Source: Betaproteobacteria bacterium GR16-43 (GTDB lineage: Bacteria; Pseudomonadota; Gammaproteobacteria; Burkholderiales; Usitatibacteraceae). From it: a DNA stretch of 64,000 nucleotides. The notes beneath the pieces were generated by a model. It was not told the DNA's origin. It was given only the letters and a program-made list of their open reading frames with translations, and ran no database searches. The first letter of the stretch is position 1; the number at the start of each line of letters is the position of its first letter. Positions 1-64,000 of this stretch are shown here, piece by piece. Position numbers and translations under genes: made by a program. Location: positions 4,526,001-4,590,000 of the forward strand of contig CP019169.1 of assembly GCA_001953215.1 (NCBI GenBank), written 5' to 3'.

Positions 1-865
1 TGGCATTGGAGATGCCCGAGGCGAGGGCCGGTGCCGGATTGAAGGCATTCGCCGCCGGGCCCGCGATGGCGCTCAGGCCGAAGTAGTCCCTGTGCTGTTC
101 ATACGCGTAACGCAGGATCAGCGGACCGCTCGCGTACTCCGCGCTGCCGGAGAAGAGCGTCGGCTCGGTCGAGGGCGTAGTCGCGCTCGCGGACGTCTTG
201 CCTTCGCCCACCGAATAGGCGAGGCGCCCCGAGAAGCCGCCGACCTTGGGGCTCCAGTACTGGATGCTGTTGCCCTGCCTGCGGTTGAAGGCCGCATCCG
301 CCGACGTATTGGTGCGGCCGCTTTGCGTGGTGGTGACCGGCACGCGGAAACCGGGGGTCTGGATCGTGTTGCTGTAGTCGGCGACGGTGAGCCCGCGGAG
401 GAAGCCGGTCTGCAGCGCGATCCACTTGTACGGCGTATCCCAGATGCCGAGGAAGGCCGTGCCCCACTTGCCCTGCAGTCCGACGTGCGTGTTGCGGCTG
501 GCCAGGGTGTTGGGTCCCGGATCTCCATCGACCGGGATTCCGCTCTCGATCTGGAACAGGGCCTTCATGTCCGGGCCCAGGTTCCTGCTGCCGCGGAACC
601 CGATGTTGGTCGTGCCCCCCGTCAGCCGGCCGCGGCGGTCCGCGTTCACGCCCGTATAGCTCGACGCGGGCACCATGCTCGACCCGACGGTACCGGGCGC
701 CGATGCGCCGGTCGTCTGCGCGCTGTCCAGGAACGGAATCAGGAGGCCGTAGATCTCCACGCTGTAGTCCTTCGGCGCCTGCTCCGCCTGCTGCGCGTGC
801 GCGGTTCCCTGCAACCCGGCGAGCGCCAAGCCGGCGGCCACCGCAAAGCTCTTGTATTGGGACAC
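1..865 (-). CDS. Gram-negative porin, 5' part (gene runs off the window)
   Basis: The visible 288 codons encode the N-terminal part of a general trimeric porin. A signal peptide of about 24 residues ends in GTAHA, followed by QQAEQ. Segments such as SVEIYGLL, TTNIGFRG and NTHVGLQGKWG are typical of the beta-strands of betaproteobacterial porins of the OmpC-like family. The chosen start is a GTG at 865 because GAGGAGGAG lies just upstream and the signal peptide begins there. The gene is divergent from a LysR-type regulator, which may control it; that link is inference. The 3' end lies outside the window. Confidence 0.85.
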   Translation of the reverse strand, partial: MSQYKSFAVAAGLALAGLQGTAHAQQAEQAPKDYSVEIYGLLIPFLDSAQTTGASAPGTVGSSMVPASSYTGVNADRRGRLTGGTTNIGFRGSRNLGPDMKALFQIESGIPVDGDPGPNTLASRNTHVGLQGKWGTAFLGIWDTPYKWIALQTGFLRGLTVADYSNTIQTPGFRVPVTTTQSGRTNTSADAAFNRRQGNSIQYWSPKVGGFSGRLAYSVGEGKTSASATTPSTEPTLFSGSAEYASGPLILRYAYEQHRDYFGLSAIAGPAANAFNPAPALASGISNA

Positions 866-1014
866 GTCAGTCTCCTCCTCGTCGTCATCGAACCTGCGCA
901 TTCGAACCTGCGCATGGTCCTGGTGAGGGCGCGAAAGGATTCGCTACCCCCTGCTTTGATCGATGCGGCGCGATTCTGGGGAGGGGCAACGCAATCTGTC
1001 GATGGGATATCGTT

Positions 1015-1033
1015 TATAGTTGGTATTCACCAA
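1015..1033 (+). promoter_or_regulatory. -10-like hexamer and inverted repeat abutting the lysR-type start codon
   Basis: A TATAGT hexamer at 1015-1020 matches the sigma-70 -10 consensus at five of six positions. It is followed directly by the perfect inverted repeat TTGGT-ATTC-ACCAA at 1020-1033, which touches the ATG at 1034 and fits the T-N11-A pattern of LysR-type binding sites. No clear -35 box was found at normal spacing. If the -10 is real, the leader would be only a few bases long. Autoregulation is inferred. Confidence 0.4.
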
Positions 1034-1984
1034 ATGGATATCGCCAGGCTCGACCTCAACCTGCTCGTCGTCTTCGACATGCTGTTGCGAAAGCAGAGCG
1101 TTTCGCGGGCGGCCGAGGCGTTGAACATGAGCCAGCCGGCGGCGAGCGCCGCGTTGAACCGGTTGCGCGCGACGTTCGAGGATCCGCTTTTCATCCGCTC
1201 ATCTCGCGGAATCCAGCCGACGCCGCGCGCCCTGCAGCTGGCCGAGCCGCTGCAGTCGGTGCTCGATCGCATCAAGAACGACATGCTCCAGCAGTCGAAA
1301 TTCGACCCCGCCTCGGCGAAGCGGCGGTTCGTCTTCAACATGGTGGACGTGGGGGAGCTGGTCTTCCTGCCGAGGCTGCTGAAGCACTTTCGCGCCAGCG
1401 CCCCGAACGCCGACATCGTGACCGTATCGACGCCGCCGGATCAGCTCGAAGCCGCCCTGCAAGTCGGGGACGTCGACCTGGCCGTGGGTTACTTCCGCGG
1501 TTTCCAGAGCGCGAGCCTCTACCAGCAACGCCTCTTTCGGCACGCCTTCGTGTGCGCCATGCGCAAGGACCATCCGGTGGTGGGCGAGAACATCACGCGC
1601 AAGCAGTTTCTAGACGCGCACCACGCGGTGATCCATCCCGAGGGCAAGAGCCACGAGCTGTTCGAGCGCGCGCTCGCCGAAAGCGCCCTGGCTCGCCGCG
1701 TCGTGCTGCGCCTGCCGCACTACCTGGCGATCCCGATGATCCTGGCGGAGTCCGACTTGATCGTCACCGTCCCCTATGCCGTGGGACAGAGCTTCGCCAA
1801 GATGGGGAATATCAAGATTTCCCGCGTGCCCTTCGACGTTCCTTCGGCCGAAGTGAAGCAGTTCTGGCACGCGCGCTTCCAGAACGATCCGGCGAACCGC
1901 TGGTTGCGCGAGACGGTCTTCTCGCTCTTCGCCGCGAAGGCACCAAAGAAAACGCCCCAACCGAAGTTGAGGCGTATTCACTGA
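1034..1984 (+). CDS. LysR-family transcriptional regulator
   Basis: This 316-residue protein has the LysR plan. An N-terminal winged helix-turn-helix occupies roughly residues 5-65 (DLNLLVVFDMLL, SVSRAAEALNMSQPAASAALNRLR, DPLFIRSSRG). A periplasmic-binding-like effector domain follows. The N-terminus resembles the NodD/NahR branch, which often responds to aromatic compounds. The ATG at 1034 is the natural start because the conserved helix follows at once; in-frame upstream sequence is not LysR-like. There is no Shine-Dalgarno sequence. The gene is divergent from the porin gene. Its last codons overlap a terminator that serves tRNA-Arg on the other strand. The ligand cannot be inferred. Confidence 0.9.
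   Translation: MDIARLDLNLLVVFDMLLRKQSVSRAAEALNMSQPAASAALNRLRATFEDPLFIRSSRGIQPTPRALQLAEPLQSVLDRIKNDMLQQSKFDPASAKRRFVFNMVDVGELVFLPRLLKHFRASAPNADIVTVSTPPDQLEAALQVGDVDLAVGYFRGFQSASLYQQRLFRHAFVCAMRKDHPVVGENITRKQFLDAHHAVIHPEGKSHELFERALAESALARRVVLRLPHYLAIPMILAESDLIVTVPYAVGQSFAKMGNIKISRVPFDVPSAEVKQFWHARFQNDPANRWLRETVFSLFAAKAPKKTPQPKLRRIH
1944..1975 (-). terminator. Rho-independent terminator of tRNA-Arg
   Basis: Read on the minus strand, a ten-pair stem (ACGCCTCAAC with GTTGGGGCGT, one T:G wobble) closes a TTCG loop and is followed by TTTTCTTT. It lies just downstream of the tRNA-Arg 3' end and inside the last codons of the LysR-type gene on the opposite strand. Confidence 0.75.
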
Positions 1985-1987
1985 AGC

Positions 1988-2064
1988 TGGCGCGCCCGGC
2001 AGGATTCGAACCCACGACCCCCTGGTTCGTAGCCAGGTACTCTATCCATCTGAGCTACGGGCGC
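1988..2064 (-). tRNA. tRNA-Arg (ACG anticodon)
   Basis: The minus strand folds as a 77-base tRNA. The acceptor stem pairs GCGCCCG with CGGGCGC, the anticodon loop is CTACGAA, the T loop is TTCGAAT, and the CCA end is encoded. The ACG anticodon (A34 normally becomes inosine) reads CGU, CGC and CGA. The gene has its own promoter and terminator. Confidence 0.95.
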
Positions 2065-2076
2065 TGAGAGATTGAA

Positions 2077-2105
2077 ATTATAGCGTTTTTTGCCCGAAAT
2101 GGCGA
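2077..2105 (-). promoter_or_regulatory. Sigma-70 promoter of tRNA-Arg
   Basis: On the minus strand a perfect TATAAT (2082-2077) lies 17 bases from TCGCCA (2105-2100), which matches the -35 consensus at four of six positions. The predicted transcript would start about six bases before the mature tRNA 5' end. Confidence 0.65.
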
Positions 2106-2126
2106 CAGCCCCGGCCGGACGGGAGC

Positions 2127-3680
2127 CTAGACCGCGAGCCGTTCGAGCAGGACCGAGGGCTCCAGGGGCTTGACCAGGTGGAGGTCGAAGCCGGCGTCCA
2201 TGCAGCGCCGGCGGTCCTCGTCGCGGCCATAGCCCGTCACCGCGATGAGCCGCACCCCGGCCAGCGTGGGTTCGGCGCGAATGGCGCGAGCCACGTCGTA
2301 GCCGCTGGCCCCGGGCAATCCGATGTCGAGCACGATCACTTCCGGGCGCATCTCGCGCGCGCGGTGGATCGCTTCGATGCCGTCGTGGGCCGTCTTCACC
2401 ACGTGGCCGCTCAATTCCAGCACCATCGCGAGCGTCTGCGCCGCGTCCACGTTGTCGTCCACCACCAGGATTCGCATGGTTTCGCTCCGCACCGGTTCGA
2501 GCGCCGTCGCGGGCACCGCGCGCAACTGCGCGGACAGCGCCGGCATCGACAGCGTGAACGTGCTCCCCCGGCCGAGCCCTTCGCTCTCGGCGAGGACATT
2601 CCCGCCGTGCAACTCGGCGAGTTTCTGCACGATGCGAAGGCCGATGCCCAGTCCGCCCGCGGACCGGTCGAGCGAAACGTCGGCCTGCGTGAAGAGCTCG
2701 AAGACGTGCGGGAGCACATCCGCGGCGATGCCCACGCCGTTGTCCTTCACGCGCACGTGGACCTCGTGATCCGTCGAGATCACCTCCAGGCCCACGTGGC
2801 CCTTCTCCGGCGTGTACTTGGCCGCGTTGTTCAGCAGGTTGCTCACGATCTGGTAGAGCCGCGCGGGATCGCCGTCCACCCAGACCTCGTCGCAGTTCAT
2901 TGTCATGGTGAGTTCGTGGCCCCGCGTCTCGAACCACGCGCGCGAGCCTTCCACCACCCGGCGAACGAGCGCGCACAGCTCCACGGATTCGCGGCGCAGC
3001 ACGATCTTGCCGGTGGTGATGCGCGAGACGTCGAGCAGGTCCTCGAGCAGGCGGGAGAGGTGACGCACCTGGCGGTCGATCACATCCGCGGCGTAACCGA
3101 CCGCCTCGCGTGAATGCCCGTGCGTGCGAAGGACATCCGCCGCCGTGCCGATCGGCTGCAGCGGGTTGCGCAACTCGTGCGCGAGCATGGCGAGGAACTC
3201 GTCCTTGCGCCGGTCGGTCTCGCGCAGCTTCGTCTCGCGGTCCTCCAGCGCGTCGAGGTTGTCGCGGATCTGGTACTGGCGCAGGCGGCCGCGGAGAGCG
3301 ATGCGCACCGCGCTCGTCAATTCGCCCACCTGGGTCGGCCGCTCGATCACTTGCACGTTGCCCAGGGCCCGCAGGGTCTGCGCGACCGTGTCCGAGGCGG
3401 CGCCGGCCCGCGCCAGCAACAGCAGCGGAAAGTCCGACCAGGCCGGTTGGGTGGACAGCGTGTGCACCACGCTCTGCAGCCCGGCGACGTTGAGCGCTTC
3501 CTCCGCGACGACCGCCGCACCCGCCCCGCTCCCGATGCCGTGCAGCAACGACTCGAGATCGTCACAGCGGCGGCCTTCGACTCCCGCGGCCCGCAACGCA
3601 CCCTCGATCAGGCGGCCATCCTTGCCGGTGGGTGCAAGGATCAGCACCAGGGTGTCCGCGGCGTCCACGAGACCGTCCAT
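2127..3680 (-). CDS. Hybrid sensor histidine kinase/response regulator partnered with KaiC-like ATPase
   Basis: This 517-residue cytoplasmic protein starts with a degenerate receiver-like segment (about 8-130) that lacks a convincing phospho-acceptor pocket. A HisKA dimerisation domain follows, with H-box LAHELRNP and His168 as the likely phosphorylated residue. The HATPase domain shows NLLNNAAKYT, DNGVGIA and GGLGIGL. A C-terminal receiver contains RILVVDDN, Asp452 in VLDIGLPG and a conserved KPLEP. The ATG at 3680 shares one base with the stop of the upstream KaiC-like gene (TGATG), so the two are translationally coupled. No transmembrane segment is seen, so input probably comes through the KaiC-like partner; that is inference. 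Confidence 0.9.
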   Translation of the reverse strand: MDGLVDAADTLVLILAPTGKDGRLIEGALRAAGVEGRRCDDLESLLHGIGSGAGAAVVAEEALNVAGLQSVVHTLSTQPAWSDFPLLLLARAGAASDTVAQTLRALGNVQVIERPTQVGELTSAVRIALRGRLRQYQIRDNLDALEDRETKLRETDRRKDEFLAMLAHELRNPLQPIGTAADVLRTHGHSREAVGYAADVIDRQVRHLSRLLEDLLDVSRITTGKIVLRRESVELCALVRRVVEGSRAWFETRGHELTMTMNCDEVWVDGDPARLYQIVSNLLNNAAKYTPEKGHVGLEVISTDHEVHVRVKDNGVGIAADVLPHVFELFTQADVSLDRSAGGLGIGLRIVQKLAELHGGNVLAESEGLGRGSTFTLSMPALSAQLRAVPATALEPVRSETMRILVVDDNVDAAQTLAMVLELSGHVVKTAHDGIEAIHRAREMRPEVIVLDIGLPGASGYDVARAIRAEPTLAGVRLIAVTGYGRDEDRRRCMDAGFDLHLVKPLEPSVLLERLAV

Positions 3681-5176
3681 CAAGGTCGATTCCTCATCAA
3701 CGCCGTGTTCGCGCCGTCGTAGACGGGCACGCCGGTCAGCACGCCTCGGAACTGGCGCAACGGTTCGCCCACGCGGATGCCGCCCTGGTCGATGCGGAAC
3801 TCGCTCACGGTGCGCTCGTGCATGCCGCCGCGCTTCTTCATGATGGAGATCGCCTGGCGCACCTCGCCCGCGCTCTCGAAGTAGCGCAGCAGGACGACCG
3901 TGTCGGCGAGGTAGCTCGTGTCGATCGGCGAACTCATCTGCCCGATCAGGCCCTGCTGCACGCTCACCAGCATGGTGGCCACGCCCTTCTGGCCCAGCCA
4001 GGTGAGCAGCTCGTGGAGCTGCAGCAGGAGGAACTTCTCCTCGGGCATCGCGTGCAGGTAGCCGTTCAAGCTGTCGATCGTGATGACCTTCGAGCCTTCT
4101 TCCGCGGCGCGCACCACCTTGTGGATGAACTCGCCCGGGGACATCTCCGCCGGGTCGATCTGGTGCACCTTCAGCAGGCCGCTCTTGTAGTGCTTCATGA
4201 ACGGCACGCCCAGCCCCTCGAGGCGCGCGGAGAGCGTGCCGAACGTCTCGTCGAATGTGAACATGTCGGCGCGCTCGCCGCGCTCGCAGGCCGCGACCGA
4301 GACCTGTGCGGTGAGCGTGGACTTGCCGGAGCCCGCCGCGCCGATGATGAGCGTGCTGGTGCCCCGCTCGAGGCCGCCTCCGAGGATGCGGTCCATCTCG
4401 GCCACGCCGGTCTTGAGCGGTTCGTGGGCCGAGTACGAGCGGGTTTCGGCGGCGACGAGGCGCGGGTACACCACGACCCCGCCGCGCGTGATCGCGAAAT
4501 CGTGGAAGCCCGACATGAAGTGCATGCCGCGGTACTTGCCGACCTGCAGGCGCCGGCGGTGCGAGCCGTAGTTGGCGGGCATCTGCTCCAGGCGGATCAC
4601 GCAATGCGCGATGCTCTGGATCTGCGTGTCGAAGAGCTGGTCGTCCAGCACGAGGACCGTGCAGTTCTTCCCGGAAAAGAATCGCTTCAGCGCGAGCAGG
4701 TGCCGGCGGAATTGCAGCGGGCCTTCGGCGAGCAGTCGCAACTCGGAGAGCGAGTCGATGATGATCCGCGAGGCCCCGATCCGCTCGACTTCCGTGAGGA
4801 TCTTGCGGAAGGCGCTCGCCAATTCCACGTCCGAGGGATGGAAGACGGTGTACTGCGATTCGGGATCGAGGGAATCGTCGGTGGGCACCACTTCGAGGGT
4901 GTCGATGCCGGTATGGTCCCAGCCATGCGAGCCCGCGATCGAGCGCAGCTCCTCCTCGCTCTCGGAGAGGGTCACGTAGAGCGCCCTTTCGCCGGCCTCG
5001 ATGCCGGCCAGCAGGAATTGCATGGCGAGCGTCGTCTTGCCCGCGCCGGGCATCCCCTCGACGAGGTAGAGACGGTTGGACGTGAAACCGCCGCCGAGGA
5101 CCGGGTCGAGGCCCGCCACGCCGGACTTCAGCAGGCGAGTCGCTCCCTTCCCGGAGGACCTGAGATCGTCATTCAT
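3680..5176 (-). CDS. KaiC-like double RecA ATPase
   Basis: This 498-residue protein has two tandem KaiC/RecA domains. Walker A motifs are GMPGAGKT at residues 41-48 and GAAGSGKS at 279-286. Hydrophobic Walker B strands ending in aspartate (RIIIDS, VITIDS) are visible in both. Acidic residues that match the KaiC catalytic region occur in domain 1 (ESEEE, 72-76) and as DET in domain 2. It is about the length of cyanobacterial KaiC, but no KaiA or KaiB is present in the window. In non-cyanobacteria such proteins are usually joined to histidine kinases, as here. They probably act as signalling ATPases rather than clocks. Confidence 0.85.
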   Translation of the reverse strand: MNDDLRSSGKGATRLLKSGVAGLDPVLGGGFTSNRLYLVEGMPGAGKTTLAMQFLLAGIEAGERALYVTLSESEEELRSIAGSHGWDHTGIDTLEVVPTDDSLDPESQYTVFHPSDVELASAFRKILTEVERIGASRIIIDSLSELRLLAEGPLQFRRHLLALKRFFSGKNCTVLVLDDQLFDTQIQSIAHCVIRLEQMPANYGSHRRRLQVGKYRGMHFMSGFHDFAITRGGVVVYPRLVAAETRSYSAHEPLKTGVAEMDRILGGGLERGTSTLIIGAAGSGKSTLTAQVSVAACERGERADMFTFDETFGTLSARLEGLGVPFMKHYKSGLLKVHQIDPAEMSPGEFIHKVVRAAEEGSKVITIDSLNGYLHAMPEEKFLLLQLHELLTWLGQKGVATMLVSVQQGLIGQMSSPIDTSYLADTVVLLRYFESAGEVRQAISIMKKRGGMHERTVSEFRIDQGGIRVGEPLRQFRGVLTGVPVYDGANTALMRNRP

Positions 5177-5255
5177 GGCCGTGGGGTACTGGACGAGTCG
5201 TTATGGGCTCGCACCAGACTACAAACTCCGGCGGTCCCTGGGCATCGGACGCGTC

Positions 5256-5837
5256 CTACAAAGGTGTAGGGGTCGGCCGGGCTGCGGGACCCGTCCGGGT
5301 GTCGCTGCCGAAAACGCGATCCCAGAACGCACTGGTCACGCCATAGCAACCCGGCGTTTCGCGATGGTGGTGCACCGCGTGGCAACGCTTGCGCGCCTTC
5401 ATCCACGGCCCGCCCGCCTGCCAGTGATGGGTGGCGTGGTGCGTGATCGAGTACACGAGGTAGCCGGTCAGCATGCCGAGGGTCAGGGCGGATGCGCGCC
5501 GAAGGTCCAGCAACGCCAGCGCGGGAAGGAAGACCAGCACGACGAACAGCGCCGCGCTGACGATCGTCGGCGTGCAGATCAGGGCCCGGGGCCGCCCGTG
5601 GTGCTCCCCATGCCAGGTGCTGAACGGCCGCAACCCATGCAACACGAAGCGATGCAACGCGTACTCGATGAGGGTCCAACCGGCGACGCCGGCCGCGGCG
5701 ATGGCCACGACCTCCGGCAACGGCGCGGGCGGGCCCATCGCGAGCACGCAGGCCGCCAGCGCGACCACCGCGGCGCCATAGAACGCGAAGTCGATGCAGT
5801 ACGCCGCCTTGCTCTGTTCCAGCACGAAGAGACCCAT
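5256..5837 (-). CDS. Small fatty acid hydroxylase superfamily membrane protein
   Basis: The 193-residue protein has about four hydrophobic helices and the histidine clusters of the membrane di-iron hydroxylase (sterol desaturase) superfamily: HRFVLH, WHGEHHGR, THHATHH and CHAVHHHRE. Such enzymes hydroxylate or desaturate lipid chains using two iron ions held by the histidines. Its substrate is unknown. It precedes the KaiC-like gene by 79 bases on the same strand and may share its transcript. A second, larger member of the superfamily is encoded at 26284-27276. Confidence 0.75.
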   Translation of the reverse strand: MGLFVLEQSKAAYCIDFAFYGAAVVALAACVLAMGPPAPLPEVVAIAAAGVAGWTLIEYALHRFVLHGLRPFSTWHGEHHGRPRALICTPTIVSAALFVVLVFLPALALLDLRRASALTLGMLTGYLVYSITHHATHHWQAGGPWMKARKRCHAVHHHRETPGCYGVTSAFWDRVFGSDTRTGPAARPTPTPL

Positions 5838-5913
5838 CGATCGAGGCTAGCCGCTCGAGCCCGGGAAGACTGTGCGGTAGCGAACTGATGAACTGAAAAG
5901 GGAAGGCGCCAAT

Positions 5914-5944
5914 GAAAACGCCACCGTCACAACGACGGTGGCGT
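5914..5944 (-). terminator. Rho-independent terminator of tRNA-Ser (GCT)
   Basis: On the minus strand an 11-base perfect stem (ACGCCACCGTC with GACGGTGGCGT) encloses a five-base loop and is followed by TTTTC. It begins a few bases beyond the encoded CCA end of tRNA-Ser. Confidence 0.75.
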
Positions 5945-5951
5945 CTGGGTC

Positions 5952-6045
5952 TGGCGGAGAGGGAGGGATTCGAACCCTCGATACAGGTTTAAGCCCGTAT
6001 AACGCCTTAGCAGGGCGCCACCTTCGGCCACTCGGTCACCTCTCC
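5952..6045 (-). tRNA. tRNA-Ser (GCT anticodon)
   Basis: A 94-base tRNA with the long variable arm of class II tRNAs. The acceptor stem pairs GGAGAGG with CCTCTCC, the anticodon GCT sits in the loop of CCCTGCTAAGG, and the T loop is TTCGAAT. The CCA end is encoded. It reads AGU and AGC. A TAGAAT -10-like hexamer lies at 6061-6056 on the minus strand, without a clear -35. Confidence 0.95.
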
Positions 6046-6081
6046 GGGAACCGCAATTCTACCATCGCGGGCCCAAGGCCC

Positions 6082-8163
6082 CTAGCGCAACTCCCCCAGG
6101 AAATACGTGTAGACGAGCGCCCAGGTGTAGGCCTGCTGCGTGGGGTTGGTGCCCGCCGCGTGGCCGCCTTCCATGTACTCGTAGTAGAGGACGTCGTGGC
6201 CCTGGTCCTTCATCTTGGCCACCATCTTGCGGGCGTGGCCGGGGTGCACCCGGTCGTCGCGCGTCGAGGTGGTGAAGAGGATCCGCGGGTACTTCACGTC
6301 CTTCGAGACCTTCTGGTACGGCGAGTACTGCGAGATGAACGCCCAGTCCTTCGGGTCGTCCGGGTTGCCGTACTCGCCCATCCACGAGGCTCCGGCGAGC
6401 AGCTTGTTGAAGCGCTTCATGTCGAGCAGCGGCACGCTGCACACCACGGCGCGGAAGAGATCCGGGCGCTGGGTGAAGGCCGCGCCCACGAGCAGGCCGC
6501 CCTGGCTGCCGCCCATGATGCCGAGCTTCTTCGGCGAGGTGATCTTGCGGGCGATCAGGTCCTCGGCGACGGCGATGAAGTCGTCGTGCGTCTTGTAGCG
6601 GCCCTCGCGGCGCGCCGTGAGGTTCCATTGCGGGCCGAACTCGCCGCCGCCGCGCAGGTTGGCGAGCACCCAGACGCCGCCCTGCTCCAGCCACGCGGTG
6701 CCGATGGTGCCGCTGTAGTTGGGCGTCATCGAGATCTCGAAGCCGCCGTAGCCGTAGAGGATGGTCGGGTTGTTGCCGTCCAGCTTGGCGCCCTCGCGCA
6801 TCACGACGAAGTACGGGACCTTCGTGCCGTCCTTCGAGGTGGCTTCGTTCTGCGTGACCTTGAGGCCCTTCGCTTCGAAGAACGCGGGAAGCGACTTCAG
6901 CTTGTCGCGCGCGTCGGTGCCCGATTTCGCGAGGTAGAGCGTAGTGGGGTCGGTGAAGCTGGTGACCGTCATCCAGTACTCGTCGCTCGCGTCGTGCTCG
7001 ACGGCCTTCACGCCGATCGAAGCCGCGCTCGGCACCGCGACATCGCGATGCGTCCATCCCGTGGGCGTGCGCTTCGCCTCGACCAGGCGGCTCTTCACGT
7101 TGTCGAGCACGTCCAGCACCACGCCGCTCTTCGTCGCCGCGTACGCCTGCAGCGAAGCGCGCGGCTGCGGGGTGTACACCACGTCGAAGGCGCGCGAGCC
7201 GCCGAGGAACTTGTCCAGGTCCATCGCGACCAGCATGCCCTGTTTGTACGTGGTGCCCGCGGGCGTCCAGTCCGTGCGAATCCGCACGTAGAGCATGCCG
7301 TTGGCGATCTGGGGGTCGGCATCGCGCGGCACGTCGATCAATGTCCACTGGTCGCCCGTGCGCAGGTAGATCTCGCCTGCGCGCGTGTCGATCCGGCGCG
7401 CGTACATCTCGTACTTGCGGTCGCGCTCGATCACGGTCGCGGGCCACACGCCCATGTCCTTCTCACCGATCTCGTAGATCTTCTTCGCCTCGGAGACCGG
7501 CGTGCCGCGCTTCCATTCCTTGAGGATGCGCGGGTAGCCCGACGCGGAGAGCGTCCCGGGGCCGAAGTCGCGCGAGATGAGGATCGTGTCGAGGTTGCTC
7601 CAGGCCACGCCGCCCTTGGATTCCGGCAGCTCGAAGCCGCCCTTCACGAACGATTTCGAGGGGATGTCGAATTCGCGGATCACCACGGCATCGGCACCGC
7701 CGCGCGAAAGCGAAAGCAGGCAGCGCTCGTACTTGGGCGCGAGGCACTGGAAGCCCTTCGGCACCCACTTCTCGTTCTCCTGCTCGGAGAGCTTGCCGAG
7801 GTCCAGCACCGTCTCCCAGGCCGGGTCCTTCTTCCGGAACTCCTCGAGCGACGTGCGGCGCCAGACGCCGCGCGGGTTGGCCGCGTCCTGCCAGAAGTTG
7901 TAGTAGTGGCCCCCGATCTTCGCGACCTCGGGGATGCGCTCGCGCGAGTTGTAGACCGCGAGCAGGCGCTCGTGCAGCGCCTTGAACTCGGGGCGCGCCT
8001 CGAGGGCGGAGACGGTCTCGGCGTTGCGGGCCTTGGCCCAGGCGATCGGCTTGTCGCCGGTCACCTCCTCCAGCCAGAGGTACGGATCGTCATCCTGGGC
8101 GAAGGCGGCGGGTGCGGCGGCGATGGCGTTGATCATGAGGGCGGCGGCGATGAGTCTTTTCAT
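6082..8163 (-). CDS. Secreted prolyl oligopeptidase family serine peptidase (S9)
   Basis: This 693-residue protein has an N-terminal signal peptide (cleavage near AAFAQ), an S9A-type beta-propeller and a C-terminal alpha/beta-hydrolase domain. The nucleophile is Ser553 in GGSQGG, and Asp637 (RDDRV) and His668 (EGGHAAG) complete the triad. NLRGGGEFG and YGYGGF are also typical. Family members cut short peptides after proline; here it would act in the periplasm. Its ATG overlaps the lysC stop codon by four bases, an odd operon pairing for a peptidase, and nothing else ties it to lysine synthesis. Confidence 0.92.
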
Positions 8164-9419
8164 GGCTTGAGTTTCTCTTCCACGGGCGGTTTTTCGAGTT
8201 CGAACGCACGGTGCAGGACGCGCACCGCGAGTTCCATGTATTTCTCGTCGACGACGACGGAGGTCTTGATCTCCGAAGTCGAGATCATCTGGATGTTCAC
8301 GCCTTCGTGCGCGAGCGTGCCGAACATCTTCGCGGCGATGCCCGCGTGCGTGCGCATGCCGATGCCCACGAGCGAGACCTTGGCGATCTTGTCGTCGCCC
8401 ACCACGCCGCGGGCCTCGATGGCCGGCTTCACCTTGGTCTGCAGGATCTCCATGGCGCGCTTGTACTCCGCGCGGTGCACGGTGAACGAGAAGTCCGTGT
8501 GGCCTTCGAGCGACGCGTTCTGGATGATCATGTCCACGTCGATGTTCGCGTCGGCCACGGGGCCGAGGATGGAGAATGCGATGCCGGGCTTGTCGGGCAC
8601 GCCCAGCACGGTGATCTTGGCTTCGTCGCGGTTGAACGCGATGCCCGAAATGATGGCCTGTTCCATGGTTTCGTCTTCCTCGAACGTGATGAGGGTGCCC
8701 ATGTCCGTCGAATTCACGTCCGTGAACGACGAGAGCACCCGGAGCTTCACCTTGTACTTGCCCGCGAACTCCACCGAGCGGATCTGCAGGACCTTCGAGC
8801 CGAGCGAAGCGAGCTCCAGCATCTCCTCGAAGGTGATGGTGTCGAGGCGCCGCGCGTCCGGGACCACGCGCGGGTCGGTCGTGTAGACGCCGTCGACGTC
8901 GGTGTAGATCTGGCACTCGTCGGCCTTCAGCGCCGCGGCGAGCGCGACCCCCGTCGTGTCGGAGCCGCCCCGGCCGAGGGTCGTGATGTTCCCGGCCGCG
9001 TCCATGCCCTGGAAGCCCGCGACCACCACCACGTTGCCATCGGCGAGATCCCGGCGGATATTTGCGTCATCGATGGAAAGGATGCGCGCCTTGGTATACG
9101 CGTCGTCGGTGAGGATCTTCACCTGGAAGCCGGTGTACGAGCGGGCCTTCACGCCGATGTTCATGAGCGCGATCGAGAGCAAGCCGATGGACACCTGCTC
9201 GCCGGTGGAGGCGATCACGTCCAGCTCGCGCGGGCTGGGATCGGCGTTCAACTCCCGCGCGAGGCCGAGCAAACGGTTGGTTTCGCCGGACATGGCGGAG
9301 GGAACGACCACCACCTGGTGGCCCTCCTTCACGAAACGCGCGACGCGCTTGGCGACTTCGCGGATCCTCTCGGGGGATCCCATCGAGGTGCCGCCATACT
9401 TCTGGACGATCAGGGACAC
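8160..9419 (-). CDS. lysC: Aspartate kinase
   Basis: A 419-residue monofunctional aspartokinase, which phosphorylates L-aspartate as the first step towards lysine, threonine and methionine. The amino-acid kinase domain starts with KYGGTSMGS and contains the STGEQVS and GRGGSDTT motifs. Two C-terminal ACT domains (about 265-415) provide feedback control. The start is the GTG at 9419, because the conserved [11 protein letters not shown] segment begins there; no Shine-Dalgarno sequence is apparent. A TAAAAT hexamer at 9450-9445 could be its -10 box. It is divergent from the GGDEF-EAL gene and overlaps the peptidase gene downstream. Confidence 0.95.
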
Positions 9420-9470
9420 GGGCAGGTACCGGGCAAAAGGGCGTATTTTATCGGAACCCGCCCCCACTTC

Positions 9471-12400
9471 ATGAAGCCTTCCATCCGGCCCCAAAACCTG
9501 GCGCTCGTCACCCTCCTCGGCGGGGTGGCGTTGAGCCTTGCCGCGTGGTACTTCGTCGGCCGGGAAGCGGAGCGCCAGGCCGAGGCGGATTTCGTGAACC
9601 AGGCCAACCTCGCCGCGAGCCTGGTGGACCGGCGGATCCAGCGCTACGTGGACCTGCTCTACGGCCTCGAAGCCCTCGCCTCCCACGGCCACGAGCTCAC
9701 GCGGCGCGACTTCAACCAGCACGTGACGGCGCTGCAGGCCGCGCGGCGCTTCCCCGGCATCCAGGCGACGCAATTCGTGCGCCGCGTGCCGGCCGACAAG
9801 CTCTCGAAGTTCATCACCTCGGTGCGCACCGATGCTTCGCTCGTGCCCGGCGGCTACCCGCGCTTCGACCTGCGGCCCGCGGAGAAGCGCGACGAGTACT
9901 GGGTCATCGATTTCGTCGAGCCGATGGTGGGCAACGAGGCCACGTTCGGCCTCGAAGTGCACAGCCGGGGACCGGCGCGGCAAGCCGTCGAGCGCGCGCG
10001 CGATACGGGCGAACCCGTCGGCACCGGCCGCTATCGCCTCGTGCAGGAGAAGGGCGCCAGCTATGGCCTCGTGATCTACCTGCCGGTCTACGAAGGCATC
10101 ACCCCGCGCTCCGTGGAGGGCCGCCGCGAGCTGGTCTCGGGCTGGGTGACCGTGGTGCTGCGCATCGACGATGTCTTCTCCGACGTGCTCTCGAGCCCCG
10201 TGTTCACCGGAACGCGCCTCGCGATGCACGACCTGGGCGCCGCCCACTGGGCGGGCCGTGCGGTGCCGGGGCCGGACACGGTCTTCTTCAACTCCTCGCC
10301 GTTCGCCGAAGCCTCCACGCTTTCGCTCTTCACGCGCGGCCTGCACCACGACGTGGACCGCGAGATCGCCGGGCGCCTCTGGCGCCTCTCGTTCGACGCC
10401 GATCCGGCTCCCGCGCAAGGCTGGTGGCAGCCGCTGCCCATGCTCACGCTGTGCGCCGGCCTCATCACGAGCCTGCTGGTCTACGGCATCCTGCGGGCCA
10501 TCGCCAGTTCTCGCACCGAAGCGCTCGATACAGCGAGCCGCGCCACCCGCGACCTGCGCTCGCAACTGTCGTTCAACCAGCAGTTGCTCGAGGCCATTCC
10601 CTACCCGGTGTATTTCAAGAACGCGGCCGGCCGCTACCTCGGGTGCAATCGCGCGTTCGAGGAGGACTACGGCATTCCGCGCGACCAATTCGTCGGCCTC
10701 ACGCCCTACGACATCCTCCCCAAGGAGCATGCGGACCGGATGGTGGAAGACGACCGCAAGCTGCTCGAGACGGGCGGCGTGCATTCGCTCGAGACGCGAG
10801 CCCCGCGCCCGAAGGACGGCGCGATGCGCGACACGATCTTCAGCAAGTCCACGTTCACGAATGCCGACGGTAAAGTGGCCGGCATCGTGGGCGTGGTGGT
10901 GGACATCACGGATCGCAAGGCGCTCGAAGCGCGCACGGAAGAGAGCCACGAGCAACTGCGCGCGATCGTGCAGGCCACGCCGCTCGCGATCATCGTTCGC
11001 GACTTCGACAACCGCATCAGCCAGTGGAACCCCGCGGCCGAGCGGATCTTCGGCTGGAAGGCCTCCGAGGTCCTCGGCACGGCCACCTCCATCGTCCCGC
11101 CGCACCTGAAGCAGGAGATCGCGGGCATGCGCGAGCGCGCCCAGGCCGGCGAGCTGATCCTGATCCAGGAGACGCAGCGCATGGCGCGCGACGGGTCGCT
11201 GATCGACGTCTCGGTGGCCATCGCGCCGCTGCGCGACAGCGCGGGGCGCGTCTACGCCACGATGGTGACCATCGCCGACATCCGCGAGCGCAAGGAAGCC
11301 GAGCGCGCCCTGGGCGAGAGCGAGGAGCGCCTGAAGCTCGCGATGGAGGCCGCCCACATGGGCCTCTGGTACTGGGACGCGGCCAGCGACGATTTCACCT
11401 ACTCCGACGGTCTGAACGTGCTCTTCGGGCGCCCCGCCAACTCGCCGCACGTCGACTACCGCGCCCTGCAGGACGTGCTGCACCCGGACGACCAGGGCCT
11501 GTGGCACGCGACCATCCGCCACGCGGTGAAGGACGGGCAGGATTTCCAGATCGACTACCGCCTCGTCTACCCCGACGGCAGCGTGCACTGGATCACCAAT
11601 CGCGGGCAGGTGCACCGGGGGCCCGACGGCCGCGCGCTGCGCCTGGTGGGCATCGCGATGGACATCACCGAGAGGAAGCTCGCCGAGCAGCGCATCGCCC
11701 ACATGGCGCACCACGACGCGCTCACCGGACTGCCCAACCGCGTGCTGCTGCACGACCGCATCCGCCAGGCGATCGCGCAGGCCCATCGCGCGGGCGGCGA
11801 AGTGGCCGTGCTCTTCATCGACCTCGACCGCTTCAAGACCATCAACGATTCCCTCGGCCACCCGCTGGGCGACCGGCTGCTGCAGTCGGTGGCGAGCCGC
11901 CTGCTCGTGTGCCTGCGCGAAGGCGACACCGTCTCGCGCCTGGGCGGCGACGAATTCGTGATCGTGATTCCCGGGATGTCGGGGGCCTCCGGCGCCGCGA
12001 GCGTGGCGGGCAAGATCCTCGAGGTGCTCGCGAATTCGTTCCACCTGCAGGGGCACGACCTGCACGTCTCGGCCTCGGTCGGCATCGCGCTCTATCCGTC
12101 CGACGGCGACGACGCGGATACCTTGATGCGCCACGCGGATACGGCGATGTACCACGCGAAGGACGCGGGCCGCGCCAACTACCAGTTCTTCACGCCGCAC
12201 ATGAACGTCGCCGCACAGCAGCGGCTCACGCTCGAGAACGCGCTGCGCCGCGCGCTCGACAACAACGAGTTCGAGCTGTACTACCAGCCGCTCTACGACC
12301 TGCGCGACCGCTCGATCACGGGGCTCGAGGCCTTGCTGCGCTGGAACCCGCGCGGAGGCGGCGAACCGGTGCTGCCCTCGCAGTTCATCCCCGCGGCCGA

Positions 12401-13007
12401 GGAGTCGGGCCTGATCGTGCCGATCGGCGAGTGGGCGCTGCGGGAAGCGCTGCGCCAGGGCAAGGCGTGGCAGGCGGAAGGCCGGGCGCTCTTCATCGCG
12501 ATCAACGTCTCCGCCACGCAGCTTTCACGCGCGGGCTTCCCGGAGCGGCTGCGCCGCCTGCTGCAGGAAACGGGAATCGACCCGGCGCTGGTCGAGCTGG
12601 AAGTCACCGAACGGGTGATCGTCGAAGGCATGGGCGAGGCGCGCGCTTCGCTGGACCAGGTGGCGGCACTCGGCGTGGGCATCGCGATCGACGACTTCGG
12701 CACCGGCTACTCGGGCCTCGCCTACCTGAAGCGCTTCCCCATCGACACGGTGAAGATCGACCAGTCCTTCGTGCGCGACATCACCGTGGACCCGGACGAC
12801 GCAGCCATCGTGACCGCCATCGTGGCGATGGCGAAGTCGCTCGGCATCGACGTGGTCGCCGAAGGCGTCGAGACGGAGCTGCAGCTCGAGTTCCTGCGCC
12901 AGCTCGGCTGCCATCGCGCCCAGGGCTTCCACCTCGCCCGCCCGATGAGCGCTCGCGACATCACCAAGCTCCTGGGCACCCCACCGGCTTCCGTGGCTGC
13001 CGATTAA
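9471..13007 (+). CDS. Membrane-bound CHASE-PAS-GGDEF-EAL cyclic di-GMP enzyme
   Basis: This 1178-residue sensor has a first transmembrane helix near residues 10-28 and a periplasmic CHASE domain of about 280 residues. A second helix lies at 322-344, followed by three cytoplasmic PAS segments. The GGDEF motif at 825-829 is intact, so diguanylate cyclase activity is plausible. The EAL domain starts near 935, with EAL at 953-955, [15 protein letters not shown] and EGVET all present, so phosphodiesterase activity is also plausible. The net output cannot be predicted. CHASE domains bind small extracellular ligands. Its TAA stop directly abuts the TAA stop of the convergent gene. Confidence 0.93.
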
Positions 13008-13964
13008 TTAACGGTAGTCGGAGGCCAGGACCTTGAGGTCTTCGGCGAAGACGCTCTTGCCCCAGGATTGCCGGAGCGTGCTGATCATCTTCAGCTTCAC
13101 CGCGTCATTGCCCGGCCACATCGTCTCCAGCCAGTTCATGCCCGCGGCGCTATGGCCCGTGTAGGCATAGCGGTTCAGCTCGGCGGAGACGGCGGCGAGC
13201 ACGCCGGAGGCGTAGTAGTCGTCCCACTTCAACTGGTCGGCGGAGCGGCCCTGCTTGATCTCGGAGAGCTTGGCCTTGATCTCCGCGGTGCGCGAGTTGC
13301 GCCGCGAGCTCACGTACTCGCCGCAGCGTTCCTTCAGCCACGGGTTGTTGGTGGCCGCGGGCTGCCCGCACACGGGCGGCGGCTGGGCGGGCAGCTTCGA
13401 GCGCATGAGGTCGGCCGCGAACTGGAAGCGCCCCTTCGGCGAAACCTCGAGGATCACGGCCGGGAAATACGAATTCGCATACGGCGCGAAACCGTAGGCG
13501 GACGAGTCGTCGGCGGTGATCATGATCGGCGTCTTGCGGCCCGGCACTTCGAGGAAGTCACCGCCGCCCACGTTGTTCGCGGCGTAGGAAGCGAGCTTCG
13601 AGACCTTGGGCTTCAGCTTGATCACGTAGTGCGTCGTGCAGCAATGCGCGCCGCCCGAATAGGTGGAGTAGTGGAGATCCGGTTGCCCGTCGCCATCCAG
13701 GTCGTTGCCCATCGAGTGCACCACGAGCTTCGCGGCCAGTTCGTTTTCCTTGGGCGTGGACTGGTAGACGGGCTTGCCCTTGGCGAGGACCGCGAACCGC
13801 AGCTCCTTGGATCCGGGCGCCTTGGCGATCACGACCTCGAGGTCCTGGAACGGCTTCACTTCCACGGCCTCCAGTCCCTGCGAGGCGATCCAGGCGACCG
13901 CGTCCTGCGCTTCGACGCCCCCCGAAAACGCGAGCGCCCCGGCCATCACGATTGCGTAACGCAT
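13008..13964 (-). CDS. Exported protein of unknown function with a calcium-loop-like motif
   Basis: The 318-residue protein has a signal peptide (cleavage near GGVEA). A DLDGDGQPDL segment resembles an FG-GAP or EF-hand-like calcium loop, and GGAHCCTTHYVIKL follows it. Three further cysteines lie in the C-terminal half, which is helical and charged. I do not recognise a named family. It lies directly downstream of the TRAP binding-protein gene on the same strand after a 54-base gap and is convergent with the GGDEF-EAL gene. A periplasmic location is inferred from the signal peptide. Confidence 0.7.
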   Translation of the reverse strand: MRYAIVMAGALAFSGGVEAQDAVAWIASQGLEAVEVKPFQDLEVVIAKAPGSKELRFAVLAKGKPVYQSTPKENELAAKLVVHSMGNDLDGDGQPDLHYSTYSGGAHCCTTHYVIKLKPKVSKLASYAANNVGGGDFLEVPGRKTPIMITADDSSAYGFAPYANSYFPAVILEVSPKGRFQFAADLMRSKLPAQPPPVCGQPAATNNPWLKERCGEYVSSRRNSRTAEIKAKLSEIKQGRSADQLKWDDYYASGVLAAVSAELNRYAYTGHSAAGMNWLETMWPGNDAVKLKMISTLRQSWGKSVFAEDLKVLASDYR

Positions 13965-14018
13965 GATTTCTCCCTGAGAGACCGATACGTTACCAAAAAG
14001 CCGGGGCCCTCTGGGTCC

Positions 14019-14990
14019 TTACTTGATCGCCTGCACGCGGTCGTAGAGATCCTTCGGCCACGGGGCGTCCGGCGCGGTCACGGCCTTCTGGACCGCCTGG
14101 ATGAACGGGCCGCGGTCGACCTTCACCACGTTGATGCCGCGCTTCTGGAAGTCCGCGACCAGCTTGTTCTCCGCGTCGAGGATGTCCTTCGAGGAACGCG
14201 TCGTCGCTTCCCAGATCACGTCGCTCACGATCTTGCGGTCGGGCTCGGAGAGTTTCTTCCACGTGTCCCCGGCGACGATGGCCACCAGTGACTCGGTGAT
14301 GTGCCCGGTCAGCATGATGTACTTCTGCACTTCGTAGAACTTCTTGGCATCGATCGTCGGCAGCGGGTTCTCCTGCGCGTCCACCGTGCCGTTCTGCAGC
14401 GCCAGATAGACCTCGGCGAAGGCGATCGGCGTGGGGTTGGCCCCGACCGCGCGCGGGAACATCACGAAGAGCGGCGCATCCGGCACGCGCAGCTTCATGC
14501 CTTTCATGTCCTCGGGCTTGGTGACCATCTTGTTCGCGGTGAGGTGGCGCTGGCCGTAGTACGTGTAGCCCACGATCTTGTTCCCGCTCTTGTCCTCGTA
14601 GCCCTTGGCCACTTCGCGGAAGACCGGCCCCTCGCGGAATTTCGACCAATGATCGTAGTCGCGAAAGATGAACGGCCCCGAGGCGATCGACATCGGCGGG
14701 AATTGCCGTCCCGCGAACGCCATGCCGGTGTAGATGATGTCGACCGTGCCCAGCGAAAGCGCCTGGTTGATGTCGGTCTCCTTGCCCAGCGTGGACGCGG
14801 GGAAGACCTCGATGACGTAGCGCCCGTTGGTGCGCTTCTTCACTTCCTCGGCGGCCCACAGCGCCTGCGTGTGGTACGGCTCGGAGACTTCGTAGACGTG
14901 CGCCCACTTCAGCTTGGTCTGGGCATTGGCGAACGGCGCCGCGAGCGCGGCGGCGGCAAGCAACATCAGGAACAGGTGACGGCGAATCAT
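14019..14990 (-). CDS. TRAP transporter substrate-binding protein, DctP family (sugar-acid type)
   Basis: A 323-residue periplasmic binding protein with signal peptide ending AAPFANA. The DctP family core is clear: VEVFPASTLGKE-like text, the GTVDIIYTG strand, KGMKLRVPDA, the ligand arginine region, and ALQNGTVDAQENP. DctP proteins deliver organic acids to DctQM membrane subunits. Here no dctQ or dctM is adjacent, so its permease must lie elsewhere. The gene overlaps the upstream GntR/FadR gene by four bases (ATGA) and sits next to uronate-oxidation genes, so a hexuronate ligand is the best guess. Confidence 0.88.
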   Translation of the reverse strand: MIRRHLFLMLLAAAALAAPFANAQTKLKWAHVYEVSEPYHTQALWAAEEVKKRTNGRYVIEVFPASTLGKETDINQALSLGTVDIIYTGMAFAGRQFPPMSIASGPFIFRDYDHWSKFREGPVFREVAKGYEDKSGNKIVGYTYYGQRHLTANKMVTKPEDMKGMKLRVPDAPLFVMFPRAVGANPTPIAFAEVYLALQNGTVDAQENPLPTIDAKKFYEVQKYIMLTGHITESLVAIVAGDTWKKLSEPDRKIVSDVIWEATTRSSKDILDAENKLVADFQKRGINVVKVDRGPFIQAVQKAVTAPDAPWPKDLYDRVQAIK

Positions 14991-15745
14991 TTCGGACTCC
15001 TCCTCGGGGGTTTCGGGTTGTCTGACGACTCGTGCCGCAGCTTCAACCGCTCGCGGCCATTACCGATGTGCGTGCGCATCGCGGCCCGGGCTCCATCCCC
15101 GTCGCCGCGCGCGATCGCGTTGAAGATGTCCTCGTGCTCCCGGTTGATGGAGGCGAGGTAGTTGCGGTGGTACTCGGTGCCCGCGTCCGGCAGCTTCAGC
15201 TGCGTGCGCGGAATGACCTTCGATCCCAGCGAGGCCATGAAGGTCGAGAAGTAGCGGTTGTCGGTGGCCTCGGCGACCAGCGCGTGGAAGCGGAAGTCGG
15301 CCTCCGTGGTCTCCACGCCCTTCGCCAGCCGCGCCTCGAAATCGTCCAGGGCCGCGCGCATCGCTTCCAGCTGGGCCTCCGTCCTGCGCCGCGCGGCGAC
15401 CGCGGCCGCCTCGCTCTCCACGCCGATGCGAAGCTCGAGCATGGCGAGGAGATCCACCACGGTGGCGATCTCCGCCGCGTTCGCCCGCAGGCCCGATTCG
15501 CGCTGCTTCTGGCTCACGAACGTGCCCACGCCGTGGCGCGTTTCCACCAGGCCGGCCGCCTGCAGCTGGGAAAGCGCCTCGCGCACGACGGTGCGGCTCA
15601 CCCCGTAGCGGCGCACGACTTCGGCCTCGGTGGGCAGGCGATCGCCGGGCCGAAGCTTCCCCTGGCGGATTTCGCCCGTAAACTCTCCGGCTACCAGCTC
15701 GGCCAGATTGCGGCCGCGCTTGGGCTGGAGAACGTTCGAAGTCAT
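14987..15745 (-). CDS. FadR-type GntR-family transcriptional regulator
   Basis: This 252-residue regulator has an N-terminal winged helix (LPTEAEVVRRYGVSRTVVREAL, then GLVETRHGVGTFV). The all-helical FCD effector domain follows, with its metal/ligand histidines (DFRFH, the C-terminal MRTH). FadR-subfamily proteins usually repress sugar-acid or organic-acid genes until ligand binds. It is cotranscribed with the DctP-type gene and divergent from the uronate dehydrogenase-like gene. Identical 14-base operator-like sequences near both promoters suggest that it regulates both units. Confidence 0.9.
   Translation of the reverse strand: MTSNVLQPKRGRNLAELVAGEFTGEIRQGKLRPGDRLPTEAEVVRRYGVSRTVVREALSQLQAAGLVETRHGVGTFVSQKQRESGLRANAAEIATVVDLLAMLELRIGVESEAAAVAARRRTEAQLEAMRAALDDFEARLAKGVETTEADFRFHALVAEATDNRYFSTFMASLGSKVIPRTQLKLPDAGTEYHRNYLASINREHEDIFNAIARGDGDGARAAMRTHIGNGRERLKLRHESSDNPKPPRRSPK
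15017..15029. promoter_or_regulatory. Operator-like GTTGTCTGACGAC upstream of dctP
   Basis: This 13-base imperfect palindrome (five of six arm positions pair around a central T) lies 27 bases before the DctP-type start codon, inside the 3' end of the regulator gene. It recurs exactly at 15786-15798, and both copies are preceded by G. It resembles FadR-family half-sites; binding by the neighbouring regulator is inferred. Confidence 0.4.
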
Positions 15746-15757
15746 AGTGGGGGCTGG

Positions 15758-15777
15758 ATTCCCGCCTTCGCGGGAAT
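15758..15777. repeat. Short palindromic repeat (ATTCCCGC-CTTC-GCGGGAAT)
   Basis: Perfect 8-base arms enclose CTTC. The motif with flanking GGATT and GACG is the widespread proteobacterial repeat whose spurious translation reads VIPAKAGIQ. It sits in the 53-base gap between two divergent start codons. Confidence 0.8.
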
Positions 15778-15785
15778 GACGGAAG

Positions 15786-15798
15786 GTTGTCTGACGAC
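15786..15798. promoter_or_regulatory. Operator-like GTTGTCTGACGAC upstream of the uronate dehydrogenase-like gene
   Basis: This is the second exact copy of the motif at 15017-15029, in the same orientation. It ends at the base before the ATG at 15799, so a bound regulator could block initiation of the dehydrogenase operon and perhaps its own gene. Confidence 0.45.
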
Positions 15799-16599
15799 AT
15801 GATACCTCGATACCAAAGACTGCTCCTGACCGGCGGCGCCGGCCTCCTGGGCCGCACCTTGCGCCCCGCCATGCGCACGTGGGCCACCCACCTTCGCGTC
15901 TCCGACATCGCACCGCTCGACCCTGCGCAAGGCAACGAGGAGTGCGTGCCCTGCGACCTGGCCGACGAAGGCGCCGTGCGCAAACTCATGCGGGGCGTCG
16001 ACGGCGTGGTCCACATGGGCGGTATCTCGGTGGACCGCCCGTGGCCCGAGATTCGCGAAGCCAACATCGTGGGCGTCTACAACCTCTACGAGTCGGCGCG
16101 CATCCACGGCACGAAGCGCGTGGTGTTCGCGAGCTCCAACCATGCGATCGGCTTTCGCAAGCGCACCGAGCGCATCGATGCCGACGACCCCGTGCGGCCC
16201 GACAGCCTCTACGGCGTGAGCAAGGTGTTCGGCGAGGCGATGTCGCGTTTCTACTTCGACCGGTACGGGATCGAGTCGGTGTGCCTGCGCATCGGGTCGT
16301 CGCTTCCGGAGCCGAAGGACCGGCGGATGCTCATCACGTATCTTTCGTACGCCGACCTCACCGAACTCGTGCGCTGCTCGCTCTTCGCACCGAAGGCCGA
16401 TCACACCATCGTCTTCGGCGCGTCGGCCAACCGCGACTCGTGGTGGGACAACAGCAAGGCCGCGCATCTCGGATGGAAGCCGAAAGACGACACGGAACAG
16501 TTCCGCGCGAAGAAGGAAGCCGAGCCACCGGTGGATCCGGCCAAACCCGAAAACATCCACCAGGGCGGCGTGTACGTCACCTTCGGACCTTACGAATGA
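15799..16599 (+). CDS. NAD-dependent epimerase/dehydratase family, probable uronate dehydrogenase
   Basis: This 266-residue short-chain dehydrogenase has the Rossmann motif TGGAGLLG at residues 11-18, a Ser-Ser pair at 112-113 and catalytic Tyr138-xxx-Lys142 (LYGVSK). SSNHAIGF, VCLRIGS and FGASANRDSWWDN are typical of bacterial uronate dehydrogenases. Those enzymes oxidise galacturonate or glucuronate to the aldarolactone with NAD+. The ATG at 15799 was preferred to an in-frame TTG at 15787 because the fold begins there; GGAAGG lies 12 bases upstream. The next two genes follow closely, and the last is a lactonase that suits the product. Confidence 0.85.
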   Translation: MIPRYQRLLLTGGAGLLGRTLRPAMRTWATHLRVSDIAPLDPAQGNEECVPCDLADEGAVRKLMRGVDGVVHMGGISVDRPWPEIREANIVGVYNLYESARIHGTKRVVFASSNHAIGFRKRTERIDADDPVRPDSLYGVSKVFGEAMSRFYFDRYGIESVCLRIGSSLPEPKDRRMLITYLSYADLTELVRCSLFAPKADHTIVFGASANRDSWWDNSKAAHLGWKPKDDTEQFRAKKEAEPPVDPAKPENIHQGGVYVTFGPYE

Positions 16600-16621
16600 C
16601 CAAGCCAGTAGAGGAAACGAA

Positions 16622-16906
16622 ATGAGCTACGTCCTGCAGGTCGCATTGCGCATCAAGAAGGAAAACGTCGAGGCGTTCTTCGCCAAGGTGCTCGAGAACG
16701 CCGCGCACGCCCGGAAGGAACCCGGCTGCCGGCACTTCGATGTCCTCGTGGACCCGAAGGATCCGACGCACGCGATGCTCTACGAGATCTACGACGACGA
16801 AGCCGCCTTCGCCGCGCACCAGGCCACCGATCATTTCAAGCGCTACGTCGCCGAGGCGGTTCCGCTGCTGGAGTCGCGCGAACGCATCGTGTGGAAGCGC
16901 GCATGA
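16622..16906 (+). CDS. Antibiotic biosynthesis monooxygenase (ABM) domain protein
   Basis: The 94-residue protein is a single ferredoxin-like alpha/beta ABM domain (ALRIKKENVEAFFAKV, EPGCRHFDVLVD, LYEIYDDEAAFAAHQ, HFKRY). Relatives include quinol monooxygenases and small enzymes of sugar or aromatic metabolism that need no metal cofactor. It sits between the dehydrogenase and lactonase genes, and its stop overlaps the lactonase start (ATGA), so it is part of this operon. Its exact reaction in uronate metabolism is unknown. Confidence 0.8.
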   Translation: MSYVLQVALRIKKENVEAFFAKVLENAAHARKEPGCRHFDVLVDPKDPTHAMLYEIYDDEAAFAAHQATDHFKRYVAEAVPLLESRERIVWKRA

Positions 16907-17871
16907 ACACCGCCGACCAACCCGACGCCCTCTGGCTGCCCGCGGGCCGCTATCCCGACCCGCGCGTGGAATCGATCGACCGGCGCTTCGACAAGTTGCG
17001 CGTCGGTAGCGCTCGCGTGGAACGCATCGCGCATGGCTTCCGCTGGGCCGAAGGCCCCGTGTGGTTCGGCGACCATCGCGTGCTGCTGTGGAGCGACATC
17101 CCGAACAACCGGATCATGCAGTGGGATGAGCGTACCGGCCGGGTATCGGTCTTCCGCCAGCCTTCGAATTATGCGAACGGCCACACGCGCGACCGTCAGG
17201 GCCGCCTGGTGAGCTGCGAGCACGGCTCGCGCAGCGTGACCCGCACCGAGTACGACGGCACGATCACGGTGCTGGCCGACCGCTACCAGGGCAAGCGCCT
17301 CAACTCGCCCAATGACGTCGTCGTGAAATCCGACGGCTCCATCTGGTTCACCGATCCGCCGTTCGGCATCATTTCGAACTATGAGGGCTACAAGTCGCAG
17401 GTCGAGCTTCCGACCGACGTCTATCGCGTCGACGGGAACAGCGGCGAGGTCACGCTCGTCGCGAGCGGCATCAATCGCCCCAACGGCCTCGCGTTCTCGG
17501 TGGACGAGAAGCTGCTGTACATCGTCGAGTGCGGGACCACGCCGCGCTACATCCACGCGTACACCGTGAGCGGCAAGAAGCTCGGCAAGCGCGTGCTCAC
17601 CATCGACGGGGGCGGCGGCGCGTTCGACGGCTTCCGCGTCGATACCGAAGGCAACCTCTGGTGCGGTCTGGGCGGAAGTGAAGAGCTCGACGGCGTGCGG
17701 ATCTACGCACCCAACGGCGAGGCCATCGGCCATATCCATTTGCCGGAGCGCTGCGCCAACGTGTGCTTCGGTGGCGAGAAGGGCAATCGCATCTTCATGG
17801 CGGCGAGCCAGTCGGTGTACTCGCTCTACGTGAACGCCCAGGCCGCCAACGTCGGAATAACGATCGAATAA
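16903..17871 (+). CDS. SMP-30/gluconolactonase family lactonase
   Basis: A 322-residue six-bladed beta-propeller of the SMP-30 family. The divalent-metal ligands are visible: Glu in WAEGPVW, Asn in NSPNDVVV, Asn in NRPNGLAF and Asp in GAFDGFRVD. Family members hydrolyse sugar-acid lactones. Next to a uronate dehydrogenase-like gene it most likely opens the aldarolactone to aldarate. The start is the ATG at 16903, coupled to the upstream stop; a GTG four codons earlier is less likely. No signal peptide is seen, so it acts in the cytoplasm. Confidence 0.88.
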   Translation: MNTADQPDALWLPAGRYPDPRVESIDRRFDKLRVGSARVERIAHGFRWAEGPVWFGDHRVLLWSDIPNNRIMQWDERTGRVSVFRQPSNYANGHTRDRQGRLVSCEHGSRSVTRTEYDGTITVLADRYQGKRLNSPNDVVVKSDGSIWFTDPPFGIISNYEGYKSQVELPTDVYRVDGNSGEVTLVASGINRPNGLAFSVDEKLLYIVECGTTPRYIHAYTVSGKKLGKRVLTIDGGGGAFDGFRVDTEGNLWCGLGGSEELDGVRIYAPNGEAIGHIHLPERCANVCFGGEKGNRIFMAASQSVYSLYVNAQAANVGITIE

Positions 17872-17925
17872 CACCCGGAAGTCGCGCGCGAAGGAAAGAT
17901 GGGGGCATCTCCAACGGAGGCCCCC

Positions 17926-20223
17926 ATGAATCGTTTCCTGTCCCTATTGGTGCTCGCCGTCGTCACGTCCCTGCCCGGCCTCGCGTCGGCCCTCGCGGCC
18001 GATTTCTACGGAGGCGCGCAGCAAGCCTATTTCCACGCGCCCATCCGCTTCGAGGCCTATACCAACGGCCTGGGCCAGGGCGCACCGGACGGCACCATCA
18101 CCTTTCGCCTGAACGGCGCCCGGGTCTGCATCGACGTGCCCCTGCAGCCGCTGGGCGCCGGCGGAAACCAGCAGCAGGCCTACTGCGAGCTTCCGAAGGA
18201 CTCGACACCCACTTCGTTCGAGCTCGCGGCCGACTACTCCGGCAACGCGATCTTCGCGCCGCAGACGAAGGTCTCGACCGTGACCCTGCAGCCCCTGCCG
18301 ATCACCCTCACGCACACGGCTTCCCCGGCCATCGCGATTCCCGGAATGCCCGTGACCTTCACGGCGACGGTCTCGACGCCGATCGCGGGCGGCACCGTGC
18401 CCGGCGGCGGCAGGGTCAACTTCGCGGGCTTCACGGGCGAGGGCTTCATCGCGGAAGTGGTTCCCGTGAACGGCGTGGCCACGCTCACCTACACGTACGA
18501 CAGCACCGGGGTGAAACAGATGCGGGCGTTCTACCTCGGTGGCGGCGAATGGAACAACGACGCCATCTTCGCGAGCGTGGACGTGCGTTCGCACCTCCCG
18601 GTACTGGCGCCGATCAACGCGTACTTCATCTTCAATCCGGGCCTCTACGGCAATCCGGTGTTCTTCGTCTTCGACCTGTCGTTCGCGCCCGGCTACAACA
18701 ACCCGACCGGCACCCTCACGCTGCGCATCGACGGCCAGGTGCAGTGCGTCCGGACGATCGGCGTCCCGGACGGGAGCAACAACTGCTTCACGAATTTCCC
18801 GGTTCGCGGCACCCACGTGTACACCGTGCACTATTCCGGCGACCAGGATTATGCCGAGACCGATTACGGCCCCTACCCGATCTACATCGCAGGGGGCGCG
18901 ACGATACCCAGCCTCGTGGCCACGCCCAACCCGGCGAACGCGGGCGAGACGGTGACGCTCGTCGCCGACGTGAACAACGGCCTCTACACGATCGAGGGCG
19001 GCACGATCACCTTCACGTCGGACGGCTCGCCCATCGCGGGGTGCATCGACATGCCGCTGCAGTCGGTCGCGCTGCAATGCGTGGCGACGTTCACCGCCGG
19101 CACGCACCAGGTCGCCTTCAACTACAGCGGCGCGCCCACGGAGGAACCCGCGACGGCCTCGCTCTCGCTCGTCGTGAACGGCCCGCCCGCCGCACCGGCC
19201 CGCAAGGTGGACTTCAACGCCGACGGCAAGGCCGACCTCCTCTGGCGCAACGTGAACGGCAGCGTCGCGATCTGGCTCATGGATGGCTTCACGCAGGCGG
19301 GCAGCGCGCAGATCTTCCCCGCGGGCACCGCGTGGCAGGTGGGGCACATGGTCGACTTCAACGGCGACGGCAAGACCGACCTGTTGTGGCTGAACCCCGA
19401 CGGCCGCGTGACGATGTACCTCATGGACGGCACCACGGCCGTCACGAAAGCGAACCTGCTCCCTGCGGGTGGCGGATGGACGGTCACGCACGCGCCCGAC
19501 CTGAACGGCGACGGCAAGGCCGACCTCATCTTCCAGAACGCCGACGGCACGATCGCCGCATGGCTGATGGATGGCACGACGATGACCTCGGGCACGTCGC
19601 TCCTCGGTGCCGGCTCCGGCTGGAGCGTCACGCGCACCGGCGACTTCGACGGGGATGGAAAAGCCGACCTGCTCTGGACCCACACCGACGGCCGCGTGGC
19701 GATCTGGCTGATGGACGGGCTCGCGATCAAGTCGACGAACCAGATCCTCAACGCGGGCACCGGCTGGAGTGTCACGCACACCGCCGACTTCAACGGCGAC
19801 GGCAAGAGCGACCTCGTGTGGCAGAACGTCGATGGCTCGATCGCGATCTGGTTGATGAACGGCACGGCGATGGCCAGCGGCAGCGGCCTCCTCGGCGCGG
19901 GCACCGGCTGGCACGTCACGAAGACGGGTGACTTCAACGGCGACGGGAAGGCGGACCTCTTCTTCCTTCACGACGACGGGCGCGTCGCGATCTACCTCAT
20001 GAACGGACTCGTGCCCACGCAGACCACGCAAATCCTCAACGCGGGCGGTGGCTGGAGTGCGAAGCGCATCCAGGACATGAACGGCGACGGGAAAGCCGAC
20101 ATCGTCTGGGAGAACGTGGACGGCACGGTCGCCGTGTGGCTCATGAACGGCACCACGATGACCAGCGGCTCGGGCATCCTCGGCGCCGGCAGCGGGTGGT
20201 CGGTGAGCGGCGTGAGCCCCTGA
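17926..20223 (+). CDS. Secreted protein with Ig-like domains and seven VCBS/FG-GAP calcium repeats
   Basis: This 765-residue exported protein has a signal peptide (cleavage near ASALA). Two or three bacterial Ig-like beta-sandwich domains fill about residues 25-420 and contain scattered cysteine pairs. Seven VCBS-type repeats of about 48 residues follow, each opening with a D-x-N/D-x-DGK-x-D loop (DFNADGKADLLW, DFDGDGKADLLW and variants). These loops bind calcium in beta-propellers and integrin-like adhesins. GGAGG-like text precedes the ATG at 17926 (CGGAGGCCCCC). The role is probably adhesion or surface attachment; no catalytic domain is visible. Confidence 0.82.
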   Translation: MNRFLSLLVLAVVTSLPGLASALAADFYGGAQQAYFHAPIRFEAYTNGLGQGAPDGTITFRLNGARVCIDVPLQPLGAGGNQQQAYCELPKDSTPTSFELAADYSGNAIFAPQTKVSTVTLQPLPITLTHTASPAIAIPGMPVTFTATVSTPIAGGTVPGGGRVNFAGFTGEGFIAEVVPVNGVATLTYTYDSTGVKQMRAFYLGGGEWNNDAIFASVDVRSHLPVLAPINAYFIFNPGLYGNPVFFVFDLSFAPGYNNPTGTLTLRIDGQVQCVRTIGVPDGSNNCFTNFPVRGTHVYTVHYSGDQDYAETDYGPYPIYIAGGATIPSLVATPNPANAGETVTLVADVNNGLYTIEGGTITFTSDGSPIAGCIDMPLQSVALQCVATFTAGTHQVAFNYSGAPTEEPATASLSLVVNGPPAAPARKVDFNADGKADLLWRNVNGSVAIWLMDGFTQAGSAQIFPAGTAWQVGHMVDFNGDGKTDLLWLNPDGRVTMYLMDGTTAVTKANLLPAGGGWTVTHAPDLNGDGKADLIFQNADGTIAAWLMDGTTMTSGTSLLGAGSGWSVTRTGDFDGDGKADLLWTHTDGRVAIWLMDGLAIKSTNQILNAGTGWSVTHTADFNGDGKSDLVWQNVDGSIAIWLMNGTAMASGSGLLGAGTGWHVTKTGDFNGDGKADLFFLHDDGRVAIYLMNGLVPTQTTQILNAGGGWSAKRIQDMNGDGKADIVWENVDGTVAVWLMNGTTMTSGSGILGAGSGWSVSGVSP

Positions 20224-20270
20224 CGACCGGGGCTGTACCATGCGCGGGACGACAACTTCGAAGTCCCGCC

Positions 20271-20528
20271 ATGGCGTTTGCCACCGACCTGCTCGTGATC
20301 GTGCTGATCGTCGTGCTCTTCCTCTCGCCGTGGGCCTTCTTCGCGCAGACGGTCACCGGTGTGAAGATTCCCTTCTGGCAGGTGGTCGTGGTCGGTGTCG
20401 TGATCGGCAGCGCGCTCTTGCACGTGCTGGGGACACAGACGGCCTACTACCTCGGGGTGTATGGCGGGCTGCCGTTCGTGACGGGGATCGTCGCGGCGTT
20501 CATGGCCCACCACACGCGGAAGAAGTAG
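20271..20528 (+). CDS. Small membrane protein of unknown function
   Basis: The 85-residue protein has three likely membrane helices (LLVIVLIVVLFLSPW, PFWQVVVVGVVIGSALLHVLG, LPFVTGIVAAFMA) and a basic HHTRKK end. I recognise no family. It follows the VCBS gene by 47 bases and is convergent with the next gene. Its codon use is like its neighbours', which supports it as a real gene, but evidence is limited. Confidence 0.55.
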   Translation: MAFATDLLVIVLIVVLFLSPWAFFAQTVTGVKIPFWQVVVVGVVIGSALLHVLGTQTAYYLGVYGGLPFVTGIVAAFMAHHTRKK

Positions 20529-20535
20529 CCGCTCG

Positions 20536-21396
20536 CTAGAACAAGCGCGATCCGCCCAGGATCGAATCGATCGCGCACGTCTCCGCGCCCGTCAACTGGA
20601 TGGCGAGGCGGATCGACATCTCGTTCGGCGTCACGAGGAAGCTGGTGGCGGTGAAATTGCCCTGCTTGCCGTCGTTGCAGCGATAGAAGCCGGACGCGGT
20701 GCGCGTCGTCCCGTTCTGCTGATACGGGCCCATGTAAGTGCACGTGAGACCGGTGACGGTCGCCTCGTCGATGCCGATCGTGCCGCCGTCGAGCGTGATC
20801 AGGTATTGCGCGTAGGTGCCGTGGTTGCCGTTGTTCTGCACCGCCGTGCAACCGCTGCGGACCTCGAGGTTGGCGCCGTTCCAGCGCCCCGCGAGCGAAG
20901 GTGCGTCGTTGCGAACCTCCTTCACGACGAAGCTCTGCGCGCTCTCGCGCCACTCGAGCACCGTGCTGCGGCCGATCGACGGGAAATCGTTCACCGTGAC
21001 CGCCGCGCTCTTGCCGGTGAGGAACTCGGCACCGAGGCTCACCACGGTCACGTTGGCCCGGGCGAATTCGACGCCGTCGGCGAACGCAACCAGCGTGTGC
21101 GGACCCGCGTTGAATACGCCCCAGTTGGCCAGGAAGCTGTAGCCCGTGTTGCGACGCCCACCGCAAACCGTGGCGGTATCGAGCCGATCGATGCCGGCGC
21201 CGGCGAGGACACGTCCCCCGCCATCGATTTCGATTTCAATGCGCGTGGCCGTGCAGTGCCAACCGGAGATGACGGCGATGCCGCTCACGGCTGCACCTGC
21301 AGGAGGGTTTTCGATATAGCCGACGGCCGAGGCGAAGGAAGGGGCCAGTGCGAGGAGCGCGGCGGCCAGTCCGTGGAGTACGCGGGTAGAGGTCAT
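20536..21396 (-). CDS. Exported protein of unknown function, Cys-rich beta-type
   Basis: The 286-residue protein has a signal peptide ending PSFASA. The N-terminal segment VGYIENPPAGAAVSGIAVISGWHC resembles a beta-sandwich opening found in several exported proteobacterial proteins, with paired cysteines at HC and VCGG. A C-terminal half from about 150 contains SGCTAVQNN, LTCTYMGPY and a final TCAIDS, suggesting two or three disulfides. No enzyme motif is visible. It starts 34 bases below the tRNA-Ser 3' end on the same strand. Confidence 0.65.
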   Translation of the reverse strand: MTSTRVLHGLAAALLALAPSFASAVGYIENPPAGAAVSGIAVISGWHCTATRIEIEIDGGGRVLAGAGIDRLDTATVCGGRRNTGYSFLANWGVFNAGPHTLVAFADGVEFARANVTVVSLGAEFLTGKSAAVTVNDFPSIGRSTVLEWRESAQSFVVKEVRNDAPSLAGRWNGANLEVRSGCTAVQNNGNHGTYAQYLITLDGGTIGIDEATVTGLTCTYMGPYQQNGTTRTASGFYRCNDGKQGNFTATSFLVTPNEMSIRLAIQLTGAETCAIDSILGGSRLF

Positions 21397-21429
21397 CTTG
21401 CTTGGGCCCCGATGGGGCGGTTTCGTTCT

Positions 21430-21519
21430 TGGCGGAGGGTGTGAGATTCGAACTCACGAGAGCCTTGCGGCCCTGCCGGTTTTCAAGACCGGTGCCTTCA
21501 ACCACTCGGCCAACCCTCC
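21430..21519 (-). tRNA. tRNA-Ser (TGA anticodon)
   Basis: A 90-base class II tRNA on the minus strand. GGAGGGT starts the acceptor stem, the anticodon loop is CTTGAAA, a long variable arm GCAGGGCCGCAAGGCTCTC follows, the T loop is TTCGAAT, and CCA is encoded. It reads UCA, UCG and UCU. A second, truncated copy of its 5' half lies immediately upstream. Confidence 0.95.
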
Positions 21520-21541
21520 TCCGTACAACGACCAGCGTGGG

Positions 21542-21578
21542 CCGGTGCCTCCAACCACTCGGCCAACCCTCCCCGTAC
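21542..21578 (-). pseudogene. Partial duplicate of the tRNA-Ser (TGA) 5' half and leader
   Basis: This 37-base stretch matches 21489-21526 with one substitution and one missing base. It covers the tRNA 5' leader, acceptor strand, D arm and the first part of the anticodon arm, and stops before the anticodon. It cannot fold as a tRNA. It lies between the intact tRNA and any upstream promoter (a TATTGT-containing AT-rich stretch begins at about 21580), so it may be transcribed in the precursor. Confidence 0.75.
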
Positions 21579-21644
21579 GACAATATTGATTTTAAAGGCT
21601 TTTTTACCGCCGGTCACTATTGCGCAAGGCGATCGTTCAGCTTC

Positions 21645-21673
21645 TTGAAACCTTCGCATTTCTCCCATACTCT
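21645..21673 (+). promoter_or_regulatory. Candidate promoter of the BI-1/YccA gene
   Basis: TTGAAA at 21645-21650 is followed by CATACT at 21666-21671 (15-base spacer) or TACTCT at 21668-21673 (17-base spacer). The match to sigma-70 consensus is moderate. The predicted leader contains AGAGGAA before the ATG at 21722. Confidence 0.35.
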
Positions 21674-21721
21674 AGGGGTCGCTGGGTCTCATTCGACCCT
21701 AACTTTCCCCAGAGGAACACC

Positions 21722-22408
21722 ATGGAAACGCAAAACCCGACGACCTTGAACCCGGCCTCGACGCTGGCGATCGGCCAGAACCGGGTCCTGCGCAACACGT
21801 ACTGGCTGCTCGCGCTCTCGCTGATCCCCACGATCCTCGGCGCCGCGCTCGGCCTCACGCTGAACCTGGGCACGCTGAGCCCGGGCATCTTCCTGATCGT
21901 CTTCTTCGTCGGCGCCTACGGCCTCATGTTCGCGGTCGAGAAGACCAAGGAAAGCTCGATGGGCGTGGTCCTCCTGCTCGCGTTCACGTTCTTCATGGGC
22001 CTGATGCTCTCGCGCCTGCTGGGCTTCATCCTCCCGATGAAGAACGGCGCACAGCTCATCATGCTCGCCATGGGCGGCACTTCCGCGGTGTTCGTGGCGA
22101 TGGCCGCGTGGGCCTCGACGATCAAGCGCGACCTTTCCGGCATGGGCAAGGTCCTGATGATCGGCCTCATCCTGGCCATCGTCGCGGGCGTCGCGAACGT
22201 CTTCCTGCAGATTCCGGCGTTGATGGTCGCGCTGTCGGTGATCGTGATCGGCATCTCGTCCGCGCTCCTGCTCTATAACCTGAACCTGGTGATGAGGGGC
22301 GGCGAAACCAACTACGTCTCCGCGACGCTTTCGATCTACGTCCTCATCTACAACATCTTCTCGAACCTGCTGGCGCTGCTCGGCATCTTCGGCGGCGACC
22401 GCGACTGA
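21722..22408 (+). CDS. BAX inhibitor-1/YccA family membrane protein
   Basis: This 228-residue protein has seven predicted membrane helices and ends with the charged GGDRD tail. The N-terminus (NRVLRNTYWLLALSLIPT) and the ATLSIYVLIYNIFSNLLALLGIFGG end are characteristic of the proteobacterial YccA/BI-1 branch. E. coli YccA modulates FtsH proteolysis of membrane proteins, and other members act as pH-dependent calcium leak channels. An AGAGGAA Shine-Dalgarno sequence precedes the ATG. A strong terminator follows, so it is probably monocistronic. Confidence 0.92.
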   Translation: METQNPTTLNPASTLAIGQNRVLRNTYWLLALSLIPTILGAALGLTLNLGTLSPGIFLIVFFVGAYGLMFAVEKTKESSMGVVLLLAFTFFMGLMLSRLLGFILPMKNGAQLIMLAMGGTSAVFVAMAAWASTIKRDLSGMGKVLMIGLILAIVAGVANVFLQIPALMVALSVIVIGISSALLLYNLNLVMRGGETNYVSATLSIYVLIYNIFSNLLALLGIFGGDRD

Positions 22409-22431
22409 CAAAGCTTTCTTCGCTGTCTTGG

Positions 22432-22458
22432 GGGCGGCTTCGGCCGCCCTTTTCTTTT
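22432..22458 (+). terminator. Rho-independent terminator of the BI-1/YccA gene
   Basis: GGGCGGC-TTCG-GCCGCCC forms a perfect seven-base stem with a tetraloop, followed by TTTTCTTTT. It starts 24 bases after the stop codon. Confidence 0.88.
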
Positions 22459-22477
22459 GCTGCGCGGGTAAGGCAAG

Positions 22478-22619
22478 AGGCTTCCTCCGCAGATAAACGC
22501 GGATAAACGCCGATGACCCCCTCAAGCAAACAGAAAGAGCTTTGGGGTTAAACCCAATACTTTGTCTTTGCTGGAGGAGTTCATCGGCGTTTATCCGCGT
22601 TTATCTGCGGAGGAAGCCT
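22478..22619. repeat. Large inverted repeat with 39-base perfect arms
   Basis: Arms at 22478-22516 and 22581-22619 are exact reverse complements over 39 bases, with a 64-base spacer whose ends also show partial complementarity. Each arm contains the direct motif GATAAACGC twice in degenerate form. This is the kind of palindromic repeat seen in many copies in proteobacterial genomes (spurious translation SAFIRVYLRRK). It fills the gap between the convergent YccA-type and rlmD genes. Confidence 0.85.
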
Positions 22620-22625
22620 TTCGCC

Positions 22626-23930
22626 CTATCTCTCGAAGAGCGCTATCGACTCCACGTGCCCCGTGTGCGGAAACATATTGACCACACCTGCGGAGCTCAG
22701 GCGATAGCCCTTCGTGTGCACCAGCACTCCCGCATCCCGCGCGAGCGTGGAGGGGCTGCAAGAGACGTACACGATGCGTGAAGGCCCATGCTTCTCGGGC
22801 ATGAGCTTGCAGATGTCGAGCGCGCCGTCGCGCGGAGGATCGATGAGCAGCTTGTCGACCCGGCCCAGCGCATTGAGCGCACCCTGCGCGTCCTTGTAGA
22901 GATCGAACGCGATGAAGCGAGCGAGGCCCTCGAGCCCGTTGCGCCGCGCATTGTCCTCGGCGCGCTTCACCAGCGAGGCCGCGCCTTCCATGCCGACCAC
23001 CTTGGCGCCCCGCGAAGCGAGCGCCAGCGTGAAGTTGCCGAGGCCGCAGAAGAGATCCCCCACGCGCTCACCCGGCCGCGGATCGAGCATGTCGACCGCG
23101 CGCTTCACGAGGATGCGATTCACGCCCGCGTTCACCTGCGTAAACTCCGTCGGACCGAAGGTGAGCGAGAGCCCGAACTCCGGCAACCGGTAGTCCAGCA
23201 CCGGCGCCTTCTCCGGATAGAACGGCTGCGCCGTCTCGGGCCCCTTCGGCTGCAGCCACCATTGCAGGCCGGGATGGGCGTCGGCGAAATCCTGGAAGCG
23301 TTTCACGTCCTCGGCCGGCAGCGGCTCGAGGTTGCGGATCACGAGCACGGTCACTTCATGACCGACCGCGAGCTCGATCTGGGGAATGCGATCGCGCAGC
23401 GTCATGGCACTGAACATCGCGCGCAGGCCCGGAATCATCGCCGAGACATGCGGCGGGAGGATCTCGCACGAAGACGTATCCGCGATGAAGCTCGATCGCT
23501 TCTCGTGGAAACCGACCAGCACGCCGCCCTTCTTCGCGACGTAGTGCACGCCGATGCGCGCGCGCGTGCGATAGCCCCACGAAGGCCCCTGCACCGGCGG
23601 CAGGATCATGCCCGGCGAGACCTTGCCGATGCGCGCGAGGTTGTCCTCGAGCACGCGCTGCTTGGAAGCGACCTGCGCCGCGGGCTCGATGTGCTGCATC
23701 GCGCAGCCCCCGCACTGGCCGAAGTAGCGGCAGCGCGGCATGACGCGCTGCGAGCTTTCCTTCAGCACCTGCGTGACGGAACCGACGTCGTAGTTGCCCT
23801 TGCTGCGCCGGCGCATGAACGCGACCGTCTCGCCGGTGATGCCTCCATCAATGAACGCGACCTTCCCTTCGATATGCGCGACCCCCATGCCCTCGTGATC
23901 GACCGACTCGATCTTCGCGAGCAACGTCAT
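22626..23930 (-). CDS. rlmD: 23S rRNA (uracil(1939)-C(5))-methyltransferase
   Basis: This 434-residue enzyme has an N-terminal TRAM domain (about 1-55). An iron-sulfur site follows, built from the CRYFGQCGGC cysteines and a later Cys in SSCEIL. The C-terminal Rossmann methyltransferase has the SAM motif GDLFCGLGNF, the DPPRDGA motif and the catalytic cysteine in YVSCSPSTLARD. It methylates U1939 of 23S rRNA. It is the last gene of a minus-strand chain and overlaps the protease gene by four bases, so its expression may depend on an unrelated operon. The order of motifs and the length are normal. Confidence 0.94.
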   Translation of the reverse strand: MTLLAKIESVDHEGMGVAHIEGKVAFIDGGITGETVAFMRRRSKGNYDVGSVTQVLKESSQRVMPRCRYFGQCGGCAMQHIEPAAQVASKQRVLEDNLARIGKVSPGMILPPVQGPSWGYRTRARIGVHYVAKKGGVLVGFHEKRSSFIADTSSCEILPPHVSAMIPGLRAMFSAMTLRDRIPQIELAVGHEVTVLVIRNLEPLPAEDVKRFQDFADAHPGLQWWLQPKGPETAQPFYPEKAPVLDYRLPEFGLSLTFGPTEFTQVNAGVNRILVKRAVDMLDPRPGERVGDLFCGLGNFTLALASRGAKVVGMEGAASLVKRAEDNARRNGLEGLARFIAFDLYKDAQGALNALGRVDKLLIDPPRDGALDICKLMPEKHGPSRIVYVSCSPSTLARDAGVLVHTKGYRLSSAGVVNMFPHTGHVESIALFER

Positions 23931-26287
23931 GGTTCGCAATCGACGCGGGGCGAGGCGAAGACCTGGCGTTGGATCGACTTGGTGACGCTCACGCCGTTGA
24001 TGTCGTAGGTGAGCGTGGCCGCGTTGCCGTTGGTGAAATTGAGGCTCATCCGGCCGACGGGAGTGGATACGGCGGTGACCCAGGGCGCCGCGTTGAACGG
24101 CGGGCCCGACGTCTGGTAGAGGACGCCCGAGAAGACGCCGCCCGCATTGCTGGTGCCGTTCGACATCACATACCAGCGCGCTTTCCGGTCCGCACCGTAG
24201 GTGAACAGCGTGGCGAACAGGATCGGGCCCTGGTGCGTGAGGTTGATGCCCCAGCCGGATTCGGCCGGGTTCCACCAGAGGTCCTGCACGTTGGATGCGA
24301 GGCTGCGGTCGAACACCGACCAGCCACACGTGGGCATGTCGGTGAGCTTGCCGAACTGCTGGCGAACGATGCTCTTCAGCACCTGCGTGCCGTTCACGGT
24401 GTAGATGAGCGAGCCGGTGTCCGCAGTCTGGAAGGATATCGTCATCGTGCCGACGCTCGTCAGCTGGATCGGCGTCCACGGCGAGGCGTTGAAGACCGGG
24501 CCCGTGGCGCGCGCGAGGTCGCCCTTGAAACTGCCGTCCGCCTGCTTCGCCCCGTTCGACATGACGAGCCACATCGGCGTGCCGTCGGCGTCGTAGGTGA
24601 AGAGCGTGGCGAAGACGATGTTGCCCTGGTGGACCACATTGACGCCCCAGCCGGATTCGTTCGGGTTCCACCAGAGCGCGGTGTAGTTGGTCTCGCCGAC
24701 GTTGTCGGCCTTGACCTGGAGGGTGTACTGCCCGCTGGTGGCGGTGGGATCCCAATGGGCCACCTGCACGTAGTACGTACCCGCCGGCAGGTAGCGTGTG
24801 ATACCCATGTTGAGATTGTTGGCGTTGGCGTCGTCGTCCGCGGCGTATGCACGGCCCGCGCTGTCCATCAGGGTGCCGACCGTGTCGATGCTCCCGCTGG
24901 TGCCCACGGTCACCACGCGCCCTTCGGTGAGGAAGAAGCGGTAGACGTCCACGTCGCCCGCGTAGTTGATCTGCCTCGGGCCGATATCGAAGAAGCCACT
25001 GGCAACGGTGTTCAGCGGCACGTCCATGCCGCTCGAGGTCTGGGCGACGCCGGCCCAGTCCTTCACGCGGTTGGGCGCGTCGTCCGCGGGGCGCGTGACG
25101 AGACCGATGAAGGGCGACATTTGCGGCAGCATGACCTCGCTGCGCCCGAAGATGGTGATGCCGTTGGGGTTGGTGCAGGAGAGCTCGTCGTCGGCCGCGG
25201 AGGTCACGCCGCGCAGCTGGAGTGAACCGTTGACCAGCGAGTAGAGGCCACTCCCGCTCGAGCCCGGCTCGATCAGGCCCTTGCTCATGCGGACGATGTA
25301 CATGTCGTACGGGAGATCGAAGTTGCGGTCTCCACCGACGACGGTGCCGATCGCGTAACGGCTCGAATCGCCGCGCGGGTGGCTCAGGTTGTAGACCGTG
25401 GCGCCATCCGGGACGTGCGTGGCGGCGATCGGCGCGTACGTCACGCCGGGCGGCGGCGCGCTGTTCAGCTGCACGATCGTCATGTCGACGTTGTAGTTCG
25501 GGAAGACCATCGTCGCGCCGCCGGCCACCTGAACCGACGCCGGGTCGATCAGCGTGCCGCCGCACGTCGTGAATTCGAAGAAGAAGCGGCTCGTGAGGGT
25601 GCCCGCGGTTTCCTGCGTGGGCAGGCAGTGGTTCGCCGTGAGGAGGTACGGAAGGCGCGATGGCGTATCGATGAGCGTGCCCGAGCACACGAAGGCGCTG
25701 CCGCCGTCGACGAAGCTCATCCGCACCAGCGACTTCTTGCGTTCGGCGATGGCCGCATCCACGGCCGCGTCCCCCGAGGGGCAGCTGGTCGAGACGGTGC
25801 AGGCGGCCGCGGCTTTCGGCAGCGAGCTTTCCGTCATGTGCACGACCGACCCGATGCGCAGCGCCGAATCCGAAGGCAGCACGCGGCTGGAGACTTCGAT
25901 CACTTGCGCGGCGCCGTCGGTCCATGGCGTCCAGGCCTCAGGGCCGAAGAGCGGATCGACCGTCATCGTCTCGACGGGACCATCGCCCTGTACGCGCACT
26001 TCGACCGCACCGGGAAGATTGCCGAGATCGAGGCGGACGCGAAGCCCCATCGCGCCTTCGGACGTGACGCGGGCACGGGCGACGAAACCATCGCCCTCCG
26101 CGATCCATGCGCCGAGGCTCACGGATTTCGGCAGCGCGCGCACGACGCCGCTGCGGTGGCGACCCGCGGCATCCTTCGGGAGTGCCAGCGCTTGCTTGGC
26201 CATCGGGCCCAGGACGACAGCATCGTGGACGGGCGCGGCGAACGCGCCGGCCGCGGCGAGGGCGAATGCGAGGATCAGGATCTTCAT
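23927..26287 (-). CDS. Secreted trypsin-like (lysyl endopeptidase type) serine protease with PPC domain and duplicated C-terminal module
   Basis: This 786-residue protein begins with a signal peptide (GAFAAPV). The chymotrypsin-fold domain carries the triad His220 (TANHC), Asp268 (NVDMT) and Ser344 (GSSGSG), and its cysteines resemble those of lysyl endopeptidases. A pre-peptidase C-terminal (PPC) beta-domain spans about 435-530. Two copies of a roughly 115-residue module follow, starting at 538 and 670, each opening LWWNP-x-ESGWG and containing HQG, FATLFTY and MSNG. These are probably surface- or substrate-binding units. It overlaps rlmD downstream and the hydroxylase gene upstream (both ATGA). 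Confidence 0.88.
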   Translation of the reverse strand: MKILILAFALAAAGAFAAPVHDAVVLGPMAKQALALPKDAAGRHRSGVVRALPKSVSLGAWIAEGDGFVARARVTSEGAMGLRVRLDLGNLPGAVEVRVQGDGPVETMTVDPLFGPEAWTPWTDGAAQVIEVSSRVLPSDSALRIGSVVHMTESSLPKAAAACTVSTSCPSGDAAVDAAIAERKKSLVRMSFVDGGSAFVCSGTLIDTPSRLPYLLTANHCLPTQETAGTLTSRFFFEFTTCGGTLIDPASVQVAGGATMVFPNYNVDMTIVQLNSAPPPGVTYAPIAATHVPDGATVYNLSHPRGDSSRYAIGTVVGGDRNFDLPYDMYIVRMSKGLIEPGSSGSGLYSLVNGSLQLRGVTSAADDELSCTNPNGITIFGRSEVMLPQMSPFIGLVTRPADDAPNRVKDWAGVAQTSSGMDVPLNTVASGFFDIGPRQINYAGDVDVYRFFLTEGRVVTVGTSGSIDTVGTLMDSAGRAYAADDDANANNLNMGITRYLPAGTYYVQVAHWDPTATSGQYTLQVKADNVGETNYTALWWNPNESGWGVNVVHQGNIVFATLFTYDADGTPMWLVMSNGAKQADGSFKGDLARATGPVFNASPWTPIQLTSVGTMTISFQTADTGSLIYTVNGTQVLKSIVRQQFGKLTDMPTCGWSVFDRSLASNVQDLWWNPAESGWGINLTHQGPILFATLFTYGADRKARWYVMSNGTSNAGGVFSGVLYQTSGPPFNAAPWVTAVSTPVGRMSLNFTNGNAATLTYDINGVSVTKSIQRQVFASPRVDCEP

Positions 26288-27276
26288 CGGGGCAGTGATT
26301 CCGTTGTGACAGGTGCGGCTGTGGGTTTGCGGGGGCGGAGCGCCGCGGCCAGGCGGGAGAACCCGAGGGCCTGCTGGCGCCAGAATCCTTCGCCGTAGTC
26401 GCGGCCGTGCAGCTGGTCGCGGATGCCGGTGGCGGGGAACTCACCGCGTGTGTTGGCGGTGCCGAAAATGTGGTCCCAGATCGGGAAGAGCGTGGCGAAA
26501 TTGCAGCCCCGGTAGGCCCCTTCGTGGCCGATGCCGATCGCGTGGTGCGCCCGGTGGTAGCGAGGGCTCACCACGAGCCATTCGCCAAGCTTGCCGAAGC
26601 CGACGCGCGCGTTCACGTGCGAAACGCTCTCGATGACGCGCGTGGCCACGACGACCAGCGCGAACTGGCCCGGCGGCACGCCGATGGCCAGCGCCACGGC
26701 GGCGAAGCACGCGTCGACAACGAGGTCGTCCAGCAAATGGTTGCGGTCATCGGTCCAGAAGGTCATGACGCGTTGGCTGTGGTGCAGGCTGTGCAGCGCC
26801 CACCACCACTCGAATCGATGCTGCGCACGGTGCAGCCAGTAGGCGACGAAATCGAGGATCACCACGTAGACAGCGAAAGAGGCGAATGGGTTCTCGTGCA
26901 GGCCGGGAAACCAGTCCTCGAGCTTGCCGGGGACGATGTCGTGCATCCGCAGCCAGCCGTCGAGGCCGTCCACCGCCGGGGCCAGGATGACGAAAAACAC
27001 GAGCGGCGCCACGCCCAGGCGCTGCAGGAAGGTGTAGATCATGTCGGGGCGCACCGCGCGGCGGTCGGCCCAGACCTCGACCGGCTTCCACTTCTCGAGG
27101 CGCGAGAGCACGAGCCACAGCAAGGCGATCTCGATGGCGCCCACGAGCACGAACTCGGTCGCGTCGAAGGCCTGCTCCATGTACGTGGAGAGCCCCAGCG
27201 CGAAGACGAGAGGCTCCACGAGCTTCTCGAACACGAAGCCGTGCAGTTGGGCCCACGCGGCGGTCAGCGCTTCCAT
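26284..27276 (-). CDS. Sterol desaturase/fatty acid hydroxylase family membrane protein
   Basis: The 330-residue protein has five or more hydrophobic helices and the tripartite di-iron histidine motifs: HRAQH, HSLHHSQ and HRAHHA, plus ESVSHVN between them. These are the signatures of the fatty acid hydroxylase superfamily. The hydroxylated lipid is unknown. The gene overlaps the polysaccharide deacetylase-like gene upstream by 13 bases and the protease gene downstream by four, so it belongs to a tightly coupled chain. The tail after residue 300 is basic and Pro-rich. Confidence 0.85.
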   Translation of the reverse strand: MEALTAAWAQLHGFVFEKLVEPLVFALGLSTYMEQAFDATEFVLVGAIEIALLWLVLSRLEKWKPVEVWADRRAVRPDMIYTFLQRLGVAPLVFFVILAPAVDGLDGWLRMHDIVPGKLEDWFPGLHENPFASFAVYVVILDFVAYWLHRAQHRFEWWWALHSLHHSQRVMTFWTDDRNHLLDDLVVDACFAAVALAIGVPPGQFALVVVATRVIESVSHVNARVGFGKLGEWLVVSPRYHRAHHAIGIGHEGAYRGCNFATLFPIWDHIFGTANTRGEFPATGIRDQLHGRDYGEGFWRQQALGFSRLAAALRPRKPTAAPVTTESLPR

Positions 27277-27998
27277 GCCGCTCCCTCGGGGATGCGCGCG
27301 AAGCAGAAACCCTTCGCCTTGAGACCCGTGATCAGGGCATCCAGCTTCGGCCAGAGCGGGTCCTTGCGCGACCAGATGCCCAGGTGCCAGAGCAGGACAT
27401 CGCCATCGCGGATCTCGCGCAGTTGCCGTGCGATCAATGCATCGCTGGGGAATTTCTCGGACGGCAGCTCATCGCCGCTGAAGCCTGCGGGCGACCAGCC
27501 GACGTGCGTATACCCGCAGGACTTGGCGAACGATTCGGCGCGCCGCGTGAGCTTGCCGCCGGGCGCGCGCCACAGGCCATCGAAGCCACGGCCCGTCATG
27601 GCCTTGAAGGCTTCCTCGGGTTTCTTCAGTTCCGCGCAGAAGGCTTCGCGATCGAGGGCTTCGCCCTGCTTCGCGACAGGCTCCACGTAGTTCACCTTGT
27701 CCTCACCGGAATCCCCGCGGACATACCAATGGCGCCACGTGTGCGAGCCGAACGCGTGGCCTTCGTCGGCGAGGCGCTTCCAGAACGGAGCCCACGCGGG
27801 ATCGAGCGATGTGTCACCCCGCTTGGTCTTCTCGTTGGCGAGGAAGAAGGTCGCTTTCACATCCTGCTTCCGGAGGATTTCCGCCATCGCCTCGGCAGGT
27901 TCCATGTTGCCCGTGTCGATCGTGAGGAAGACCGTGGCCGCGCAGGCCGCGTGGGCGGCGGGTGCGAGGAGCAGCAACGGGAGCGTGAAGCGGAACAC
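27264..27998 (-). CDS. Polysaccharide deacetylase (NodB) family protein, exported, altered metal site
   Basis: The 244-residue protein has a signal peptide (LLLAPAAHAAC). The NodB homology domain shows motif 1 as TIDTGN where the family usually has T-F-D-D-G-P, so the second aspartate, a metal ligand, is replaced by threonine. Motif 2, SHTWRH, keeps both histidines, and WRAPGG and LLWHLG match motifs 3 and 5. Classical members remove N-acetyl groups from peptidoglycan, chitin or poly-GlcNAc using zinc. The altered motif may mean a changed metal site or loss of activity. It is the first gene of the chain running to rlmD, four bases below the beta-propeller gene. Confidence 0.8.
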   Translation of the reverse strand: MFRFTLPLLLLAPAAHAACAATVFLTIDTGNMEPAEAMAEILRKQDVKATFFLANEKTKRGDTSLDPAWAPFWKRLADEGHAFGSHTWRHWYVRGDSGEDKVNYVEPVAKQGEALDREAFCAELKKPEEAFKAMTGRGFDGLWRAPGGKLTRRAESFAKSCGYTHVGWSPAGFSGDELPSEKFPSDALIARQLREIRDGDVLLWHLGIWSRKDPLWPKLDALITGLKAKGFCFARIPEGAAWKR

Positions 27999-28002
27999 GA
28001 GC

Positions 28003-28995
28003 CTACTGCCGGGGTGCGTGCGAGACGAAGTAGATACCGTGTGGCGATTTGCCCACGGGGATCTTGCCCACGACCTTCTTCGTGGCCATGTCGATCACGG
28101 TGACCTGGCGGATCCAGCGCGAAGTCACCCAGAGTTGCTTGCCGTCCTTCGTGAGCTCCATGCAATCCGGCCCGCCCGGCACCGCGAAGGATTCCTTCAC
28201 CTCGAGCGTCTGCTGGTCGATCACCGTGATGGTGTTGGCCACGCGATTCGAGAGCAGCACATGGCGCCCGTCGCCCATCGCGAGGAAATTGTGGGCGCCG
28301 GCGCCCGTGACGAGCTTCTTCACGCTCTTCGCGGCTTTCCAGTCGATCACCTGCACGTAGTTGTCGCCCGTCATGCCGACCAGCAGGTGCTTGCCGTCGG
28401 GCGTGAGCCACACGCCGGCGGGCTGCTTGCCGAGCTTCATCTTCCAGATCACCTTGTGCTCGGCCAGGTCGATGGCGGCCAGCTCGTCGGAATCCTGCAG
28501 CGTGATGAAGGCGATGCGGCTCGCGGCATCGAAGGCGATGTGGCTCGGGACCTTCGGCAACTCGAAGCGCTTGACCAGCTTCAACTCCGGCGCGGAGTAG
28601 AGGTCGACGCGGTCGAGGCGATTCGAAGCGGAGACGAACCACTTCTGGTCGGGAGAGAAACCGATCTGGTAGGGATCGCTGATGCGATCGACGCGCTTCA
28701 CGATCTCGCCGCTCTTCGGATCGAGGAAGACGAGGTCGTTGCTCGCCGCGTTGGCGACGATGAGCGACTTGTTGTCCGGCGTGGCCATCAGGTGATGCGG
28801 CTCCTTGCCAACCGGAATGCGCTTCACCTCCTTCATGGCCACGGGATCGACGATCGAGATCGTGCCTTCGCCCGAATTGAGGACGATGACGCGCTCGTCG
28901 GCCGTGAAGTTGGCGAGCGCCGACCCCGCGGCGAGGACCGCGGTGAACGCGCCGGCGAGCGCCGGGGAAAGGACCCTTTTTGCAAGGAATTTCAT
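28003..28995 (-). CDS. Exported YVTN-type beta-propeller protein
   Basis: This 330-residue protein has a signal peptide (GSALANF) and about seven YVTN-like blades, recognisable from repeats such as TISIVDPVAMKEVKRIPVGK, DNKSLIVANAAS and GKHLLVG, each of about 42 residues. YVTN propellers occur in surface-layer proteins and in periplasmic dehydrogenase-like or scaffolding proteins. No catalytic residues are evident. The deacetylase-like gene follows after only four bases. Its start is 22 bases from the start of the divergent Nudix gene. Confidence 0.85.
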   Translation of the reverse strand: MKFLAKRVLSPALAGAFTAVLAAGSALANFTADERVIVLNSGEGTISIVDPVAMKEVKRIPVGKEPHHLMATPDNKSLIVANAASNDLVFLDPKSGEIVKRVDRISDPYQIGFSPDQKWFVSASNRLDRVDLYSAPELKLVKRFELPKVPSHIAFDAASRIAFITLQDSDELAAIDLAEHKVIWKMKLGKQPAGVWLTPDGKHLLVGMTGDNYVQVIDWKAAKSVKKLVTGAGAHNFLAMGDGRHVLLSNRVANTITVIDQQTLEVKESFAVPGGPDCMELTKDGKQLWVTSRWIRQVTVIDMATKKVVGKIPVGKSPHGIYFVSHAPRQ

Positions 28996-29006
28996 GGGGT
29001 TATGTT
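28980..29006 (+). promoter_or_regulatory. Candidate promoter of the Nudix hydrolase gene
   Basis: TTGCAA (28980-28985) and TATGTT (29001-29006) each match consensus at four of six positions, with a short 15-base spacer. Transcription would begin about five bases before the GTG start at 29018. Confidence 0.3.
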
Positions 29007-29017
29007 AGCATGCGGAG

Positions 29018-29560
29018 GTGATCCGTTTCTGTCCCCAGTGTGGTTTTCCCACTTCGGAACGCGTCCCGGACGACGACAATCGGCTCCGCGCGGTCTGCGA
29101 GAACGGCCACATCACCTACGAAAACCCGAAGATCGTCGCCGGCTGCCTCGCGACGTGGGAGGACGGGCGCATCCTGCTCGCCCGGCGCGCCATCGAGCCG
29201 CGCCACGGCAAGTGGACGCTGCCCGCCGGCTTCATGGAAAACGGCGAATCGGTTCCCGAGGGTGCCGCGCGTGAAGCGATGGAAGAAGCCAACGCGAAGG
29301 TCGAGATCATCGACCTCTACACGACCTACTCCATCCCGCACATCAGCCAGGTCTACATGATGTTCCGGGCGAAGCTGCTCGACCCGGACGTCTCCGCGGG
29401 CACCGAAAGCCTCGAAGTGAAGCTCGCCACCGAGGACGAGATTCCCTGGAACGAGCTCGCCTTCACGATGGTGCGGTTGACCCTGCGGCACTTCATCGAA
29501 GACCGCAAGACCGGCGTCTTCGTCCCCCGCTTCGGCGACATCCGGCCTCCGGAACGCTGA
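29018..29560 (+). CDS. Nudix hydrolase with N-terminal zinc ribbon
   Basis: The 180-residue protein starts with an apparent zinc ribbon (FCPQCG, then VCENGH) and continues into a Nudix domain. The Nudix box is G-x5-E-x7-REAMEEAN, near residues 77-99, with asparagine where glycine is usual. The arrangement resembles NudC-like and ADP-ribose or FAD pyrophosphatase relatives that cleave nucleoside diphosphates linked to another group. The GTG at 29018 is chosen because the ribbon begins within five residues. GGAGG abuts this GTG with no spacer, so a leaderless message is possible. Confidence 0.88.
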   Translation: MIRFCPQCGFPTSERVPDDDNRLRAVCENGHITYENPKIVAGCLATWEDGRILLARRAIEPRHGKWTLPAGFMENGESVPEGAAREAMEEANAKVEIIDLYTTYSIPHISQVYMMFRAKLLDPDVSAGTESLEVKLATEDEIPWNELAFTMVRLTLRHFIEDRKTGVFVPRFGDIRPPER

Positions 29561-29570
29561 GACCGCGCGC

Positions 29571-30203
29571 ATGGATGCCACCCGGCGCAAGGCCCTCGTG
29601 GCCATCTTCGCGATCTTCGGGGCGGGCCTGATCGGCGCGGCCTGGCTCTTCTGGAACAGCCAGGAAAACAGCGGTGTGATCGCGTCCATGCTCCCCGTGC
29701 TGCCCGAGAGGGACCGCCGGGCCGAGCTCGCGTCGCTGGAGGCAGCGCTTCAGGGCACGACGGACGAATACGCTCGCTGGGTTCAGCTGCCACGCTTGGC
29801 GCACCTTGATGCACGCATCGGCAATCCCGAATGTGCCAAGGCGCATGTCGCCGAGGTGCTGGCCCTCGCGCCGAAGTACGTGACGGACTGGAACTACGGC
29901 AACGTCACGCACAAGGCCCATCTCGCCCTCGGACACATCGCGCTGCGGGCCGGCGCCCTGGAGATCGCGCGCAAGGAGCTGCTTGCCGCCGGCGACACGC
30001 GAGGCTCGCCCCAACTCGACTCCTTCGGCCCGAGCATGACGCTCGCGAACGACCTGCTCGCGAAGGGCGAACGCGAGGTCGTGCTGGCCTACATCGCGAA
30101 GCTGGGGCGCTTCTGGAAAGACGATCGCGGCTCCCTCAACATGTGGACCGAGATGATCCAGGCGGGCCGTACGCCGAACTTCGGCGCCCACCTGGTGTAC
30201 TAG
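29571..30203 (+). CDS. Membrane-anchored TPR-like protein of unknown function
   Basis: The 210-residue protein has one N-terminal membrane helix (ALVAIFAIFGAGLIGAAWLFW) and a helical, TPR-like periplasmic region (AHLDARIGNPECAKAHVAEVLALAP, ALGHIALRAGALEIARKEL). It has an SGVIASMLPVLPERDRR linker. It follows the Nudix gene by ten bases and is probably cotranscribed with it. Its stop codon shares the CTAG tetranucleotide with the stop of the convergent pdeM gene. Role unknown; TPR repeats suggest protein binding. Confidence 0.7.
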   Translation: MDATRRKALVAIFAIFGAGLIGAAWLFWNSQENSGVIASMLPVLPERDRRAELASLEAALQGTTDEYARWVQLPRLAHLDARIGNPECAKAHVAEVLALAPKYVTDWNYGNVTHKAHLALGHIALRAGALEIARKELLAAGDTRGSPQLDSFGPSMTLANDLLAKGEREVVLAYIAKLGRFWKDDRGSLNMWTEMIQAGRTPNFGAHLVY

Positions 30204-30847
30204 GCCCCCACCCGGATCACGTCCCCGTCCGCGAGGACGAAGACCTGGTCACCCTCGCGAGGCCGCACCACCGCCGATCCCGTGAACGCCCCGAAAGCGG
30301 GAAGCACGCCGACGCGCGGCGAGAACCAGAAGCACGGCAGACGCAGCGATTCCCCATCGCCGGAGAGGCGAACGGCCGGGTGAATGTGTCCCGCGAGCAC
30401 GTAGCCGCCTTGCCGGGCCGTCGGATGGTGGTTCGCGATGAAGGGACCGAAGGCCGCGCCTTCATCGAGGCATTCGATGCGCCAGTCCTCGCGCGGATCT
30501 CCCGCGCTTTCGTCGTGGTTGCCGCGGATGAGGACCAGCTCGACCTTGTCATGCCGCTCGCGGAATGCGCCGAACGCCGCTTCGGTCGAACGGGCTTTCG
30601 AAGCCTTCGCGTGGAGGAAATCGCCGAGGAACACCACGCGGCGCGCGCCCGTCGAGGCAATCGCGGAGGCGAGCCGCGTCACGTTGTCCGTCGTGGTTCC
30701 CGAGGGCATGGGAATCCCGGCGCTGCGAAACGCGGCTGCCTTGCCGAGGTGGAAGTCCGCCACGAAGAGGGTTTCGCCGCGCGGCCAGTAGAGGGCCCGC
30801 TCGCGGAGCATTGCGACGCGCTCGCCGGCAATCACGCATTCGATCAT
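30200..30847 (-). CDS. pdeM: Ligase-associated DNA damage response phosphoesterase PdeM
   Basis: This 215-residue calcineurin-like phosphoesterase has the metal motifs DFHLG, LGDFLH, RGNHDES, NHHP and GHIHPAV in the family order. PdeM proteins are encoded with an Lhr-like helicase, and often with an ATP-dependent DNA ligase, in a DNA repair module. Here the gene overlaps the helicase gene by four bases (ATGA). No ligase gene is in the window. Exact nuclease activity is not established from sequence. Confidence 0.88.
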   Translation of the reverse strand: MIECVIAGERVAMLRERALYWPRGETLFVADFHLGKAAAFRSAGIPMPSGTTTDNVTRLASAIASTGARRVVFLGDFLHAKASKARSTEAAFGAFRERHDKVELVLIRGNHDESAGDPREDWRIECLDEGAAFGPFIANHHPTARQGGYVLAGHIHPAVRLSGDGESLRLPCFWFSPRVGVLPAFGAFTGSAVVRPREGDQVFVLADGDVIRVGA

Positions 30848-33459
30848 CCCAGCAGGCTCATCTGCTCGCCGATCTCGCCCGCATGCTCCCCTTCGGGGGG
30901 AGCCGCCTTGTCGAATTCGAGCTGCATCCTTCGCACGCGGTCGGCGAGCTTCTCGCTGGTGAGTTTCTCGCGGAAGCGCCCCACCATGATCGGGAACGCG
31001 AACGGTGTCGGCTTGTGCGTCTGGCGGATCACGATGGGCGAGCGTCCGATGCGCGCCATGGCCTCGAGCAGGCGCTTGAATTCGAGTTGCCGTTCCAGCA
31101 CCTCGCGCTCGGCCTGCCCCAGCAGCGGGTTCTTCGGATCCCAGCGCGCGAACACCTCCCAGATGAGTCCGCTCGTCGCCTGCACCTGGCGATTGGTCTT
31201 CGGCTGGCCCGGATAGCCCTGGAACACGAGGCCGGCCACGCGCGCGATCTCGCGGAACTGGCGCTTCGAGAGTTCCGCCGCATTGAGGCTCGCGATCATG
31301 TCCTCGAGCAGGTTTTCGCTCGAGAGCAATCCGTCCCTCAGCAACGGCAGCAGCTCGAAGCGCTCGCGCGAAACGAGCTCGAAACCGTAGTCGGTGAACG
31401 AGAGGCTGAAGGACGCCTGCCGAACGCGGCCCAGCCGATACGCGAGCAGCGCCGACAACCCCACGTGCACGGAGCGCCCCTCGAACGGATAGAAGAAGAT
31501 GTGGTGGCCTTCCTTCGTCTGCGCCTGCTCGACGAGGAGCTCATGGCGGCGCGGCACGCGCGACCATGCGTGCTGGAGCTTGAGCAGGCGCGAGACGGCG
31601 CGCATCTCGGGCTCGTCTTCGAGGCCGTCGATGTGCAGCTCGAGGAGCTCGCGAATGCCCGCGGAGACTTCGTTCGACAGGGGGCATCGCCCGCCATCCC
31701 AGCGGGGAACGGTCGCGGAGCCAGGCTTGGCCGGGCGCACGTAGGCCGTCATCTCCTCGATGCGGATGAACTCGAGGTTGTGGCCCGCGAAGATGAACGC
31801 GTCGCCGGGCGCCAGGTGCGCGATGAACGACTCCTCGACGCTGCCCAGCCGCTTGCCGCGCATGTACTGCACGCTCACGGAGGCGTCGGAGACGATGGTG
31901 CCGATCGACATGCGATGGCGCTTCGCGATCTGCGGCTGCTTCACGCGATAGGTCCCGTCCTCGTCGCGCTCGACCTTGTGGTAGTCCGGGTACGCACGCA
32001 ACGCCTCGCCGCCGCGCGTGACGAAATCGAGAGCCCATTGCCACTCCGCGTCGGTGAGGTCGCGATACGCGCGCGAAGACTTCACCTCGGCCTTCATCGC
32101 TTCCTCTTCGAAGCCTTCGCCGACCGCGATGGTGACGAGGTGCTGCGTGAGGAGGTCGAGGGGGCGCTCCACCGGCTCGCGCGATTCGATGCGCCCCGCC
32201 AAGGCGGCCCGCCGTGCCGCCGCCGCTTCGACGAACTCCAGCGCGTGCGAGGGCACGCACGTGATGCGGCTCTCCTGGCCCGGTGCGTGGCCCGAACGTC
32301 CGGCGCGCTGCAGCAGGCGCGCGACACCCTTCGCGCTGCCGATCTGCAGCACCTGGTCCACGGGCGAGAAATCCACGCCCAGGTCCAGGCTCGACGTGGC
32401 GACCACGGCTTTCATGCGGCCTTCCTTCAGGCCCTGCTCCACATATTTGCGCGCGTCCCAGTCGAGCGAGCCGTGGTGCAGCCCGATGATCCCCGCCCAA
32501 TCCGGCCGCGCCTCGAGCAGCCCCTGGTACCAGAGCTCGGCCGACGAGCGCACGTTGGTGAACACGAGCGTCGAGCGCGCGCCCTCGATCGCCTCGATCA
32601 CCTCGCCCAGCATCGCGAGCCCCAGGTGCCCGGCCCACGGGAAGCGGTCGACATCCTCGGGGATCAGCGTGTCCATCACGACCCTCTTGTCCGACACGCC
32701 CTTCACGATGCGTCGCTGAATAAAGGGGTCAGACTCCTTTATTCGTTCGGGCTCGGACGAATAAAGGAGTCTGACCCCTTTATTCAGCGGGACCAGTCTC
32801 TCCAGCGCCTCGTCGAGATTGCCGAGCGTGGCGGAAAGGCCCCACGTGCGAACCGCGGGATTCCACCGGCGAAGTCGGGCGAGGCAAAGCTCCGCCTGAA
32901 CGCCGCGCTTGTTGCCGAGGAGTTCGTGCCATTCGTCGACGACGACGAGGCGCAGCTCGGAGAGCTTCTCGCGTGCGTCGGGGCGCGAGAGCATGAGCGA
33001 GAGGCTCTCCGGCGTGGTGATCAGCGCGCTGGGAAGCTTGCGATCCTGCTTCGCGCGTTCCGAGGTGGGCGTGTCCCCGGTGCGCAGGCCGACGGTCCAG
33101 GGAAGGCCCAGGCCGGTGACGGCCTTCTGCAACGAGAGCGCGGTATCGCCGGCGAGCGCGCGCATGGGCGTGATCCAGAGAACGCGCAGCGGGGGGGCGC
33201 TACCCTCTCCCCGACCCTCTCCCAAGGGAGAGGGAGGGTTCTCCGCCATCCACTCCGCGAGTGGCCCGAGCCAGGCCGCGAGCGTCTTGCCGGACCCGGT
33301 GGCGGAATGGACCAGCCCCGACTCACCGTTCAGGTACGCGTTCCAGACCTCGCGCTGGAACGCGAATGCGCTCCATCCGTTGTCGTCGAACCAGGATTCG
33401 AGCCGCTCGAGCACCGCATCACTTCGCAAGTCGGGCCAGCCGCGAAGCCTGCGCGGCAT
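30844..33459 (-). CDS. Ligase-associated DEXH-box helicase (Lhr family)
   Basis: The 871-residue superfamily 2 helicase shows Walker A SATGSGKT, the DEWH box (VVDEWHEL), SATLG, and in RecA-like domain 2 the ATSSLDLGVDF and QRAGRSGH motifs. The Lhr-type winged helix and C-terminal domain follow. Lhr-like proteins unwind DNA and RNA:DNA hybrids 3' to 5' in repair. Two segments do not belong to the family and correspond to palindromic repeats at 33201-33240 and 32714-32789, both read through in frame. The ATG at 33459 has GGGGAG six bases upstream; a GTG at 33414 is an alternative. It overlaps the dehydrogenase gene by 41 bases. Confidence 0.9.
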   Translation of the reverse strand: MPRRLRGWPDLRSDAVLERLESWFDDNGWSAFAFQREVWNAYLNGESGLVHSATGSGKTLAAWLGPLAEWMAENPPSPLGEGRGEGSAPPLRVLWITPMRALAGDTALSLQKAVTGLGLPWTVGLRTGDTPTSERAKQDRKLPSALITTPESLSLMLSRPDAREKLSELRLVVVDEWHELLGNKRGVQAELCLARLRRWNPAVRTWGLSATLGNLDEALERLVPLNKGVRLLYSSEPERIKESDPFIQRRIVKGVSDKRVVMDTLIPEDVDRFPWAGHLGLAMLGEVIEAIEGARSTLVFTNVRSSAELWYQGLLEARPDWAGIIGLHHGSLDWDARKYVEQGLKEGRMKAVVATSSLDLGVDFSPVDQVLQIGSAKGVARLLQRAGRSGHAPGQESRITCVPSHALEFVEAAAARRAALAGRIESREPVERPLDLLTQHLVTIAVGEGFEEEAMKAEVKSSRAYRDLTDAEWQWALDFVTRGGEALRAYPDYHKVERDEDGTYRVKQPQIAKRHRMSIGTIVSDASVSVQYMRGKRLGSVEESFIAHLAPGDAFIFAGHNLEFIRIEEMTAYVRPAKPGSATVPRWDGGRCPLSNEVSAGIRELLELHIDGLEDEPEMRAVSRLLKLQHAWSRVPRRHELLVEQAQTKEGHHIFFYPFEGRSVHVGLSALLAYRLGRVRQASFSLSFTDYGFELVSRERFELLPLLRDGLLSSENLLEDMIASLNAAELSKRQFREIARVAGLVFQGYPGQPKTNRQVQATSGLIWEVFARWDPKNPLLGQAEREVLERQLEFKRLLEAMARIGRSPIVIRQTHKPTPFAFPIMVGRFREKLTSEKLADRVRRMQLEFDKAAPPEGEHAGEIGEQMSLLG
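32714..32789. repeat. Palindromic repeat with 33-base perfect arms inside the Lhr gene
   Basis: Arms 32714-32746 and 32757-32789 are perfect reverse complements over 33 bases with a ten-base loop. Both contain AATAAAGGGGTCAGACTCC or its complement. The repeat is read through in frame in the helicase and adds about 25 residues (the NKGVRLLYSS to ESDPFIQR stretch). Confidence 0.9.
33201..33240. repeat. CCCTCTCCC-type palindromic repeat inside the Lhr gene
   Basis: The core CCCTCTCCC-AA-GGGAGAGGG lies at 33215-33234. It encodes the well-known repeat-derived peptide PSPLGEGRGEG within the helicase, between the Walker A helix and the next strand (VLWITPMRAL). The reading frame stays open. Confidence 0.85.
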
Positions 33460-34420
33460 TGACGGCTCCCCGAGGCGCGCGGCCCTGGACGATCTCGGCC
33501 GCCTGCGCCACGGTCTCCAGCGCCTGGTGCTCGATGGCCTGGGGCGTGGTGCCGGCGATATGCGGCGTGGCGATGACGTCGGAGCGCCGCGCGAGCGCGA
33601 GGCTGGGCTTCTGGTCGGGGGCACGGCCCACGTCCATCGCGGCACCGGCAAGGTGGCCGGAGTCGAGTGCGCGCGCAAGCGCGCCTTCGTCGACCAGGTT
33701 GCCGCGCGAGACGTTCACGAAATAGGCGCCGCGCTTCATGCGCGCGAACGCAGCATCGTTCATCAGGTTTTCGGTCTGCTCGTTGGCGATGGCCAGGCAC
33801 ACGACGAAGTCCGAGCCGGCGAGGAGCGCATCGAGCTCCACCTGTTCCATGTTCGGCTGCGCGACCCTGGCGACAGGATCGGACACCAGCACGCGCATGC
33901 CGAGGAAAGCGCCCACCGCGGCGACCCGCTGCCCGATGGCGCCATAGCCGATCACCCCGAGCGTGCTGCCCTTCAACTGGATGCCACCGCGCACGGCCGC
34001 TTCCTTTCCGGCGTGGTACTCGGCGCTCGAGCGCGACATGCCGCGCGACAGGTCCACCATGAAGCCGAACACGAGCTCGCTCACGGCGTCCACGAAGCCC
34101 GCGCTCGCCTGCGTGACCAGCACGCCCTGCGCGCTCGCGGCCGCGACGTCGATGTTCCGGATGTCCACGGCGCAGCGCAGGAAGGCGACGAGGTCGGGGC
34201 TGTGCTCGAACACGGTCGCCACGCCGGTCGTGTTGCGATCCGAGACGATGACCGGGCATCCGCGCGCCGCTTGCGCGAGCGCCTCGCCCGCAAGCGCCTC
34301 GCTGCCTTCGTGCAGCGTCACGTCGCCCACGGCGCGCAATCCCGCGAGCGCGCGCTCCCCGTAGAGGTTGCGCCGCATGTCGGGCGTGTGGGTGAGGAAG
34401 ATGCGGGTGCGGGAACCCAA
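33419..34420 (-). CDS. D-isomer-specific 2-hydroxyacid dehydrogenase family protein
   Basis: The 333-residue protein has the two-domain D-hydroxyacid dehydrogenase layout. The NAD-binding motif is GVIGYGAIGQRVA, followed by VNVSRGNLVDE with the substrate arginine, and ATPHIAGTT with the catalytic histidine. The position that is usually Glu lies in the AMDVGRAPDQKP segment, where DVG replaces the common DVFE, so activity may differ from lactate or glycerate dehydrogenases. The TTG at 34420 is proposed as start because it keeps the first strand RIFLTHTP; an ATG at 34378 would lose it. It lies nine bases after the phosphatase gene. Confidence 0.8.
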   Translation of the reverse strand: MGSRTRIFLTHTPDMRRNLYGERALAGLRAVGDVTLHEGSEALAGEALAQAARGCPVIVSDRNTTGVATVFEHSPDLVAFLRCAVDIRNIDVAAASAQGVLVTQASAGFVDAVSELVFGFMVDLSRGMSRSSAEYHAGKEAAVRGGIQLKGSTLGVIGYGAIGQRVAAVGAFLGMRVLVSDPVARVAQPNMEQVELDALLAGSDFVVCLAIANEQTENLMNDAAFARMKRGAYFVNVSRGNLVDEGALARALDSGHLAGAAMDVGRAPDQKPSLALARRSDVIATPHIAGTTPQAIEHQALETVAQAAEIVQGRAPRGAVNAAQASRLARLAK

Positions 34421-34428
34421 ACGCCAGC

Positions 34429-36069
34429 TCAGCGCGCCGGCGCGGGCAGCGGCAGCGGTTTGCCTTCGGAAGACCCCGGCACGGCGATGCCCAGCATGCG
34501 CGAGAGCGTCGGCGCGATGTCCACCACTTCGACGCGCGTATCGACGCGACCGGCGCCGACCCACTTCGGACCGTAGAAGACGATCGGCACTTGCGTGTCG
34601 TACGCGTAGGGCGAGCCGTGCGTGGTGGCGTTCGAGGTGGTCATCATCCAGTAGGGCTTGAGCGAATACTGCACGTCGCCCGAACGTTCCCGATCCCACG
34701 TCTTCGTGATCGCGTCGAAGAACGCCGAGCCCTTGCGGCTCCCGCTCTCCAACTCGGCGCGCGTGTAGGCGACCGCGATGCCGGGTTCCTTCAGCAATTC
34801 CGTACGGACCGCCTCGGCCACGGTGTTGAAGTCGAGCTTCTTCTCGGCGAGCAGCGGCTTGTTCAGGATCGCCCCCTGTGCCGAGAGCGAGAGAACGTAC
34901 TTGCCCTCGCCGTACTGCTTGCCCAACGCGTCGCTCACGTTCTTGATCGCGCCGCTGCCGCTCTGCTTGCCCGCGGGGCGCCCCAGCTCGAGGCTGCGCT
35001 CCGGCGCGGGCATGAAGCCATGGTCGGCGGTGAGGACGAGCACGTAGTTGTCCTTGCCGATCATCCGGTCCAAGTCCTGGAAAAACACCTGGAAGAGCCG
35101 GTCGACCTGCAGGATGTGGTCATGCGAGAGCCGCGACTCCGCGCTGTACGCGTGGTTCACGTAGTCGTGGCTGGAGAGGCTGATCGACAGGATGTCGGGA
35201 CTGTCGTCCTGTCCGAGCGATTCTCCCGCGATCGCCGCGCGCGCGAAATCGAGCGTGAGTTCATCGGCGAAAGGGCTGGGCAGCAGCGCGGCATAGAACG
35301 GCGCGCCGGGTTTTTCCATGCCGACGCTGATCGTCTTGGGCAGCGATCCGCCCTTCGTGTACCACTTCTGGTTGTCGGGCAGCGACTTCGAATACTCGGA
35401 ATCGGCCAGCAGCGGCTTCCATTCACGTCCGAAATACTTGTCCGCGGGCTTGGCCGCGTTGAACGCATTCACCCAGGCCGGATGCTCCTTCATGTAGAAC
35501 GTGGTCGAGGCGAACTCGCCGGATTGCGACATGTACATGTACGAAGTGCCGGTCTTGCCGCCCGGAAGGATCGCCCCGCGATCCTTGCCCGACATGGCGA
35601 TCACCTTCGATCGCGGGTTCGTGCGCTTCAGCACGTCGCCCACGGTCTCGGCCTTCAGGTTCTTCGGGCTCGTGCCGTCCAGCTTCTTCGTGGCGTTGCC
35701 GATGTACGTCGCGCTCGTGTCCCCCGTGCAATAGACCTCCTCGCCCGTCTGGATGTCGCGCCAGTCGTTGCCGATGATCCCCGTGCGGTGCGGGTAGGCG
35801 CCGGTGAGCATGGTCGCGTGCCCGGCGGCGGTCACGGTGAAGGCGTGGCCATAGTGCGCGTCCGAGAACCACGCGCCGCGGTCCAGGAAGCGGCGGAAAC
35901 CATCCGGCACGAGCTGGTCGCGGTAATCGACCAACTGGCGATACGGAAAGCCGTCGATGACCATGAAGACGACGAGCTTCGGTTTCGGGGCCGGCTCGGG
36001 GACGGTGGCGCATCCGGCGAACAGGAGGAGTGCGGCGAGGGTCGCGAGGATCTTTTTCATGTCGTCCAT
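34429..36069 (-). CDS. Alkaline phosphatase/nucleotide pyrophosphatase family lipoprotein
   Basis: The 546-residue protein has a lipoprotein signal (LLLFAGC, lipid on the cysteine) and an alkaline-phosphatase-superfamily fold. FMVIDGFPYRQL gives the first zinc aspartate, FTVTAAGHATMLTG carries the nucleophilic threonine, and LSSHDYVNH, TADHGFM and the late TTHGSPYAYD supply the other metal ligands. The threonine nucleophile and length match PafA-like phosphomonoesterases. It should act at the periplasmic face of a membrane. The ATG at 36069 was kept; an ATG at 36060 is possible. The dehydrogenase gene follows closely. Confidence 0.88.
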   Translation of the reverse strand: MDDMKKILATLAALLLFAGCATVPEPAPKPKLVVFMVIDGFPYRQLVDYRDQLVPDGFRRFLDRGAWFSDAHYGHAFTVTAAGHATMLTGAYPHRTGIIGNDWRDIQTGEEVYCTGDTSATYIGNATKKLDGTSPKNLKAETVGDVLKRTNPRSKVIAMSGKDRGAILPGGKTGTSYMYMSQSGEFASTTFYMKEHPAWVNAFNAAKPADKYFGREWKPLLADSEYSKSLPDNQKWYTKGGSLPKTISVGMEKPGAPFYAALLPSPFADELTLDFARAAIAGESLGQDDSPDILSISLSSHDYVNHAYSAESRLSHDHILQVDRLFQVFFQDLDRMIGKDNYVLVLTADHGFMPAPERSLELGRPAGKQSGSGAIKNVSDALGKQYGEGKYVLSLSAQGAILNKPLLAEKKLDFNTVAEAVRTELLKEPGIAVAYTRAELESGSRKGSAFFDAITKTWDRERSGDVQYSLKPYWMMTTSNATTHGSPYAYDTQVPIVFYGPKWVGAGRVDTRVEVVDIAPTLSRMLGIAVPGSSEGKPLPLPAPAR

Positions 36070-36098
36070 ATTACGGCTTCATGCGTTATTTTGGGGCC

Positions 36099-36617
36099 AT
36101 GCCATTCGCCTTCTACGACCGCCTCTCCCCCGCGCGCAAACGCGTCTACCGGAAGAGCGCGGCCATCCTGCGCATCGAGGTGCCGGATCCCGAAGGCCTG
36201 GTCCCGGCGGCCACCGCCATCGAGGCGGCGCTCGCCGCCGGGGACCGCGCCACCCTCCAGAAAGCCTGCCAGGCCCTGGTCGACGGGCTGAACGCCCGCC
36301 TCGCCACGCCGCCGGTCCAGGTGCGCGTGCTGGCCCGCCGCCCGAGCAACGACTACGGCGAACTGCACGGCCTGTATGAACCGAAGGAGCTGGACGAATA
36401 CGCACGCGGCGAGAAAGCCGTCATCACCGTCTGGATGCGCACCGCCCACAAGGAACAGATCGTGAAGTTCCGCACGTTCCTGCGCACGCTCGTGCACGAA
36501 GCCGTCCATCACTTCGACTACGAGCTCTACAAGCTCGTCGAGACTTTCCACACGGAAGGCTTCTACGCCCGCGAATCGGCGCTCATGAAGCAACTGCTCG
36601 GGGAGCCCCCCGAGTAA
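36099..36617 (+). CDS. Small HExxH-containing protein, putative metallopeptidase-like
   Basis: The 172-residue cytoplasmic protein contains LVHEAVHHFDYELYK, an HExxHH zinc-peptidase-type motif near residue 133, after mixed helical text. A downstream glutamate that could be the third ligand is present (FHTEGFYARESAL). I do not recognise a named family. The ATG at 36099 was chosen; an upstream ATG at 36081 would add six residues. It is divergent from the phosphatase lipoprotein gene, with 29 bases between starts. Confidence 0.65.
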   Translation: MPFAFYDRLSPARKRVYRKSAAILRIEVPDPEGLVPAATAIEAALAAGDRATLQKACQALVDGLNARLATPPVQVRVLARRPSNDYGELHGLYEPKELDEYARGEKAVITVWMRTAHKEQIVKFRTFLRTLVHEAVHHFDYELYKLVETFHTEGFYARESALMKQLLGEPPE

Positions 36618-36623
36618 GCGTGC

Positions 36624-37067
36624 TCAGCCCTCGCGCGGCCGCGCCCACCGGTTGATCACCATCCACAGCGTCCACGCGCCCGCCGTGACCGGCCACACGC
36701 CGAAGATCAACCCGATCATCAGGGTCATCTCCACATCGCCGCCGTGCCAATGCCGGTAGTTCCAGGGTGCCGCGCCCAGGGCGATGAGCAGGCCCGCGAT
36801 CGCCACCGCCAGCGCGAGGGCGACGAGGGCGGCCAGCATCGAGCGCGACCGCGAAGCCATGCCCATCGCGATCAGCGGCGGGCCGGCGTAGAACACGAAG
36901 ATCAGCGGCGCCGCGAGCACGTTGGCCATCACCGTTCCGCTGGCACCTCCCTGCCCGACCCTGTGGAGGGCCATCATCACCACGGCGGCCACCACCGTGG
37001 CCATGCACGCCAGCGCGAGCGTCGCGGTGACGATCCGCACCGGCAACGCCCAGCTGTGGTCGGCCAT
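36624..37067 (-). CDS. Integral membrane protein of unknown function
   Basis: The 147-residue protein has four hydrophobic helices (ATLALACMATVVAAVVMMAL, ANVLAAPLIFVFYAGPPLIAMG, LAALVALALAVAIAGLLIAL, LMIGLIFGVWPVTAGAWTLWMV). A loop carries the NYRHWHGGD motif. No family is recognised. It follows the penicillin acylase gene by nine bases on the same strand and is probably cotranscribed. Confidence 0.6.
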   Translation of the reverse strand: MADHSWALPVRIVTATLALACMATVVAAVVMMALHRVGQGGASGTVMANVLAAPLIFVFYAGPPLIAMGMASRSRSMLAALVALALAVAIAGLLIALGAAPWNYRHWHGGDVEMTLMIGLIFGVWPVTAGAWTLWMVINRWARPREG

Positions 37068-37076
37068 CGGAATCTC

Positions 37077-39455
37077 CTAAGGCAGGAGCTGCAACACCCG
37101 CGCGCCCTCGATCGCCTCACGCTTCGTGGGGATGGTGATGTAGTCCACGCGCGCCCAGCGTTCCGCGAAGCTCGAATACCAGGGCGAGGCGATATGCCCC
37201 GATTGGCCGGTCGATTGCATGAACACCGATTTCTCCAGGTCCGAGAAGTCGTAGACCATGCGCAGGCTCGCCGCGTGGCGATTGGAGAACGGCGCGGCTT
37301 CGTCGCGAATCGTGGTGGAGCCCACGTTCACCGTGGTTCCATCGCCCGCGGTCTCGGGCTCGATGTTGAAGAACCTTCCGATCACCGGTGTAAATCCCAG
37401 CGGCCGGTGCTGGCCGGCGGCGAAGTGCGCGCGGCCCCAACGCCAGTTCGACTCGGCGCCGTAGCGTTTCTCGAGATCCACGGCCGCGAGATCGAAGGCC
37501 TTGGCCGCGAGCTCCTCGCAGGTCTCGGGTTCGTTCGAAGTCACGTTGTCGCACCACGCCGCGTAGGGCGCCTCGCCGCGCATCACGCCGATCATGAACG
37601 CCGAGCGCGTCTCCCACGCTTCGGCGAAGAGCGTCGGCCCCAGCTCGTCGGCATAGACCAGCCGCGTGAGCTCGCGATACCACGCGCTGAAGACGAGGGG
37701 CGCCGCTTCACCGATGGCCATGTGCCCCTTCCAGCCGGCGAGGATGGTCTTGGTGCGCTTGCCCGCTTCGGTCACCGGTTCGGCCGCCGCGATCATCGGC
37801 AGCGCCTCGACCGCGAGGCGCGAGAGGTCATCGGCCTGCAGCGCCCGCATGGTGAGCATCGAATGGCGCGGGCGCTCGGCCAGCAGGGCTTCGATGCGCT
37901 CGGCGCGATACGGCGGGAACCAGTCGTTCGTCATGAACGGGCGGTAGCCCGGCGGCGTGATGCGGTGGTTGGCCGTCACGATCTGTCCCGTGCGCGGGTT
38001 CACGGCCTGCGGCATTTCCTCGAAGGGAACGAAGCCCTGCCAATCGTACTTCGCGATCCAGCCCGGCACCGGCACGCGGCCCTGCGCTTCGTTCTCGGGG
38101 CTGCGCTTCGGCACGAGCGCCGGCGCGATCATCCCGATGGTGCCCTCGACGTCCGCGTACACGAGCGTCTGCTGGGGCGCATGGAAATCCCGCGCGGCGC
38201 TCACGAGTCCGGCCGCGTTCTTCGCGCGGTTCAACGCGAAGCCGCCGCGGGCCGTCGCGTTGTCGTCGGTGAGCGCGGCCCACGCGAGCGCGATCACGTG
38301 GCCTTTCGGCGCGGCGCCCGCGGCACTCTTCACGACATCGGAAATCACCGGCCCGTGGCGCGTCGAACGGACCTTGATGCGCCGCTCGTCCGAACCCACG
38401 CGGATCGCTTCCTCGCGCACCGTGAATGCTTCCGTGCCGTCGGGCGTGACGTAGCGCGCAGGGTTGCCGGGCGCCAGGCGCTCGACGAAGAGGTCCTGCG
38501 TATCGCCGCCGGTCGTGGTCATGGTCCACGCGATGCGGTCGTTGCGGCCGAGCACGACGAACGGCACGCCGGGCAGCGTGCCGCCGACGACATTGCCCTC
38601 CGGCGTGGAGACGTGCGCGAGATACCAGAGCGAAGGCGCCTGCAGGCCGAGGTGCGGATCGTTGGCGAGCAGCGGCTTGCCGCTCTCGGTGTGCGATCCG
38701 TCGAGCACCCAGTTGTTGGACCCGATCGCCTCTTCGGCGCCCGGGAAGGCCGCGAGCAGCGGGCCCGCGACGGGCTCCACGTTGCGATAGAGCTCGCCGA
38801 AGTCCGGCAACGGCTGCACGGCATCGCCCGGATACGGAGGCAGGAGCTCGCCGGTGCGAAGCGTGCCCAGCTTCGCGGCGTAGCGAAGGCGCGCGAGCTC
38901 CGTGCGCCAGTTGCTGGAGAGATCCCACGCCATCACCAGCAGCCAGCCGATCGTGTCGTCCGGCTTCCACGGCTCGGCCTTCAACCCAAAGACGGCGTAC
39001 TCGGGCGGCAGCGGCGGATCGGAGCCGATGTACGCATTCACGCCATCGGCATACGCCTGGAGCGAAAGGCGCGTGTTGGCGTCGAGCTTCTCCACGATGC
39101 GATGCGAGAGGTTCGCGATCCCCAGCGTGCGCATCAGCTTGTCGTTGTCGTACGAGCGCTCGCCGAGGAATTCCGAGAGCCGCCCCGAGGCCACGCGGCG
39201 CTGGAACTCCATCTGCCAGAGGCGATCCTGCGCGTGGACGTAACCCATCGCGAACCAGCCGTCGCGCTCGCTCTTCGCGTAGATGTGCGGCACGCCTTCG
39301 CGGTCGCGCACGACATCGACGGTCGCGGAAATGGCGCCCACCTTCACCTCGCCTTCGACGCGCGGCAGCGAACGCTGCAGCCAGAACCAGGCGCCCGCGG
39401 CGGCCAGCACGACGACGATGAACAGGACCAGCAGGCCGCGGAGGACGAATCGCAT
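37077..39455 (-). CDS. Penicillin acylase family protein (Ntn-hydrolase)
   Basis: This 792-residue protein is anchored or exported by an N-terminal hydrophobic segment (LLVLFIVVVLAAAGAWFWL). The small subunit region contains DREGVPHIYA and GYVHAQDRLWQME. Autocleavage would expose Ser246 in AIGSNNWV as the N-terminal nucleophile, and NDPHLGLQAPSLWY follows. Family members hydrolyse amide bonds of beta-lactams, acyl-homoserine lactones or other N-acyl compounds. The substrate cannot be told from sequence. It lies five bases below the J-domain-like gene. Confidence 0.92.
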   Translation of the reverse strand: MRFVLRGLLVLFIVVVLAAAGAWFWLQRSLPRVEGEVKVGAISATVDVVRDREGVPHIYAKSERDGWFAMGYVHAQDRLWQMEFQRRVASGRLSEFLGERSYDNDKLMRTLGIANLSHRIVEKLDANTRLSLQAYADGVNAYIGSDPPLPPEYAVFGLKAEPWKPDDTIGWLLVMAWDLSSNWRTELARLRYAAKLGTLRTGELLPPYPGDAVQPLPDFGELYRNVEPVAGPLLAAFPGAEEAIGSNNWVLDGSHTESGKPLLANDPHLGLQAPSLWYLAHVSTPEGNVVGGTLPGVPFVVLGRNDRIAWTMTTTGGDTQDLFVERLAPGNPARYVTPDGTEAFTVREEAIRVGSDERRIKVRSTRHGPVISDVVKSAAGAAPKGHVIALAWAALTDDNATARGGFALNRAKNAAGLVSAARDFHAPQQTLVYADVEGTIGMIAPALVPKRSPENEAQGRVPVPGWIAKYDWQGFVPFEEMPQAVNPRTGQIVTANHRITPPGYRPFMTNDWFPPYRAERIEALLAERPRHSMLTMRALQADDLSRLAVEALPMIAAAEPVTEAGKRTKTILAGWKGHMAIGEAAPLVFSAWYRELTRLVYADELGPTLFAEAWETRSAFMIGVMRGEAPYAAWCDNVTSNEPETCEELAAKAFDLAAVDLEKRYGAESNWRWGRAHFAAGQHRPLGFTPVIGRFFNIEPETAGDGTTVNVGSTTIRDEAAPFSNRHAASLRMVYDFSDLEKSVFMQSTGQSGHIASPWYSSFAERWARVDYITIPTKREAIEGARVLQLLP

Positions 39456-39460
39456 GGAGT

Positions 39461-40047
39461 CTATTTCGAGGGCGCCGTTTCGGGCGGAGGCGGTTTCGGG
39501 GTCTGCGCGCCGCGCGCTTTCGCGAAGGAGCTGCGATTGTCGACGACGCCGTCCTTCGCCGGGGCCTTCGTCGCGCTCCGCGAGCCCGACGTCATCATCC
39601 AGAGCCCGGCGAGGGCGAAGACCAGCAGCCCTGCGGCCACCGCAGCGTAGGTCTTGATGCGCGAGGGTGCGTGCGCTTCCTCGACGACGAAGACGAGGTC
39701 CATCTCATCCGGCAAGGCGACCTTTGCCGTGGAGGGCGCGACAGCGGGTTTGGCGACGGGCGCGGCAGCAGGCACCGCGGCAGGCGAGGCAACGGGCGCG
39801 CCCCCCGGCGCGGCAACGGGTGCCGCAGGCACCGGCTTCGGGGCCACCGCCGCCAGCTTCGCGTCGTAGGCGGCGCGGCGCTTCTCGTCGCCGAGCACCG
39901 ACCAAGCCTCGCGCAACGCATAGGCCTGGGCCTCCGCGTCCGGCGCACCCGATTCCTGCAATTTCTGGAGCCGCCTCTTGATGGCCATGCCGATCACGGC
40001 CGATGGCGCGGCGGGTGGAACGCCGGCCACCTCGTAGAGGGACTTCT

Positions 40048-40051
<4 letters not shown>
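39461..40051 (-). CDS. Degenerate J-domain-like membrane protein with Pro/Ala-rich linker
   Basis: The 196-residue protein opens like a DnaJ domain (SLYEVAGVPPAAPSAVIGMAIKRRLQKL, then LREAWSVLGDEKRRAAYDAKL). It lacks the HPD tripeptide that DnaJ needs to stimulate DnaK. A Pro/Ala/Val-rich stretch follows (about 70-110), then one membrane helix (YAAVAAGLLVFALAGLWMM) and a Lys/Pro-rich tail. It is coupled to the GspE-type ATPase gene by a four-base overlap, which suggests a scaffold role in the same assembly rather than chaperone activity. Confidence 0.75.
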
Positions 40052-41850
<1,799 letters not shown>

Positions 41851-41857
41851 GACCGGG

Positions 41858-41887
41858 ATTATAGGAGCTATGCCTCGGACGGGTCGA
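41858..41887 (-). promoter_or_regulatory. Candidate promoter of the GspE-type gene, close to its ATG
   Basis: On the minus strand TATAAT (41863-41858) follows TCGACC (41887-41882) at an 18-base spacing. The start of transcription would fall at or next to the ATG at 41850. The 13-mer CCTATAATCCCGG here recurs before the dctP gene at 45.15 kb. Confidence 0.4.
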
Positions 41888-42239
41888 AATCCAGCTCGAC
41901 CCGGGCCCCCATCGGGTCATGGAAGAAGACCTGCCAGAGGCGGGTGCCGACCTGCTGGCTCAGCTTGTACGGGATGCCCCTCGCCTCGAGCCGTGCAATC
42001 GCGCCCTTGAGGTCGGTGGCCGTGAAGGCCATGTGGTCGATGACCCCGGCGCGCGTCTCGGGCAAGCGGGCTTTCGAGACGTGCAGGATGGCCCGCCCGC
42101 CCGCATACAGCCAGGCGCCCTCGAAGGAAAGCGGCGGGCGTTCCCCGTCGGTCAGGCCGACCACCTCCACGTAGAAGCGGCGCGTGGCCTCGACGTCGTC
42201 GGTCAGCACGTTGAAATGGTTCATGCCCTCGATGCCCAT
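41868..42239 (-). CDS. VOC-superfamily (glyoxalase-like) protein
   Basis: The 123-residue protein is a complete vicinal-oxygen-chelate domain with two beta-alpha-beta-beta-beta units (GMNHFNVLTDDVEATRRFYVEVVGL, then VIDHMAFTATDL). Likely metal ligands are His in MNHFN, His in IDHMAF and Glu in RVELDFDP. Members include dioxygenases, glyoxalases and resistance proteins; the reaction is unknown. GGAGG precedes the ATG at 42239. It lies 54 bases below the dctM stop on the same strand. Confidence 0.85.
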   Translation of the reverse strand: MGIEGMNHFNVLTDDVEATRRFYVEVVGLTDGERPPLSFEGAWLYAGGRAILHVSKARLPETRAGVIDHMAFTATDLKGAIARLEARGIPYKLSQQVGTRLWQVFFHDPMGARVELDFDPSEA

Positions 42240-42292
42240 GGCGCCTCCTCGCAAGCCAACCGCAATTGTGCAACGCCCGGGGCGCTTGCGGG

Positions 42293-43611
42293 TTACTTCA
42301 GCAGTTCCGGGGCGATGAGCCTGGGCAGGATCAGCGGGATCTCGGGCCACACGATGATCGCCGCGAGCATCAGCAGCATCGGCACGAGCATGATCAGCGT
42401 GTCCTTCAACGCGAACCGGATCGGCACCTTCGCCACCGAGCACGCGATCATCAGGCACAGGCCGTAAGGCGGCGTCACGAGGCCGAACGCGAGCGACACG
42501 ATGCCGATGATCGCGAAGTGGATCGGGTGCATGCCCACCGAGTTCGCCAGCGGCTGCAGGATCGTCCCGAAGATGATGATGGCCGGGATCGCATCGAGGA
42601 AGCAGCCCACCACCAGGAACACGAAGGCGATGAAGAAACCGGCCTGCGTGATGCCCATGCCCCACGTCGAGACGTTTTCCAGCAACGCCCTGGGGATCTG
42701 GTAGTAGGCGAGCAGCCATCCGAACGCCGAAGCCGTGCCGACGCAGAAGAGCGCGATCGAGGAGAGCTTCCCGGTTTCCACGAACGAGTCGTAGAGCTTC
42801 TTCCGGTCGAGCTCGCGGTAGATGAAGACCGAAAGCACGATCGTGTAGAGCACCGCCACGCACGCCGATTCGGTCGGCGTGAACCAGCCGAGCAGCACGC
42901 CGCCCACGATGATGAAGGCGGTCATCAGCGCGGGCAGCGAGATCCACGCCGAGTAGAAGAACTCCTTCAGCGTCGCGCGCGGGTATACCGGGTACTTGTA
43001 GATCTTCGCGTAGACGTGGACCGTCGCCATCTGCGCGAGGGCGATGAGGATCCCCGGGAGGAATCCCGCGAGGTACATCGCTCCGATGGAGGTGGAGATC
43101 ACTCCGCCCCAGACGATCATGAGGATCGACGGCGGGATGATCACCGCGAGCACGGCCGAGACCGCCGTGATCGCGATCGAGAACGAGAGCCCGTAGCCTT
43201 CCTTCACCTGCGCGTCGATGAACACCTTGCTCTGGCTGGCCGCGTCCGCGGTGGACGAACCCGAGATGCCCGCGAAGAAGACCGACAGGACCACGTTGAT
43301 CTGGGCCAGCGCCCCGGGGAAATTGCCGACCATCGCGCGCGACAGGCGCACAGCCGGTCGGTGACGCCGCCGCAGTTCATCAGGCTCGCGGTCAGGAGAT
43401 AGAACGGGACGGCGAGCAGGATGAACGAGTTGTAGGCCTTGAACGTCTCGTTGAGCAGCATCATCGGCGAGAGCCGCGGCTCGATCACCAGCATCGGCAG
43501 GCACGCGAGGCCGAGCGCGAACGCCACGGGAACCCGCAGCGCGAGAAGGAAGAAGAAGCCGCCGAAGAGGATGATCGCGGCGGCGCCCGGCGTGAGCGCG
43601 GCGGACATCAT
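42293..43611 (-). pseudogene. dctM: TRAP transporter large permease (dctM) with a frameshift
   Basis: The product would be a DctM-family 12-helix permease of about 440 residues. The first part (MMSAALTPGAAAIILFGG to MNCGGVTDRL) is read in one frame, and everything after (LSRAMVGNFPG to IAPELLK) is in another. At about 43350 the minus strand reads CTGTGCGCCTGTCG where an unbroken frame needs one more base; one extra G would restore DRLVRLSRAMVGNFPG. All later membrane segments are well preserved, so the lesion is recent or a sequencing error. The start overlaps the dctQ stop (ATGA). Confidence 0.85.
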
Positions 43612-44090
43612 CGGACGTCCCTCCCCGCAAGCACGCGGAAGCTCGCCACGAACGATTCCCCGAGGAACAGCAGCCAGGTCAGGCCCGCGACGGGCCAGGC
43701 GACGAAGATGAACGGCATCGGCAGCTCGGCCAGCTCCGAGGTCTGGTTCCAGCCGAAGCGCACGAACTCGATGCCCCACCCGATGAAGACGGATGCGAAC
43801 GCGAGCACGAAGAGGTCGGCCACGATCCGCAACGCCGCGCTGGGCCGGGGCGCCAGGTCGGGCACCACGTCCACGATGAAGTGCGTGCCCTCGCGCACGG
43901 CGACCATGGAGCCCAGCATGATCATCCAGATGAAGAGGAAGCGCGAAAGCTCCTCGGTCCAGATCCACGCGGGAATGAGCGCCGTGTAGCGCGAGACGAT
44001 CTGCAGCGTGACCGGGATGATGAGGATCGCCACCGTGGCCGCCATCAGCCGCGTGAGCAGCCTCTGGTAGCCGTCGAGGAAGCGCCGCAC
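43608..44090 (-). CDS. dctQ: TRAP transporter small permease
   Basis: The 160-residue protein has four membrane helices and the DctQ family signatures (RYTALIPAWIWTEELSRFLFIWMIMLGS, then REGTHFIVDVVPD). DctQ associates with DctM to form the membrane part of TRAP transporters driven by the sodium gradient. The start is the GTG at 44090, one base after the dctP stop, which makes the gene part of a dctP-dctQ-dctM operon; ATG starts further upstream would overlap dctP in a non-homologous stretch. Confidence 0.88.
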   Translation of the reverse strand: MRRFLDGYQRLLTRLMAATVAILIIPVTLQIVSRYTALIPAWIWTEELSRFLFIWMIMLGSMVAVREGTHFIVDVVPDLAPRPSAALRIVADLFVLAFASVFIGWGIEFVRFGWNQTSELAELPMPFIFVAWPVAGLTWLLFLGESFVASFRVLAGRDVR

Positions 44091-44091
44091 G

Positions 44092-45081
44092 CTACTGGAT
44101 CTTGTTGATGGCGTTGAAGATCGAGTCCGCCCCGATCTCCTTCGCATACGCCTCCATCACCGGGTCCGCGAGCTTCTTCATCTGCGCGCGATCGGTGAAC
44201 GCAATGCGTTTCAACTTGCCGGCCTTTTCCAGGGCGTCGAGCTTCGCGCCGTCCTCGGAAGACTCGACCTGGCGCCCGTAGGCACCCGCTTCCTTCCCGG
44301 CCTTCACGATCGCGGCCTGCAGGTCCGGCGGCAGGGTCTTGAACGTCTTGCCCGAGAAGCAGATCGGCCGGATGGTGATGGCGTGCTGCGTCATCGAGAG
44401 GTTGGGCGCGACCTCGAAGAACTTCATCGCCTCGACGCCCGCGGCCTCGTTCTCGCCCGCCGAGATCACGCCGTTCTGGATCCCGTTGTAGATCTCGTTG
44501 TAGGCGATCACGGTGGGCGACATGCCGATCGCGGAGAAGGTGCGGCTCCAGATCGGCGCGCCCTGCACGCGAACCTTGAGGTTCTTCATCTCGGCCAAGT
44601 TGCGCACGGGCTTGTTCACGAAGATGTTGCGCGTGCCGCCTCCGGCGTAGCCCACCAGCATCACCTCGGCCTTTTGCGCGATCTCGTCGGCGATGGGCTT
44701 CAGCAGGTCGGCGTCGAGCACCTTGTTCCAGTGGTCGAGGTCGCGGAAGAGGAACGGCGCGTCGATGAAGGGCGCGGCCTTCGAGAACGTGGACATGTGC
44801 GCGGGCGAGACGATGCCGTAGTCCACGGCCTTGCCCTGGTTCATGTACGCGAAGTAGTCCTTCTCCAGCCCCAGCTCGCTGTTCTTGTGGAGCACGAAGG
44901 CGATGGGCTTGCCGTAGTACTTCTTCACCAGTTCCTCGAATCGCACCAGTGCCTTGGTGAAGGCGTGGTCGTCTCCGAACTGCGAAGCGCCGTGCAAGGT
45001 GATGGTCTGTGCTGCGGCGGGGAACGCGGCGGCGGCGAAAGCCGCGGCGGCGAGGCTCGACAGGAAGCTCTTGCGATCCAT
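44092..45081 (-). CDS. dctP: TRAP transporter substrate-binding protein, DctP family
   Basis: This 329-residue periplasmic binding protein has a signal peptide ending AFPAAAQ. DctP hallmarks are GKAVDYGIVSPAHM, the FLFRDLDHWNKV segment, LKVRVQGAPI with the ligand arginine, and YNGIQNGVISAGENEA. It is the first gene of a complete but frameshifted TRAP operon. The sequence differs clearly from the other DctP-type protein at 14019-14990. The transported acid is unknown. A TATAAT lies 67 bases upstream. Confidence 0.9.
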   Translation of the reverse strand: MDRKSFLSSLAAAAFAAAAFPAAAQTITLHGASQFGDDHAFTKALVRFEELVKKYYGKPIAFVLHKNSELGLEKDYFAYMNQGKAVDYGIVSPAHMSTFSKAAPFIDAPFLFRDLDHWNKVLDADLLKPIADEIAQKAEVMLVGYAGGGTRNIFVNKPVRNLAEMKNLKVRVQGAPIWSRTFSAIGMSPTVIAYNEIYNGIQNGVISAGENEAAGVEAMKFFEVAPNLSMTQHAITIRPICFSGKTFKTLPPDLQAAIVKAGKEAGAYGRQVESSEDGAKLDALEKAGKLKRIAFTDRAQMKKLADPVMEAYAKEIGADSIFNAINKIQ

Positions 45082-45147
45082 GGCTGCTTATCCTCCTCCG
45101 GATTAGGCCAGCGGTACGCTTTCGGGACCTCTGCGGGTCTTGCCGGG

Positions 45148-45153
45148 ATTATA
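45148..45153 (-). promoter_or_regulatory. -10 box upstream of the dctPQM operon
   Basis: A perfect TATAAT occurs on the minus strand within CCTATAATCCCGG, a 13-mer shared with the GspE-type promoter. No good -35 box was found at 16-18 bases. The leader would be about 60 bases. Confidence 0.4.
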
Positions 45154-45241
45154 GGCCCGGTCGCAACGCCGCCTACCTTGCGTCCGCCTTGCCTTGCTTC
45201 ATACTGTCCCCATATCGAGAAGAACCGTCCCGGAGGACACC

Positions 45242-46201
45242 ATGAAGATCGCCCCCCTGTTCATCGCCGCCGTCCTCGCCCTCAGCTTCGCGATCGCGGA
45301 CGATGCGTTCGCCGCCAAGCGTTTCGGCGGTGGCGGCAACCTCGGCAAGCAGCGCGCCGTGCCCGCGAAAGACGCTCCTTCCACCCCGCCCGCCGCCGCT
45401 CCCACGGCCACGCCGGCTTCGCCCGCGGCTGCACCGGCCGCCGCCGGAGCGGGAGCCGCCGCGGCCGCCGCCAAGCCCAGCTTCATGAGCCGCTGGGGCG
45501 GCCTGCTGGCCGGCCTCGGGATCGGCGCCCTGCTGGCCTCGATGTTCGGAGCCGGGATGGGCCCGATCGTCGGCTTGTTGCTGGCCGGGCTGCTCGTCGC
45601 CGGGCTGGTCTTCTTCGCCTACCGGATGTTCGCGTCCCGGGGCGCCCCGGCGCCCGCGATGCAACCCGCCGCAGGCGGAATGCAGCCGGCACCCGGAGGC
45701 ACGATGGACGCAGGCGCCCGTCCGGCCTTCTCGGGCATCGGCTCCGCCATCCCGGGAGCGTCGGCCGAACCCTCGGCTCCGCCCGTCCCGTCGGAAGCCC
45801 CGCTCGCCGCGGCCCCGGCCCTGCAGCCCGACTTCGACGTCCCCAATTTCCTGCGCCAGGCGAAGTCCTCGTTCATCCGCCTGCAGGCCGCGAACGACGC
45901 GAAGGATCTCGACGACATCCGCGACTTCACGACGCCCGAGGTCTACGGCGAGATCGCGCTGCAGCTCCAGGAGCGCGGCGATGCGCCTTCGCGCACCGAG
46001 GTCGTGTCGGTAGACGCCCGCCTGGCGGACCTCGCCCGCGAGAACGGCTACGACATCGCGAGCGTTCGCTTCACGGGCCTCATCCGCGAGGACGACGCGC
46101 GCAACCCGGAGCCGTTCGACGAGATCTGGCACGTCCGCAAGAAGTCCGGCGACCGCAATCCCGCCTGGCTCATCTCCGGGATCCAGCAAGTCGCCGCCTA
46201 G
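45242..46201 (+). CDS. Tim44-like domain membrane protein
   Basis: The 319-residue protein has a signal peptide (DDAFAAKRFGGG, where the KRFGGGGNLGKQR segment is typical of bacterial Tim44-like proteins). A Pro/Ala-rich stretch and two adjacent hydrophobic segments (LLAGLGIGALLASMFGAGMG, VGLLLAGLLVAGLVFFAYRMF) follow. A C-terminal Tim44-like domain (DFDVPNFLRQAKSSFIRLQAANDAKDL onward) has the NTF2-like fold. In mitochondria Tim44 recruits import machinery, and bacterial relatives are poorly characterised. GGAGG precedes the ATG. It is divergent from dctP. Confidence 0.88.
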   Translation: MKIAPLFIAAVLALSFAIADDAFAAKRFGGGGNLGKQRAVPAKDAPSTPPAAAPTATPASPAAAPAAAGAGAAAAAAKPSFMSRWGGLLAGLGIGALLASMFGAGMGPIVGLLLAGLLVAGLVFFAYRMFASRGAPAPAMQPAAGGMQPAPGGTMDAGARPAFSGIGSAIPGASAEPSAPPVPSEAPLAAAPALQPDFDVPNFLRQAKSSFIRLQAANDAKDLDDIRDFTTPEVYGEIALQLQERGDAPSRTEVVSVDARLADLARENGYDIASVRFTGLIREDDARNPEPFDEIWHVRKKSGDRNPAWLISGIQQVAA

Positions 46202-46212
46202 CAAGCCGGCCC

Positions 46213-46298
46213 CCAGTAAAAAGGGTCAGCACGATAACTCGGTAAAGGGTCAGCACGATAACTCCGCCGGGAGTTATCGTGCTGACCCTATTTACTGG
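46213..46298. repeat. Three-copy GGGTCAGCACGATAACTC repeat forming a hairpin
   Basis: Two direct copies (46213-46240 and 46243-46264) are followed by an inverted copy at 46271-46298. The outer pair matches over 28 bases with one mismatch. The repeat exactly fills the gap between the convergent Tim44-like and sodB genes and could pair in RNA from either strand. Confidence 0.85.
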
Positions 46299-46934
46299 CT
46301 AGGCGGCCTTGCGCTGCGCGGCGGTCTTGAACTGGAGGTTCGCGAAGTCCCAGTTCACGAGCTTGTCGATCACCGCGTTGGCGAAGTCGGGCCGCTTGTT
46401 CTGGTAGTCGAGGTAGTACGCGTGCTCCCACACGTCGATCGTGAGCAGCGGCGTGATGCCGTCGGTGATCGGCGTGCCGGCGTTGGACGTCGAGGTGATC
46501 GAGAGCTTGCCGTCCTTCACCACCAGCCACGCCCAGCCGCTGCCGAACTGGTCCACCGCGGCCTGCGCGAACTTCTTCTTGAACGCGTCGGGGCTGCCGA
46601 ACGCCGCATCGATCGCGCCGGCCACCTCGCCGTTGGGCTTTCCGCCCCCGCCCGGTTTCAGTGCGTTCCAGAAGAAGGTGTGGTTCCAGATCTGCGCGGC
46701 GTTGTTGAAGATCTTCTTCGCGGATTCATCTTTCGCGGCCGCGACGATCACCTGCTCGAGCGGCATCTCCGCGTACTTCGTGCCCGCCGCGAGCTCGTTC
46801 AGCTTGTCCACGTAGGCTTTGTGGTGCTTGCCGTAGTGGAAGCTCATCGTGCGCGCCGAGATCACGGGGTCGAGCGCGGCTTCATCCCAGGGCAGGGAAG
46901 GAAGGGTGAAGGGACCGGAAACTTTTGCATTCAT
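46299..46934 (-). CDS. sodB: Superoxide dismutase, iron type
   Basis: This 211-residue enzyme carries the Fe/Mn-SOD metal ligands: His33 in HYGKHH, His in IWNHTFFWN, and Asp and His in DVWEHAYY. AAQIWNHTFFWN and GSGWAWLV favour the iron-dependent form. It converts superoxide to hydrogen peroxide and oxygen in the cytoplasm. The start has AGGAG upstream (CAGGAGCACAGCC). An N-terminal extension of five or six residues relative to E. coli SodB is unremarkable. Confidence 0.95.
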   Translation of the reverse strand: MNAKVSGPFTLPSLPWDEAALDPVISARTMSFHYGKHHKAYVDKLNELAAGTKYAEMPLEQVIVAAAKDESAKKIFNNAAQIWNHTFFWNALKPGGGGKPNGEVAGAIDAAFGSPDAFKKKFAQAAVDQFGSGWAWLVVKDGKLSITSTSNAGTPITDGITPLLTIDVWEHAYYLDYQNKRPDFANAVIDKLVNWDFANLQFKTAAQRKAA

Positions 46935-47012
46935 GGCTGTGCTCCTGTTGGCTGGGTCAATCCATCTGACCCACGACAAGCAACAGACGTTCCTGCCCCC
47001 TCGTGCACGACG

Positions 47013-47591
47013 CTACTTTCCGGCGTAGGCCGCCTCGAGCGCCGCGAGGTCGAGCTTCTTCATCTGCATCATCGCGGCGAAAGCCCGCTCGGTCCTGGGG
47101 GATTTGTAATCCTTGAGCATCCGCAGCATGCCCTCGGGCACGATCTGCCACGAGACGCCGTACCTGTCCTTGAGCCAGCCACACTGCTGCGCCCTGGGAT
47201 CGCCGCCCTCGCCCAGCTTCGCCCAGTAATGATCGACCTCCTTCTGGCTGGAACAGGTCACCACCATCGAGATGCCCTCGTTGAACTTGAACTGGGGCAT
47301 CGGGCCGCCGTTGAGCGCCATGAACGGGGTGCCGTTCAGCTCGAAATCGACGGTGAGCACGGAACCCGCCTTGCCGTGATGGATCTCCTGCCCGACGTTC
47401 GGGTAGCGCGAGATCGCCTTGATCTTTCCCTTCCTGAAAATCGAGACGTAGAACTTCGCCGCCTCCTCGGCCTCGCTGTCGAACCACAGGCATGGCCCGA
47501 CCGGATGCACGGTGGCCCTGGCGGGTGCCTTCTTCACGGCGCGCACCGTCGCCTTCCGGCGGGCCGGGGCCTTGCGTTTCTTCGTTGCCAT
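47013..47591 (-). CDS. PhnB-like VOC-family protein with basic N-terminal tail
   Basis: The 192-residue protein has a Lys/Arg-rich first 28 residues (KKRKAPARRKATVRAVKKAPAR). A PhnB/3-demethylubiquinone methyltransferase-like VOC domain follows (HPVGPCLWFDSEAEEAAKFYVSIF, ALNGGPMPQFKFNEGISMVV, CGWLKDRYGVSWQIVP). The domain is common and its biochemical role is unsettled. The basic tail resembles those of small nucleic-acid-binding proteins and is unusual for the family. CGGAG-like text (AAGGAGCTCCG) precedes the ATG. Confidence 0.8.
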   Translation of the reverse strand: MATKKRKAPARRKATVRAVKKAPARATVHPVGPCLWFDSEAEEAAKFYVSIFRKGKIKAISRYPNVGQEIHHGKAGSVLTVDFELNGTPFMALNGGPMPQFKFNEGISMVVTCSSQKEVDHYWAKLGEGGDPRAQQCGWLKDRYGVSWQIVPEGMLRMLKDYKSPRTERAFAAMMQMKKLDLAALEAAYAGK

Positions 47592-47713
47592 CGGAGCTCC
47601 TTTCGAATGTCCGGAAAGTCCGGCACAACCCTGGTCGAACGGCAGCTTGCCCGATCGACACGGGAGTGAGCCCGATTCGGGCCCGGAGTTCCGTGCGTGG
47701 TACAAAGCGCGAC

Positions 47714-49354
47714 ATGGATCACAAGCCCCTCGACCGCAAGACCGCCGCCGCCGCATGGGCGATCGTGGGGCTCGCCGCGGCGTGGCTCCTCCTGCCGCTC
47801 GTGAACGGCTACTTCCTCGCCGACGACTTCGTCCCCCTGGTGCTCTTCGACCAGTGGGAAGGCAAGGGGCGCCTCGGAGCCGAACTCGCGGCGAAGCTCA
47901 ACGGCAGCCTCGACACCGGGGCGAATCACTTCTACAGGCCACTCTCCTACGCCAGCTTCGCCCTGAACTATGTGACGACGGGGGTTGCTGCCGAGTCGTG
48001 GCACGCGCTGAACGTGGCGCTGCACCTCGCGAGTGGGCTGCTGGCCGGCCTCGTCGGCGTGATGGCCGCCGGGGCGCGGGGCGCGCGTGCCGTGGCCGCC
48101 GCGGCCGGGGGCGCGGCCCTCTTCCTGTTCTTCGCGCCCGGCATGGAAGTGGTCGCGTGGATCTCGGGACGCCTCGATGCGACGGCTACATTCTTCACGC
48201 TGCTGTCCTGCGTGTTCTTCCTGCGCAGCCGCCGCTTCGGCGATGCGGCCTCGGGCCTCTCGCTCCTCGCGGGCGTGGCGGCGTTCCTGTGCAAGGAATC
48301 CGCGGCGATCCTTCCGCTCGCGATCCTGCTCCTCGCCCTCGTGCGCACGGAAGACGACGACCTGCCGATCCTCAACCGGGGGTTCGATGCGCTGCGCCGC
48401 GCGGCGCCGTGGCTCGTGCTCGGCCTGCTCTACTTCGCGGCCCGCCAGGTCTTCTACGGCTCGCCGACGCGCGTCTATGCGGGGTCGGCGCCGATCGCGG
48501 CCGCGCTCTCGGCGGCGTACTGGTCGAGCCTCGCCGATGCGCTGCCCGCATGGTGGGGGGCGCAGTTTCGCCGCAGTGGCCCGATCGCCTTGTGGACCAC
48601 CGTCGTCGCCGCGCATGCGGGGCTCATCGCCTTCGCGGCGATCGCGCCCGCGACCGGGCGCCACGGCCGCCTCGTCCTCGCCGCCCTGGGGACGATCGTG
48701 CTCCTCACCCTGGTGCTGGTCGCACCTCACCTCGGATCGCTCCCGTCGAGCGGCATCGGCGGCCGCCTGCTCTACCAGAGCGCGGCCTTCTACGGCGCGC
48801 TCGCGGCCGCGGCCCTCTGCGTCGCGCGACCCGCGGCGCCTCTCCTGGCGATGACCGTCACCGTGGCAGCGCTGGGCACGCTCTCGTTCGCGGAAACGGC
48901 GGCGCGCTGGAACGAGGCCTCGGACCAGATGCGGGCCCTCGTGTCCGAGATCGCACGCACCGCGCGGGAGACGCCCGCGAGCGACTTCACGCTCGTGCTC
49001 GCGCCGGCCACGTATGACGACGTCCTGTTCGCCGTCAACGCACAGGAAGGCTTGATGTCGCGCCCGGTGCATCCCGCCGGCTTGACGGATCGTGTCCTCG
49101 TGCAGAACTACGAGGACGTGCAGCTCCTCGCGCCGCAAATGGTCGAGGGCGTTGCGCCGTCTCTACGCTCCCTGGCGCGCCGGGGCGGCAAGCGGGAGGA
49201 AGCGGCGGGACTGCACGTCGTGTGCTGGAATCCGGCGCGCAAGCAGCTCGTGCCGATCGTGCTGCCCGAGAACCTTTCCACCGCGGAATGGGCCGAAGGG
49301 ATCAGGCGCGCGCTGCCCGCGGTGGGTTGCACGCTTCATCCCGTCACCCGGTAG
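47714..49354 (+). CDS. Polytopic membrane protein, probable GT-C-fold glycosyltransferase
   Basis: This 546-residue protein has about ten membrane helices. The first loop holds NGYFLADDFVPL, an Asp-Asp pair in the place where GT-C (ArnT/PMT-like) enzymes keep their catalytic acid, and GANHFYRPLSYASFALNYV follows. The C-terminal 130 residues form a soluble domain. GT-C enzymes transfer sugars from polyprenyl phosphates at the periplasmic face; the acceptor here is unknown. The ABC exporter gene starts nine bases after its stop, so the two may work in one pathway of surface glycoconjugate export. Confidence 0.7.
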   Translation: MDHKPLDRKTAAAAWAIVGLAAAWLLLPLVNGYFLADDFVPLVLFDQWEGKGRLGAELAAKLNGSLDTGANHFYRPLSYASFALNYVTTGVAAESWHALNVALHLASGLLAGLVGVMAAGARGARAVAAAAGGAALFLFFAPGMEVVAWISGRLDATATFFTLLSCVFFLRSRRFGDAASGLSLLAGVAAFLCKESAAILPLAILLLALVRTEDDDLPILNRGFDALRRAAPWLVLGLLYFAARQVFYGSPTRVYAGSAPIAAALSAAYWSSLADALPAWWGAQFRRSGPIALWTTVVAAHAGLIAFAAIAPATGRHGRLVLAALGTIVLLTLVLVAPHLGSLPSSGIGGRLLYQSAAFYGALAAAALCVARPAAPLLAMTVTVAALGTLSFAETAARWNEASDQMRALVSEIARTARETPASDFTLVLAPATYDDVLFAVNAQEGLMSRPVHPAGLTDRVLVQNYEDVQLLAPQMVEGVAPSLRSLARRGGKREEAAGLHVVCWNPARKQLVPIVLPENLSTAEWAEGIRRALPAVGCTLHPVTR

Positions 49355-49362
49355 CAGACCCG

Positions 49363-51216
49363 ATGCCTCCACCGGCACCACCCCCGCAGTCGTTTCGCGA
49401 GCGCCTCGGCGCCCTGCGAAACCTCCCGCCGTTCCTGAAGCTCGTCTGGGAAACCAGCCCCGGCATCGCCACGGCCGAGGGGGTGTTGCGCTTGCTGCGC
49501 GCCTTGCTTCCCGTGGCCGCGCTCTATGTCGGTGCACTCATCATCGACGAAGTGGTGCACCTCACGCAGGTCCCCTCGCCCGGCACGACGCATCGCGAAT
49601 GGCTGCACAGCGGGTTGGTCGATCACCTGCTCCTGCTGCTCGGCATCGAGTTCGGGCTCGCGGTTCTCTCGGACGTCCTGGGCCGCGGCATCTCGCTGCT
49701 GGATTCCCTCCTCGGAGAACGGCTCAGCACCACGACCAGCGTGCGGCTGATGGAACATGCGGCCACGCTCGACCTCGAGGACTTCGAGGACAGCGAGTTC
49801 CAGGACCGCCTCGAGCGGGCGCGCACACAGGCCGCCGGGCGCACGGGCCTGATGACGCAGCTCTTCGGCCAGGCGCAGGACGTCGTGACGATCGTGAGCC
49901 TTGGCGCGGGGCTGGTCGCCTACGCGCCGTGGTTGATCGTGCTGCTGGCCGTCGCGTTGATCCCCGCGTTCCTCGGCGAGATGTATTTCAACGCGCGGAC
50001 GTACTGGATGAACTACCAGCGCGCTCCGGAACGCCGCGAGCTGGATTACCTGAGGCAAGTCGCGGCCAGCGCGGATACCGCGAAGGAAGTGAAGATCTTC
50101 GGCCTCAACGGCTTCCTCATCGAGCGCTACCGGGAACTCGCCACGAGTTTCTTCAAGGCCAATCGCGAGATCGCCATCCGCCGCGCGGGCTGGGGCGCCG
50201 TGCTCACGACGATCAGCACGATGGCCTACTACTTCGCCTACGCGTACATCGTGTGGCGAACGCTGCATGGCGACTTCACGATCGGCAACCTCACGTTCCT
50301 CGCGGGATCGTTCCTGCGCCTGCGCGGGTTGCTCGAGCAGTTCCTCTCGGGCTTCTCCGCCGTCGCCGGGCAGGCGCTCTACCTCGACGACCTCTTCTCG
50401 TTCTTCGAGATCCGGCCCGAGATCGTTTCACCGAAGGACCCGAAGGCGTTTCCCCATCCGATTCGCGAGGGTTTCACGTTCGAGAACGTGGGCTTCCAGT
50501 ACCCGGGCGCCGAGCGCTGGGCGGTGCGAAACCTCTCGTTCCACTTGCGGGCGGGCGAAGTGCTCGCACTCGTCGGCGAAAACGGCGCGGGCAAGACCAC
50601 GCTCGTGAAGCTGCTCGCCCGGTTGTACGACCCCGACGAAGGCCGGATCCTGCTCGACGGCCACGACCTGCGGGAGTACGACCTCGCCGAACTGCGCCGC
50701 AACATCGGCGTGATCTTCCAGGACTTCGTGCGCTTCCACCTGAGCGCGGGCGACAACATCGCGGTCGGGTTGATCGAGGCTCGCGGCGACCAGGCGCGCA
50801 TCGAACAGGCGGCCCAGCGAAGCCTCGCCGACGAAGTGATCGCGAAACTGCCCGAGCACTACAAGCAACTGATCGGCCGGCGCTTCAAGACCGGCGTGGA
50901 TCTCTCCGGCGGCGAGTGGCAGAAGATCGCGATTGCCCGCGCCTACATGCGCGATGCGCAGGTGTTGATCCTGGACGAACCCACGGCGGCCCTCGATGCG
51001 CGCGCCGAATTCGAAGTCTTCCAGCGCTTCAAGGAGCTCTCGACGGGCAAGACCGCCGTCCTGATCTCGCACCGGTTCTCGAGCGTGCGGATGGCCGACC
51101 GGATCGTGGTGCTCGGCGACGGCCGCGTGGAAGCGACCGGCACGCACGCGGAATTGCTCGCCCAGGGCGGGCGGTACGCGGAGCTCTTCGAGTTGCAGGC
51201 CGCCGGGTACCGCTGA
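49363..51216 (+). CDS. ABC transporter, fused permease and ATP-binding protein (exporter type)
   Basis: The 617-residue half-transporter has six membrane helices (about 30-330) and a nucleotide-binding domain. Walker A is GENGAGKTT, the Q-loop region is IGVIFQDFVRF, the signature is LSGGEWQK, Walker B is LILDEPTAALD and the H-loop is ISHRFSS. The layout is that of MsbA/lipid-A or peptide exporters, which work as homodimers. It follows the GT-C-like gene closely. TTTTTTT at 51217 onward may help end transcription, but no stem precedes it. Confidence 0.93.
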   Translation: MPPPAPPPQSFRERLGALRNLPPFLKLVWETSPGIATAEGVLRLLRALLPVAALYVGALIIDEVVHLTQVPSPGTTHREWLHSGLVDHLLLLLGIEFGLAVLSDVLGRGISLLDSLLGERLSTTTSVRLMEHAATLDLEDFEDSEFQDRLERARTQAAGRTGLMTQLFGQAQDVVTIVSLGAGLVAYAPWLIVLLAVALIPAFLGEMYFNARTYWMNYQRAPERRELDYLRQVAASADTAKEVKIFGLNGFLIERYRELATSFFKANREIAIRRAGWGAVLTTISTMAYYFAYAYIVWRTLHGDFTIGNLTFLAGSFLRLRGLLEQFLSGFSAVAGQALYLDDLFSFFEIRPEIVSPKDPKAFPHPIREGFTFENVGFQYPGAERWAVRNLSFHLRAGEVLALVGENGAGKTTLVKLLARLYDPDEGRILLDGHDLREYDLAELRRNIGVIFQDFVRFHLSAGDNIAVGLIEARGDQARIEQAAQRSLADEVIAKLPEHYKQLIGRRFKTGVDLSGGEWQKIAIARAYMRDAQVLILDEPTAALDARAEFEVFQRFKELSTGKTAVLISHRFSSVRMADRIVVLGDGRVEATGTHAELLAQGGRYAELFELQAAGYR

Positions 51217-51233
51217 TTTTTTTCGCGGCCGGC

Positions 51234-51265
51234 TGAATCCGGCGCCCCCGTGCGGAACGTAGTCC
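51234..51265 (+). promoter_or_regulatory. ECF-sigma-type promoter before the sigma-region-2 gene
   Basis: TGAATCC (51234-51240), a 17-base spacer and CGTAGTCC (51258-51265) form a bipartite element that is repeated exactly, with equal spacing, at 52064-52095. The -35 part resembles TGATCC sites of ChrR-linked ECF sigma factors. The ATG lies three bases after the -10 part, so the message would be leaderless. Confidence 0.65.
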
Positions 51266-51268
51266 GCC

Positions 51269-51595
51269 ATGGACCGAGAAGTGCCCGCAACTTCGCCCGA
51301 AGAGCTCGTGCAGCTGGTCGCCGCCGTCGCGCGCGGCGGAGAAGCTGCCCTGCGTGAACTTTTCGACGCGACCGTCCGGCACGTCCACGCAGCGGCGTTC
51401 CTCCTCACCGGTTCGCACGATCGGGCGGATGCACTGGTGGCCGAGGTGTACTTCAAGGTCTGGAGCGGCGCGACGAGCTACGACCCCGCGCGCGCACCGG
51501 TGATCCATTGGCTGTACCACCTCACGCGCACCCTTGCGGAGGAAGCCGGAACCGGCGTCTACTATTCGCAAAATGGCGAAGGAAAAACCAGTTGA
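51269..51595 (+). CDS. Sigma-70 region 2-only protein
   Basis: The 108-residue protein aligns by eye with region 2 of ECF sigma factors (ELFDATVRHVHAAAF, EVYFKVWSGATSYDPARAPVIHWLYHLTR). It closely tracks the same part of the complete sigma factor encoded at 54066-54716. It has no region 4, so it cannot bind a -35 element alone. It ends in a 15-residue tail, and its TGA overlaps the TTG start of the cupin gene. It could be a decay product or a partner that occupies the anti-sigma protein or core polymerase. No Shine-Dalgarno sequence is present. Confidence 0.75.
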   Translation: MDREVPATSPEELVQLVAAVARGGEAALRELFDATVRHVHAAAFLLTGSHDRADALVAEVYFKVWSGATSYDPARAPVIHWLYHLTRTLAEEAGTGVYYSQNGEGKTS

Positions 51596-52053
51596 ACCCT
51601 GACGAGCGCACGATGCGGGAACTCCTCCAGTCGCTGGATCCTTCCGCGCTCTCCGAGGAGCGCGTGGATTCGATCTACCGGCGCATCGCCACGCGCATCC
51701 GCGAGCACGAAGCGGGACGCCAGGGAGTGACCACGGTGCGAGCCTCGCATGACGCATGGAGGCCGCTCCTGCCCGGCGTGGAGATGAAGGTGCTCTTCGA
51801 CGACGGCACGTCCACCACGTGGCTCGCGCGCATGAACGAAGGGGCCACGCTTCCGGCGCACGACCATCCCGGCGACGAGGAATTCATGATCCTCGAAGGC
51901 CGCGTGCGTTTGGGCGAACTGGAGTTGGCCGCCGGCGACTACCAGCACGTGCCGCGCGGCACGCGCCACGAGCACTGCGTCGCGTTGCTGCGCACCGTCG
52001 CGCTGCTGCGCTCGCCCTCCGCGATGTGCGTCTTCGCCGGAAAGGGTGCGTAG
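51592..52053 (+). CDS. ChrR-like cupin, putative anti-sigma protein
   Basis: The 153-residue protein has a helical N-terminal segment (MRELLQSLDPSALSEERVDSIYRRI) and a C-terminal cupin. Its metal-binding motifs are PAHDHPGDEEFMILEGRV and HVPRGTRHEHC. This order matches ChrR proteins, which hold ECF sigma factors inactive with a zinc-binding N-terminal domain and sense singlet oxygen or related stress through the cupin. The usual HxxxCxxC zinc motif is missing from the N-terminal part. The TTG at 51592 overlaps the preceding stop (TTGA) and has GAAGGA upstream; the ATG at 51613 is the alternative. Confidence 0.75.
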   Translation: MNPDERTMRELLQSLDPSALSEERVDSIYRRIATRIREHEAGRQGVTTVRASHDAWRPLLPGVEMKVLFDDGTSTTWLARMNEGATLPAHDHPGDEEFMILEGRVRLGELELAAGDYQHVPRGTRHEHCVALLRTVALLRSPSAMCVFAGKGA

Positions 52054-52063
52054 CCGCATGCGT

Positions 52064-52095
52064 TGAATCCGGTTCCGTCGATGGGCGCGTAGTCC
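52064..52095 (+). promoter_or_regulatory. ECF-sigma-type promoter before DUF3034
   Basis: The second exact copy of TGAATCC-N17-CGTAGTCC lies 25 bases before the DUF3034 ATG at 52121, allowing a leader of about 20 bases with GGAG as a ribosome binding site. Confidence 0.65.
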
Positions 52096-52120
52096 GGCGT
52101 CCCATCCTTGGAGTCGATTC

Positions 52121-53023
52121 ATGGAACGAGCAGCCTGCATTCGCGCCGCCGCAGTCGTCGCGGCGCTCACATCGACCTGCGCGTTCGCGCAGGGCTTCAC
52201 CCGGCCCGACCAGGGCAAGCTCACCGCCACGGGCGGCGTCACGCAGATCGAAGGCGCGGGCGGTGGCGGCCTTACGCCGTGGGCGCTCATCACGGGCTAC
52301 GGCAGCCGCGACAGCTACGGCGGCAACGCCCACTCCACGTTCGTCGACCTCAGCGACTACTCGCTCGGCACGTACGGCGTTGCCGCGGGCTTCCACGACC
52401 GCTTCGAAGTCTCGTTCTCCACCTGGCGTTTCAAGGGCACCGACGGCGCGCTGGACGGCGTGAAGATCGAGCAGGACGTGGTGGGCCTGAAGCTGCGCGT
52501 CGCGGGCGACGCGGTGTACGGCCAGGACTCGTGGCTGCCGCAAGTCGCACTCGGCGCGCAGTTCAAGCGCAACAAGGGCATCACCGGTCTCGAAGGGCTG
52601 GGTGTGTCGAAGCCCACGGATCTCGGTGCCAAGGACAACAACGGCACCGACTACTACGTCGCCGCGACCAAGGTCTTCCTCGACCAGAGCCTGCTCGCCA
52701 ACGTGACCGCGCGCTTCACCAAGGCCAACCAGTTCGGCCTGCTGGGATTCGGCGGCGATCTCCAGGACAAATACAAGCTGCGCTTCGAGGGCTCGATCGC
52801 GTATCTCGTCACTCGCAAGCTCGCGGTGGGCGCCGAGTATCGCGCCAAGCCGCACAACCTCGGCGTCGATGACGAAGGCTCCGCCAAGGACGTCTTCATC
52901 GCCTGGTTTCCCACCAAGAACTTTTCCGTCACCGCGGCCTACGTGGACCTCGGCACGATCGTGAATCCGTTCGTGCCCGGCAAGCAGCGCGGCGCCTACC
53001 TCTCGGGCCAGATCGGCTTCTAA
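52121..53023 (+). CDS. DUF3034 family outer-membrane-like protein
   Basis: This 300-residue exported protein has a signal peptide ending STCAFAQ. The body consists of amphipathic beta-strands with a final aromatic residue (SGQIGF), the pattern of outer membrane beta-barrels. GKLTATGGVTQIEGAGGGGLTPWALITGYG is typical of DUF3034 proteins, whose function is unknown. It is the first gene of a unit with an exported hemoglobin and a cupredoxin, under a putative ECF promoter. Confidence 0.85.
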   Translation: MERAACIRAAAVVAALTSTCAFAQGFTRPDQGKLTATGGVTQIEGAGGGGLTPWALITGYGSRDSYGGNAHSTFVDLSDYSLGTYGVAAGFHDRFEVSFSTWRFKGTDGALDGVKIEQDVVGLKLRVAGDAVYGQDSWLPQVALGAQFKRNKGITGLEGLGVSKPTDLGAKDNNGTDYYVAATKVFLDQSLLANVTARFTKANQFGLLGFGGDLQDKYKLRFEGSIAYLVTRKLAVGAEYRAKPHNLGVDDEGSAKDVFIAWFPTKNFSVTAAYVDLGTIVNPFVPGKQRGAYLSGQIGF

Positions 53024-53034
53024 GGAGACATCCC

Positions 53035-53463
53035 ATGAACTTCCGCAATTTCATCGCTTCGCTCGCCGTGCTCGGCAGCCTCGCCGCCCCGGCCTTCGCG
53101 GACGACGAGTTGTACACCAAGCAATTCGGCGGCAAGCCGGGCATGGCCAAGATCACCCACGAGATGATGGTGGGCGTGCTGGCCGATCCGCGCATCAAGG
53201 ACTTCTTCGCGAAGACGGACATCGAGCGCCTCGAGTTCCTGCTCGCCGAGCAGTTCTGCGAGCTGGTGGGAGGGCCGTGCAAATACAGCGGCCGCGACAT
53301 GAAGACCGTGCACCGCGGCGAGAAGATCAACACCGCGCACTTCAACTTCCTCGCCGAGCACCTGCAGGTGGCGATGGAGAACAACGGGGTGCCCACCTGG
53401 GCGCAGAACAAGCTGATCGCGAAGCTGGCGCCGATGCATCGCGACGTGACGGAGCCGCGATGA
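53035..53463 (+). CDS. Exported group I truncated hemoglobin
   Basis: This 142-residue protein starts with a clear signal peptide (cleavage near PAFADDELY), which is unusual for the mostly cytoplasmic truncated hemoglobins. The globin part shows the expected order: the E-helix region LLAEQFCELVGGPCKYSG with Cys75 and Cys82, then the likely proximal His93 in MKTVHRGEKI, and HFNFLAEHL. Group I members bind oxygen and nitric oxide. A periplasmic location would suit detoxification or sensing outside the cytoplasm. AAGGAG precedes the ATG. Confidence 0.9.
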   Translation: MNFRNFIASLAVLGSLAAPAFADDELYTKQFGGKPGMAKITHEMMVGVLADPRIKDFFAKTDIERLEFLLAEQFCELVGGPCKYSGRDMKTVHRGEKINTAHFNFLAEHLQVAMENNGVPTWAQNKLIAKLAPMHRDVTEPR

Positions 53464-54113
53464 GGACCGCGCCTTGGTTCGCAAGGGTCGGCCTCGCCGC
53501 GGCCGCTTCCTTCGCTGTCCTCGGCGGCCAGGCCGCCGAGGTGGAGTTCGCCGCGTTCGACAAGGAGGGCAAGCCGCTGCCGAACGTGATCGTCTCGGCG
53601 ATGCCCACCACCGGCGCGCCGCCCGCGAGCGGAGCGAAGACCGAGGTCGTGGGCCAGAAAGGCTGGGAGTTCACGCCTTACGTGACGGCCGTGCGCGTGG
53701 GCTCGAAGGTCCAGTTCCCGAACCTCGACCGCACGACGCACCACGTGAAGTCGTTCTCACCCGCGAAGGAGTTCGAATTCTTCCTCGCCGCGGACAAGGG
53801 CGCTTCGCCCGTGATCGAGTTCGACAAGGCCGGCGCCGTGGTCGTGTATTGCACGCTCCACGACTGGATGCGCGCCTACGTGTACATCGTCGATACGCCG
53901 TGGTTCGCGAAAGCCGCCGAGACGGGCATGGGCAAGCTCACGGACCTGCCGAACGGAACCTACAAGTTGACCGCGTGGCACCCCGACCTGGGCTCGTTCG
54001 GAACGCCGCTCACGCAAACGGTGACGCTGAAGGACGGGGCGGCGAAGGTGAAGTTCGACTTCGCGCTAGTCCCCCGCAAGCCCCGCATGCCGAAGGTCCT
54101 TCCGCAAGCCTAG
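53460..54113 (+). CDS. Cupredoxin-like periplasmic copper protein (methylamine utilization protein-like)
   Basis: The 217-residue protein has a signal peptide (GGQAAEVEF) and a single cupredoxin domain. Candidate type I copper ligands are His94 or His95 (TTHHVKSF), Cys131, His134 and Met137 (YCTLHDWM). A carboxypeptidase-regulatory-like beta-sandwich follows (LPNGTYKLTAWHPDLG). It probably transfers electrons or binds copper in the periplasm. Its ATG overlaps the hemoglobin stop (ATGA). Its 3' end overlaps the convergent sigma gene by 48 bases. Confidence 0.85.
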   Translation: MRTAPWFARVGLAAAASFAVLGGQAAEVEFAAFDKEGKPLPNVIVSAMPTTGAPPASGAKTEVVGQKGWEFTPYVTAVRVGSKVQFPNLDRTTHHVKSFSPAKEFEFFLAADKGASPVIEFDKAGAVVVYCTLHDWMRAYVYIVDTPWFAKAAETGMGKLTDLPNGTYKLTAWHPDLGSFGTPLTQTVTLKDGAAKVKFDFALVPRKPRMPKVLPQA

Positions 54114-54716
54114 CAACGTCCTGCGGATCAGCGTCTTCACGGTGCCCAGCGGCATGTTGAACTGGGACGCGATCTCGCTGTGGGACTGGCCCTGGACGAA
54201 CGCCAGCGCGACGAGCTGGCGCTGGAGCGGCGGCAGCGCGCCCAACGCCGCTTGAACGGCGCGGCCCTCCTGCATCGACAACACCGATTCTTCCGGCGTT
54301 GGTCCGCAGTCCACATCGTTCCCGGGATGGAGGTCCCCGTACGGAATGGCCGGGTCGCCGCGACGCAGGAGATCGAGGACGCGGCTGCGGACGATGGTGG
54401 TGAGGTACGCCATGACGTTGCCGCGGGCCGGGTCGTAGCTGCGCGCCGTGCGCCAGACCTGGAAGTAGGTGTCGGAGACCGCTTCTTCCGCGGTCTCGCG
54501 GTTGCGCGCGATGCGGTAGGCAACGGCGTGCACGCCATGGACGGTCTCGCGATAGAGCGCTTCCATCGCGGGCTCGTCGCCCTCGCCGATCCGGCGGATG
54601 AGCCCTTCGAGGCGTTGCAGCACCTCCGGGCCGGTCGGGCTCGGCCTGGCGGGGCCGAGCACGTCGTTCGCGGCTTGCGGCTCCGGGCCGCCAGCCTCAC
54701 AGGCATTCAGTTGCAT
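54066..54716 (-). CDS. ECF-type RNA polymerase sigma factor
   Basis: The 216-residue protein has sigma region 2 (ALYRETVHGVHAVAYRI, DTYFQVWRTARSYDPARGNVMAYL) and region 4 with a helix-turn-helix (ALPPLQRQLVALAFVQGQSHSEIASQFNMPLGTVKTLIRR). It is related to the region-2-only protein at 51269-51595 and is the best candidate to read the paired TGAATCC-N17-CGTAGTCC elements. Upstream on its own strand, CATCC-N15-CGTATC is only a loose match to that element. GAGGGGG precedes the ATG. Its last 48 bases overlap the cupredoxin gene, so the opposing transcripts could interfere. Confidence 0.88.
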   Translation of the reverse strand: MQLNACEAGGPEPQAANDVLGPARPSPTGPEVLQRLEGLIRRIGEGDEPAMEALYRETVHGVHAVAYRIARNRETAEEAVSDTYFQVWRTARSYDPARGNVMAYLTTIVRSRVLDLLRRGDPAIPYGDLHPGNDVDCGPTPEESVLSMQEGRAVQAALGALPPLQRQLVALAFVQGQSHSEIASQFNMPLGTVKTLIRRTLLGLRKDLRHAGLAGD

Positions 54717-54793
54717 CGCGGAATCCCCCTCGATCACGCTGCTTCGGGGAGATACGTTCGAGCGCCGCTCTGGATGGTAAAGACGGCTTGTAC

Positions 54794-55237
54794 CTAGCGC
54801 TCCATGACCCGCTTCAGCTGGTCCAGCGCCCGGCGGGAATTGCGGGTGAGGATCCACTTCATCAGCCAGGTGTCCAGCGCCTTCCAGGGGAAGTAGCGCG
54901 AGCGGAACTCCATCACCCGCGTGAAGCGGCAGCCCTCGCCCCGGGGCTGGATGTCGTAGCGGATCAGCGCCACGCCCTCGCCCGAATCGGTGGAGATGGC
55001 CCACGACTGGGGCGCGCTGCACTCCACGACCTCCCACGTGGTCGCGAACCGCTTGAGGCCGACGCGGATGTCCTCGCGCACGGTCTCGCCCAGGCGGATC
55101 GGGCGGTCCGGCACGGCGGAGACGGAGCTCGTCGCCGGATGCCAGGTGTGCCAGAGCGTGGGAGCCGTCACGTAGTTGAAGACGTCCGGCGGCGCCCGGT
55201 CGATGTCGACGACCGTCTCGATACGGACAGGCGCCAT
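54794..55237 (-). CDS. SRPBCC (START/Bet v1-like) domain protein
   Basis: The 147-residue protein is a polyketide-cyclase-like SRPBCC domain. It starts with the usual strand PVRIETVVDIDRAPPDVFNYVTAP and ends with the long helix WLMKWILTRNSRRALDQLKRVM. Such domains bind lipids or other hydrophobic ligands. The ATG at 55237 matches the family start. An in-frame ATG at 55288 would sit back-to-back with the start of the divergent peptidase gene. It is upstream of, and on the same strand as, the sigma factor gene, with a gap of 77 bases. Confidence 0.75.
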   Translation of the reverse strand: MAPVRIETVVDIDRAPPDVFNYVTAPTLWHTWHPATSSVSAVPDRPIRLGETVREDIRVGLKRFATTWEVVECSAPQSWAISTDSGEGVALIRYDIQPRGEGCRFTRVMEFRSRYFPWKALDTWLMKWILTRNSRRALDQLKRVMER

Positions 55238-55286
55238 GACGTCCAGGTGTCGCTCGCCGGCGCGCAGGGACGGTATGCTGTGGTCC

Positions 55287-56639
55287 ATGAAAAAACTCCT
55301 TCTTATAGCCTGCACTGGTGCGGCCCTGACCGCCCAGGCAGGTCAAATCGACGAAATTGTCGGCCAGGTTTCGGCCCAACGGATCGAGATTAACATTCGC
55401 AAGCTGGTTTCGTTCGGGACGCGCAATTCTTTGTCCGACACGGAATCGCCCACGCGGGGCATCGGAGCCGCCCGCCGCTGGATCCTCGAGGAGATGAAGC
55501 GCTGCGGTGGCGATCGCCTTCAGGTGGCGTTCGACGAACATCTCATCGAATCGGGCGCGCGCGTGCCCAAACCGACGAAGTTCGTGAACGTTGTAGCCAC
55601 ATTGCCCGGCACCCAGGCCGAGAGCCGCGACCGCGTCTACGTGGTGAGTGGCCACTACGATTCGATGCCCTCCTCCCCGATCGACGGCGAGAAGGACGCG
55701 CCCGGCGCCAACGACGACGCTTCCGGCACCGCCGTCTCGATGGAGCTCGCGTGCGTGATGTCGAAGTACAAGTTCGACGCCACGCTCGTCTTCATGACGG
55801 TGGCCGGCGAAGAGCAGGGCCTCCTCGGCGCGACGGGCTACGCGAAGGCCGCACGCGCGAAAGGCGTGAACATCGCCGGGATGATCACCAACGACATCGT
55901 CGGCAACACGCGCGCGCCCGACGGCACCGTGGACCGCTCGCGGCTTCGGTTGTTTGCCCAAGGGGTCCCGGCGGTGAAGACGCTGCCCGACGACGTGGTC
56001 GCGGCCCTGCGCACGAGCGGCGAAAACGACCTGCCCACGCGCCAGCTCGCCCGGCGCATCCAGGAGGCCGCGACGCAGTACGTGAAGGACTTCAAGGTCG
56101 AGGTGATCTGGCGGCGCGACCGCTTCCTGCGCGGCGGCGATCACTTCCCGTTCCTCGAGGAAGGCTACCCGGCCGTGCGCTTCACCGAACCCGTCGAGGA
56201 TTGGCGCCACCAGCACCAGGACGTGCGCGTCGAGAACGGCGTGCAGTTCGGCGACCTGCCCGAGTTCGTGGATTTCGGCTACGTGGCGAACGTGGCCCGC
56301 GTGAATGCCGCGGCGTTGGCTTCGCTCGCGCTCGCGCCGGGCGTGCCGCGCGAAGTCGAGATGGAGAACCTGCGGCTGGAGCAGGACACCACACTGCGCT
56401 GGCAAGCGAGCCCCGAGCCCGACGTGGCCGGCTATCGCATCGTGTGGCGCGAGACCACGGCCCCGACGTGGCAGAACTCGAAGGACGTGGGCAACGTGAC
56501 GCGCTACACGCTCACGGGCATCTCGAAGGACAACTTCACCTTCGGGCTGCAGGCGTACGACCGCGACGGGAATGTTTCGGTGGCGGCGTATCCGAAGCCG
56601 TATCGGCCCGTCCCGTCGCCCGTGCCCGCTTTGCGCTAG
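55287..56639 (+). CDS. Secreted M28-family zinc aminopeptidase with FN3-like C-terminus
   Basis: This 450-residue protein has a signal peptide (ALTAQAGQ). The M28 peptidase domain's zinc ligands and catalytic acids appear in order: SGHYDS, GANDDASG, AGEEQGL, ITNDIVGN and a late His in HQHQD. It therefore binds two zinc ions and should release N-terminal residues or act on other peptides outside the cytoplasm. A fibronectin type III-like domain closes the protein (VAGYRIVWRETTAP, NFTFGLQAYDRDGN). It has no close Shine-Dalgarno. The TAG stop shares CTAG with the convergent gene. Confidence 0.9.
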   Translation: MKKLLLIACTGAALTAQAGQIDEIVGQVSAQRIEINIRKLVSFGTRNSLSDTESPTRGIGAARRWILEEMKRCGGDRLQVAFDEHLIESGARVPKPTKFVNVVATLPGTQAESRDRVYVVSGHYDSMPSSPIDGEKDAPGANDDASGTAVSMELACVMSKYKFDATLVFMTVAGEEQGLLGATGYAKAARAKGVNIAGMITNDIVGNTRAPDGTVDRSRLRLFAQGVPAVKTLPDDVVAALRTSGENDLPTRQLARRIQEAATQYVKDFKVEVIWRRDRFLRGGDHFPFLEEGYPAVRFTEPVEDWRHQHQDVRVENGVQFGDLPEFVDFGYVANVARVNAAALASLALAPGVPREVEMENLRLEQDTTLRWQASPEPDVAGYRIVWRETTAPTWQNSKDVGNVTRYTLTGISKDNFTFGLQAYDRDGNVSVAAYPKPYRPVPSPVPALR

Positions 56640-57511
56640 GGCTGCGTGGGGAGCGTGCGTCCGTTGATCGTGACGAACGCGTAGTCATCGGGGAAGGATC
56701 CCTTCGGCCGCGCGCTGCGATAGCTCGCCTCCCACGCCATCAGCATCCCCGGCACCACGGGCTGCTCGGTCCAATAGATCGGGCCCAGCATGAAGCGCAC
56801 CTCGCCGTCGGGCGCGGGGCACTTCGCTTCGATCGAAGTCCACTTGAGATCGCCGCTGCGGCTCGTGTCCCACGCGCTGCCGAAGAGGTTGCCGACGAAT
56901 CCCCACTGCCTCATGCGAGCCCAGCGCGTGAAGAAATCCGCGGGGCACGCGGCGACGATCTCCACCAGCGACCACGACGGCTGGCCGTACGCGAACTCGC
57001 CGCCCGCGAGATGAACCGGCTCCAGCGCCGCGTACTGCCCGATGTATTCGTTGCGCCCCTTGCTGGGCGACTTGGGCCCGGCGATGCCGTATCGCGGGAC
57101 CGTGACCGAGTGGTACTTGCCGGAGACGCGAAGCTCGAATTTCGCGCCCACCCTGCGGCCGAGGAGTGCCATGCGCAGCTCCGGCGTGCCGAACTGGCCC
57201 CAGAGATCGGTGTTGGGATCGGGTTCGCGCCCGGTCCACACCCACGCTTCCTCGCCACGTTGCGGGTGCTCGGTCTTGTCCGCATTCACCACGGTGCGCA
57301 GGTAGCGCAGGCGCACGAGGTCACCCGCATAGACGACCGGCCCCGTTCCCGCTGCGACCGCGACCGTGCTAATCGGCACGCCACGACCCTCGAGCGCGGG
57401 AGCCGGCGGTTCCGCGACCTCCATCGCCTTCCAATTCTCCGGGGTCACGTTCTCCCGGAAGTTGTCGCAGCCGGCGAGGACCAGGATTGCCGCGAGGGCC
57501 GTTGCTCTCAC
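56636..57511 (-). CDS. Lipoprotein with possible FKBP-like domain
   Basis: The 291-residue protein starts at a GTG (57511) that overlaps the stop of the acetyltransferase gene (GTGA). It has a lipoprotein signal (AAILVLAGC, lipid on the cysteine). Text near residues 50-150 (GPVVYAGDLVRLRYLRTV, RRVGAKFELRVSGKYHSVTVPRYGIAG) resembles the strands of an FKBP-type fold, but the isomerase pocket cannot be confirmed. The C-terminal part is Trp- and Tyr-rich with no known motif. It ends the minus-strand run that begins with the synthase gene. Confidence 0.6.
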   Translation of the reverse strand: MRATALAAILVLAGCDNFRENVTPENWKAMEVAEPPAPALEGRGVPISTVAVAAGTGPVVYAGDLVRLRYLRTVVNADKTEHPQRGEEAWVWTGREPDPNTDLWGQFGTPELRMALLGRRVGAKFELRVSGKYHSVTVPRYGIAGPKSPSKGRNEYIGQYAALEPVHLAGGEFAYGQPSWSLVEIVAACPADFFTRWARMRQWGFVGNLFGSAWDTSRSGDLKWTSIEAKCPAPDGEVRFMLGPIYWTEQPVVPGMLMAWEASYRSARPKGSFPDDYAFVTINGRTLPTQP

Positions 57512-57942
57512 GCGCCGGGTCGACGCATGAGAATGAAGTTGCCGCCGCCGTGCCGGTATTGCTCCAGGCGGTCGGCGAGGAACGGCGGTGCCGCGTCCGC
57601 AGGGCAGGCGACGAATCCGCCGTACGCGAAGAAGTCCTTCAGCGGCGCGAGGGGAAGGCAGTAGAAGTCGATTCCCTCGAACGACGCGAGGGCCCGTTGC
57701 ATCAGGGCCCGGCCGACGCCTCGCATCTGGTACTTCGGCGGGATCGAGAGGCCGCGCAGCACCACGACGCCGTGTTCCGGCGTGAGGCGCACGAGGCCGA
57801 CCAGTTCCGAATCGTGCTCGGCCATGAGGATCGTGTCGGTGGCGCGCGCGTTGCCGCGATAGCCCCAATCCGCGAATGCGAGGCGGACGGCCGGGAGGTC
57901 GTGCTCGGTGGCCTGGCGAATGGTGACCGGTATCGGATCCAT
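57508..57942 (-). CDS. GNAT-family N-acetyltransferase
   Basis: A 144-residue single-domain acetyltransferase. The N-terminal strand IPVTIRQATEHDLPAVRLAF, the beta4-beta5 VVVLRGLSIPPKYQMRGVGRALMQRAL segment with the acetyl-CoA pyrophosphate loop Q-x-x-G-V-G, and the YGGF ending are typical. The acceptor is unknown. It lies 71 bases below the membrane protein gene and overlaps the lipoprotein gene. Confidence 0.85.
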   Translation of the reverse strand: MDPIPVTIRQATEHDLPAVRLAFADWGYRGNARATDTILMAEHDSELVGLVRLTPEHGVVVLRGLSIPPKYQMRGVGRALMQRALASFEGIDFYCLPLAPLKDFFAYGGFVACPADAAPPFLADRLEQYRHGGGNFILMRRPGA

Positions 57943-58013
57943 CGGCCCAGTCTATGCCCTGGCCCGCCGGAGCACGACCCGCTTTATGCATCCGGACTTG
58001 GACCGCGAGGATT

Positions 58014-59210
58014 TCATCGGTGGCCCAGGGGTCGAACCACTGTGATCACCGCATCCTTCGGGGCCGACTCGCGGATCCGGCGCTCGAACCCCTCCACGAA
58101 GCGAGTGACCTCTTCGCCATGGTCTGCCGAGCCATCGACGGAAATCCGCACGACGTTGCCCGGCGTCCCGTAGGACGGGCTCACGTACAAGTGGATCGCG
58201 CGCTGGCCCTTCTCGGCGCCCGCCACGCTTCCGAAGTCATGGGAGCCGCAGTACCAGGACTTGGCGTCCGCTGGAATCTCCGCGGCTACGAGCACCGCCG
58301 CGGGCGGGCAGTCGCTCTTCGGCTTCGGTTCGGTGTATTCGATGCGCATCTCCCACCGCAAGGTGGCCGGCATCGGCGGCATCCCGCCCGGCAATGATTG
58401 AATGCCCCGGCTGGCGCCGGACACGCTTCGGAAGCGTGTTTCCAGCAACTTCGCCAAGTCCTGCTCCAGCGACTCGACTTCGGCCTTCATCGCGTCGGGC
58501 TTCCACGTCCTCACCGACACGTACAGCCGCCGCCGCCCCACGTCGTAGTTGAGATAGGCATGGAGGTTGTCGCTGGCGTCGCGATATTCGCGATACGACC
58601 TCGCGGCCTCGCATTCCGAACAGGACAGGCCGCGCTTCGCCATGAGGCTGTCCACCAGCGCGTAGGTCTCGGCAATCGGCGCATCGGCGTCGCCGGCTCC
58701 GCCGACATCGAATCGCGAGACGTACGTGCGGTCGATGAACGAGGTCGCCGTGATGGCGAACATCGCCAGGATGCCGGCCGGATATCGGAGCAGGCCCCAG
58801 GTCCATTTCGTTCGCACTTCGAACCTGCGCACCGCGAGCGGAAGCACGACGAACGCGATGAGATCGGTGTAGTCGATCGTGCGGCGCATCCGCCACGGCG
58901 AGAGGCCATTCACGGCGTCGATGAGCGGTGTGGACAGCGGGCTCTTCCAGAGCGCGAAGAGCACCGCGGTTGCGATCGCCACGCGAGCCACGCGGAAGCC
59001 CGACATCGCTGCCACGAACTGCACGAACACGTAGAGGCCCGCGAAGTCCGAAAGCTTGCCGGTCATCCAGCCCGGGAAGGCGGCCTTGAGGTAGAAGTCG
59101 TTCGCGAGCAGGAGACCCAAGGCAACCACGAACGCGGGTTGCGCAAGGACGTCGGCCCGGCGGGTTTCCGCGATCACTTGTCCGAATCCGCCTTGCGCTT
59201 CGCACGCCAT
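58014..59210 (-). CDS. Polytopic membrane protein of unknown function
   Basis: The 398-residue protein has about five membrane helices in its first 190 residues (LAQPAFVVALGLLLANDFYLKAAFPGW, FAGLYVFVQFVAAMSGF, and others), followed by a soluble region. That region contains CSECEAARSYREYRDASDN and YCGSHDFG cysteines. No family is recognised. The ATG at 59210 overlaps the upstream gene's end by 37 bases. A role linked to the polysaccharide-type genes upstream is possible only by position. Confidence 0.65.
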   Translation of the reverse strand: MACEAQGGFGQVIAETRRADVLAQPAFVVALGLLLANDFYLKAAFPGWMTGKLSDFAGLYVFVQFVAAMSGFRVARVAIATAVLFALWKSPLSTPLIDAVNGLSPWRMRRTIDYTDLIAFVVLPLAVRRFEVRTKWTWGLLRYPAGILAMFAITATSFIDRTYVSRFDVGGAGDADAPIAETYALVDSLMAKRGLSCSECEAARSYREYRDASDNLHAYLNYDVGRRRLYVSVRTWKPDAMKAEVESLEQDLAKLLETRFRSVSGASRGIQSLPGGMPPMPATLRWEMRIEYTEPKPKSDCPPAAVLVAAEIPADAKSWYCGSHDFGSVAGAEKGQRAIHLYVSPSYGTPGNVVRISVDGSADHGEEVTRFVEGFERRIRESAPKDAVITVVRPLGHR

Positions 59211-59944
59211 TGCACGTCCTCGCCTCGCCAGAGCGAAGCTTCGGACGGCACGCCGTTCGCGTCGGGGGCGAACTTTAGCCTCCCAGCTCCGACGGTCCGC
59301 GTGGCTTCCTCGGTCGGCGAGGCCAGGAAGATCTGCGTCATGACGCCGTTGGGTAGCGTGGCCATCAACGAATCGTCGATCCACGCCATTTTCAGCACGC
59401 GCCCATCCTCGAGCACGAAGGTTCCGGTGTAGCGTGCGTGCAGAGCCTTGTCGAGCGGCGGGCCTTCGTACATGAGGACGCCTTGGCCCATCGCGAGGCG
59501 CCATTGGCCGTCGGAGCCACGCACGAGCGTGTGCGACTGCCGCAACCAGCTTTCGCGCTTGGCCGCTTCATCCGCCAGCCGCACGCGGGTGACCCGCACG
59601 ACGGTGTGCGGTTCAGTCCCGCCATAGGCCATCCATTGCGAACCGTGCTCCGTCCGCACGCTGCGTTGGCCCGTGAGCGCCATGCCGCGCGCCGCGGCCC
59701 TCAGCCACGACTCGCGCGTGTCGACGCGGCCATCCGAAGCGTGGACCCACGCGAACGGATCGGTGATGAGGGTTTCGAGGAGCGGACGGTCGCGCTTCGC
59801 GAGGCCCGCCTGCAAATTCGCTTCCAGCGCCTCGATCTCGCGCTCGTAGGCCGGGGCCGCCGGTTGCTGCGCGTGGACCCAACCCATCGAGCCCGCGGCA
59901 AGCGCCGAGGCGCATGCGAGTCGCAGCATGGACGACGTGATCAT
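59174..59944 (-). CDS. Exported NTF2-like (DUF4440-type) protein
   Basis: The 256-residue protein has a signal peptide (SMGWVHAQQ) and a helix-plus-sheet NTF2-like domain (EREIEALEANLQAGLAKRDRPLLETLITDPFAWVHASDG, then QWRLAMGQGVLMYEGP). A second, smaller domain of unknown fold covers about the last 100 residues. NTF2-like folds are used for binding or for isomerase-like catalysis, and no active site is evident. GGAGGGGG lies close before the ATG at 59944. Confidence 0.65.
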   Translation of the reverse strand: MITSSMLRLACASALAAGSMGWVHAQQPAAPAYEREIEALEANLQAGLAKRDRPLLETLITDPFAWVHASDGRVDTRESWLRAAARGMALTGQRSVRTEHGSQWMAYGGTEPHTVVRVTRVRLADEAAKRESWLRQSHTLVRGSDGQWRLAMGQGVLMYEGPPLDKALHARYTGTFVLEDGRVLKMAWIDDSLMATLPNGVMTQIFLASPTEEATRTVGAGRLKFAPDANGVPSEASLWRGEDVQWRAKRKADSDK

Positions 59945-60002
59945 GACCCCCTCCGCCGGGAGTGACGAAGCATCGTCGAATGATATCCGTTCGCCGCGAA
60001 CC

Positions 60003-60956
60003 TCAGAACGGAACCACGACCTCCGCACCGATCGACCGGTAGGCATAGCCGTCGAAGTCGATGAAGCCCGCCGCGCGGTAGTAGCCCGCATGGAAGATGA
60101 GCCTGGAGTCGCCCGCGAACGGGCCTTCCGCGCGCACCTCGGCGAGATAGGACCCCTGCGAGCCGGACCCGGTCGCGCGTTCCTGCCCCGCGCCGAGCGC
60201 CCCGGTGAACATCCACCCGGCGTAGCGATGGCGAAGGGCCGCCACGGCGAGCCACTGGCGATAGCGTTCGGGGTTGAAGTACGCGTTGTCTACGTCGAGA
60301 TCGCGCGTCGCGTACTGGCGGTAGCGAAGCTGCAATGACACGCCCTGCTCCGGCAGGGCAGTCCAGATGAGGCGGCCCCGAAAGTGCGTGCGGGCATTGC
60401 CGTCCGAGAACGGCTGGTAGCCGGCGTAGGCCGTCACCGCGAAGCGATCGGTCAGGTCCTGCTCCACGCCCACGGCGAAGAAGCCATACCCGATGCCGCG
60501 CCGGAGGGCCTCGGGAGACTCGACGAGGTCGGCCGAGGCGAGGAAATCCACCGAAGTCGTGTTCGACGGCATGAAGCGATACGAGGCATCGCCGATCGGC
60601 CGCAGGTGGCCGGAGACGCGCGCCACTCCCGCCTGGATGTCCACGCCCACAAGGTTGTCACGGCGCTGGTCGCGATAGGTACCGAGCACGGCCGGAACGT
60701 CCTGCTGGAAGCCGTCCTGCGAATAGCGCGTGGACTGCACGGCCACGCCGGAATAGCTCCACGGGTTTTGATACGCGTAGGCGCCGCCCACGCGTGCCCG
60801 GTAGGTGCGGAAGCCGTCCGAATCGCTGGTCACGTCGAAGCCGGCGCCGCCTGCAAAGCGGGAAGGCTCTTCTTGCGCGATAGCGGCACCCGCGCCCACG
60901 AGAAGGATGACGGCACCGAGGAACTGGGCGGCTCGCACCGCGAAGAAGGTTCTCAT
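60003..60956 (-). CDS. Outer membrane beta-barrel protein next to a PgaC-like synthase
   Basis: This 317-residue protein has a signal peptide (GAAIAQEEP) and a series of alternating amphipathic strands ending in the aromatic GAEVVVPF, as in outer membrane barrels. The strand pattern is reminiscent of the barrel half of exopolysaccharide secretins such as PgaA, though without the N-terminal TPR domain. It is coupled to the synthase gene by a four-base overlap. Export of the synthase product is a reasonable guess; homology was judged by eye only. Confidence 0.65.
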   Translation of the reverse strand: MRTFFAVRAAQFLGAVILLVGAGAAIAQEEPSRFAGGAGFDVTSDSDGFRTYRARVGGAYAYQNPWSYSGVAVQSTRYSQDGFQQDVPAVLGTYRDQRRDNLVGVDIQAGVARVSGHLRPIGDASYRFMPSNTTSVDFLASADLVESPEALRRGIGYGFFAVGVEQDLTDRFAVTAYAGYQPFSDGNARTHFRGRLIWTALPEQGVSLQLRYRQYATRDLDVDNAYFNPERYRQWLAVAALRHRYAGWMFTGALGAGQERATGSGSQGSYLAEVRAEGPFAGDSRLIFHAGYYRAAGFIDFDGYAYRSIGAEVVVPF

Positions 60957-62323
60957 TTCGTTCCCCAACGCCGGCGCCAGCCGAAGAGTTCGGACAGGTA
61001 ACCCGCCACGCACGCCGGCTGCAGGATCACGCTGTAGGCGACCGCGTAGAGGACGAAGCCCAGCGGGTTGAACCGCACGCGCAACCCCTGCTCCTCGAAC
61101 ATCGCGGCATTCACTCGGTACATGACGCCGTTCATGAGCAGGGAGAGCGGGAGCAGGATCAGCGTCATCGGCCCGGCGATCCAGTAGATCCCGAAGAGCG
61201 CCAGCACGATGCCGGGAATGAAGAACACCGTGAAGGCCACGTCGATCCACGGGAAGAACAGGTTCCACCACACGAAGGTCGTGGACAGGCGCGGCTTGAA
61301 GAGGATGCCCGGATGGCGGCGAAACGCCTCCATCATCCCGCGCGCCCAACGCAGGCGCTGTTGCAGGAACTGGCCGAGGCGCGTCGGCGCATTGGTGAAG
61401 CACACCGCGTCCTCCGCGTGCCCGACGCGCCATCCAGCCGAGAGAATCGCCCAGGTGAGGACGATGTCCTCGCCGACGCACTCGTCCCAGCCGCCCAGGT
61501 CGATCAGGAGCTGGCGGTCATAGATCGAGAACGCACCCTGCGCCACGAGCGTGCCCTGGTAGAGCGACTGGATCCGCTTGGTCGCGGCGATGCCGTGGAA
61601 GTAGTCCCACTCCTGCATGCGCGTGACCCAGTTGGTGCGCGAATTGCCCACCAACATCGCGCCCGCGACGGCGCGGGTGTGCTCGGGGTCGCTGGCGTAG
61701 CGCTCCACCAGGTGCTTCAGGGCATCGACGTGCAGGAAGGAATCCCCATCCAGCGTGACGACGAGCCCGAAACGCGCATGGCTGAGGCCGCGGTTCAGCG
61801 CGGCCGACTTGCCGGAATTCTTCGGCTGGCGCACTAGCGTCACGTTCGGCGAGTGCAGCGCCGCCACGACCTCCGCGGTGTCGTCGGTGGAACCGTCGTC
61901 GATCACGAAGACTTCGTAGGCGCCCGGATAGCGCTGGCTCTCGATCGACTTCAGCGTGCCCGCGATGGACTTCCCTTCATTGAACGCGGCCACCAGGATC
62001 GTGAGCGCCGGGTAGTGCGCCAACGGAACGCGCTGCGGACGGCGGTCCATCAACAGGCTGGAGAGCAGGAACGCGTTCATGAAGCCGGGGATGATCGCGA
62101 TGCCACCGACCGCGAACAACGCGATGGACCAATGCGTGAGCTCGGCGAGGTCGCGGATCCACGGCATCGCGAGCCAGATCGAAAGCGCGAGCCAGCCGAT
62201 GGCGACGGAGAGCGCGACGAAGAACTTCACTCCGACGCCGACGTAATCGACGTTGCGGGTTTCGTTCGCGGAGGAGAGGAAGGAAAAGGTAACCGGGGAA
62301 GGCAGCGCGTCTTGAATCTTCAA
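60953..62323 (-). CDS. Family 2 glycosyltransferase, processive synthase type (PgaC-like)
   Basis: The 456-residue membrane enzyme has two N-terminal helices and three or four C-terminal helices around a GT-A domain. Motifs are VAAFNEG, the UDP-binding DDGS, LDGDS (D-x-D), GEDIVLT with the catalytic Asp, and QQRLRW (Q-x-x-R-W), as in PgaC, hyaluronan and cellulose synthases. It most likely polymerises a beta-linked sugar such as GlcNAc. A barrel protein follows by a four-base overlap. No PgaB-type deacetylase or PgaD is adjacent. Confidence 0.88.
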   Translation of the reverse strand: MKIQDALPSPVTFSFLSSANETRNVDYVGVGVKFFVALSVAIGWLALSIWLAMPWIRDLAELTHWSIALFAVGGIAIIPGFMNAFLLSSLLMDRRPQRVPLAHYPALTILVAAFNEGKSIAGTLKSIESQRYPGAYEVFVIDDGSTDDTAEVVAALHSPNVTLVRQPKNSGKSAALNRGLSHARFGLVVTLDGDSFLHVDALKHLVERYASDPEHTRAVAGAMLVGNSRTNWVTRMQEWDYFHGIAATKRIQSLYQGTLVAQGAFSIYDRQLLIDLGGWDECVGEDIVLTWAILSAGWRVGHAEDAVCFTNAPTRLGQFLQQRLRWARGMMEAFRRHPGILFKPRLSTTFVWWNLFFPWIDVAFTVFFIPGIVLALFGIYWIAGPMTLILLPLSLLMNGVMYRVNAAMFEEQGLRVRFNPLGFVLYAVAYSVILQPACVAGYLSELFGWRRRWGTK

Positions 62324-62482
62324 GGGGAGTTTCTTCGGTGCAATTGAGCGAGCGCGAAGATATCACCCGGGCCGCGTAGGACTGTGCGCCAAACGCACGA
62401 ATCGAAAAATCAGGAATGCGCCTACACGCCTTGAGGCGCAGTCCGACAAGAATCGCCCCTTGTTAGGTGCGATTCAGGACAT

Positions 62483-62824
62483 TCACCGCCCCTGGCTCTT
62501 CACGAAGTCGTAGGCCGCCAGGAAGATTTCGGCGTCCTTTTCGTACTCCGTGACATCCGCGCGCTCGATCTGCACCCACTCCTTTGAACTGGGCAGGCCG
62601 GCCGGATGGAATGGCGAAACATTCTCCCGCGAGAACTGCAGGTCCCGCGCCATGGCTGCGGGAACACGCAGTCCGACGCCGTTGCCGTTGATGCAGGCGA
62701 ACATCCGGTCTTTCACGAAGTAGGCATCGAGGCCGTTGATCTTCTTCGTCGTCGCACCGGGAAACTTGAGCACGATGGCGTCGATCAGCGGCTTGCAGTT
62801 GGGCTTCTGGGCATCGGTCGTCAT
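62483..62824 (-). CDS. Small TfoX/YjbR-like domain protein
   Basis: The 113-residue protein has the short alpha/beta pattern of the TfoX N-terminal and MmcQ/YjbR families (KKINGLDAYFVKDRMFACINGNGVGLRVP, then WVQIE). These domains are small DNA-binding-like folds of uncertain role. The ATG at 62824 is preferred to an in-frame ATG at 62848; no Shine-Dalgarno sequence supports either. It precedes the synthase gene by 159 bases, which hold only a run of AT-rich sequence and no recognisable site. Confidence 0.7.
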   Translation of the reverse strand: MTTDAQKPNCKPLIDAIVLKFPGATTKKINGLDAYFVKDRMFACINGNGVGLRVPAAMARDLQFSRENVSPFHPAGLPSSKEWVQIERADVTEYEKDAEIFLAAYDFVKSQGR

Positions 62825-62948
62825 GAGCGAATGATAATCCCATCCCAATGTTCACCACCGCACAGACGGTGAACGCAATGCGCGTCGATACTCGCGTCCT
62901 TCGGCATTGGCGCACACGGGCATCGTCCCGGGATCGGAAAAAATTACA

Positions 62949-64000
62949 TGGCTACCTCCGCTCGTTTGTTGAGACTCGGATCCCTGCTGCTCGTCGGCAT
63001 GCTGATGGTGAGCGCGGCGCTGACCGGATGCGGAGGCGACGGGGGACGCGATCCCGTCCTCGGCCCGCCCGGCATCGCCCTCGCCGCGCCGACCGTGACC
63101 GCCGTGGTCCCGATCAACGGGGCGACGGGCGTGATGATCAACACGGCGCTCACTGCTGCATTCAGCACCGCAATGGCGCCGGCCACGATCAACGCCGGCA
63201 CGTTCACGGTCGTTTGCCCCACGGGCTCCGCGATCGCAGGCGCCGTGTCCTACAACGCGGGTACGCACGTCGCGACCTTCACTCCAGCTGCGAACCTTCC
63301 CGTGCAGTCGCTGTGCACCGCCACGATCACGACCGGCGCGACCGATACCGCCGGCATCGGATTGGCCGCGAACTTCGTCTGGTCCTTCACGACCGGTGCG
63401 GCACCGGACACGACCCGGCCCCGCGTGATCTCGACCGTCCCCGCGACGACGATTCCCGGACCGACGCCGGGTGTTGCCACCAACACCGCGATCAGCGCGA
63501 CCTTCAGCGAAGACATGGCGCCCGGAACGCTCACCACGTCCAGCTTCACGGTGGTATGCGCGCCTTCCTGCGTGTCCCCCACGGGCACGGTGACCTACAA
63601 CGTTGGCAACCGGACCGCGGTCTTCATGCCCGCCGGCGCGCTGAACGCCGGTACGACCTACACGGCGACGATCACCACGGCGGCCACCGATCTCGCGGGC
63701 AATGCGCTCGCGGGCAATCAGGGCCCGCTGCCGGGCGCGAGCAACTACGTCTGGACCTTCACGACCGGGGGTCCCGCGGCAACCACGGGCATCACGGTGG
63801 CTTCCACCAATCCGCTCTCGGCCGCCGGCAGCGTGTGCCCGACCGCGACGATCAACGCCACCTTCAACGTGGCCTCGGGCATGCGACTGGATCCCGCGTC
63901 GGTCAACACCACGAGCTTCACGGTGACCGGGCCGGCCCCGGCATCGACACCGGTCACCGCGTCTTCGGTTGCACTCGACTTCGCGACGGGCCGCATCGCG
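62949..64000 (+). CDS. Lipoprotein with tandem Ig-like (Big_5/SbsA-type) domains, 3' end outside window
   Basis: The visible 350 codons encode a lipoprotein (signal MLMVSAALTGC with lipid on the cysteine) followed by at least three Ig-like domains of about 110 residues. Each opens like VTAVVPINGATGVMINTALTAAFSTAM and contains TFTV, VSYNAGTHVATFTPA and ATITTGATD segments. Such domains are found in surface adhesins and S-layer-like proteins. The gene has no stop in the window, so its length and C-terminal function are unknown. It is divergent from the TfoX/YjbR-like gene. Confidence 0.85.

Follow-up and report, generated by a model that had tools for sequence, protein, structure and literature searches.

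Two promoter-like sites before a truncated sigma–cupin gene pair and a DUF3034 operon probably belong to one conserved ECF promoter class

Two intergenic regions of this locus carry the same pair of boxes at the same distance from each other, one ahead of a frame that encodes only sigma region 2 and the other ahead of a DUF3034 gene, which raises the question of whether both are promoters of one ECF class and which sigma factor would read them. The initial annotation had proposed that such identical boxes are unlikely by chance and point to a single regulon that the nearby ECF sigma factor would read. In coordinates of the window (the whole stretch of DNA analysed, 64 kb), the features concerned are the following:

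51234–51265, forward strand: putative ECF promoter 1, -35 box TGAATCC at 51234–51240, spacer of 17 nt (51241–51257), -10 box CGTAGTCC at 51258–51265
51269–51595, forward strand: sigma region-2-only frame of 108 aa (Sigma70_r2, 5.4e-06, and no other match)
51592–52053, forward strand: ChrR-like cupin gene (Cupin_7, 7.4e-16), starting at TTG 51592 or ATG 51613
52064–52095, forward strand: putative ECF promoter 2, -35 box TGAATCC at 52064–52070, spacer of 17 nt (52071–52087), -10 box CGTAGTCC at 52088–52095
52121–53023, forward strand: DUF3034 protein (PF11231, 5.7e-93), first gene after promoter 2
53035–53463, forward strand: truncated-haemoglobin-like protein (PF01152, 3.6e-14)
53460–54113, forward strand: putative cupredoxin-like protein, named from its sequence, with a YCTLHDWM stretch; no family scored above its cut-off
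54066–54716, reverse strand: full-length ECF sigma factor of 216 aa, regions 2 and 4
54753–54778, reverse strand: possible third, weaker site, ACCATCC-N15-CGTA, 36 nt before the ATG of the full-length sigma

Both boxes and their spacing were found upstream of the two genes exactly as first described, and the judgement that chance would hardly produce such a pair holds as well: the pattern TGAATCC-N14-20-CGTAGTC (14 fixed bases) has two matches in the window and none in 100 shuffled versions, and these two are the only matches in the whole genome of 4,806,848 bases, where the reversed control gives none. The exact string with a gap of 16–18 occurs in 12 of 200 genomes of the order, source genome counted, and 8 of the 11 foreign matches fall within open frames at least 200 aa long and look like chance; the 14-base string was therefore rejected as a conserved motif. 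That it can arise by chance elsewhere would favour a mere resemblance of two unrelated intergenic sequences, an explanation rendered extremely remote by the shuffles, by the uniqueness of the pair in the genome, by the position of both copies before genes and by their first and second ranks with a matrix trained on foreign sites (see below). The spacers of the two promoters are identical at 8 of 17 positions and their 60-base flanks at 13 and 15 of 60, so the pair does not stem from a recent duplication of a longer segment. Behind promoter 2, a GGAG at 52110 precedes the DUF3034 ATG at 52121. At promoter 1 the ATG at 51269 lies only 7 bases past the CGTA, so that the region-2 frame would be leaderless or would start further in, for example at GTG 51308. 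A consensus scan of 51150–55300 found no sigma-70 promoters or terminators.

The class to which the boxes belong was sought in other genomes with profile A2, whose 12 rows are the full-length sigma of the window and 11 relatives. The best 80 of 155 confirmed A2 relatives, mostly Beta- and Gammaproteobacteria by record titles, served as the sample of sigma loci, and all pairs of 4-mers with gaps of 14–20 were counted within 350 bases before the sigma match, leaving the window motif unused. The top dyad, ATCC-N16-CGTA, stands before the sigma gene in 51 of these 80 foreign loci and was not found there in the other 29, while the best pair of five shuffles reached 12. Judged by the sites compared, the conserved part is this core and not the exact string of the window. 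The 55 distinct foreign sites chosen by the dyad, whose core is hence fixed by choice, read TGCATCC-N16-GCGTA, with the T, G and C of the -35 box in 44, 47 and 51 of 55 sites, respectively, and a G preceding CGTA in 52. Scanning the window on both strands with spacers of 15–17, the matrix built solely from these foreign sites placed promoter 2 first (20.7 bits) and promoter 1 second (16.5 bits); the third site, at 56659 (+), scored 15.6 bits and lies antisense within a gene, and all others scored at most 10.5 bits. Dyad discovery in other genomes and the foreign-trained matrix thus agree with the earlier reading of both sites as promoters, and by these ranks they are probably the -35 and -10 elements of one conserved ECF promoter class. 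Within the class the pair departs from the usual form in its -35 box (TGA versus TGC) and in its spacing, for which the earlier figure of 17 is right at both window sites, the class usually having 16.

Two observations concern this spacing. The third-ranking site of the window, at approximately 56656–56686 (+) with 56659 as the position equivalent to ATCC, reads TGCGTCC-N17-CGTAGTC; it has the -10 box and spacing of the pair, is antisense to the gene that contains it and has no obvious forward-strand gene downstream. Locus L224 (MAG BP4.bin75) has sites at 9876 (+), 12084 (+), 11571 (−) and 10697 (−), and three of these four, belonging to sigma, DUF4331 and DUF3034, have a spacer of 17 as in the window, which suggests that the spacing may shift with the sigma factor.

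The spread of spacers from 15 to 17, wider than expected for one sigma factor, might instead suggest that a transcription factor binds at the boxes. This is very improbable here, for neither box repeats the other, the motif stands before sigma genes, and the ATCC and CGTA cores with the 16-base gap match published ECF11 promoters, some of them with mapped starts (PMC4336711, PMC5507510). The boxes have many counterparts: T[GA][CA]ATCC-N15-17-CGTA gave 102 matches in 1.61 Mb (100 loci, some overlapping) versus 2 for the reversed control. When the 200 genomes of the order were grouped by their A2 sigma match, with the limit of the strong group set by ourselves in a gap of the E-values, TGCATCC-N16-CGTA averaged 3.1 matches per genome in the 13 genomes with the strongest sigma (source genome included), 2.4 in the 45 with a weaker one and 0.74 in the 142 without one at E 1e-25; for the strong group versus none, the Mann-Whitney p is 5e-5, both the counts and this value being uncorrected for genome size and ancestry. 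At least one match is present in 128 of the 200 genomes, so a single match means little.

As to the reader of the promoters, the frame directly behind promoter 1 ends without region 4, the next gene starting at once. Lacking the region that binds the -35 box, it would leave this task to the full-length ECF sigma encoded at 54716–54066 on the reverse strand, which is the likely reader. Both sigma regions are present in this protein (PF04542, 1.2e-15; PF08281, 8.8e-14), which scores 74 bits with TIGR02937 versus a cut-off of 42.9 and matches A2 at 3.8e-75, though it is itself one of the 12 A2 rows, being 35–46% identical to the others. The ACCATCC-N15-CGTA site before its gene ranks tenth in the window (9.5 bits) and, by its position, is only suggestive as the promoter of the sigma gene itself.

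A reader elsewhere in the genome would be compatible with real promoters of this class if the neighbouring sigma had drifted to a target of its own. Two further sigma genes of the source genome match A2 (1.1e-52 and 1.0e-26, the neighbour reaching 3.8e-75, with 16 of the 63 candidates scored), and the full-length sigma has a weak site of its own and a long branch (1.55) in the region-2 tree. Nevertheless, of the source-genome matches listed, none comes closer than the neighbour to the sigma–cupin family, whose members adjoin the motif, and we regard it as distinctly unlikely that another ECF sigma is the main reader.

The region-2-only frame shows several signs of erosion. Compared with the residues invariant in A2, it keeps W88, D95, R98 and R110 and has changed Q86, R89, G99, R112, L114 and D115; its GC3 is 0.74 versus 0.87–0.95 across seven genes nearby, and codon-position bias is missing from its last 18 codons. 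We read it as a decaying sigma gene whose promoter would still serve the cupin. In the region-2 tree (76 columns) one of 14 inner branches is well supported, so the tree does not resolve the origin of the truncated copy, which sits on the longest branch (2.93). A functional region-2 protein, competing for core polymerase or titrating the cupin and thereby exerting negative feedback on the regulon, could account for the open frame, the recognisable region 2, the high-scoring promoter of the class and the overlap with a possible cupin start; the changed invariant residues, the low GC3, the apparently non-coding last codons and the length of the branch make it quite improbable.

In the congeneric genome G022 a full sigma gene adjoins the cupin gene, and DUF3034 has no match. 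This genome was also considered as a case of the intact operon with its promoter and was set aside: its best match (11/14, spacing 16) lies just behind an in-frame ATG of the sigma gene, so it may be coding sequence and was not counted as a promoter.

The pairing of sigma and cupin runs through nearly all of the sampled family. A cupin gene is found in 79 of the 80 sigma loci and directly after the sigma gene, within set limits, in 77 (the exceptions being L189, L198 and L215). The window has the family sigma and the promoter class, with the cupin beside the truncated copy and about 2 kb from the intact sigma. A sigma paired with a cupin-containing partner is also the arrangement of ECF11 systems, represented by RpoE–ChrR of Rhodobacter sphaeroides, Shewanella RpoE2 and P. 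syringae PSPTO_1043, which have the ATCC-N16-CGTA core in common with the family described here. The HxH..E site of the C-terminal cupin is shared too, being present as HDHPGDEE in the translation of the window cupin and as HxH(x3-5)E in 75 of 77 partner cupins. ECF11 promoters themselves are given as TGATCC-N16-CGTA, known from mapped starts in Shewanella and from binding peaks in P. syringae (PMC4336711, PMC5507510), whereas the -35 box of the family is one base longer (TGCATCC or TGAATCC) and the window spacing also differs; membership of ECF11 by promoter was rejected on these outer -35 bases and the spacing.

The partners differ as well. ChrR holds its sigma via an N-terminal zinc domain with His6, His31, Cys35 and Cys38 as ligands (PMC6852236), whereas the zinc anti-sigma motif HxxxCxxC is absent from the translation of the window cupin and from 76 of its 77 relatives, the one exception having it right where a stop-to-stop frame begins. 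Against the ChrR cut-offs of 300 and 124.5 bits, the window cupin scores 26.3 and 25.3. A bare cupin, which has no more than a short stretch at its N-terminus and lacks a zinc anti-sigma domain, might still regulate the sigma, and the locus would then form a three-part circuit of an intact sigma standing apart, a cupin with the region-2 fragment as decoy or adaptor, and one promoter class; we consider such a circuit unlikely. The question raised is how a cupin that lacks the ChrR zinc motif could control a sigma factor.

Searched against solved structures, the sigma profile finds the SigK chain 4nqw best (1.3e-45) and R. sphaeroides RpoE 2q1z next (2.9e-37). The closest model to the full-length sigma of the window is likewise that of SigK (NCBIfam PRK09646), at 117.4 bits versus a cut-off of 226, and membership of SigK was rejected on this score. 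SigK of mycobacteria is ECF19; its -35 box is CCATCC, and its -10 box differs from that of the class described here. The partner of SigK is RskA (PMC7509140), whereas that of the present family is a cupin. The window system probably works like an ECF sigma–cupin system, and is here assigned neither to ECF11 nor to SigK.

The arrangement that we favour, and hold to be quite probable, is that the two boxes are of one ECF class, that the intact sigma (54716–54066, reverse strand) reads both and that the cupin and DUF3034 operons are co-regulated. The ATCC core of the -35 box and the CGTA core of the -10 box would be the elements of this promoter class, and the intact sigma would bind core RNA polymerase. 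Transcription would begin just past the CGTAGTC box, at about 51269 and 52099–52101, yielding a predicted first transcript with the truncated sigma and the cupin and a predicted second one with DUF3034, the truncated globin and the cupredoxin-like protein. In relatives the first operon is an intact sigma–cupin pair, probably self-activating, and the cupin probably holds the sigma or reports a redox or metal signal. In the source genome the cupin-adjacent sigma has lost region 4, and the nearby full copy would carry its role, so that the cupin and DUF3034 operons would stay under the same promoter class. The signal may be an envelope stress of redox, NO or metal type.

The proposal of one regulon under the nearby ECF sigma is supported indirectly: this sigma belongs to the family whose upstream regions carry the motif, the motif is more frequent in genomes that have the family, and it also precedes some DUF3034 genes of relatives. 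The proposal needs refining in that the reader would not be the region-2 gene and the class extends beyond this locus. Within the 80 loci, DUF4331 genes occur in 22, of which 18 have ATCC-N15-17-CGTA upstream, ferritin-like genes in 6 (core motif upstream in 3) and DUF3034 genes in 8, with the core motif directly upstream in one (L224), so a motif before every DUF3034 gene is not general. Loci L134, L136, L142 and L151 likewise have DUF3034 genes with the motif upstream; in L141 a globin gene has it. DUF3034 is present in 26 of the 200 genomes of the order; scanning 28 short DUF3034 loci gave the motif in 6, the window's own included, and in several of these it is not upstream of DUF3034. In some other loci, relatives of the cupredoxin-like protein are encoded close to DUF3034 and globin relatives. 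The source genome has a second DUF3034 locus (L149, G000:C1:2503000-2515000). Relatives of the globin and of the cupredoxin-like protein lie there on the strand opposite the DUF3034 gene, and the locus gave no good site of the promoter class (best 9/14). DUF4331 gave no match in the source genome, in a search whose control was silent too.

In the portions of the open-access literature available, no description of the sigma–cupin family or of TGCATCC-N16-CGTA and no link of DUF4331 or DUF3034 to a sigma factor was found, DUF3034 being mentioned once in one unrelated review; the letters TGCATCC-N16-CGTA do not occur in PMC10880074 or PMC3817407. A concrete promoter is now proposed for a widespread ECF sigma–cupin pair, and DUF4331, DUF3034, ferritin-like proteins and a truncated globin are linked to a single promoter class, so that their function can be tested.

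The initial annotation had expected further copies of the motif before stress genes, which was borne out in part. The exact TGAATCC...CGTAGTC string occurs in the source genome at the two window sites only, and the relaxed forms TGAATCC-N16/17-CGTA and TGCATCC-N16/17-CGTA have six sites each, the reversed controls having none. Eight of these 12 sites lie 7–83 nt before an apparent gene start, an estimate as the starts were chosen by eye; three fall within coding sequence and have no gene downstream, and one is ambiguous. Besides the two window sites (7 and 29 bases from the start), the genes following the eight sites encode a ferritin-superfamily-like protein (83), a cytochrome c/P460 protein (73, the site overlapping the end of the preceding gene), a cytochrome-like protein (53), a DUF2282 bufferin-like protein (14; DUF2282 above and the bufferin model below cut-off), a glutathione S-transferase-like protein (15) and a DUF6916 protein (47). 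Several of the eight sites also lie in long frames that were taken as spurious (L234, L235, L236, L240, L241). These gene contents suggest a regulon that would respond to redox, NO or metal stress at the envelope.

Next to the full-length sigma of the window, an SRPBCC (Polyketide_cyc2) gene at 54797–55315 on the same, reverse strand ends about 80 bases before the sigma gene, and an SRPBCC-like gene also lies downstream of a motif site in locus L218. In locus L240 (1501–1802; G000:C1:1799339) TGCATCC-N16-CGTA stands 14 bases before the DUF2282/BufA2-like gene and directly after what appears from its sequence to be a zinc-finger anti-sigma gene; bufferins may share the promoter class.
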